IMG/VR virus record: IMGVR_UViG_3300049489_000424
Coordinates: 1-28,552 of that record
Strand: one strand, 5' to 3'
DNA length: 28,552 bases
DNA from: a virus
A program made the position numbers and the translations under genes. The notes under the pieces are model-generated. The model was not told the origin of the DNA. It ran no database searches and saw only the letters and a program-made list of their open reading frames with translations. This document shows, in pieces, positions 1-28,552 of the stretch; the stretch's first letter is position 1; the number at the start of each line of letters is the position of its first letter.

Positions 1-2
1 GG

Positions 3-2054
3 ATGGGAAACATTAGTAGGCAACTGGATTATGCCAGGCGAACCACCTCGGCTGCTCAGGAAATCGGACCACCTCCCGCGGAAGCGTCAGACATTCGAGC
101 TGCCTGCGATGATTCTTTGCGAATCCACCTGGAAACCTGCTATCCAGCCGCGTTCCCACTGCAGTGGTCGATCGACCACGTACGGTTGATCGAGAAAATA
201 GACCGCGTGACGAAGCAAGGCGGGCTGTCGGCACTGGCGATGCCGCGCGGTAGCGGAAAGACGACGATCATTGTGCGTGCTGCCCTCTGGGCTTTGCTGA
301 CAGGCAAAAGAAGGTTTTGCGTTATCGTAGCGTCGACAGAAACGGCGGCTCACAGACTGCTTAAGGGAATCAAGACTGAGTTGATATTCAACGAGAAGCT
401 CGGTGAATTGTACGGACGTGAGTTGCATGCGATCCGATCACTCGGCGGAGAGGCTCGGCGTTCCGTTGGACAGCGTTGCGGCGGCAAGCTCACGCACGTT
501 GAATGGATGCAGGATCGGATTAACTTTGGCGCTGTCGACGGAGTCGAGACGAGCGGATGTGCGCTGTCGACATGCGGACTGACCGGGAACATTCGCGGTC
601 AGCAAGTCGTGAGCGTTGACGGCACAACTCTGCGTCCTGACATCGTGTTGATTGACGACCCCCAGACGAAGCAGTCCGCCAAGTCGCGATCGCAGTGCGA
701 CGAACGGCACAGCATCATGATCGGAGACGTTCTTGGCATGGCAGGTCCAAACCCGAGACGACCGATCGCAGGGTTCACGACCTGCACAGTGATCTACAAG
801 AACGACCTTGCCGACTTACTTCTTGACAGTACGAAGTCGCCAGAGTGGCAGGGCGAGAAGTGCAAGATGGTGTACAAGTGGCCGGACAACGAGGAGATAT
901 GGGACGAGTACCGAACGATCTGGGAGACGGAGCATCGGGAGGGTGGGGATGGTTCAAAGACGCGTGACTTCGTCACGGCCAATTTCGACAAGATGCACGA
1001 AGGTGCAAAGGTTGGATGGCATGACCGCAAAAGTGAGACTGAGGTATCTGCATTACAGCACGCGTACAATCTGCGATTCCGCGATGAGTCGGCGTTTTTC
1101 GCGGAGTACCAGAACGAACCGCTGAGCAGTGCGGTCGATGTGCCGTTTGACATCCAGGCTGATCAGGTTGCGGTGAGGATCGGAGATGCTGGAAAGAACC
1201 AGGTGCCGTTAGAGTGTGAGAAGATCACGGCATTCGTCGACGTTCAAAAGAACGTCCTATTTTACTGCGTGACGGCATGGACTCAGGACGGACGCGGTCA
1301 CGTCATCAATTACGGCACGTATCCAGACCAGGGCCGAATCTACTTTTCCAAGCGTGACATCCACAAGACTCTTCAAGAACAATTCCAAGCTGGTGGCCTT
1401 AATGAAGCAATCTACGCCGGACTCGAGAAACTCACTGGCGAACTTCTGGAACGGGAGCACCGCAGACAGGATGGCGCGATCATGAAGGTCGACCGCATGG
1501 GGATTGACGCGCGGTGGGGATTTTCGACGCGAGTTGTCAGGAGGTTCTGTCGAGAGTCACAGTACAGCGGCCGCATCCACCCGACTCTTGGACAATACAT
1601 CGGCAAGGACTCCAAGCCGTGGCATCGGTGGACGCATGGAAGCAGTGACAGGATTGGCATTCACTGTCGCTTGCAGGCACCTCCGAGAAATGAGCGAGGC
1701 GTTCGTGAGTTGCTAGTTGATACGAACTTCTGGAAGTCGTTCGCCGCGGAGAGACTCATCTCAAATCGCGGTGCAGATAAAGCAATAATCTTGTTTAATG
1801 CAAAGCCGCACATTCACCGGATGTTCGCCGAGCATTGTTCTGCAGAGGATCCGATCCTGGAGACCGGAAAGGCTGGAAATCGCTGCATTGAGTGGAAACA
1901 GTCGCACAGCGGAATCGATAACGACTATTGGGACTGCCTGGTCGGAACATGTGTGCTGGGGAGTCTTGAGGGGATTTCTGTGCACGTCGAAAAGCAACAG
2001 ACGCCGCCAAAGAAGAACGTCAGGAAACGGAGGATCACGCCGATGGCGTGCTGA
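3..2054 (+). CDS. terL: Phage terminase large subunit (GpA-like packaging ATPase/nuclease)
   Basis: This is the motor that pumps phage DNA into the prohead and cuts it. The N-terminal ATPase has a Walker A motif PRGSGKTT at residues 81-88 and a Walker B motif IVLIDDP at about 214-220, which ends in the acidic pair expected of terminases. The C-terminal half looks like the RNase H-fold nuclease: FVDVQ at 411-415 (D413), MGID near 499-502, and DNDYWD at 639-644, which matches the last acidic motif of GpA-type terminases. At 683 aa it is a normal full length. The ATG lies two bases inside the window, so a start further upstream cannot be excluded; no small subunit is visible. The order terminase, gpW, lambda-type portal suggests lambda-like packaging, which is inference. 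Confidence 0.93.
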   Translation: MGNISRQLDYARRTTSAAQEIGPPPAEASDIRAACDDSLRIHLETCYPAAFPLQWSIDHVRLIEKIDRVTKQGGLSALAMPRGSGKTTIIVRAALWALLTGKRRFCVIVASTETAAHRLLKGIKTELIFNEKLGELYGRELHAIRSLGGEARRSVGQRCGGKLTHVEWMQDRINFGAVDGVETSGCALSTCGLTGNIRGQQVVSVDGTTLRPDIVLIDDPQTKQSAKSRSQCDERHSIMIGDVLGMAGPNPRRPIAGFTTCTVIYKNDLADLLLDSTKSPEWQGEKCKMVYKWPDNEEIWDEYRTIWETEHREGGDGSKTRDFVTANFDKMHEGAKVGWHDRKSETEVSALQHAYNLRFRDESAFFAEYQNEPLSSAVDVPFDIQADQVAVRIGDAGKNQVPLECEKITAFVDVQKNVLFYCVTAWTQDGRGHVINYGTYPDQGRIYFSKRDIHKTLQEQFQAGGLNEAIYAGLEKLTGELLEREHRRQDGAIMKVDRMGIDARWGFSTRVVRRFCRESQYSGRIHPTLGQYIGKDSKPWHRWTHGSSDRIGIHCRLQAPPRNERGVRELLVDTNFWKSFAAERLISNRGADKAIILFNAKPHIHRMFAEHCSAEDPILETGKAGNRCIEWKQSHSGIDNDYWDCLVGTCVLGSLEGISVHVEKQQTPPKKNVRKRRITPMAC

Positions 2055-2056
2055 TC

Positions 2057-2350
2057 ATGGACAAGAAGAGAAAGCATCAGCAGTGTTCGCAGTCGGTATC
2101 TGTCATTGTTCCTACGAGCTGCCAGAAGTGTGGCAGCACGGAACGGAGTCCATACCACAGCACGGTCAAGCTACAGGGAGGCGTGACGTGGATGAGTCTG
2201 CCAGGCGTGTCAGAAGGGACTCCGTACGTAGAGCTCAGAAAGAGCTATACGACATGTCTAAAGTGCGGACAAAACCGTATCGATCAGCAATTCGTGTTTG
2301 ATCCGAATGTTTGCGGAATGCGGAAAACAAAGGAAGAAATAACCGGGTGA
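2057..2350 (+). CDS. Small zinc-ribbon-like protein of unknown function
   Basis: This 97-aa protein sits between the terminase and the gpW-like gene. It has two Cys-x2-Cys pairs (SCQKCG and TCLKCG) about 45 residues apart, a spacing that fits one zinc ribbon. The N-terminus is basic (MDKKRKH). I chose the ATG at 2057, two bases after the terminase stop; a GTG at 2048 would overlap the terminase and add three residues. Neither has a clear Shine-Dalgarno sequence, so coupling to the terminase is likely. I do not recognise the family. The position suggests a packaging or head-assembly accessory, or simply a small passenger gene. Confidence 0.7.
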   Translation: MDKKRKHQQCSQSVSVIVPTSCQKCGSTERSPYHSTVKLQGGVTWMSLPGVSEGTPYVELRKSYTTCLKCGQNRIDQQFVFDPNVCGMRKTKEEITG

Positions 2351-2369
2351 CGTGCCGTAGCATCACGGC

Positions 2370-2576
2370 ATGGCAACGCAGTACGAGATCAAAACGAGGA
2401 TCGCAGAGATCGACGCCAAGCTATTGGCGGGCGTTCAAAGTGTCACCACGGACGGCACCTCGACGACGCTCAATCTGAGCGAGCTGCGGAAGGAGCGGTC
2501 GGAACTGGAAAAGCACCTCCAGTCGACCAGGCGTCGGAAGCCAGCATCGGCGCGCATTGACCTGGGAGGCTTCTAG
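2370..2576 (+). CDS. Head-to-tail joining protein, gpW-like
   Basis: This 68-aa protein has the size and pattern of lambda gpW, which is also 68 aa and binds the portal to start the head-tail connector after DNA packaging. It begins with a helix (EIKTRIAEIDAKLLAG), has a short beta-hairpin-like stretch rich in Thr and Val (VTTDGTSTTLNLS), then a second helix (LRKERSELEKHLQ) and a basic, Gly-ending tail. The position directly before the portal gene, two bases away, is the classical gpW place. The assignment rests on length, architecture and position; sequence identity across this family is low. Confidence 0.82.
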   Translation: MATQYEIKTRIAEIDAKLLAGVQSVTTDGTSTTLNLSELRKERSELEKHLQSTRRRKPASARIDLGGF

Positions 2577-2578
2577 CA

Positions 2579-4024
2579 ATGGGCCTGACTCAGGTATTCA
2601 ATCGATTGACAAGCCGGTTCGGCTACGACGCGCTGGAGCCAAAGGGACGCCGCAAGGCGATCACCAGCAGCGTCTTCCGGGAAGACTACCACACGCGTGG
2701 AAGCCGTCACCGAGGCCTCCAAGAGAACGCTGCCGACCTGGCACGCAATCTCAGTCTTGCGGCGTGGATGGTCCGCCGGCACCTCGACTACGTGTCGCAG
2801 TTCGAATTCCACGGCCGCAATGAGGACGAGGCGCTCAACCAGCAAATCGAAAAGCTGATGCTGGAGGATTCGCGGCCGGCTCGGGCTGACGTGGCTGGTC
2901 GATTCGGCCGAGAGAAGATGTTTCGCCTGGCGGAAATGCGGCGCGTACTCGACGGAGACACTGTCCTGATCAAGATGCGGGATGGCCGGATGCAGGGGAT
3001 CCAGGCTGACTTAATCAAGGATCCTGAAACCGCACTGGCTGGAAGCGCAGAAAGCGAGGGCTGGATCAGTGGCGTGAAGGTCAACGATGTTGGCAGGCCG
3101 CTTGCATACGCGATCCACAAGCGAGCCGGATACACCCACACGTCGTTCGTTCGCCAGGTCAACGCTCCGAACCTGATTCACTACGGTTTCTTCGAGCGTT
3201 ACGCGTCGGACCAGGTGCGAGGCGTGTCTCCGCTGACCTCCGCGTTGAATCCGCTGCGTGACGTGTACGAGAACTTCAACTACGCGTTGGCGAAGGCAAA
3301 GGTCTCGCAGTTATTCGCGCTCGCTTTCTTCCGTGACTCTCCCGACTCGGCCGGATATGTCGAGGAGGATCCGATGCGTGGGACTCGGGAGGCGACCGCC
3401 GATCGTCCCGAGGAACCGGAGGGATACAAGGTTGATTTCGGAAGTGGGCCGGTCGTCATGGATCTCGAGCCTGGCGACAAGGCGGAGTTCCTCGAGTCTC
3501 GCCAACCGTCGAGCGAGTTTCAGGCGTTCACCACGATGGTGATCCAGGTGGCTCTCAAGTCCCTCGACATTCCATTCAGCTTCTACGACGAGTCGCACAC
3601 GAACTTTTTCGGCAGTCGCGCGGCATGGCTGCACTACGAACGCTCGTGCAAAGACAAGCGAGATGACCAGGTCGAGATGCGCCGCAACTACACCGTGTGG
3701 AAGTTGCAGCAGTGGATCGCCGATGGCCTGCTCGTTTTGCCGAGCGGAATGATGTTTCCCGAGGTGCGGTTCGAGTGGGTCCCTCGCGGGATGCCGTGGT
3801 GGGATCCGTCGAAGGAAATCAACGGGCACGTGCAAGCGATCAAAAGCGGCCTCGACACACCGCAGCGGATTTGCCGCAGCACTGGAAGCGACTACTACGA
3901 CAACGTGGACGAGATCGCCAAGGCGCTGCAGTACGCAAGCGAGAAGGGCGTGTCCGTCGAATTCGCGGTTCAGCAGATGGCGGAACCTGTTGCAAAGGAT
4001 GACGAGGAGGACGACGAAGAATGA
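2579..4024 (+). CDS. Phage portal protein, lambda gpB family
   Basis: The portal is the twelve-fold ring at one vertex of the head through which DNA enters and leaves. The lambda-family pattern is clear: an early block on Arg-rich and aromatic residues (NLSLAAWMVRRHLDYVSQ, about 60-77), the GD-V-I-K-M stretch near 125-133, and the middle region with HYGFFERYASDQVRGVSPL, typical of these portals. The C-terminal part has QVALKSLDIPFSFYDES and FFGSRAAW, also family landmarks. It ends in an acidic tail (KDDEEDDEE). At 481 aa it is slightly shorter than lambda gpB. The start follows the gpW stop directly, and the stop overlaps the next gene by ATGA. Confidence 0.92.
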   Translation: MGLTQVFNRLTSRFGYDALEPKGRRKAITSSVFREDYHTRGSRHRGLQENAADLARNLSLAAWMVRRHLDYVSQFEFHGRNEDEALNQQIEKLMLEDSRPARADVAGRFGREKMFRLAEMRRVLDGDTVLIKMRDGRMQGIQADLIKDPETALAGSAESEGWISGVKVNDVGRPLAYAIHKRAGYTHTSFVRQVNAPNLIHYGFFERYASDQVRGVSPLTSALNPLRDVYENFNYALAKAKVSQLFALAFFRDSPDSAGYVEEDPMRGTREATADRPEEPEGYKVDFGSGPVVMDLEPGDKAEFLESRQPSSEFQAFTTMVIQVALKSLDIPFSFYDESHTNFFGSRAAWLHYERSCKDKRDDQVEMRRNYTVWKLQQWIADGLLVLPSGMMFPEVRFEWVPRGMPWWDPSKEINGHVQAIKSGLDTPQRICRSTGSDYYDNVDEIAKALQYASEKGVSVEFAVQQMAEPVAKDDEEDDEE

Positions 4025-5163
4025 AACCGACGCCTGAACTCCCTGTGAAAGAGAGCCTGTTCCGTGGATCGCGTGCCAGCGTCAAGGAAGAACTCGTCCG
4101 AGTGGATCGGTTCGGAGGCTCCGAAGGAGCGGGCGTCATTCATGGCGTTTCGCTGATCGCTGCCGGCGAGGCTCTCGGACACGACATGTGGATCGATAGC
4201 GTGACGCTCGAGCAGGTGGCCGAGTTTGCCAACCGCAGCAAGACCGGGCTGAAGTCTCGGTTCACGCACCCGTCCATGTCGGCGGACGGACTTGGTCGAC
4301 ACCTCGGCAGGCTTCGCAACGCTCGCGTTGAAGGCGATCGCGTGCTAGCCGACCTGCACCTGACGGAATCGTCGCACAAGACGCCAGACGGCGACCTTGG
4401 CGGCTACGTCATGGACCTGTCGGAGGAAGACCCAGCGGCAGCCGGACTCTCGATCGTGTTCGAGCACGACGAAGAGGAAGAGATGCAGTTCATGTTTGAG
4501 CACGGTGCGAGGATCGTTGACGGTTGGTTCGACGCGAGAGAGTTCTATTCTCCAGATGAAGCCAATGTCCGTAACCTTCGTCATGTGCGACTCGCGAAGC
4601 TACGCGCCGCAGACGTGGTCGACGAGCCGGCCGCGAATCCGGAAGGACTATTCGACCGGCAATCGCTCCCTCGCGTGGTCGACGAACTGCTGTCTTACGC
4701 GGCGGGACTTACGACCGACAAACCAAAGAGCGAGGCGTTCGGAGTGGACGCCGATCGAGCAACGCAATTTCTGGGCAGGTGGCTCGATAGCCACGGCCTT
4801 TTATTAACCCCGAAGGCAGAGGAAAAACCGATGTCTGTTGAACCAGTGGTGGCACCGGAGCAGCCGGTTACTCCGCAGCCGACGCGAGAGGATTTCCTCG
4901 CAGAGTTAAAACGATACACCGACCGCTTTGGTGCCGTGAACGGCCAGAAGTGGTTCGAGGAAGGCAAGAGCTTTGCGGAGGCACTGGAATCGCACTGCGA
5001 CCAGTTGAATTCGCAGATCGCCAGCCTGAAAGAAACGGTCGCTGAGCTTGAAGCAAAGCTGGCCGCCGTGAACCTCGGTGAGGTCGAACCTGTTCCCACC
5101 GGCGCGAGCCATGAGAGCAAGAAGCGAACTTTCGCTGAACACGTCAAAGCAAGCCGAAACTAA
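4021..5163 (+). CDS. Prohead protease with C-terminal scaffold domain
   Basis: The protein processes the prohead during assembly and probably provides its scaffold. Residues about 38-215 look like a herpes/HK97-type assembly protease: a His in FTHPSM (H83), a Ser in AAGLSIVFEH (S144), and the ADVVDEPAANP block near 197-207 that recalls the VDxPA strand of prohead proteases. H83 and S144 are therefore candidate catalytic residues. Residues 271-380 form a separate acidic region with a predicted coiled coil (LNSQIASLKETVAELEAKLA), as expected of a scaffold. The gene lies between portal and capsid, overlapping the portal stop by ATGA. The fold is confident at family level; the third catalytic residue is not settled. 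Confidence 0.82.
   Translation: MKPTPELPVKESLFRGSRASVKEELVRVDRFGGSEGAGVIHGVSLIAAGEALGHDMWIDSVTLEQVAEFANRSKTGLKSRFTHPSMSADGLGRHLGRLRNARVEGDRVLADLHLTESSHKTPDGDLGGYVMDLSEEDPAAAGLSIVFEHDEEEEMQFMFEHGARIVDGWFDAREFYSPDEANVRNLRHVRLAKLRAADVVDEPAANPEGLFDRQSLPRVVDELLSYAAGLTTDKPKSEAFGVDADRATQFLGRWLDSHGLLLTPKAEEKPMSVEPVVAPEQPVTPQPTREDFLAELKRYTDRFGAVNGQKWFEEGKSFAEALESHCDQLNSQIASLKETVAELEAKLAAVNLGEVEPVPTGASHESKKRTFAEHVKASRN
4831..5163 (+). CDS. Internal in-frame scaffold protein nested in the protease gene
   Basis: An in-frame ATG at 4831 (residue 271 of the protease) is preceded by AGAGG at 4818-4822, eight bases upstream, a convincing Shine-Dalgarno arrangement inside a coding region. Starting there would give a 110-aa acidic protein made of the linker and the coiled coil only, without protease. 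This copies lambda, where the scaffold Nu3 is made from an internal start within the protease gene C. The capsid protein here has no N-terminal delta domain that I can see, so a separate scaffold is needed. The nested product is inferred; only the start site and the domain boundary are seen. Confidence 0.5.
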   Translation: MSVEPVVAPEQPVTPQPTREDFLAELKRYTDRFGAVNGQKWFEEGKSFAEALESHCDQLNSQIASLKETVAELEAKLAAVNLGEVEPVPTGASHESKKRTFAEHVKASRN

Positions 5164-5187
5164 CCCCGAGCCATAGGAGAAATCGAA

Positions 5188-6117
5188 ATGGCAAATGCTT
5201 TTGTAAGTACGACCGAACTCCTGCAACTCGCGGACGGCAACATTGCTGACATCGACGTCAGCGAGCTTTTGCAGGAAGCTCCAATGCTGGCTGCGATGAA
5301 CGCCATCGTTGCTTCCAACGAAACCTCGCACGAGTGGCTGAAGAAGACAGCGGCTCCCACTGCCAGTTTCCGAGCCATCAATGACGGCTTGGAAAACACG
5401 GTTGCGACCTACACCAAAGTCACACAGACGCTCAAGTTGTTTGACGCCTCCTTCGACATGGACATGGGTTTGCTCAAGACCAGCAGCGGCGACGCTCTCC
5501 GTCGTCGTGAAGCGGTTGACCATCTGATGACTGCCTTCGCTGAGATGGAACAGCAGATCATCTACGGTACCGGCAACATCGCCGGCGGCTTCAATGGTTT
5601 CATGAACGAAACCTCCCTTGATGCGCTAGCTGACGCGATGGTCGTGAATGCTGGCGGTACGACCGCAAGCACGGCATCGAGTGTTTGGGGTGTCAGGACC
5701 GGACCCAGCGACGTGTCTGTCGTCTATGGTGGCGGCGGTCGGATTGAGATCGGGATGGAATATGCCACCCTCCGATCTGGTTCGTCCACTGGTCACTACG
5801 ACGCTTGGCGCACGCCGATCCTGTTCTACGGCGGAATCCAGGTTGCCACGACGCTGAGCCTTGGACGTATCGCGAACCTGACCGCGGACAGCGGAAAGGG
5901 GTTAACGGACGCATTGATTGCGGACCTGCTGTCGCGGTTCCCAGCTGGTCGCGGTCCAACGTTCCTGGCAATGAGTCGCCGGAGCTTGATGCAGCTTCAG
6001 AAGTCGAGGACGGCAACGAATCCTACTGGTTCGCCAGCTCCGTTCCCGACCGAGTCCTTCGGCGTGCCGATCATCGTGAGCGATCAGATCTCCAACACTG
6101 AAGCACTGGAAACCTAA
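5188..6117 (+). CDS. Major capsid protein (HK97 fold)
   Basis: This 309-aa protein forms the head shell. It begins with MANAFVSTTELLQLADG and has the pattern of HK97-fold capsids without an N-terminal delta domain: an N-arm and E-loop-like region (residues about 40-90, with a Thr/Val-rich stretch NTVATYTKVTQTLKLF), a long spine helix (DALRRREAVDHLMTAFAEMEQQIIYGTG, in part), and a C-terminal A-domain with FLAMSRRSLMQLQ and FGVPIIVSDQI. The start has the best ribosome site in the structural block, AGGAGA at 5175-5180 seven bases before the ATG, as expected of the most abundant protein. It directly follows the protease-scaffold gene. Confidence 0.88.
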   Translation: MANAFVSTTELLQLADGNIADIDVSELLQEAPMLAAMNAIVASNETSHEWLKKTAAPTASFRAINDGLENTVATYTKVTQTLKLFDASFDMDMGLLKTSSGDALRRREAVDHLMTAFAEMEQQIIYGTGNIAGGFNGFMNETSLDALADAMVVNAGGTTASTASSVWGVRTGPSDVSVVYGGGGRIEIGMEYATLRSGSSTGHYDAWRTPILFYGGIQVATTLSLGRIANLTADSGKGLTDALIADLLSRFPAGRGPTFLAMSRRSLMQLQKSRTATNPTGSPAPFPTESFGVPIIVSDQISNTEALET

Positions 6118-6485
6118 TGTCGCTGATGGGTGAAGCCTTGGGAATACACGCCAGCACGCTGATGCGCGCCGCAGGTGAGACGATCACCTACGTGCGTGGC
6201 ACCAATACGATCAGCGTGACGGCGGTCCCAGGGCAATCCACCTTCGACGAGGTAGCCAGCGATGGCGAGGTGCGATCGCAAATGAAGACGATCGACTGGT
6301 TGGTTGTGCCTTCTGTCCTGAAGATCGGTGGAATGCCGATCGAGCCACAGCGTGGCGATCAGGTCATCAGGTCCGACGGCCAGAAGTTCGACGTACTGCC
6401 AGGTGCCGGTAACACGGCCTGGCAGTGGAGTGATTCCCGAATGACGTTCTACCGAATCCACACGGTGCGGCGTGTCGCGAGCTAG
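6117..6485 (+). CDS. Head-tail connector protein (head completion)
   Basis: The 122-aa protein follows the capsid gene, overlapping its stop as TAATG. The mostly beta-rich sequence (ETITYVRGTNTISVTAVPG, WLVVPSVLKIGGMPIEPQRGDQVI, DVLPGAGNTAWQWSD) fits lambda gpFII-like stoppers, which close the portal channel and provide the tail docking surface. The phrase on 'P..GD.I...G..F.V.P....W.W.D....YRIHT' is a common connector signature. Which of the neck proteins this is (adaptor or stopper) cannot be settled from sequence alone. Confidence 0.72.
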   Translation: MSLMGEALGIHASTLMRAAGETITYVRGTNTISVTAVPGQSTFDEVASDGEVRSQMKTIDWLVVPSVLKIGGMPIEPQRGDQVIRSDGQKFDVLPGAGNTAWQWSDSRMTFYRIHTVRRVAS

Positions 6486-6933
6486 TGACGTTCGAGACGC
6501 AGTTGTCGAGGCTTTGCAGTCCGAGTTGCCAGGCGAAACGGTCGAGGCGTTCTACGTCCCGAACTATACGCGTGAGCAGCTCGAAAGCGGGCCTCGCATC
6601 GTCGTGCGAAACGCTGGCCGGACGCTGACACATCGGCAAGGGCCAGACGCTCGCGAGGTGCAGATTCAGGTGGGCGTCATCGGAGTGGTTCCTGAGCAGT
6701 CGTCGACCACCTACAGGACCGACGAACTTTCTCAGCTCGACGAGTACGACGAACTCATCGAACAGATCATTGGACTTTGGACGCCGGAAGGTCCGCTGAC
6801 ACGGGCCGGAATGGCGGAGCATTCATTCGAAAGCATCGAGCAGGTCACAGCGTTCGACGCTCAAAAACTATACGGCGAGGGGGTGTTCCTCTCGATCCTT
6901 CAACTTACATACCGCGACAGCGAGGACGAATGA
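6472..6933 (+). CDS. Neck or tail-terminator protein
   Basis: A 153-aa protein starting with GTG at 6472 inside the end of the connector gene (14-base overlap). It has an alpha-beta organisation with an N-terminal helix (SDVRDAVVEALQSEL), a central strand pair (PRIVVRNAGRTLTHR, EVQIQVGVIGVV) and a helical acidic segment (LSQLDEYDELIEQIIGLW). This is like tail-terminator or tail-completion proteins that cap the tail tube before it joins the head. The position between connector and tail tube fits. The exact family is not recognised. Confidence 0.62.
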   Translation: MSRASDVRDAVVEALQSELPGETVEAFYVPNYTREQLESGPRIVVRNAGRTLTHRQGPDAREVQIQVGVIGVVPEQSSTTYRTDELSQLDEYDELIEQIIGLWTPEGPLTRAGMAEHSFESIEQVTAFDAQKLYGEGVFLSILQLTYRDSEDE

Positions 6934-6934
6934 C

Positions 6935-7417
6935 ATGGCAAGCGACTTAACCCGCGGTGCGTACAGCGGGAAGGAAACCTACCTCTATTACAACTCCGCA
7001 ACAAACGCAACGCCGACGTGGGTTGCAATCCCGCGTGCGAGAAACATCCAAGTGAACGACGGACCGGCACTTGCCGATGTGGAATTCCACGGCGCGAGCG
7101 CCACCGCACAGATCCCAGGATATGCCGGGTTCAACGGATCGTTCGAGTACGTTCGTCGACGTGGAACCGACACGGTCTTCGCTGCTTTGCAGACGGCGGC
7201 GCGTGCCGGGAACATCATCGAGCTGGTTCACCTCAATGGCCCGATCAATGACAGCGACTCGATCGGCTGGCGAGCGCCTTGCCTTTTGGGCCAGTTTGCG
7301 GAAACTGCCAACGGTGGCGACCCTGTCGTTGTGACGATCCCGTTCAGCAAAGCGGACGCGTACAACTCAGGCGGCACGTCGATTGAAAGAGTCGCGTTCA
7401 CAGGAACTGACCCGTAA
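6935..7417 (+). CDS. Major tail tube protein
   Basis: This 160-aa protein probably stacks as hexamer rings to form the tail tube. It starts one base after the preceding TGA and ends overlapping the chaperone gene by TAATG. The sequence is beta-rich: a strand start WVAIPRARNIQVNDGPA, a conserved-looking turn VEFHGASATAQIPGYAGF and a Gly/Phe strand (NGSFEYVRR), followed by an amphipathic helix (TVFAALQTAARAGN) and C-terminal strands ending in the Thr-rich ERVAFTGTDP. The helix between strands and the DVEFHG-type turn are usual in tube proteins. The assignment also rests on its place directly before the frameshifted chaperone pair. Confidence 0.78.
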   Translation: MASDLTRGAYSGKETYLYYNSATNATPTWVAIPRARNIQVNDGPALADVEFHGASATAQIPGYAGFNGSFEYVRRRGTDTVFAALQTAARAGNIIELVHLNGPINDSDSIGWRAPCLLGQFAETANGGDPVVVTIPFSKADAYNSGGTSIERVAFTGTDP

Positions 7418-7854
7418 TGCCTCACTCGTTCGCTGACAACAAAGGTCGAACCTACGCAGTCTCGATGACGCTCGGACGGATGCGAAAGATTCGCGAGCGT
7501 TATGCGTGCGATGTGTTCAACTCCGACGACTGGAAGAAAGTTTGCAACAGCCTCGCCGAACGTCTGGCGATGGTCTGGTGGCTGGTGCAGGACCAGGCGG
7601 AAAGTTACGGGCTTGATCTTGATGCGTGGGAACTGAGCCTCCAAGGCGATGGAATCGCAACGGGGGCCGGGGACGCGTTCCTGAAAGAGCTTGTGGATTT
7701 TTTCCGCAGGTACGACCAGAAAGAGATGGCAACGCTTACCGAGGTGGTGATGACGACCACGAGGAAAGCGAAAGAAGCGATGGCGCGTCCAGACTTCAAG
7801 GAGACGCTGGATCAGCACATGAGCGAGCTGGTGAGCAGTGGCAAGCAGTTCTGA
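7417..7854 (+). CDS. Tail assembly chaperone, gpG-like
   Basis: This 145-aa helical, charged protein lies between the tail tube and tape-measure genes, where tail-assembly chaperones sit. It likely coats the tape measure during tail assembly and is not in the virion. It starts with a short strand region (KGRTYAVSMTLGRMRKIRERY) and continues with helices (LAERLAMVWWLVQDQAESYG; FLKELVDFFRRYDQKEMATL). The open reading frame directly after its stop, in the minus-one frame, encodes a second conserved-looking domain without a usable start codon, as expected for the G/GT pair of lambda-type phages. Confidence 0.75.
   Translation: MPHSFADNKGRTYAVSMTLGRMRKIRERYACDVFNSDDWKKVCNSLAERLAMVWWLVQDQAESYGLDLDAWELSLQGDGIATGAGDAFLKELVDFFRRYDQKEMATLTEVVMTTTRKAKEAMARPDFKETLDQHMSELVSSGKQF
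7698..7704 (+). other. Candidate minus-one slippery heptamer
   Basis: The sequence TTTTTTC is read in the chaperone frame as gaT TTT TTC, a perfect X-XXY-YYZ site on which both Phe tRNAs can re-pair after a one-base backward slip. Slippage here would lead into the open minus-one frame that runs to 8120. It lies about 150 bases before the chaperone stop, farther upstream than in lambda. A small inverted repeat (GTGGT/ACCAC) sits some 40 bases downstream. It is the only good heptamer I found in the overlap. Confidence 0.5.
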
Positions 7855-8120
7855 AGCTGGCATCGGCGTCAGGACTTGATCCGTGGCCGCTGACGCTTCG
7901 GGAACTGATTGCAGTATCTGAGTTCAAGCGGACGGATGAGTGGGACAGGACAGCGGACACGATCGCCTGTATCTGTTCGGCACTCACTGGAAAGCGATTC
8001 AGCCGCGAGCAATTTCACCCGTTCCGTGAGTCGGTCGCATCGCTCGACAATCCTGCCGCTGAGTATCACCGACTGAAAGCCATGGAAAGACATGCTCGAA
8101 CTGACGATCAAAGCGACTGA
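7705..8120 (+). CDS. Frameshift extension of the tail chaperone (gpT-like domain)
   Basis: This minus-one frame has no ATG, GTG or TTG suitable for independent initiation near its well-formed part, so it should be made as a fusion with the upstream chaperone. The first about 45 residues are hydrophilic and low in complexity (a linker, or simply overlap with the chaperone frame). From WQAVLKLASASGLDPWPLTLRE onward (quoted in part) it reads like a real helical domain: a start on LDPWPLTLRELIAVSE, a TADTIACICSALTG helix and NPAAEYHRLKAM. Such domains in GT proteins bind the tail tube protein. The boundary depends on where the slip takes place; the domain itself is more certain than the start. 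Confidence 0.6.
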
Positions 8121-8634
8121 CTTCTTCTTTGATCGCCCTGCGGTGATCCAGAAGATGAGCCATGCGAAGCGACGAGCGATGAGCCGTCAGCTTGCATTCA
8201 TCCGTACAAATGCCAGAACAAAGCAGCTTCGCCGCAGAAAGAAGTCAGCACCTCCAGGGCAGCCGCCCAGCGTCCATGCTGCATCGGGTGAGTTTGCCAG
8301 TCTGAAGAACATCCTCTTCGCTTACGATGCCGCGACTCAATCCGGAATCGTCGGTCCTGTTAAGGCGAATCAGGTGAACTTCGTCGGCAATGGTCGCGAA
8401 ACTGTGCCGTCGATCCTAGAGCGAGGTGGAACATACAAGCAGGCTCAGGTTCAGGCTGGGACCGGGAGATGGTATCGCAGCGATTTGAGGCGTCGAGTCC
8501 GGCCAGGAGACAAGCGGCCGAGGCGGGTCGCAACGATTCAAGTCGCACCGCATCCGTTCATGAAGCCGGCACTGCAGAGCGAGATTGACAGCGGACACAT
8601 CATGGAACCGTGGGCAAACGTCGTAACGGCATAG
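8092..8634 (+). CDS. Minor tail protein (tail completion, HK97 gp10 / gpZ-like)
   Basis: This 180-aa basic protein overlaps the chaperone extension by 29 bases and precedes the tape measure. It has an N-terminal helix with many Lys/Arg (MSHAKRRAMSRQLAFIRTNA), the segment SAPPGQPPSVHA, and a C-terminal motif HPFMKPALQSEI. The phrase 'PPGQPP..H....LK..I.Y' and the ending 'A.HPFM.PAL' are typical of HK97 gp10/gpZ-like morphogenesis proteins, in which a K/R-rich N-terminus and the 'RPFLRPAL' motif recur. These proteins act at the tail end facing the head. Its position just before the tape measure, not before the tail tube, is a little unusual but not rare. Confidence 0.7.
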   Translation: MLELTIKATDFFFDRPAVIQKMSHAKRRAMSRQLAFIRTNARTKQLRRRKKSAPPGQPPSVHAASGEFASLKNILFAYDAATQSGIVGPVKANQVNFVGNGRETVPSILERGGTYKQAQVQAGTGRWYRSDLRRRVRPGDKRPRRVATIQVAPHPFMKPALQSEIDSGHIMEPWANVVTA

Positions 8635-8641
8635 GCAACAC

Positions 8642-10225
8642 ATGGCAGACATCAAAGCAGGCGGAGCATACGTCGAACTCGGGATCAAAGACACGATTGA
8701 CCGAGGGTTGAAGATCGCGTCCGGAAAATTGAAGTCGTGGGGTAAGAATGTTGGAATCGCTGGCGCGGCATTCTCGGCCGCTGGTGCTGCAGCACTGGCA
8801 CCAATGACAGCGGCGGCATTGTCATTCACAGCCGCAGGCGACGCGCTTAATGACATGGCGTCCAGAACTGGACTCGCTGTCGATTCACTGTCCGCGCTTT
8901 CGTTCGCAGCGAACATGTCGGGGACGAGCCTTGAGGAGCTCGAAGGCGGACTCAAGAAGATGTCGAAGGTCGCTGCCGAATCTGGCAAGACGACAGAACA
9001 GGCGATGATGGACTTTGCTGACGAGATCGCGGCGATCGAGAACCCGCTACAGCGAGCCGCCCGCGCTCAAGAAATCTTCGGCCGCGCTGGCACGCAATTG
9101 CTGCCGATGCTGTCTGAGGGATCGGCAGGCGTTCGCAAACTGATGGAGGAAGCGAATCGGCTCGGCGTTGTCATGGGCGAGAGTGACGTCGCCGCTGCCG
9201 CAGAATTCGACGATGCAATGAACAAAGTCAAGGCGGTGCTGGGCGGCGTTCGAAACGTGATCGGTGCCGCACTGGTCCCAGTCCTCACGAAACTAGCCGA
9301 CAAGCTCACGGGGGCTATCGCGGTGATTGTGCCGTTTATCAGCGAGAACCGAAACATCGTCGCCGCAGTTGCGATCACGGCCACCGCGATCACCGGCCTC
9401 GGCATCGCTATGACGTCGATCGGGGCAATTGTCGCAGGTCTCGGTTTGGCGCTCGGTGGAATCACGACCGCGATCACAGCAATCGGAACAGTCGCGGCTG
9501 CCGTATTCAGTCCGATCGGCATTCTTATCGCTGGCGTCACTGCCGCAGTTGTCGCGCTGAGTGGTGCTCTGATCTACGTGGCCTGGGACACTGGCCTGAT
9601 AAGTAAAGCATGGGAGCACGTCGGAATCGTATTCGGCAACGTGATGAAGATCGCCAGTGAGACGCTCGGTGGCATCGCAGACGCGATCTCCAGTGGCGAC
9701 ATGAGCCTGGCAATGCAGATCGCCATGAAGGGGCTGGAGGCGGCCGCCTGGCGTGGACTGCATGGCGTCTGGCGAGCGTTCAAGGACATGCTGCCGAAGA
9801 TGATGGAGACGCTCTGGGCGTTCACGAAGCAAGTCGCCAAGTGGGCTCTTGAGTTGTCGCTGGCAATGGTCAATCCGATCGCCAACTACAAGAAGATCTA
9901 TGACCTGACAACAAAGGGATTCTCGTTTGAGATCGGAGACGGGATCGAGAACACTCTGAACGTCAACGCCAACCAGGCACAAATGGACCTGAGGAAGCTG
10001 ACCGACCAGGCCGCAGCACAGAGGGCCGCACGTGAGGCAAGCGAGGCCGGAGCGAATGCGGCGACGAATGCCGCTGCTGGAGCCGCTCCAGTGGTTGGCG
10101 GTCAAGCGGCGAGTGCCGCACAGGCGGTACAGAAAGACCAGCTCTCTACGCTAGAACAAATCGAGATGGGAATCATGGAGCTAGTGAGAAGTGACGGGCA
10201 ACAGAAACTTGCGATGCTAGGGTAA
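8642..10225 (+). CDS. Tail tape measure protein (short)
   Basis: The protein spans the tail tube and sets its length. The N-terminal part (to about 200) is Ala-rich and helical and contains the tape-measure phrases ALNDMASRTGLAVDSLSAL and EELEGGLKKMSKVAAE. The centre (about 225-320) carries long hydrophobic stretches of Ala, Ile and Gly, as expected of the segment that crosses membranes during DNA ejection. The C-terminus is rich in Ala and Gln (AANAAAG, AQAVQKDQ). At 527 aa it is short for a siphovirus; using the usual scale of about 1.5 angstrom per residue, one would predict a tail of roughly 80 nm. It starts seven bases after the previous stop. Confidence 0.85.
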   Translation: MADIKAGGAYVELGIKDTIDRGLKIASGKLKSWGKNVGIAGAAFSAAGAAALAPMTAAALSFTAAGDALNDMASRTGLAVDSLSALSFAANMSGTSLEELEGGLKKMSKVAAESGKTTEQAMMDFADEIAAIENPLQRAARAQEIFGRAGTQLLPMLSEGSAGVRKLMEEANRLGVVMGESDVAAAAEFDDAMNKVKAVLGGVRNVIGAALVPVLTKLADKLTGAIAVIVPFISENRNIVAAVAITATAITGLGIAMTSIGAIVAGLGLALGGITTAITAIGTVAAAVFSPIGILIAGVTAAVVALSGALIYVAWDTGLISKAWEHVGIVFGNVMKIASETLGGIADAISSGDMSLAMQIAMKGLEAAAWRGLHGVWRAFKDMLPKMMETLWAFTKQVAKWALELSLAMVNPIANYKKIYDLTTKGFSFEIGDGIENTLNVNANQAQMDLRKLTDQAAAQRAAREASEAGANAATNAAAGAAPVVGGQAASAAQAVQKDQLSTLEQIEMGIMELVRSDGQQKLAMLG

Positions 10226-10228
10226 GCG

Positions 10229-11059
10229 ATGGCCGACATTATCACATCGAATGGAGTCACGATTCGCGAAGGTGCAGGCCGGTCTGGCAGCGAAAAAGTC
10301 GGCTCCGGCGTCATCATGCGGACGTTCATTTGTCGCGGCAGCAGCGATCCGCTGTTTGTTCGCCAGCAATTGATCATCAACAAGAACGCATTGCAGCTCG
10401 AAGAGTTCGAGGGACTCTACTTTGATTCGCTTGAGTGGGATCTGATCGCTGGGCCTGACAACTGGCGATTCAAGGTCGGCTATTCGACGCTTCCCGATGT
10501 CGGCGGATACAACATCAGCATGGATTCGTCAGGCGGGACGATGATTCTCACGGAGGCATTCGCACAGACCAAGTACAACGCGTCAGGACAGACAGGACCA
10601 GACTTTGGGAAATCAATCAACGTCCAGGACGGAATGGTTGAAGGCGTTGAACGCGTCATCCCCGCCCTCAAATTCGACGTCGACGCACGGATTGCCACGT
10701 CATACATCATCTCGCCGATTGCATACGCCAAGGTTGTCGCATCGCTGACCGGATACACGAATAGCAGTCCCTACCTGACGTTCGCCGCCGGTGAACTGCT
10801 GTTTACTGGTGCCACTGGTCAGATCATCGGCGACAACCCAAGGTTGACATTTTCGTTCGTGGCGTCACCGAACCTGACTGGATTGCAACTTGGCGACATC
10901 ACCGGGATCAGCAAAGGCGGTCATGACTACGTGTGGTTCAGTTACAGAAACGACCAGGACGGATCGACTGGACTGACCACAGCGAAAGCGCGAGCTGCTT
11001 ACGTGTCGAGAATCTACGGTCAGGCGGACTTCTCTGCACTCAGGATCGGGGAAGTATGA
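10229..11059 (+). CDS. Putative distal tail or tail-tip protein
   Basis: This 276-aa protein follows the tape measure by three bases, the place of distal tail proteins and other baseplate hub components. It is mainly beta-rich and lacks signal or membrane segments. Visible features are an N-terminal Gly-rich start (TIREGAGRSGSEKVGSG), a segment on RWKFKVGYSTLPDVGGYNIS-like aromatic strands and a Gly/Thr-rich loop region (YTNSSPYLTFAAGELLFTG). The final YGQADFSALRIGEV overlaps the next gene by ATGA. I do not recognise the fold. The tail-tip role rests on position. Confidence 0.6.
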   Translation: MADIITSNGVTIREGAGRSGSEKVGSGVIMRTFICRGSSDPLFVRQQLIINKNALQLEEFEGLYFDSLEWDLIAGPDNWRFKVGYSTLPDVGGYNISMDSSGGTMILTEAFAQTKYNASGQTGPDFGKSINVQDGMVEGVERVIPALKFDVDARIATSYIISPIAYAKVVASLTGYTNSSPYLTFAAGELLFTGATGQIIGDNPRLTFSFVASPNLTGLQLGDITGISKGGHDYVWFSYRNDQDGSTGLTTAKARAAYVSRIYGQADFSALRIGEV

Positions 11060-11760
11060 GACTGAAGCGATCGAAAGGCGATGTTCTGACGGCGGAAGCC
11101 TGGAACAGCATGATCGAGCGACTCCCGGAAGCAGCGTCCGGAAGTCCTGCATCCTTTGGGTTCGTCAATCGATCGCTTGTTCGAGTCAAGAATACCTCTG
11201 GAACGAATCGCGAGATGGGTGAGCTGCTGCAGATCAGCAGCTACACGGGACCGACAGACAACGCTTTGAACGTCCCTGGGAACATGGCGTTCTCGGCCGG
11301 CGTCTTGACCTGGCACACGGCGATCGCGAGGGCGGTGGTCTGTGCCGAGCCGATCCCAAACAACGAGTATGGTGCTGCGGTCATCAGCGGAGTTTGCATC
11401 GTCAAGGTGCCGAGCATCGTCGACAACCAATTCCTGATGATCGATCCGGCGACGACGAAACAGTGCAAGGCCTCGACCAGCGGGGTAGCGAAATGCCTCG
11501 GCGTGGCCGGAACGAATCACGCGATCGCGGTCTGGGGGATGGGTCAGTATCTGTGGCGGTACGAACTGACCGAAAATTCACTGTCGCCGAGTGACACGAC
11601 GGCAAAACTGCTTGACCTTGGAGGCACCAATCTTTCTGTCGGCCAGACGATTGAGCTGTCTGATCCCGACTCACTCATGGACGACCAGGTGAGTGGAAAC
11701 AAAGGTTGGTGCATTCACACTGGCAACAAGTTTTTTGCAATCCAAGCTGTTTGCAGCTAG
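11056..11760 (+). CDS. Structural protein of the tail region, unknown fold
   Basis: This 234-aa protein starts at the ATG overlapping the preceding stop (ATGA) and not at upstream in-frame codons. It begins MRLKRSKGDVLTAEAWNSM and then becomes rich in small and beta-forming residues, with repeated short hydrophobic strands (GAAVISGVCIVKVPSI; NHAIAVWGMGQYLW). It has no signal peptide or membrane segment. The phrase LTAEAWNSMIERL at the start (an 'A..WN.m...l' helix) recurs in tail-fibre and tail-associated proteins that carry a short N-terminal attachment helix. The role is inferred from position between the tail-tip gene and the large receptor-type gene. Confidence 0.6.
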   Translation: MRLKRSKGDVLTAEAWNSMIERLPEAASGSPASFGFVNRSLVRVKNTSGTNREMGELLQISSYTGPTDNALNVPGNMAFSAGVLTWHTAIARAVVCAEPIPNNEYGAAVISGVCIVKVPSIVDNQFLMIDPATTKQCKASTSGVAKCLGVAGTNHAIAVWGMGQYLWRYELTENSLSPSDTTAKLLDLGGTNLSVGQTIELSDPDSLMDDQVSGNKGWCIHTGNKFFAIQAVCS

Positions 11761-11784
11761 GTGGTGCTGGAGTAGAGTTCCATC

Positions 11785-12276
11785 ATGAAAGAAACGCAAT
11801 ACAGTGGATACTTTGTTGACCTAAAAGGAAACCTTTGGTCTAGCAAAGTTGGAAACAAACAGAAACCGTTGAATAAGCTAAGGCTTTTGAAAGTTCAGAC
11901 AACTCACGACGGGTATAAGAGAGCTACTCTTTTCATCAACGGAGAGAAGATTTATTTACCGATTCATCGGTTAATGTTGGAGACTTATGTCTGTCCCAGG
12001 CCAGAAGGTTGTGTATGTAGACACTTGAATGGAAATCCCAGCGACAATCGAATTGAAAATCTTTCTTGGGGAACACCAAGAGAAAATTATGACGACATGA
12101 AGCGACACGGCTCGAATCAAGGAAGCAAGAACCATAACGCCGTTCTCTCAGAAAAGCAGGCGGCAGAGATAAAGAGATCAAAAGGGAAGCTCCGTGAAGT
12201 GGCTGCGAAGCATGGCATTTCAGTGCCTTTAGTCAGTTCTATAAGAACTGGACGCTCCTGGAAGCATCTAGCATGA
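11785..12276 (+). CDS. HNH homing endonuclease, free-standing
   Basis: This 163-aa protein is a mobile DNA endonuclease. It has an N-terminal NUMOD-like region (SGYFVDLKGNLWSSKVG), then the HNH_3 core: HRLMLETYV (H61) followed by CVCRHLNGNPSDNRIENLSW, with H80, N82, D87, N88 and N92 in the usual pattern. A C-terminal helix-turn-helix (LREVAAKHGISVPLVSSI) ending in GRSWKHL would contact DNA. The coding sequence is visibly more AT-rich than the tail genes either side, with codons such as TTT, AAA and ATT, a sign of recent arrival. Its stop overlaps the next tail gene by ATGA. It is a selfish insertion and probably not needed for growth. Confidence 0.9.
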   Translation: MKETQYSGYFVDLKGNLWSSKVGNKQKPLNKLRLLKVQTTHDGYKRATLFINGEKIYLPIHRLMLETYVCPRPEGCVCRHLNGNPSDNRIENLSWGTPRENYDDMKRHGSNQGSKNHNAVLSEKQAAEIKRSKGKLREVAAKHGISVPLVSSIRTGRSWKHLA

Positions 12277-14039
12277 CGCGGCGTGGGTGCGGTTGCTGTA
12301 GTGAAACGTGCGATCTGTTCTATGTCGGTCCATCCACCGACCCAACAGCGTCTGGATTCAGCACGGACTACGTCGGCAGCTATCCAACGTCCGGATCTGG
12401 ATTGGTCATTCCGGCCAACAGTTATTTGCAGTGGGACACGGCACTGCCGACGACTGGGTTTCTTCTGCGGACGAAAGGCGTGTCTTCTGCGAGAATGAGC
12501 CAGGCGATCGAGTTTGTGATTGTCGATTCGATGGATGCGGAAGTCGTGGCGCTGCGAATGTCGGCGGCGGACACGATCACGATCCGAGCCGATTCGACGG
12601 ACGTTGATTTACGACTGGATCGTGACCAGTTCGGTTCACCTGGCAGTTCAATCCTTTCGGCGTTCACTGCATTTCACGAATTGATGATCACGCAACTGGC
12701 GGTCCAGTCGCGACGGTACTCGGCAGACGACTTGTTCTACTACTACGGATCTACCCTGTACTGGGACGATGGCAGCATTCGCGAACGAGTTTCGGACGCG
12801 CAGTTCTCTCTCTCAAGACGAATGGCAGACGTACTTCCGGCTGGATGCAAGGCGAGAATCGTCAACACGTCCGGCAGCAATATCACGGTGGCCTACTGGC
12901 GGGCAGACAAGACGCCGGACCTGATCGAGAGCGATCATCTGAGCTGCGACGAGAAGCGGCAGGTCTGCTTGCTGGTGAACGATAACCACGTGCAGAAGTG
13001 GGAACTCGATACAGCAGGGTTTACTTGGGAAGATGTCTCGCTTCGATCGGTGGACTCCGCACGAAGCACGAATTGTGCCTACTACGAGCAAAGCGACTAC
13101 GGGACTCCCGGCGATGTCCCTCCTGATTTCAATTCGACTGCCGGGACGGTGTCGCAGGAATACTATCGAGATCGGTACTTCTATTCGTATCGGAACTACG
13201 AGAAGTTCAGTCCAATCGGCTCGATTTCCTACGTTCCACCGAGCTCTCCGCTTACGCTTGGCACGTTCTACAACCTGAACGTGGTGCCAAAGTCGCATCC
13301 ATCCGACTCAACAAAGTTGCTCCTCGACATCACACTGAACTTGAATCTCGCTGGCCTGATCTACGACGGCACACCACCTGGTCCATCGAATGTCGAGATC
13401 ACGGCACCTGGAGCGACAATCACGGCGACAGTGACAAACGAAGTTGTAAGCGATAACTCCTACGTCCCGTCGCTGATCAGCACTTCAGCTTCACCAACCG
13501 GGCAAGCATGGACTGGTCAGTGCTGGGACACTCGACTGACGCCCGATGCGGATCCAGGCTTTGGCAATTCTGTCGACTCATTCCGAACACAGGCGCTGAC
13601 GAGCTCGACAAGACAGCGATACAAATGGAGCGACGATGCTGGAGTCTACTGGATCGAGTCGCTCAACGTGTCACTCGTCTGGACAGACGTCGAGGTGTCG
13701 AAGTGGGGCGGCAGTTCACCGACCGTGGTCCTGAGCTCGGCGGACGCGACCATCACGATCAACAGCACGAATCTTTCGTCACTAGATGAGGACGAGATCT
13801 ACATCTACGATTCGAGCTCGACGGAACTTTCCAGCAGTTCGACCCCGTTCGACTACGACAGTTACACTTCGCAGCTCGCGAACCCATACGGTGCGTTCGT
13901 TGGACAAGTGGTCGCAGGTTCCGGTAACTGCCCACTGGATACCGGCAGCACAGCCGTCAGCTTTCTGGTAGTCACGGAGACAGTGATGAAGCGAGTCGAC
14001 TGGACGAACATGAGCGTTACGATCAATGGCTCGACCTGA
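12273..14039 (+). CDS. Large tail-associated protein with Cys cluster at the start
   Basis: A 588-aa protein at the end of the tail operon, the position of receptor-binding proteins. It begins MTRRGCGCCSETC, a cluster of five Cys with no signal peptide, then a region (about 16-120) like a jelly-roll or lectin-type domain (LQWDTALPTTGFLLRTKG; DTITIRADSTDVDLRLD). The rest is rich in Ser, Thr, Tyr and Asp with beta strands, including EITAPGATITATVTNEVV and VVLSSADATITINSTNLSS. It has no collagen or coiled-coil fibre repeats. The stop lies inside the next gene's start. A host-binding role is inferred from position and composition. The Cys cluster could bind metal or crosslink the protein; I know no named family. 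Confidence 0.6.
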   Translation: MTRRGCGCCSETCDLFYVGPSTDPTASGFSTDYVGSYPTSGSGLVIPANSYLQWDTALPTTGFLLRTKGVSSARMSQAIEFVIVDSMDAEVVALRMSAADTITIRADSTDVDLRLDRDQFGSPGSSILSAFTAFHELMITQLAVQSRRYSADDLFYYYGSTLYWDDGSIRERVSDAQFSLSRRMADVLPAGCKARIVNTSGSNITVAYWRADKTPDLIESDHLSCDEKRQVCLLVNDNHVQKWELDTAGFTWEDVSLRSVDSARSTNCAYYEQSDYGTPGDVPPDFNSTAGTVSQEYYRDRYFYSYRNYEKFSPIGSISYVPPSSPLTLGTFYNLNVVPKSHPSDSTKLLLDITLNLNLAGLIYDGTPPGPSNVEITAPGATITATVTNEVVSDNSYVPSLISTSASPTGQAWTGQCWDTRLTPDADPGFGNSVDSFRTQALTSSTRQRYKWSDDAGVYWIESLNVSLVWTDVEVSKWGGSSPTVVLSSADATITINSTNLSSLDEDEIYIYDSSSTELSSSSTPFDYDSYTSQLANPYGAFVGQVVAGSGNCPLDTGSTAVSFLVVTETVMKRVDWTNMSVTINGST

Positions 14040-14274
14040 TCGATACTGCATTGACTGCGGTCGCGTGCTCGATGGACCGTGCCAGTTCTGCGCGGATCAG
14101 CAAGAAAGGATCGAGGAGAAGCTGGAAGTCTGTAGAGCCAATCAGTGCGGCGAGTACAAATCACGCGGCGCGAAGGATGGCTGCAAACTGCTCGGCAAGA
14201 CTGAGTGCTGCAACCTGGCTGCGAGGCTCAAACATGGCTGGAAGTGTCCGAAGGGATTGCATCGCGATTGCTGA
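14026..14274 (+). CDS. Cys-rich small protein, probable metal-binding
   Basis: An 82-aa protein starting inside the end of the tail gene (14-base overlap). It has twelve Cys: CIDC, CQFC, a C.....C pair in VCRANQC, C in DGCKL, the CC pair in TECCNLA, and CP and the final C in the tail (WKCPKGLHRDC). The pattern is too regular to be chance, and the distribution favours at least two metal sites or several disulfides. There is no signal peptide, so it probably stays in the cytoplasm. It is the last gene of the rightward structural block. Function is unknown. Confidence 0.72.
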   Translation: MARPDRYCIDCGRVLDGPCQFCADQQERIEEKLEVCRANQCGEYKSRGAKDGCKLLGKTECCNLAARLKHGWKCPKGLHRDC

Positions 14275-14301
14275 CCTAGTCACTGACCACTTTTCGCAAA
14301 C

Positions 14302-14323
14302 CGCGTGATTTACGGCGTTTTTT
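14302..14323 (+). terminator. Probable terminator of the structural operon
   Basis: A short stem CGCGT / ACGGCG with one bulged G and a five-base loop is followed at once by six T (14318-14323). It lies just after the last rightward gene and before the leftward block, the place where a terminator is needed. The stem is weak, so read-through is possible. Confidence 0.4.
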
Positions 14324-14339
14324 GCGGTGTCGGACTGAA

Positions 14340-14372
14340 TCATAATCCGCGTGTCGGGGGTTCGAGTCCCTA
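14340..14372 (+). other. tRNA 3'-half-like sequence, candidate attP core
   Basis: On the + strand the sequence reads like the last part of a tRNA with a CAT anticodon: the loop remnant TCATAA, the 3' anticodon stem TCCGC, a variable loop GTGTC and a T-arm GGGGG-TTCGAGT-CCCTA that matches the universal TTCRA loop. The 5' half is absent: upstream bases do not form the D-arm or the acceptor. Tyrosine integrases often target the segment from the anticodon to the 3' end of a host tRNA, and the phage carries a copy of that segment so that the tRNA is rebuilt on integration. The block lies about 850 bases from the integrase gene. The tRNA identity (Met or Ile2) is uncertain. Confidence 0.55.
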
Positions 14373-14513
14373 CATGAACTGAGCAACAGCGCCGAAGATG
14401 CCGAAAATCAGGGCGACCATCCAGAAGCTGATCAAGCGGATCGGGTCCTTGATTTCCAGCAATCCAGCGAGTCCACAGAATCCTGCGATGCCGTAGAGAA
14501 TGTACGCAATCAT
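14370..14513 (-). CDS. Small two-helix membrane protein
   Basis: A 47-aa leftward protein beginning MIAYILYGIAGFCGLAGLL and followed by a second hydrophobic stretch ISFWMVALIFGIFGAVAQF. The two segments with a short charged turn (EIKDPIR) form a hairpin. The ATG at 14513 is preceded by AAAGGCG six bases upstream; upstream in-frame codons lack this site. The start overlaps the stop of the regulator gene (14510), so it is translated with it. It is the last gene of the leftward block and its stop abuts the tRNA-like sequence. A holin-like or superinfection role is possible; nothing shows it directly. Confidence 0.6.
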   Translation of the reverse strand: MIAYILYGIAGFCGLAGLLEIKDPIRLISFWMVALIFGIFGAVAQFM

Positions 14514-14731
14514 CGTTTCGCCTTTCGTGTTTTCGTGTTTTTTCGACGTTTGTTGATCTCGGCAAACCCACTTGGGTTGCCGCATTGCATTTGTGGCGAT
14601 GGCTTGCCTAGATCCTCTGCGATCAACCGGCGGATGTACTCACTGAGTGTTTCGCCGGTCTTGGTGAGTTTCTTCTCGATCGCCGCGGCCAGAGGACCGG
14701 GGCGGAAGCTGGTTGCTTTGGGGAGAGTCAT
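14510..14731 (-). CDS. Ribbon-helix-helix-type small DNA-binding protein
   Basis: This 73-aa leftward protein starts at the ATG at 14731, overlapping the stop of the upstream gene by ATGA. The sequence TLPKATSFRPGPLAAAIE followed by a helix and the phrase GETLSEYIRRLIAEDL fits the ribbon-helix-helix plan: a short beta strand (ATSFRP), helix one (LAAAIEKKLTKTG), and helix two (LSEYIRRLIAEDL). Such proteins bind short palindromes as dimers. The tail (RRKNTKTRKAKR) is very basic. It lies in a small operon whose promoter contains a perfect palindrome, so self-regulation is a natural guess. A few residues of the core strand are weak, so a non-DNA role is not excluded. Confidence 0.6.
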   Translation of the reverse strand: MTLPKATSFRPGPLAAAIEKKLTKTGETLSEYIRRLIAEDLGKPSPQMQCGNPSGFAEINKRRKNTKTRKAKR

Positions 14732-14922
14732 TTCGCGTCGATCTCGCACACGATTGGTTCCACACCGTGCTCGTCGGCTCCGAGGTAGGTGCCGTCAGGC
14801 GCGAAGTAGTCGTAGACGCTGTACGTGCTGTCGGTGGCTTCGTCGCCGTTCGCCCAGCCGACCAGTTCTAGGGAATCGACGTCGTACTTGCTTCCGGCTA
14901 CCAGTTTGATTGTTGCGTTCAT
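14728..14922 (-). CDS. Small acidic protein of unknown function
   Basis: A 64-aa leftward protein, MNATIKLVAGSKYDVDSLE onward. It is acidic with aromatic residues (YDYFAPDGTYLGADEHGVEPI) and no Cys pair, signal or membrane segment. The ATG at 14922 follows GAAAGGCGAATGA, a ribosome site of the same AAAGGCG type as two other genes in the window. Its stop overlaps the RHH gene by ATGA. It lies in one operon with the regulator, so an antitoxin-like or anti-repressor role is imaginable but unsupported. Confidence 0.65.
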   Translation of the reverse strand: MNATIKLVAGSKYDVDSLELVGWANGDEATDSTYSVYDYFAPDGTYLGADEHGVEPIVCEIDAK

Positions 14923-14956
14923 TTCATTCGCCTTTCATTTTTTGTTGTTTCCACCT

Positions 14957-14994
14957 GGCCGCCGGAACACCCGGCGGCCTCCTTGCCGGGCCGC
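14957..14994 (-). promoter_or_regulatory. Alternative stem-loops between two leftward genes
   Basis: On the genome the segments GGCCGCCGG (14957-14965) and CCGGCGGCC (14971-14979) are perfect 9-base complements with a five-base loop. GCGGCC within the second segment (14974-14979) is also complementary to GGCCGC (14989-14994). The middle segment can therefore pair with either neighbour but not both. No T-run follows on the minus strand, so neither hairpin is a classic terminator. The element lies between the 44-aa gene and the 64-aa gene of the leftward operon. Confidence 0.45.
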
Positions 14995-14995
14995 A

Positions 14996-15130
14996 CTAGG
15001 CGGCGATCACTACTTCGTAGGTGCCGAGCTTCGTCTGCGTCCAGCAGACTCGGACCCCTGCGTGCTGGCACTTTGCCAGGATCTTGTAGAGGTGGTTCAG
15101 GTTCGTCACGGTCTTGGTTACTTTCTTCAT
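14996..15130 (-). CDS. Small basic protein, first gene of leftward block
   Basis: A 44-aa leftward protein (MKKVTKTVTNLNHLYKILAK at the start, ending in YEVVIAA). It has two Cys but no metal motif, and the likely form is a helix followed by a strand pair. The ATG at 15130 is preceded by AAAGGGA at seven bases, a good ribosome site, and it is the first gene after the leftward promoter at 15175-15204. Its length and codons suggest a genuine small gene. It could be a small regulator, as first genes of phage early operons often are. Confidence 0.6.
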   Translation of the reverse strand: MKKVTKTVTNLNHLYKILAKCQHAGVRVCWTQTKLGTYEVVIAA

Positions 15131-15174
15131 CGTTCGGTCCCTTTCGTTTTCGTTGTTCTCGTCTCGACGCTCTC

Positions 15175-15204
15175 ATTATACACCTATTGTCGTACAATAG
15201 GCAA
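15175..15204 (-). promoter_or_regulatory. Leftward promoter for the small-gene block
   Basis: Reading leftward, TTGCCT (15204-15199) and a perfect TATAAT (15180-15175) are separated by 18 bp. The minus-ten is the best in the window. It lies between the integrase stop and the first small gene, so it starts the 15130-14370 operon independently of the integrase. A 19-bp palindrome fills the spacer. Confidence 0.7.
15183..15201. promoter_or_regulatory. Palindromic operator inside the leftward promoter
   Basis: CCTATTGT-CGT-ACAATAGG is a perfect 8-base inverted repeat with a three-base centre. It occupies the spacer and part of the minus-35 of the leftward promoter, so a bound dimer would block RNA polymerase. 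The RHH protein encoded downstream, or a repressor outside the window, is a candidate ligand. A stem of only eight AT-rich pairs with no T-run makes a terminator for the integrase unlikely. Confidence 0.6.
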
Positions 15205-15220
15205 TAGCAGGTAGAGAAAA

Positions 15221-16138
15221 TCAGTCGACTTTTCTGCGGATGACGATTTGAGGCGGCAATTCACGGCGTTTCGAAGCTGAAAGAAAATCGGCTAGGACGT
15301 CGCAGGTTTGACGGTCGGACGTAAATCGGGGATCGAGGTACCTGGCGGTGGTCCTTCGATACTGGTGGTCCAACGCTTCTTGCGCGTCGCCGCCACTTTG
15401 ATGAACAACGCTGGCTGTAGTCCTTCGTAACTTATGGAATTTGTCGCGGCGTCCGTGCGGCAATCCGGCGAAGGTCAACAACTGACCGAACAGTGACCAT
15501 AGGTACGTTCCGCAGTACGGCCACGGGAACACGTCCACAGGTGACACCGTCCGCACACGCAGCAAGTGACCTAACGTGTCATGGCTCAGCCGGTACGCAC
15601 GATCGCGCCTGCCGCCTTTCCGCGCCTCGGCTGGTATCCGCAACCATTCGCCGCTGAACCAGTCCCAGCGAACCTGCCTGACAGCACCAATGCGTTCGCC
15701 GGTGTCCAGGCAGATCATTATGAGGGTCCGCCACCACAGCGACCTTGGCACGCGGCCAAAGTGTCCAGGCTGCTTGTCGATCGCGTCGAACAGTTTGACC
15801 AGGTCGGCGGCTAGCCAAGCCTCCGGCGTACGGATCGGTTCAATGAGCTGCGGGACGTTTGGATAGTTGGCTACCAGTCCGATGCGGTGCGCATGGCGCC
15901 ACAGAGTGAGAATCTGGTTCCGATCCTTGTTGCAGGTTGCAGGCGAGCGGCCAATGTCTCGCATCCGCTGGATGTGGCGGATCAGGTTGAGATCTGTCAG
16001 GTCTGCAAGCGTTGGTTCGGTCGCGAGGGTTCTGCCGAAGTTGCGGATGCTGATGAGGTATAGCCGAGTCGTGTTCTCGCTTTTCCCTAGCAGTCGTTGC
16101 GGACGGTACAGATCGTAGAAAAATTGCGTGAGTTGCAT
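15221..16138 (-). CDS. int: Tyrosine site-specific recombinase (integrase)
   Basis: This 305-aa leftward protein joins and excises the phage genome. An N-terminal core-binding domain (about 1-105) is followed by the catalytic domain. The active-site residues are R149 in TGERIGA, K174 in ARKGGR, H235 and R238 in HKLRRT, H258 in LDHQYRR and the nucleophile Y267 in ARYLDP. All six are present, so the enzyme looks functional. There is no extra N-terminal arm-binding domain of the lambda kind beyond about 20 residues. It diverges from the excisionase-like gene. No strong ribosome site lies before the ATG, which agrees with low expression. Confidence 0.9.
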   Translation of the reverse strand: MQLTQFFYDLYRPQRLLGKSENTTRLYLISIRNFGRTLATEPTLADLTDLNLIRHIQRMRDIGRSPATCNKDRNQILTLWRHAHRIGLVANYPNVPQLIEPIRTPEAWLAADLVKLFDAIDKQPGHFGRVPRSLWWRTLIMICLDTGERIGAVRQVRWDWFSGEWLRIPAEARKGGRRDRAYRLSHDTLGHLLRVRTVSPVDVFPWPYCGTYLWSLFGQLLTFAGLPHGRRDKFHKLRRTTASVVHQSGGDAQEALDHQYRRTTARYLDPRFTSDRQTCDVLADFLSASKRRELPPQIVIRRKVD

Positions 16139-16307
16139 CGTCTCAATCCAAGGTTCGAGGAATACCCCTTCCTTGGAATGTGTAGCACGCGATTTCTGTC
16201 CAATCGGGTTACGTTCGCCGTCAAACGCGATTCATTCTTGCCCCAGGCAGGGACAGTCTAGTCCCTTATCCTCTTCTTGCCAAAGTGGCAAATTCCCAAC
16301 GAACGAC
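16139..16307. other. Intergenic region upstream of int, rich in inverted repeats
   Basis: No reading frame here looks real. The region holds several short repeats: TCCAAGG / CCTTGGA at 16147-16153 and 16171-16177, AGGGAC / GTCCCT at 16249-16254 and 16261-16266 with a six-base loop, and TTGCCA-AAG-TGGCAA at 16277-16291. ACGCGATT occurs twice in direct orientation (16187 and 16225, 38 bp apart). Such clustering between integrase and excisionase genes recalls arm-type binding sites of an attachment region. I could not identify an integrase promoter with confidence. Confidence 0.45.
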
Positions 16308-16380
16308 GGGGACGTAGCTCAATTGGGAGAGCGCCGCAATGGCATTGCGGAGGTTGGCGGTTCAATCCCGCTCGTCTCCA
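16308..16380 (+). tRNA. tRNA-Ala (anticodon GGC)
   Basis: A complete cloverleaf can be drawn. The acceptor GGGGACG pairs with CGTCTCC, with one G-T. The D-arm is GCTC / GAGC with a loop containing GGG. The anticodon arm CCGCA-ATGGCAT-TGCGG presents GGC, which reads GCC (Ala). The T-arm GGCGG-TTCAATC-CCGCT has the TTCRA loop, and the discriminator is A. The CCA end is not encoded. It lies between the divergent integrase and excisionase genes, so it may be a phage tRNA, or host-derived sequence gained through integration. Confidence 0.93.
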
Positions 16381-16383
16381 CTC

Positions 16384-16446
16384 GGCAGACCGCACAGACC
16401 GCGAGGCTGTGCAACTCACGCTCGGCGTGTGTTCTACAGGTCTGCC
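16384..16446 (+). repeat. Three-way-junction inverted repeat next to tRNA-Ala
   Basis: GGCAGACC (16384-16391) and GGTCTGCC (16439-16446) are perfect 8-base complements. They enclose two more perfect hairpins: GCACAG / CTGTGC (16392-16397 with 16407-16412) and CACGC-TCG-GCGTG just after it. The whole could fold as a closing stem with two arms. It lacks a T-arm and anticodon arm, so it is not a tRNA. It begins three bases after the tRNA-Ala end. It could be a processing signal, a small structured RNA or a set of protein-binding sites. Confidence 0.5.
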
Positions 16447-16453
16447 TCTTTGC

Positions 16454-16481
16454 TTGACATCAACCTATCTACAACGATAAT
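16454..16481 (+). promoter_or_regulatory. Strong rightward promoter before the excisionase-like gene
   Basis: A perfect TTGACA (16454-16459) and GATAAT (16476-16481) are separated by 16 bp. The first in-frame ATG of the next gene (16480) overlaps the minus-ten. Transcription should begin about 16487-16489, so the mRNA would start at or just before the ATGs at 16489 and 16495. The spacer contains ACCTAT, also the half-site of the operator in the leftward promoter. Confidence 0.75.
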
Positions 16482-16494
16482 GGGAGTCATGATT

Positions 16495-16695
16495 ATGGCA
16501 AGTGAAAAAATTCTCAGTGTTAGCCAAGCAGCGGAGGAATTAGGCCTCACGCCGGTGCGAGTTCGTCAATTTTGCCAAGAGGGTCGGCTAGGCATAAAAG
16601 CTGGCAAATTCTGGATTATTCGCGAGAAAGAGCTACGTCGATTTGCCCGCCAAGTACGTCAGTGGGGAGGTCGTCGGGAAAAAAATCCGAATTAG
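16495..16695 (+). CDS. Excisionase-like helix-turn-helix protein
   Basis: A 66-aa protein (MASEKILSVSQAAEELGL at the start) with a MerR/excisionase-type winged helix: the phrase LSVSQAAEELGLTPVRVRQF is the helix-turn-helix, and GIKAGKFWIIREKELRRF the wing and following helix. Such proteins bind DNA as Xis factors, or as small regulators. ATGs at 16480, 16489 and 16495 are all in frame. I prefer 16495: the first lies inside the minus-ten, and GGGAG (16482-16486) is eight bases before 16495, although the likely transcript start makes leaderless initiation at 16489 equally possible. It diverges from the integrase, as expected of an excision partner. Confidence 0.8.
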   Translation: MASEKILSVSQAAEELGLTPVRVRQFCQEGRLGIKAGKFWIIREKELRRFARQVRQWGGRREKNPN

Positions 16696-16728
16696 TAGTT
16701 GACCCAACCTTTCGATGTCGATAGGATG

Positions 16729-16758
16729 CCCAGCGTAGAACACACGCTGGGTTTTTTT
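16729..16758 (+). terminator. Rho-independent terminator after the excisionase-like gene
   Basis: CCCAGCGT (16729-16736) and ACGCTGGG (16744-16751) form a perfect eight-base stem with a seven-base loop, followed by seven T. It is a textbook terminator. It isolates the excisionase transcript from the rightward block that follows, unless an antiterminator acts. Confidence 0.9.
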
Positions 16759-16818
16759 GTCCTCCGCTTTTGAGTGGACGACACTTGCCCAGCATCCCAC
16801 TTGAAAAGGATGCTTCCT

Positions 16819-17244
16819 ATGTTTCTCGATCTGAGGAACGGCGGCAGAACTCTCATCGATGATGAGTTGTTCGACAAGCCGCTAACACTTGAAGTGTGGG
16901 CCGGTCAGTTTTTCACGTTTCGGATTTGCGATTGTTCTTGGCGTCACAAGGACAGATACAGAGTCCCCTACGTGCAGACCGTCCAGCAAAGGAGCGGCAA
17001 GCTCTGCTGTATCCGCTTGCATCGTCTCATCATGCAAGCCGCGAAGGGTTCGATTGTCGATCACGTCAATCGTGATGTTCTCGACAACAGAGCCGACAAC
17101 CTTCGTATCTGCGACCACTCGACCAACAATCTCAACAGGTCGAAACATCATCGCGGACGCAATGGCGTCTACGTCAACTCGCTCACAGGCGAGCAATTCT
17201 TACGGACGTTCGTAAACGGCAAAGAGTCGTTGGCGTCAATCTAA
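16819..17244 (+). CDS. HNH endonuclease, apparently shortened
   Basis: This 141-aa protein has the HNH core of phage homing endonucleases: LHRLIMQAAKG (first His), IVDHVNRDVLDNRADNLRI with H, N, D and the DNR..NL phrase, and SKHHRGRNGVYVN. A homing endonuclease of this type usually continues with an AP2-like DNA-binding domain after GVY; here it ends some 25 residues later (FVNGKESLASI), so the C-terminal domain looks lost. I chose the ATG at 16819, eight bases after AAAGGA; an ATG at 16810 is too close to that site. No other frame after the stop continues the domain. It probably is a degraded copy that still carries the nuclease core. Confidence 0.75.
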   Translation: MFLDLRNGGRTLIDDELFDKPLTLEVWAGQFFTFRICDCSWRHKDRYRVPYVQTVQQRSGKLCCIRLHRLIMQAAKGSIVDHVNRDVLDNRADNLRICDHSTNNLNRSKHHRGRNGVYVNSLTGEQFLRTFVNGKESLASI

Positions 17245-17319
17245 ATACACTGAACGATGTTGGCGAACTCTTGGCACCTCTGTGCCGACCGTTCGCTATT
17301 CAAGCAACGGGGAATCTGC

Positions 17320-17520
17320 ATGCCGCAATTCCAACAACCGCCGAATCACGAGCCGACACCGGAGCAAATCCGCGAGCGTTGCCTGGCAATCCAAATGACG
17401 TGGACGCGGGAGGTCGAAAAGTCTCGGCGCGTGATCAAAGACGCACCACGTTGCGAGATCGAGACAAAGCCGTGGCCAATAGAAACCTGCGGCAAGTTCG
17501 TAGAAACGAGGTACTGGTAA
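17320..17520 (+). CDS. Small conserved-looking phage protein
   Basis: A 66-aa protein (MPQFQQPPNHEPTPEQIRER at the start). It has a central helix rich in Arg and Trp (CLAIQMTWTREVEKSRRV) and a Pro/Trp end (KPWPIETCGKFVETRYW). The pattern 'EQIRERC..IQ.TW..E....R' is one I associate with small proteins of planctomycete elements, but I know no function. The ATG at 17320 follows GGGGA at six bases; the in-frame start upstream lacks such a site. Its stop overlaps the next gene as TAATG. Confidence 0.6.
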   Translation: MPQFQQPPNHEPTPEQIRERCLAIQMTWTREVEKSRRVIKDAPRCEIETKPWPIETCGKFVETRYW

Positions 17521-17774
17521 TGACAGCGAGCGAACAAATCACACGAGAGCAACAGTTGGCCGCGATGCACGAGACGGCACTATCGTCGATCGCAAACGAG
17601 TTGAGCGAGATGGTGGACGCGGAGCACCTGAAGGGAACGAGTGCTCTAGGCCGCAATGATTTGCGAGCGGCCGAGCATCATCACGCACGAGCCACGGCAT
17701 TCATCGACGCCACTCGAGTGATCTATCGCACCATTTCCGCAATCGACAGAGAGATGAGCCGTGATCGCACTTAG
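17520..17774 (+). CDS. Small helical protein of unknown function
   Basis: An 84-aa protein (MTASEQITREQQLAAMHETA at the start), strongly helical and charged, with His-rich EHHHARATAFIDA in the middle. No Cys, signal or membrane segment is visible. The start overlaps the previous stop (TAATG), so translation is coupled. The likely fold is a long helical hairpin. Function is unknown; the accessory position before the replication block is typical for small early genes. Confidence 0.55.
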   Translation: MTASEQITREQQLAAMHETALSSIANELSEMVDAEHLKGTSALGRNDLRAAEHHHARATAFIDATRVIYRTISAIDREMSRDRT

Positions 17775-17835
17775 TTTTGCCGTTGCCGCGATTATTGGTG
17801 CGGCGTTCTGGCTGTTCTTGATGGACGTGATCTGA
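17761..17835 (+). CDS. Possible single-span membrane micropeptide
   Basis: A GTG at 17761 opens a 24-aa frame, MIALSFAVAAIIGAAFWLFL followed by MDVI, that is almost entirely hydrophobic. It overlaps the end of the preceding gene by 14 bases. Single-helix micropeptides are frequent in phages, but the frame is short and has no clear ribosome site, so it may be chance. Confidence 0.3.
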   Translation: MIALSFAVAAIIGAAFWLFLMDVI

Positions 17836-17889
17836 ATCACCAGGGGAGGTGAGGCAGTGAGGACCGGCGTGGAGAGCGTCGGATAGGAC

Positions 17890-17911
17890 GCGGCAGGGAT
17901 GCCGCTTTTTC
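17890..17911 (+). terminator. Rho-independent terminator
   Basis: GCGGCA (17890-17895) and TGCCGC (17900-17905) form a perfect six-base GC-rich stem with a GGGA loop, followed by five T. It separates the small-gene group at 17320-17835 from the next group. Confidence 0.75.
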
Positions 17912-17930
17912 TTGCACGGGGAGAAACGAA

Positions 17931-18128
17931 ATGACTGCGACCATTCAGTGGTATTCCATAGATGCCGACGGACTACCAGATGAAGGACTTCTTGTTCTCA
18001 TCGCAAACGCACAGGCAAACGAGCCTGTATGGATCGGCTACATCGAGGACGGGGAATGGTATCTCGCAGACGGTGCACGCGCATATCCAACCCATTGGTC
18101 CGAAATGCCAGAAGGACCGCAGCCATGA
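17931..18128 (+). CDS. DUF551-like small protein
   Basis: A 65-aa protein whose plan matches DUF551: an early Trp and Pro strand pair (QWYSIDADGLPDEGLLVLI), a middle strand (WIGYIEDGEWYLADG) and the closing THWSEMPEGP, which recalls the 'THW.plPepP' motif of that family. DUF551 proteins are common in phages of Gram-negative bacteria and of unknown function. GGGGAG lies seven bases before the ATG. Its stop overlaps the next gene by ATGA. Confidence 0.72.
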   Translation: MTATIQWYSIDADGLPDEGLLVLIANAQANEPVWIGYIEDGEWYLADGARAYPTHWSEMPEGPQP

Positions 18129-18436
18129 TCGTTCTCACCTGGACACTTGCAACCCTAGTCGTTTGTTCGCTGGTTGTGATCTGGCTTTGCCACCGAGCTC
18201 CACTGATCGAGGAATTAGAAGACGAAGAAGATCGACTCGCAAGGATCTTCTTGCAAGCCGTTCACCACCGCGAACACCTGGACGCGGTCTTTAACGAGGT
18301 CTGCGAGATCCATGGGTTTGTTCAGGACTCGTTCGGATACGACACGATTGCTGACGTCATCTATGCGGGTCATTCGTACAGCGAGGCAATGGAACGAATC
18401 ATGCGGCATGAGGCGTGGGAGCGGAATGAAGGGTGA
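18125..18436 (+). CDS. Membrane-anchored small protein
   Basis: A 103-aa protein beginning MIVLTWTLATLVVCSLVVIW, one N-terminal membrane segment, then an acidic helical region (ELEDEEDRLARIFLQAVHHR) and a C-terminal helix ending EAMERIMRHEAWERNEG. The start overlaps the DUF551-like gene by ATGA; upstream in-frame codons would run through that gene. I know no family. The shape, one helix plus a cytoplasmic domain, would suit an inner-membrane accessory such as a superinfection or early host-modulation factor; nothing directly shows it. Confidence 0.6.
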   Translation: MIVLTWTLATLVVCSLVVIWLCHRAPLIEELEDEEDRLARIFLQAVHHREHLDAVFNEVCEIHGFVQDSFGYDTIADVIYAGHSYSEAMERIMRHEAWERNEG

Positions 18437-18597
18437 CTGACGACGAACATCAGAAACCGAAGCGAAGCACTGGCAGGTGTAGCCACTGCGGTAAGAAAAC
18501 AGAAGCGACGGTTTGCGATGACTGTCGATGTCGAAAATGTGGACGGCTGAAGACGCTGTGTGAATGTGGACGGTCGACAGGTAACAAAAGTGTTTAG
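18433..18597 (+). CDS. Micro zinc-finger protein with four Cys groups
   Basis: A 54-aa protein starting with GTG at 18433, overlapping the previous stop (GTGA). It has four close Cys groups: CSHC, CDDC, CRKC and CEC, nearly all of its ordered length, plus basic residues between. The spacing suits two zinc knuckles, as in small DNA- or RNA-binding or protein-adaptor proteins of phages. The frame is coupled to the membrane-protein gene and ends shortly before the SSB-like gene. Confidence 0.65.
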   Translation: MTDDEHQKPKRSTGRCSHCGKKTEATVCDDCRCRKCGRLKTLCECGRSTGNKSV

Positions 18598-18626
18598 TTT
18601 CTCAGTTTCTTTGGAGTATTTGAAGT

Positions 18627-19265
18627 ATGAAGATGCCAGAACCAAAGGCAGGCGATTTTGAACGATGTCCGCCAGGGAATCATCTCGCAGTTTGTTACGA
18701 GGTGATCGACATGGGGACACAAGAAACGGTATTTCAAAATGAGGTGAAGCAACAGCGAAAAGTTTGGATCGGTTGGGAGACGCCGCACGAGACGATGAGC
18801 GACGGACGGCCGTTCGTCATCGGCAAGCGGTACACGCTCTCGGGTCACGAGAAAGGGAATCTTCGCAAGGACTTGGAGTCATGGCGTGGCAAGGCGTTTG
18901 CCGACAGCGACTTCGGTGACAACGGGTTTCAGATTGAGTCCGTTATCGGCAATGCGTGTTTCCTGAACGTGGTACACACGGAGAAGGACGGCAAGACGTA
19001 CGCCAACATTGTCAGTATCGCGAGCCTGCCGAAAGGCACGGTCGCGCCACCGCTGACAAATGCGAGTACGTACGTCTCGCTTGAGCCTGGTGAGTTCGAT
19101 CAGGCGGCATTCGACTCGCTGTCTGATCGCATGAAGGAAACCGTCATGGCATCGCCGGAATACAAGGCGATCGCAGGCGGCAAGTCGGAGCCGAAGGCGG
19201 CGAAGAAGCCAGCCGCGCAGGCACCGGCTAATCAGGAAGAAGAAGCCGTGGAATCTCCGTTCTAG
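18627..19265 (+). CDS. Single-stranded DNA-binding-type phage protein
   Basis: A 212-aa protein that probably protects single-stranded DNA in replication or recombination. It has an OB-like beta core (residues about 18-140: HLAVCYEVIDMGTQE, KQQRKVWIGWETP, YTLSGHEKGNLRKDLESW, NACFLNVVHTEKDGKTYANI), then a Pro/Ala-rich linker and an acidic end EEEAVESPF. That tip resembles the acidic, Phe-ending tail of bacterial SSB (DDDIPF), which recruits partners. I recognise the core as a phage family often found beside replication genes but not its formal name. It is the first gene of the replication block. GGAG lies ten bases before the ATG. Confidence 0.65.
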   Translation: MKMPEPKAGDFERCPPGNHLAVCYEVIDMGTQETVFQNEVKQQRKVWIGWETPHETMSDGRPFVIGKRYTLSGHEKGNLRKDLESWRGKAFADSDFGDNGFQIESVIGNACFLNVVHTEKDGKTYANIVSIASLPKGTVAPPLTNASTYVSLEPGEFDQAAFDSLSDRMKETVMASPEYKAIAGGKSEPKAAKKPAAQAPANQEEEAVESPF

Positions 19266-19274
19266 GCGACTGAC

Positions 19275-19712
19275 ATGCAACTGAGAATTCCATGCCGTTT
19301 CTGTGGTTCGGACGAAGGACATATCCGCGTCAGCGGTGGTCAGGACTGCGTGATTTGCTGCGGCTGTGAGCGGTGGCAAATCAACGCACCGAAGACAGAA
19401 ACAGGCAGGGCGGCTCGGTCACTAAGGACGACGCATGAACTGATCAAGCCATCGCTACGGTGGAAGATCATCGAGAGAGCCGGCGGCGTTTGCGAGTCGT
19501 GCAAGCGTTCACCGGCTGGATCCGAAGGTTTGCAGGTCGGCCATGTGGTCAGTGTCGAGGACGGACACAAGTACGGACTGACCGACCGGCAAATCAACAG
19601 CGAAGAAAACTTGATCGCCCAATGTGCTGAATGCAACAGCGGAGCGAGCAGTCGAACAATTCCGATTTGGATGCTGATTGCCATTGTGAAGGCGCGGATG
19701 AATGTCGGTTGA
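19275..19712 (+). CDS. HNH nuclease with N-terminal zinc ribbon
   Basis: A 145-aa protein with two parts. The N-terminus holds a zinc ribbon with CRFCG and CVICCGCERW. The C-terminus has the HNH core: CESCKRSP, QVGHVVSVEDG (first His), NSEENLIAQC (Asn) and CAECNSG. The four Cys of this core would bind structural zinc. Unlike the two other HNH proteins in the window, this has no homing-type NUMOD or AP2 domain and lies inside the replication block between the SSB-like protein and the primase, so it may be a working replication or recombination nuclease. Its last bases overlap the primase gene. Confidence 0.75.
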   Translation: MQLRIPCRFCGSDEGHIRVSGGQDCVICCGCERWQINAPKTETGRAARSLRTTHELIKPSLRWKIIERAGGVCESCKRSPAGSEGLQVGHVVSVEDGHKYGLTDRQINSEENLIAQCAECNSGASSRTIPIWMLIAIVKARMNVG

Positions 19713-20361
19713 ACTCGCGAACACGGCCGCATGGTTAGACACCATCTACGGACGTTGTGAAAAACAGCATGGCGAACTTGTTTTTATCGCCGCCTCCAGA
19801 AACAAGATTCATAGCGTTTGTGATCTGGAGCACATGTCGCTCGTTGATGCTGCGAAAACAGTTGTCGGCAGGCCAGGACTGTATTTGAAGATCAACCCAA
19901 TGAACTATGCAGCCATGAAAGAACGCGGACGCAAAGAACGAAAGACAGTGGTCGGCGGGATCGCGGAAGTCCAATCGATCGTGTCGCTGCATATCGACGT
20001 TGATGCCGGAAAATCGGAGAAATACGTCACGAGGGAACATGCACTCTGGGCCATCGACCAGATGCCGCACAAGCCGACACTGATCGCCAACAGCAACGGC
20101 GATAAAGGCGGGTTCCATTGCTATTGGTGCCTGGCCGAACCATACCGAATACCCAATACCACCATCAGGGAGAAGTGCAACGTGCTGTCAACCGAATGGA
20201 ACAAACGACTCAAAACGCTGTGCAGCGGTAAGCTGGATTCGACAGGGAATATTGACAGGGTGTTGCGTGTATTCGGTGGCAAGCGGACGGATGGCGGGGT
20301 GGTGACCCTGCATAGTTACGAGCCGACAAACCTTTATCAGCTGAAAGACTTCGTGCTGTGA
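19702..20361 (+). CDS. Archaeo-eukaryotic-type primase-polymerase
   Basis: A 219-aa enzyme that probably makes primers or short DNA chains for phage replication. Three motifs of archaeo-eukaryotic primases can be seen in order: the metal-binding LHIDVDAG (D99, D101), the S/N-G-x-H motif in NSNGDKGGFHCYW (H139), and the basic/acidic GNIDRVLRVFGGKRTDG (D185, R186, R189). Spacing of about 35-45 residues between motifs is normal. It has no helicase domain; the helicase is the next gene, overlapping by GTGA, so the usual fused primase-helicase is split here. The start overlaps the HNH gene. Confidence 0.82.
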   Translation: MSVELANTAAWLDTIYGRCEKQHGELVFIAASRNKIHSVCDLEHMSLVDAAKTVVGRPGLYLKINPMNYAAMKERGRKERKTVVGGIAEVQSIVSLHIDVDAGKSEKYVTREHALWAIDQMPHKPTLIANSNGDKGGFHCYWCLAEPYRIPNTTIREKCNVLSTEWNKRLKTLCSGKLDSTGNIDRVLRVFGGKRTDGGVVTLHSYEPTNLYQLKDFVL

Positions 20362-21560
20362 GATTACCTCCGGGTGACAAGGGCCCGGAGCGATTAACGA
20401 TCTATCAGCGTGCGGTCAGGTATGTGGCGAAAATGGACGCGGCCGTGTCCGGAGAGAACGGTCACGACAGATGTTTTGCCGTCGCTTGCAAGCTGGTGAT
20501 TGATTTTGCTCTGAGTCAAGACGATGCGTTTCGCATCATGTGGGACGAGTACAACCCACGCTGCGATCCAGAATGGACCGAGAAGGAACTATGGCACAAG
20601 ATCGACTCGGCATCGAAACAGAAGGGCGAACGCGGCCGACTGGCTGGCGAGGATCCTGCGCCGTGGGAATCGAACGGGAAACCGACAGGCAAGCCGCCGA
20701 AGATCTCGCCGACGATCGGGATGCTCGGCGAACTGATGGCGAAGTTGAGACGCGGCGAAGGGGACGTTCTGTATGCGGCCGGTGACACGTTTGGTCATTT
20801 CGAGTGCGGTCCTGGGAAGGTCACGATCCTTGGCGCTCCACCAGGCGCCGGAAAAACGGCCATTGCCATGCAGTACGTGTTCGCACACCTCGAAGCCGAT
20901 AAGGACGCACGGGTCGTGATCGCCAATGCGGAAATGTCATTCGAGGTGTTGATGCGTCGTGAATTGACCAGGCGGAGTGGTGTGCCTGGGAAGTCGCTCA
21001 GGTTCGCCACGTTGAACGGCATGCAGATGGAAGATGTGGAAGCCGCGGCATCCTCGCTGGTGCCATTGGTGGAGCGTATAGAGGTTCTGATGCCACCATA
21101 CTCGCAGGAGTCATTGTCCGGCTTGTTGGTCGGCGGGAAGGGGCGGCTGTTGGTCGTGGATTACTTGCAGAAGTTCGCCGGTGGCGATGATCCGCGGATC
21201 GGGGTGAACCAGGTCATGGGAGTGCTTCGGATGCTGGCACACGATGCGTGGGGCGTCCTGGCGATGTCCAGCGTGACGAGGGTCAAGAAGGGCGAAAAGC
21301 TGTCGATGAACAGTTTCAAGGAGTCAGGCGAGATCGAGTTTAACGCGGATGCTTGCTACCTGCTTCGCGACGAAGGTCCAGTGGACGGCAATGAACGGGT
21401 CAGGAAGGTGAATGTTGACAACGTGAAGAACCGACACGGCGAACTTCACAGTATGCCGCTCGTGTTCGACATGCCGCAGATGACGTTCCGGCCGGTGGAT
21501 ATCCCGAAGCACGATCTTGGGTGGAATGACAAGGATGACGACGATGCAGATCCATTTTAA
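20358..21560 (+). CDS. DnaB-type replicative helicase with PriCT-like N-domain
   Basis: A 400-aa protein starting with GTG at 20358 (GTGA overlap). The N-terminal domain (about 1-90, DDAFRIMWDEYNPRCDPEW...) resembles a primase-C-terminal helical domain. The C-terminal RecA-fold ATPase has Walker A GAPPGAGKT (159-167), NAEMS (190-194, like the EMS step of DnaB), Walker B LLVVDYLQ (264-271), and SVTRVK then FKESGEIEFNADACYLLRDE, the counterpart of DnaB's 'LRESGAIEQDAD...RDE'. It should unwind the fork in the replisome with the primase encoded before it. It ends in an acidic tail. Confidence 0.85.
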   Translation: MRLPPGDKGPERLTIYQRAVRYVAKMDAAVSGENGHDRCFAVACKLVIDFALSQDDAFRIMWDEYNPRCDPEWTEKELWHKIDSASKQKGERGRLAGEDPAPWESNGKPTGKPPKISPTIGMLGELMAKLRRGEGDVLYAAGDTFGHFECGPGKVTILGAPPGAGKTAIAMQYVFAHLEADKDARVVIANAEMSFEVLMRRELTRRSGVPGKSLRFATLNGMQMEDVEAAASSLVPLVERIEVLMPPYSQESLSGLLVGGKGRLLVVDYLQKFAGGDDPRIGVNQVMGVLRMLAHDAWGVLAMSSVTRVKKGEKLSMNSFKESGEIEFNADACYLLRDEGPVDGNERVRKVNVDNVKNRHGELHSMPLVFDMPQMTFRPVDIPKHDLGWNDKDDDDADPF

Positions 21561-22077
21561 CGACATGTTTGTTTCTCCAATCGAGACAGAGGGAGTCTCA
21601 ATAGGCAGGCGATTCGGAATCTACTCATTTTGGGATGCCTCTGGGAATCTCATATATCTCGGCATGAGCACGAATATGGGTAGTCGTATTATCAGCAGTT
21701 TTTGGCATCGGTTCAGAGTTCCGTCAGAGCAGATCCGGTGCAAGGTTATTTACACCGAAACGAAGTCGGATGCGTTTGTGCTTGAAGCCTACCTGATAGC
21801 AAAGCTCAAGCCGCCGATGAACGGGTCTGGTGTTTTCCAGAACGACGAAACCACATTCCAAATTCAGGTCCCAGGTTGGTCGCGCGAGTTCGACTGCCTG
21901 AATATGGATGACGTTTCGGAGTATTGGCGAAGGACGGACGAGCTTAGGGAAATCGAGTCGGTAAATGGATACGCAAAGAATGCAGACAAGAAGGACATCG
22001 ACGGATTCGACGAAGTTGAGGTGGGTGAAGTTCAACGATCTGACGGACAGGATTTTGAGGACTCTCTCTGGTTCTGA
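21544..22077 (+). CDS. GIY-YIG endonuclease
   Basis: A 177-aa nuclease. The start is taken at the ATG at 21544, eight bases after AAGGA, and lies inside the helicase gene. The catalytic domain has GIY (25-27), YLG (38-40, for YIG), an Arg in MGSRII (R48), a Glu in VLEAYLI (E81) and N near residue 93, all expected for this family. The C-terminal tail (NADKKDIDGFDEVEVGE) is acidic. It could be a homing endonuclease sitting after the helicase, or a repair/junction-processing enzyme. Codons are slightly more AT-rich than in the neighbours, which favours a mobile origin. Confidence 0.8.
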   Translation: MQIHFNDMFVSPIETEGVSIGRRFGIYSFWDASGNLIYLGMSTNMGSRIISSFWHRFRVPSEQIRCKVIYTETKSDAFVLEAYLIAKLKPPMNGSGVFQNDETTFQIQVPGWSREFDCLNMDDVSEYWRRTDELREIESVNGYAKNADKKDIDGFDEVEVGEVQRSDGQDFEDSLWF

Positions 22078-22336
22078 AGCGAAACTGATGATGGTTTATT
22101 TTAGGCACGCAAGGGTTGAAACAAACTCGAAGGGGATAACCCGGAACGTATTCCACGTGAGCGACAAATTAGCCGCAGAGACGATTGGATTGTCAGTCCT
22201 GACAGTCCGAGACTGCCGTCGGCGACTGTGCAGAGACGGGGTGATCAAGCGATCCAGAAAGGCGACAGCCGGCAGGCCGGCGAGGCATTACATAACAGAG
22301 GACTGCCGACAGAGGGGTGAAGTTGAGGCGGAGTGA
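21965..22336 (+). CDS. Winged-helix DNA-binding protein, possible replication initiator
   Basis: A 123-aa basic protein. It has a winged-helix pattern: a first strand region WVKFNDLTDRILRTLSGSEAKLMMVYF, a helix-turn-helix VSDKLAAETIGLSVLTVRDC, then RRRLCRDGVIKRSRKATAGR with the basic wing. The beginning 'VKF...L...L..LSG.E.K....' resembles the N-domain of lambda O-type initiators. The gene overlaps the GIY-YIG gene by 113 bases if the ATG at 21965 is used; a GTG at 22025 would remove much of that overlap but has no site before it. Its last codons lie inside the first iteron, so the protein probably binds the array. Confidence 0.65.
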   Translation: MDTQRMQTRRTSTDSTKLRWVKFNDLTDRILRTLSGSEAKLMMVYFRHARVETNSKGITRNVFHVSDKLAAETIGLSVLTVRDCRRRLCRDGVIKRSRKATAGRPARHYITEDCRQRGEVEAE

Positions 22337-22417
22337 TTCCACTACATGAGGCGGAGTGGAATGACTACTTGAGGCGGAGTCATTCCACTACTTGAGGCGG
22401 AGTCAGATCACTCCGCC
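22324..22417 (+). repeat. Four 23-bp iterons (probable replication origin)
   Basis: TGAGGCGGAGT starts at 22324, 22347, 22370 and 22393, exactly 23 bp apart. Copies 1 and 3 continue as (G/C)ATTCCACTAC; in copy 2 the corresponding bases are inverted (GGAATGAC against GTCATTCC). Copy 4 ends in an inverted ACTCCGCC, which pairs with its own GGCGGAGT. The first copy overlaps the stop codon of the winged-helix gene. Tandem repeats of about two helical turns beside a primase, helicase and DNA-binding gene are the mark of an iteron origin. Confidence 0.8.
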
Positions 22418-22420
22418 ATA

Positions 22421-22469
22421 CATATGCAGAAAGCATATGCAGGAGGCTTTCGCTTCGCACGCCTCCCGC
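22421..22469 (+). repeat. Two hairpins after the iterons
   Basis: CATATGC-AGAAA-GCATATG (22421-22439) is a perfect 7-base inverted repeat. GGAGGC (22442-22447) and GCCTCC (22461-22466) form a second, extendable by two pairs after an A-C mismatch. They follow the iterons without a gap and may be part of the origin (strand-opening or initiator sites). No T-run follows, so they are not terminators. The rest up to 22506 shows nothing else. Confidence 0.55.
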
Positions 22470-22506
22470 CAGAAGTGAATTTGTCCAACGGAGGGGGTTA
22501 GAAAAA

Positions 22507-22674
22507 GTGGAACGGAAGCACAGGTACACGATCACGGTCGAGCCGGTTTCGGACTGCAGGGAGGACGAGGCGATCAGAGGATTGCGGTGGCTTCTAAAGC
22601 GGCTGCTGCGTCAGTACGGACTTAAGTGTGTGGAGATCAGAAAGGAAACGAATGACAGCGGCGAAATTGGTTAG
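22507..22674 (+). CDS. Small Arg/Leu-rich protein
   Basis: A 55-aa protein starting with GTG at 22507 (MERKHRYTITVEPVSDCRED at the start), with a helix RGLRWLLKRLLRQYGLKCVE. A ribosome site GGAGGGG lies about ten bases before. It is the kind of small, basic protein found near origins and recombination genes of phages in planctomycetes, as far as I can recall. Its end overlaps the next gene. Function is unknown; a helix of this composition could contact DNA or a polymerase. Confidence 0.6.
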   Translation: MERKHRYTITVEPVSDCREDEAIRGLRWLLKRLLRQYGLKCVEIRKETNDSGEIG

Positions 22675-22954
22675 CGGACTTGTTTGCCGACAGGCACGCG
22701 AGCACGGCACTGACGGACCTTGGCTTACCACCAACGGCCTGACGCATCAGGAGACGGCCAGGGAAGTGGCACAGCGACTTGGATCATCACCGGTGGTTAT
22801 TGAGACGCGGGACGTCGAGACACCGTCTACGACGTTCCTGCATCGCGTAACGCGAACGGTCGTTTGGAATGTCGAGCCGGCTGTAAAGCGGTCGGAATGG
22901 GAGCATAGTGAAAACTTAAGCGAGGAACGAAATAAAACTGGAGGCGAACGATGA
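22652..22954 (+). CDS. Hypothetical phage protein
   Basis: A 100-aa protein with no recognised family. The ATG at 22652 follows AAAGGA at about six bases; the upstream GTG (22628) lies in the previous gene. The sequence has a mixed helix-strand profile with one clear helix (LTHQETAREVAQRLG) and a beta pair (STTFLHRVTRTVVWNVEP). The ending (SENLSEERNKTGGER) is charged and probably flexible. Its stop overlaps the modular-protein gene by ATGA. Confidence 0.55.
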   Translation: MTAAKLVSGLVCRQAREHGTDGPWLTTNGLTHQETAREVAQRLGSSPVVIETRDVETPSTTFLHRVTRTVVWNVEPAVKRSEWEHSENLSEERNKTGGER

Positions 22955-24132
22955 GTGATTGGATTGTTGATCGACTGCCGACAGAGGCGGACGCGGATGC
23001 GAAAGGCTTTGTCGGAACTGATCTGGATGGTCTTTTTCAGTTTGTCGCATGGCAGAACATCAAGCGTGGTGATCCGTGGTATCCAATACCGAAGCCCTAC
23101 GTCCCACCGAAGCCAGAGCCAGACACGAGTTTGGCGGCGAGCATTCATAGGTTTGAGTTTTTCCGAAAATACGGAGACGATGATTACTATGATTCGACTC
23201 TGATTGATGACGACGTTTCTCGCATCATCGAAGCTGCTCGGAATTGGGATAAGATTGACGACGACAACGAGATAGCAGATCTTCAGCAGCGTCTTGAGCA
23301 GTCTGAACATGAACGCAATTCATTGAATCGAGAAGTTGAACGACTCGCAAAAAAAGCCGATAAATGGGACGAGCATCAAAGCCTAGTCGCTTCGCTTGTA
23401 GAATCAGATGCAAACGCCATCGCAGATATTTGCGGAAGCTTGCCAGATTCAGACGCGAGTTTGGCGGCGAGCATTGAGCACGTTAAAGAGTGGCTGACGT
23501 GCAGTACGTTTGCAGACAGTGACCCCAATAAGTCACCGCTGCTGCGTGATCTAACAGCCGTCATCGAAGCCGCTCGCAAGACACTTGAAGTGGAGCAACA
23601 GATCGCTGACGACTTGGATCAGGAATTCCCAAAAGCGAAGGATACGAGCCTAGCAGAAAGCATTTCGTTCTATGAGCGGATGTTTGCAGGTGGAGGTTGT
23701 CATACCACTGGGCGAGACTATGAAGTTCCGACTTGCACTTGCATCGTGTGTTGCAAGCACCGGATTCTTGAAGCCGCTCGCGAGTGGGACGCAAGGCGGC
23801 GAGTGTGTGAAGCAGAGTCAGCGTTTTCGTCTCTTGACGATCCGAGAATCATTGGCAGCAACGATCCCGACGGCGTTGGTGAAGGGTGGCGGCTTTTAGG
23901 CAAAGACGAGTGCCCGGATAGGAAACTCAGTGATGAACTCTCTGCTGATCGCGTAAATTGGAAGGTGACTTCATGGAAAGGCAATCGCACTTGCGACTAC
24001 ATCAATAAAGAATACGGAATTCGTTTCTTCCGTCGCCGCATCGAGACGCCGGAACAGTCCGACGGATTGGATCACAAGAGCCCGCTTGCCGCAAAGATGG
24101 TCGCATGTCAGCAACCAGCCGAGCCGCAATGA
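22951..24132 (+). CDS. Modular protein with three internal repeats
   Basis: A 393-aa protein. Residues 3-45 (DWIVDRLPTEADADAKGF onward, to WYP) resemble a small phage module, 'W..DRLPTE.DAD...V'. Three repeats of about 45 residues follow at 58-100, 168-209 and 231-280, each starting D(T/A)SLA(A/E)SI and ending in (I/V)(I/L)EAAR(x)W(D). A coiled coil lies at about 104-140. The third repeat has an insert with CTCIVCC. Residues 311-364 (GWRLLGKDE to RRRIE) form another module. At DNA level, 20 identical bases in repeats 1 and 2 (from 23126 and 23456) show a recent duplication. GGAGG precedes the start. Probably a scaffold or adaptor; function unknown. Confidence 0.6.
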   Translation: MSDWIVDRLPTEADADAKGFVGTDLDGLFQFVAWQNIKRGDPWYPIPKPYVPPKPEPDTSLAASIHRFEFFRKYGDDDYYDSTLIDDDVSRIIEAARNWDKIDDDNEIADLQQRLEQSEHERNSLNREVERLAKKADKWDEHQSLVASLVESDANAIADICGSLPDSDASLAASIEHVKEWLTCSTFADSDPNKSPLLRDLTAVIEAARKTLEVEQQIADDLDQEFPKAKDTSLAESISFYERMFAGGGCHTTGRDYEVPTCTCIVCCKHRILEAAREWDARRRVCEAESAFSSLDDPRIIGSNDPDGVGEGWRLLGKDECPDRKLSDELSADRVNWKVTSWKGNRTCDYINKEYGIRFFRRRIETPEQSDGLDHKSPLAAKMVACQQPAEPQ

Positions 24133-24377
24133 GCAAGCCGAGGGAGTACACACTTCGATGGTCGATGCGTGACGGATGCTATCAGGTTGAGCCGACAAGC
24201 CAGATTGCAAGCGCAGAAATCCACGTCCGTGAAGTCAACGCCGAGATGGACGCTTGGACGGCGAAACTGATCGAGTTGTGTGATGACTTACGAATAGATC
24301 ACGATCTCGGATTAGAGCTACCTCCGAGGACGGCAACGACAAGTATTATCAAGCACATGAAAGCGAGGCCGCAATGA
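24129..24377 (+). CDS. Small protein of unknown function
   Basis: An 82-aa protein (MSKPREYTLRWSMRDGCYQV at the start) with an ATGA overlap on each side. It starts with a beta strand pair, then a helical acidic centre (EVNAEMDAWTAKLIELCDDL), and has no Cys motif or membrane segment. It sits between the modular gene and the PD-(D/E)XK nuclease in one translationally coupled string. Function is unknown. Confidence 0.6.
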   Translation: MSKPREYTLRWSMRDGCYQVEPTSQIASAEIHVREVNAEMDAWTAKLIELCDDLRIDHDLGLELPPRTATTSIIKHMKARPQ

Positions 24378-24742
24378 CGAGCCGCTTCAAGCATCTATCA
24401 CGTGGACGAATCGCAACACGCGGTGAGCGAAATGCGACCGAGGCAAGGTTCGAATTGCTGCTCAGAGCGGATCCAAACATCGCCGCGTATTGGTTCGAGC
24501 CACTGACACTGAGACTGTCACATCCACCGATAGGCCAACCAGCAAAGTACACGCCAGACTTCCTCGTGCTGATGTCCGACGGCACGACCAGGCTGATCGA
24601 CGTCAAGGGTTCAGGATTGGACGACAACGCGTCGATCGTGCGGCTCAAGTGTGCAGCTGAGCAGTATCCGCTCTGGGTATTCCAGGTCGCCAAGGAGCGA
24701 CGCAAGCGAGACGGCGGCGGGTTTGACGTGAGAGAAGTCTAG
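24374..24742 (+). CDS. PD-(D/E)XK nuclease, DUF1064-like
   Basis: A 122-aa nuclease. The motif pattern is complete: an early Glu pair in RNATEARFELLL (E23, E27), the PD step in KYTPDFLVLMSDG (D62), and the core DVKG (D76, K78, G79). It resembles the small phage Holliday-junction-type or single-strand-processing enzymes described as DUF1064 and similar, but the exact family is uncertain. It probably resolves branched DNA before packaging. ATGA overlap to the previous gene. Confidence 0.72.
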   Translation: MTSRFKHLSRGRIATRGERNATEARFELLLRADPNIAAYWFEPLTLRLSHPPIGQPAKYTPDFLVLMSDGTTRLIDVKGSGLDDNASIVRLKCAAEQYPLWVFQVAKERRKRDGGGFDVREV

Positions 24743-24829
24743 GGAAGGGAGTAGGTACTACAAAAAGCGATTTTTCTTTCCTGACCCATTCGGGAACACT
24801 CAAAACCCCCTATTTCCTTTCTACCTTGC

Positions 24830-24858
24830 GTGACTTTTGCGGACTGATTCGCTAGATT
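24830..24858 (+). promoter_or_regulatory. Probable rightward promoter
   Basis: GTGACT (24830-24835) and TAGATT (24853-24858) match four of six bases each and are 17 bp apart. They lie about 30 bases before the next gene, in a 149-bp gap between coding blocks. The gap upstream also has AAAAAGCGATTTTT, a small AT-rich palindrome that may act as a weak terminator. Confidence 0.5.
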
Positions 24859-24891
24859 GCGTGTGCATTCTCAATGGATTAGGGAGTTGTG

Positions 24892-25083
24892 ATGGGATCG
24901 GAAGTCCGTCAAATTAAGCTTAGGTACGGTCGATGCGTCAGGCTGGAAGGTGATTCGATCGTGATGCTGCCGGAGGATTCGCGGTTATCTGCCGTCATCT
25001 TGCACATCATCACGGCTGGTCAGATCCAGCACCACGACGCACCGATTGATGACCGACCACAGCGAAAGCGTAAGCCTCGCTGA
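24892..25083 (+). CDS. Small protein of unknown function
   Basis: A 63-aa protein (MGSEVRQIKLRYGRCVRLEG at the start). The ATG at 24892 follows AGGGAG five bases before it; a GTG three bases earlier would be too close. The first part is a beta region (IKLRYGRCVRLEGDSIVMLP), then a hydrophobic stretch (AVILHIITAG) and a basic tail (RPQRKRKPR). It stands alone between a promoter and the tRNA, and may be an early regulator. No family is recognised. Confidence 0.6.
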   Translation: MGSEVRQIKLRYGRCVRLEGDSIVMLPEDSRLSAVILHIITAGQIQHHDAPIDDRPQRKRKPR

Positions 25084-25087
25084 CATG

Positions 25088-25160
25088 CGTGGAGTGGAGA
25101 AGTGGCTAACTCGCCAGGCTCATAACCTGGAGATCGCTGGTTCGAATCCAGCCTCCGCAA
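25088..25160 (+). tRNA. Initiator-type tRNA-Met (CAT)
   Basis: A complete cloverleaf reads CGTGGAG-TG-GAGA...ACTC-G-CCAGG-CTCATAA-CCTGG...GCTGG-TTCGAAT-CCAGC-CTCCGCA-A. Base C1 faces A72, the unpaired end that marks bacterial initiators, and A11-T24 in the D-stem is also an initiator feature. T8-G9 matches as well. Two of the three G-C pairs of the anticodon stem (30-40, 31-39) are present; the third is A29-T41. It is thus an initiator-like tRNA with one weakened mark. CCA is not encoded. Confidence 0.85.
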
Positions 25161-25189
25161 TTTTAAACACGACTGATTCAACCGCAGCA

Positions 25190-25229
25190 GGCGGGTAGCT
25201 TTCAGGAATGAGAGCCACCCGCCTTTTTT
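25190..25229 (+). terminator. Rho-independent terminator after tRNA-Met
   Basis: GGCGGGT (25190-25196) and ACCCGCC (25217-25223) form a perfect seven-base stem. An inner CTTTC / GAGAG stem extends it, and six T follow. It lies 30 bases after the tRNA and ends that transcript. Confidence 0.85.
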
Positions 25230-25258
25230 CGTTTCAGGACTCTTTGAAAGGCGAATCA

Positions 25259-25702
25259 ATGGCGACTCACGAGTTTACCCCGACGTTGGAGTTTGGCTGC
25301 CTGCGGGACGCGATACGCATCCTGCGAGCGGGACCGTCGGAACTGGACACGGCGGAAGTCTGCGAGGTCGGACAGCACCTAGCATGGTTCAGCGGTTGCT
25401 CTCTCGCGTGGTACGCCGAGCGGAAGAAAGTCGCACCAGACGATACCGATAGCACGCTGCTCGATCGGCTGCTGTCGCTGTTCAGCCGACGCGATGATTT
25501 CGGCGGTGAACTGCCAGTATCGGCGACAGACGAACAAGGCAATGAGTTTCCGATCCAGTCGGTGGACGAACTCTGTGACATCGCAGAATCCGCACTGGAG
25601 CCGGACAGCGAAGGCTACGCCGCGTTCCCGGTGATCCAGGTTCTCTCGATCGTCATCCCGATCATCATCGAGCTACTCAAGCGACGGAAGGGTGACGAGT
25701 GA
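25259..25702 (+). CDS. Hypothetical protein with C-terminal hydrophobic anchor
   Basis: A 147-aa protein starting at 25259, seven bases after GAAAGGC. It has an N-terminal soluble domain (helices LRDAIRILRAG and CEVGQHLAWFSGCSLAWYAE), an acidic middle and, at the end, FPVIQVLSIVIPIIIELL followed by KRRK, like a C-terminal membrane segment with positive-inside flank. A tail-anchored shape of this kind would suit a membrane accessory, perhaps linked to lysis given the genes further on. No family is recognised. GTGA overlap to the next gene. Confidence 0.55.
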   Translation: MATHEFTPTLEFGCLRDAIRILRAGPSELDTAEVCEVGQHLAWFSGCSLAWYAERKKVAPDDTDSTLLDRLLSLFSRRDDFGGELPVSATDEQGNEFPIQSVDELCDIAESALEPDSEGYAAFPVIQVLSIVIPIIIELLKRRKGDE

Positions 25703-25923
25703 ACGCAAAGGTTCGGCAGTGCGAGAACTGTAATTTTTGGATTGCAGTAAAGGGAGAGCGATTCTGCAAGGGCTGCAAGAAGGAAGTCATACGGAAGCTC
25801 AAAGACGATGGGTATCTGACTGAGCCCGATCTACGCGGAACGTTTAGCGAACGCATCGGAAGAAAAGAGCGATCATCCGCCGTTCTAGGTGGCTCGTGCG
25901 AAATGAGGACCGACGATGAATAG
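25699..25923 (+). CDS. Small zinc-ribbon protein
   Basis: A 74-aa protein starting with GTG at 25699 (GTGA overlap). It has a CENC and a CKGC pair 14 residues apart, typical of a one-metal ribbon, with WIAVKGERF in between. Then comes a basic helix (KEVIRKLKDDGYLTEPD) and a charged end. Function is unknown; it may regulate transcription or bind nucleic acid. Confidence 0.62.
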   Translation: MNAKVRQCENCNFWIAVKGERFCKGCKKEVIRKLKDDGYLTEPDLRGTFSERIGRKERSSAVLGGSCEMRTDDE

Positions 25924-26711
25924 ATTCGCCTGCCTCTTGCTGGGACTGCTGCTACTCTCGCCGGGATCACACTTGGTCGCGTGGGGCCAGTCCCAGCTTG
26001 AGGTTGACGCGGTTTGGCGGTGCGAAAGGACTCATCAACGTCGGCGACGTGGTACTGATCGAGAACGCCAGCGAGATCAAGTTGCAGCCAGCCGTCATGG
26101 TCAAGGTGGTGTCGGAGGCAGCGAACGTCGAAGTCGAGATTACCGACCGCGACCGTCGTCGTGTGGCGTTCGAGCAATTGGCGAGCGAGAACGGCACGAG
26201 CGTCTATTTGGTCAGCGAGCCGGGTAAGTTCTGGCTTGATGTGACCGCGATCGACTTTGCGAAAAACATCTACCGGCGTTCGACCGGCACCGTCATCGAG
26301 GTACCACCGGCACGACCGATCGGACCCGTCGTACCGCCGATGCCGGACCTGCCAGCACCGAGCGACTCGCTGAAAGCGTTGGTCACGCCGATCGGTGCGA
26401 AGCTCGCTGGCGATCCTGCAAAGGCGATGGCGGTTAGCCACATGGCACTAGGCTTCGCCGATGCCGCCAAGTCGGTATCGCTGCCTGACGTGGCATCGCT
26501 CGCGAGGGTCCATGTCGCTGCGGTCACGTCGCTGACACTGCCACCAGGGGCCGCAATCGGGTCGGTGATGGAGCAGGCAATGGCGAGTCACCTCGGGATC
26601 TCACGCAACGACCAGGGACAGTGGCTAGATCGTCCGCTGACGGCAGCAGACCGCGACAAGATCGCGGAGGTTTACTCGGCAATCGGCTGGGCAGCGAGGC
26701 AAGTCAAATGA
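25916..26711 (+). CDS. Secreted protein, apparent frameshift
   Basis: The frame from 25916 begins with a Sec signal peptide (MNRFACLLLGLLLLSPGS) and reads QSQLEVDAV, then turns into Arg-rich nonsense. A second frame, open from about 25998 to 26711, gives a plausible periplasmic or surface protein (GGAKGLINVGDVVLIENAS onward, with DVTAIDFAKNIYRRSTG and a Pro-rich linker before a helical C-terminal domain). The two fit as one protein if one base is removed near the TTT at 26013-26015 (DAV-GGAKG). It is either a real mutation, a programmed shift or a sequence error. The second frame alone has only a TTG start and no signal. Product about 260 aa. Confidence 0.55.
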
Positions 26712-26920
26712 GACTCCGAGTCACCAGCAAAACGAACTACGTGACGTTCATCGACGAGTGCTGCGACCATGACTTGGTGATGATCCTTTCGGCAATGCAG
26801 CGGTACCACACTCGCTGGCTTCGCCGACGTAAGCCGCACACGATCGAGATCGTGACCGCCAAGGGACGCTACGTGTTCTTGGTTGCTGATATTTCCGCCG
26901 TCGCACTAGAGGCTACATGA
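26708..26920 (+). CDS. Small basic protein of unknown function
   Basis: A 70-aa protein (MRLRVTSKTNYVTFIDECCD at the start) with an ATGA overlap on each side. It has a helix with basic residues (RYHTRWLRRRK) and a hydrophobic end (GRYVFLVADISAVALEA). Only one CC pair is present. No family is recognised. Its place between the secreted protein and the membrane protein suggests it belongs to that group. Confidence 0.5.
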   Translation: MRLRVTSKTNYVTFIDECCDHDLVMILSAMQRYHTRWLRRRKPHTIEIVTAKGRYVFLVADISAVALEAT

Positions 26921-27108
26921 TGCCAATCTCAACTTACTTTTTTTACGCAGCGATATTCTTTGCGATTTTCGGTTCTGTCCTCGGACTTATTGGAATATGG
27001 CATCGAGGATTCTGGGACAACGAAATCAGTATCAAGCTAATCATGACTGACATGGTTCTGCTTGTGGCTGCGATTATCGTATCTGCGATCATCAGGTTTT
27101 TACGATAA
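26917..27108 (+). CDS. Small membrane protein, possible holin
   Basis: A 63-aa protein with two hydrophobic stretches, IFFAIFGSVLGLIGIW and MVLLVAAIIVSAIIRFL, separated by a short charged loop (HRGFWDNEISIK). ATGATG start at 26917; overlaps the next gene at a single base (TAATG). Two helices with a basic end (RFLR) is a common holin shape (class II), and the next gene encodes an enzyme that could need release. The role is inference. Confidence 0.5.
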   Translation: MMPISTYFFYAAIFFAIFGSVLGLIGIWHRGFWDNEISIKLIMTDMVLLVAAIIVSAIIRFLR

Positions 27109-28265
27109 TGGCGGGCCCGCGAATCATCCCGCACGGTATGGAGATGTGGCCGGAAAAGGCAACGAGCCTTTCCGTCGAATCTGTCGTGCGAATGTATGAG
27201 GATGGTTTCGCGGGTGCGTACTTTGAGCCGGACGAACGCGAGGCGTTTCATGATGAGATCATCATGTCCGGCGGTCGCGTCTACGGAAGCGACATCGCTC
27301 ACGACGTAGGGTTCGATGATAGCGGTGCTGGGAAGCTGTCGATCCCGTTTGTGTTCTCGCAGATCATCTTTCCTGGTGCGTTGCCTGGTCCGGGGCAGGT
27401 GCGAGGTGATTGCGTTTCTCATGATGCCAAAAATTCGGCAATGGTCACTTACGCTTGCGAGATCCAGTGGGGCAAGCCGGATGAGGTCAGCGGCAAGATC
27501 GAAGAAGCTCCCTACATCTCACCTCTCGGTTTAACGCAAGGGGGCTTCGCTACCGAACCGGCGTATCATCATCGCGGACATGGGTCGGACGGTTGGAGCT
27601 GCGATGCAGCCGCTCGCGTGTGGATGAACAAGGCTGGATTGCTGCCGCGTTCCGACTACACCAACACACCGCTTGGCATGGACTTGACGAAATACAGCGG
27701 GCCAAACGCTGGCCGTTGGGGCAGGACTCCGCCGCCTGCCGACGTGATCGAGTTCACGAACGACAACCTAGTCCGTCAAGCGACGACCTGCGGCAGCCGT
27801 GAAGAACGCCGCGACTTCATCGCCAACGGCTACGCAATCTCGACCTGTGGCAGCGAAGGTTTCAGCGACAAACGAGACGATAACGGCGTCAGTGCTCGGC
27901 GTGGCTCGTGGGCTCATGCCATGTGCATATGTGGCATAGATGACCGCGACAGCACGAAGGCAATCTACGGCGAGTCGCTTGAGCTAGTCCAAAATTCATG
28001 GGCCGTCTGGAACAGCGGTCCGCGTGATATCCGCGACTCGAAAGAGTACGTCCAGGGACTGATGGTGATGACCGGCAAGACGAGGACGGAACTGATCGCA
28101 CTGGACATAGTCAACGCCGAGACCGGCAACATCATGATTCCGAAGGGTTCGTTCTGGGCACGAAGCCGCGATGTCAAGGGACGGACCTGCATCGCTAAGG
28201 CTGGCGTCAACGGTTGGCAAAAGCGAGATCTCTGGATACCGATGCCGGGAGACTTGCTGATATGA
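27108..28265 (+). CDS. Papain-fold cysteine protease
   Basis: A 385-aa protein with the papain signature: Q97 and C102 in GQVRGDCVSH (oxyanion Gln and nucleophile), H270 in WAHAMCICGID, and N296 in VQNSWAVWNSG. The NSW phrase is the mark of papain's Asn loop. The spacing (about 168 residues from Cys to His) is normal. There is no signal peptide. A C-terminal part (310-385) is beta-rich and may bind a target. It follows a two-helix membrane protein, so a lysis role (protein-rich planctomycete wall) is attractive. A virion or host-takeover protease is the alternative. ATGA overlap to the next gene. Confidence 0.68.
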   Translation: MAGPRIIPHGMEMWPEKATSLSVESVVRMYEDGFAGAYFEPDEREAFHDEIIMSGGRVYGSDIAHDVGFDDSGAGKLSIPFVFSQIIFPGALPGPGQVRGDCVSHDAKNSAMVTYACEIQWGKPDEVSGKIEEAPYISPLGLTQGGFATEPAYHHRGHGSDGWSCDAAARVWMNKAGLLPRSDYTNTPLGMDLTKYSGPNAGRWGRTPPPADVIEFTNDNLVRQATTCGSREERRDFIANGYAISTCGSEGFSDKRDDNGVSARRGSWAHAMCICGIDDRDSTKAIYGESLELVQNSWAVWNSGPRDIRDSKEYVQGLMVMTGKTRTELIALDIVNAETGNIMIPKGSFWARSRDVKGRTCIAKAGVNGWQKRDLWIPMPGDLLI

Positions 28266-28552
28266 GACGCGAGGATCTCTGGTATGCGATCGTCTGGACT
28301 GTGGCGACGTTTGCTGCTGCCGTCTGCGAAGGTCAGACACGGGAGCAGGGACGAGCAACCTGGGTGTTTATCGCTCAGTCGGTTTTACAATCGCCGAACG
28401 TGGTGCCGACACCTTCGCCAACGCCATCATCCGACATCTGCGAGAACTGCAACGGCCGCGGCAAGATCGGCGACGGCACGATAATGAAAACTTGTCCAGA
28501 GTGCGACGGCACCGGCAAGAAAAAGAAGCTGACCGCAATCGTCCCGAACGAC
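28262..28552 (+). CDS. Exported small protein with DnaJ-like zinc motif (partial)
   Basis: The frame begins with ATGA overlap and runs off the window end (97 codons seen). The first about 20 residues (MRREDLWYAIVWTVATFAAA) look like a signal or anchor. A Pro/Ser-rich linker follows, then CENCNGRGKIGDG and CPECDGTGKKKK, two CxxCxGxG repeats as in the zinc region of DnaJ. There is no J domain, so it is not a co-chaperone. Planctomycete phage and host proteins often carry this motif, as far as I recall. It may bind unfolded proteins or metals at the cell surface. The 3' end is missing. Confidence 0.6.
   Translation, partial: MRREDLWYAIVWTVATFAAAVCEGQTREQGRATWVFIAQSVLQSPNVVPTPSPTPSSDICENCNGRGKIGDGTIMKTCPECDGTGKKKKLTAIVPND

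Follow-up and report, generated by a model that had tools for sequence, protein, structure and literature searches.

What would a phage do with a papain-like peptidase that lacks a signal sequence and is encoded immediately behind a small, holin-shaped membrane protein? The question is raised by the last genes of a viral contig of 28,552 bases, analysed here over its whole length (the window), which corresponds to a complete IMG/VR record and is linear, without a terminal repeat and possibly incomplete as a genome, so that absence from the window does not equal absence from the phage.

The peptidase and its operon

The features of the window that matter here, all on the + strand, are:

3-2054, +: terminase large subunit (PHROG and GpA_nuclease matches)
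25916-26711, +: gene of an exported partner, in two frames (25916-26227 with the signal sequence, 25998-26711 with the body)
26708-26920, +: small soluble protein, overlapping its neighbours on both sides
26917-27108, +: 63-residue two-helix membrane protein of holin shape, candidate holin (by hydropathy), overlapping both neighbours
27108-28265, +: 385-residue papain-fold cysteine peptidase, candidate lytic enzyme
27396-27413, +: Q97 (27396-27398) and nucleophile C102 (27411-27413), invariant in 41/41
27915-27917, +: catalytic H270, invariant in 41/41
27993-27995, +: catalytic N296 of the NSW motif, invariant in 41/41
28262-28552, +: zinc-knuckle protein with CxxCxGxG repeats, seemingly exported and truncated at the end of the contig

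The genes for the small soluble protein, the 63-residue protein, the peptidase and the zinc-knuckle protein form a four-gene operon with tight serial overlaps (ATGA at 26917-26920, TAATG at 27106-27110 and ATGA at 28262-28265). An earlier note on this DNA had proposed a coupled operon of a two-helix membrane protein and a papain-type protease without a signal peptide. Both open reading frames are real at these coordinates, the overlaps bear out the coupling, the landmark residues lie where the note had placed them, and no hydrophobic segment is found at the N-terminus of the peptidase.

In a Kyte-Doolittle scan, the 63-residue protein has two hydrophobic segments, the first barely above the threshold, and two such segments occur in only 2 of the 235 stop-to-stop ORFs of 55-120 residues in the window; a pattern search returned no homologue, and there was no significant match to PHROG or Pfam families, including those of holins. 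The exported partner upstream, for which a pattern search likewise found no homologue, combines Ig-like strands with a C-terminal five-helix domain, the latter modelled mostly at pLDDT 80-98 and the N-terminal half poorly. Its two frames do not join, which gives an apparent frameshift near 26000-26020 that may be a sequencing error, a programmed shift or a real lesion. A Pfam scan matched DnaJ_CXXCXGXG (E 1.9e-5) in one window ORF, which its motif ties to the zinc-knuckle gene at 28262-28552. Elsewhere in the window, HNH_3 homing-endonuclease-like genes lie at 11785-12276 and 16774-17244 (Pfam matches, with ORFs assigned by eye) and a GIY-YIG-like ORF at 21517-22077.

The AF2 model of the peptidase (pLDDT 86.7, pTM 0.87) has 26 PDB structure matches at E<=0.001, all of them C1 papain-like proteases and headed by xylellain, cathepsin B, papain and falcipain-2, with modest TM-scores (0.4-0.6, depending on the target); its structure matches in BFVD include C1-annotated proteins of uncultured phages. 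Judged by this modelled fold, the product of 27108-28265 is a papain-fold (C1-like) cysteine peptidase. It shares with peptidase family C1 (papain; PF00112, MEROPS C1A) the fold, the Q-C-H-N order and the NSW motif, and differs in lying below Pfam detection, in its extra insertions, in having no recognised propeptide, and in a Q-C spacing of 5 positions, as opposed to 6 in papain (Q19 and C25). Among 41 aligned relatives, which are 29-47% identical to the window protein, Q97, C102, H270 and N296 are invariant throughout, and their presence is therefore not due to chance. The Peptidase_C1 profile matches 5 of these 41 at E<=0.1 (best 2.2e-5) and not the window protein, and the CHAP and NlpC/P60 profiles match neither the window protein nor its relatives.

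In two loci (L161:8657-10714 and L166:8687-10717), an intein with a LAGLIDADG domain splits the GD from the equivalent of C102, which becomes the +1 extein residue; since inteins favour conserved active sites, the catalytic cysteine is very likely functional. Very long ORFs in two other loci (L163 and L167) suggest the same intein insertion. For the window protein itself, we infer peptidase activity.

Distribution and gene neighbourhood of the family

Single-sequence searches with the window peptidase returned nothing from viral contigs, bacterial genomes, phages, PHROGs, Pfam or the PDB. A contig found through the window's terminase (L022) happens to include a relative (E 2.5e-25), and the two-sequence profile built from both proteins opened the family, yielding 133 viral loci and another four loci in assemblies of bacteria or archaea; a 41-sequence profile then brought the count to at least 541 IMG/VR viral contigs. 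When 50,697 deposited phage records were searched by tblastn with the L022 protein or that of the window, no member came up. One family-bearing contig of a 'Lokiarchaeota' MAG (L178) also carries ribonucleotide reductase and holin-like genes and may be a misbinned virus.

We also looked at 392 genomes of Planctomycetota, a sample defined by the phylum of one Planctomycetaceae MAG; 14 of them carry the family, many on multi-megabase contigs. Together with relatives in Planctomycetaceae and Thermoguttaceae MAGs, this suggests a planctomycete host for the window phage. In 7 of 13 further bacterial-genome loci that were inspected, the peptidase bears an N-terminal membrane helix, as SAR endolysins do, which implies that these copies work outside the cytoplasm; unlike SAR endolysins, the window peptidase and the main set (0 of 86) have no signal-anchor helix. 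The terminase lies 1-2.5 kb downstream of the peptidase in three bacterial-genome loci, and the lysis genes of lambda stand in the same relation to its terminase. For the window, a circularly permuted genome would place the terminase large subunit gene after the cassette.

Gene neighbours were counted in 44 non-redundant loci for ORFs of 50-300 residues, taking those within 1.5 kb of the peptidase as near and those beyond 3.5 kb as far. A membrane helix or lipobox is present in 125 of 211 near ORFs against 58 of 376 far ones (59% vs 15%, P=1e-27), and, in bacterial genomes, in 24 of 43 against 10 of 63. Small membrane proteins (<=160 residues) lie within 1.5 kb of the peptidase in 36 of the 44 loci, and exported proteins with C-terminal helices and exported proteins with a metal-binding motif (CxxCxGxG or CxCxGTG...HGDGH), taken together as one cluster, occur in 33. 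The membrane proteins include a family of 58-79 residues near the peptidase in 13 loci, a family of 68-81 residues in 12, usually directly upstream, and a one-helix protein in 24. In 13 of the 44 loci, one neighbour is from a small family, some members of which match PHROG holins. For 24 members of the families of 58-79 and 68-81 residues, holins are the only PHROG families matched, and 7 of the 24 proteins match the holin family phrog_9987 (best E 1.1e-4).

This cassette is conserved, and the window has the same one as its relatives: relatives of its exported partner (L249:2454-3254, E 4e-5) and of its zinc-knuckle protein (E 3.9e-15) both flank the peptidase of L249, and L249, L253, L284 and L285 have zinc-knuckle relatives downstream of the papain gene. 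Near some cassettes we also observed exported thioredoxin-like proteins (L235:8518-9075 and L139:6809-7198), possibly redox helpers for a cysteine enzyme, and, about 1 kb downstream of another, an ORF that by eye resembles a cysteine hydrolase of the YiiX/NlpC-P60 type (L255:8036-8596).

A probable lytic role and its alternatives

The absence of a lysozyme, amidase or CHAP domain from the window, as claimed in the earlier note, held up both in a scan of 42 window ORFs against Pfam, where none was among the best 25 of 27 families, and in six-frame searches with lysozyme, amidase and CHAP profiles. Likewise, Amidase_2, CHAP, Phage_lysozyme, M15_4 and SLT were found in none of 49 contigs, of which 46 (~3.1 Mb) are carriers of the gene and mostly fragments. 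We rejected endolysin depletion as proof of a lytic role: in a control covering Amidase_2 alone of the five families, this domain was just as absent from 49 related contigs that lack the gene, so that its absence is not specific to carriers and constitutes weak evidence.

In Pfam scans of individual contigs, the sole candidate lysin of G001 is a matrixin (M10) metalloprotease with a peptidoglycan-binding domain that adjoins the cassette (matrixin+PG_binding, L098:8204-9112), that of G046 is a Peptidase_C1 protein, and the scanned part of G035 has no peptidoglycan hydrolase. A second matrixin occurs in G040, and matrixins are found in only two of the 49 contigs. G046-G048 are the closest large-contig relatives of the window phage (portal 60-63% identical); they are without the window's peptidase and encode a different C1 peptidase, which passes the Peptidase_C1 cut-off in G046 and G048 and sits among clustered genes for exported and membrane proteins, followed in G048 by a 72-residue membrane protein. 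A third C1 peptidase occurs in yet another relative, G078 (these two other types lie at L184:3716-4465, L189:4718-5470 and L218:1375-2202). This phage group thus has a slot that a C1 enzyme occupies time and again, which speaks for selection for a C1 activity. In G046, sulfotransferase and TET-associated glycosyltransferase genes, perhaps for DNA hypermodification, stand beside the terminase (L185:11114-14250), and G047 and G048 are similar.

In our view, the product of 27108-28265 is probably the lytic enzyme in a lysis cassette of holin type, though an unusual one. Made late and without a signal sequence, the peptidase would remain cytoplasmic up to the point at which the two-helix membrane protein, co-translated with it, opens the inner membrane and releases it, the anchored forms being exported instead; it would then cut peptide bonds of the envelope with the assistance of two exported partners from the same operon. 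That the 63-residue protein effects the release, and that lysis is the outcome, is what we infer from this arrangement.

The earlier note had gone further, suggesting from the protein-rich envelopes of planctomycetes that the phage may lyse or enter the cell by proteolysis. The papain-fold peptidase and a lysis-type context with some holin-family neighbours speak for its lytic part, but do not establish protein as the target, and the argument from a protein envelope is outdated. Planctomycetes have a lysozyme-sensitive peptidoglycan sacculus with DAP (PMC4432640), and papain-fold enzymes include peptidoglycan peptidases (CHAP and NlpC/P60, in papain-like superfamily cluster II; PMC10318531), so that the bonds cut could equally be those of peptidoglycan stems or of proteins. 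We are doubtful of the wider proposal that lysis by proteolysis operates in widespread uncultivated phages, many perhaps of Planctomycetota, in which a papain-type protease, sometimes with a matrixin metalloprotease, would digest envelope proteins with the aid of exported zinc-knuckle and thioredoxin-like helpers that might, for example, maintain the active-site cysteine in its reduced form outside the cytoplasm.

Among the alternatives to a lytic enzyme, the one that survives best, although we hold it to be unlikely, is a virion-associated protease that would cut S-layer or surface proteins during entry or process tail proteins, the nearby membrane proteins serving otherwise. Several gene orders fit it: the cassette of L098 has a Baseplate_J gene on one side and a tail-like gene on the other, those of L022 and L245 follow capsid genes, and the C1 gene of G046-G048 precedes LamG-domain, tail-like genes. 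The peptidase clusters strongly, however, with small membrane, holin-family and exported proteins and not with any one structural gene, the N-terminal membrane anchors of some bacterial-genome copies are ill-suited to a virion part, and no tail-protein fusion is found among the aligned members.

Somewhat less likely still is a protease, secreted or intracellular, for the takeover of the host through anti-defence, superinfection exclusion or envelope remodelling. The exported thioredoxin-like and zinc-knuckle partners, unusual for a lysis cassette, would suit such a role, as would the chronic release without lysis reported for one planctomycete phage (PMC10945688). The holin-family neighbours speak against it, as does the late, structural or terminase-proximal position of the gene in several genomes.

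Phages do carry assembly proteases, and some loci are near capsid genes, but a role in head maturation or another assembly step is very improbable, given that the window gene is far from the portal and capsid genes (2579-6117), that membrane-anchored copies exist and that, to our knowledge, C1 papain folds do not act as prohead proteases. Finally, an inactive papain-fold relic or binding-only domain, which the so far predicted activity of the window peptidase would allow, is scarcely credible in view of four landmark residues kept without exception at such low identity and of inteins kept exactly at the cysteine in L161 and L166.

Relation to known lysis systems

As a candidate lysis module, the cassette resembles those of holins and endolysins in coupling a small membrane protein to a signal-less enzyme; it differs in the enzyme family and in the exported Ig-like/helical, zinc-knuckle or thioredoxin-like partners, and in having no recognised classical spanins and, in the window, no recognised peptidoglycan hydrolase. 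Spanin pairs consist of a membrane-anchored extended coiled coil and an outer-membrane lipoprotein; lipobox-like partners do occur in some relatives (L098, L103 and L253), but a spanin identity of the exported helical partner is not supported, since its model is a compact bundle, not an extended coil, and has no PDB match. PeiW and PeiP, the pseudomurein endoisopeptidases of archaeal viruses, are cysteine peptidases. Cited elsewhere as viral lysins (PMC12596118), they offer a likeness in that a peptidase serves as the lysin for an unusual wall, and are set apart by their different family and hosts. CHAP and NlpC/P60 endolysins, too, are papain-like cysteine enzymes serving as phage lysins (PMC10318531) and may be functional analogues, but the window protein has no Pfam CHAP or NlpC match and its structure matches C1, not CHAP.

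C1-annotated phage proteins in databases and papain-fold endolysins of the CHAP/NlpC type are already known. We found no description of a C1-type enzyme with this cassette: two surveys of phage lysins make no mention of papain, the main text of one of them, a 2025 survey of viral lytic proteins, mentions neither papain, cysteine nor planctomycetes (PMC12596118), and our searches for papers on papain-type endolysins or on lysis by phages of planctomycetes returned nothing directly relevant.

The family described here is large and previously uncollected, and in hundreds of uncultivated phages it adjoins putative membrane-hole genes. The enzymes of phage lysis are generally taken to belong to a few families of peptidoglycan hydrolases. 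Should the cassette indeed be a module for lysis, a lysis enzyme would be assigned to at least 541 uncultivated phage contigs. Phages of a phylum that matters in the environment, and on whose phages the literature searched says almost nothing, would then have a route to lysis, and whether phage lysis ever cuts proteins instead of peptidoglycan would become a testable question.
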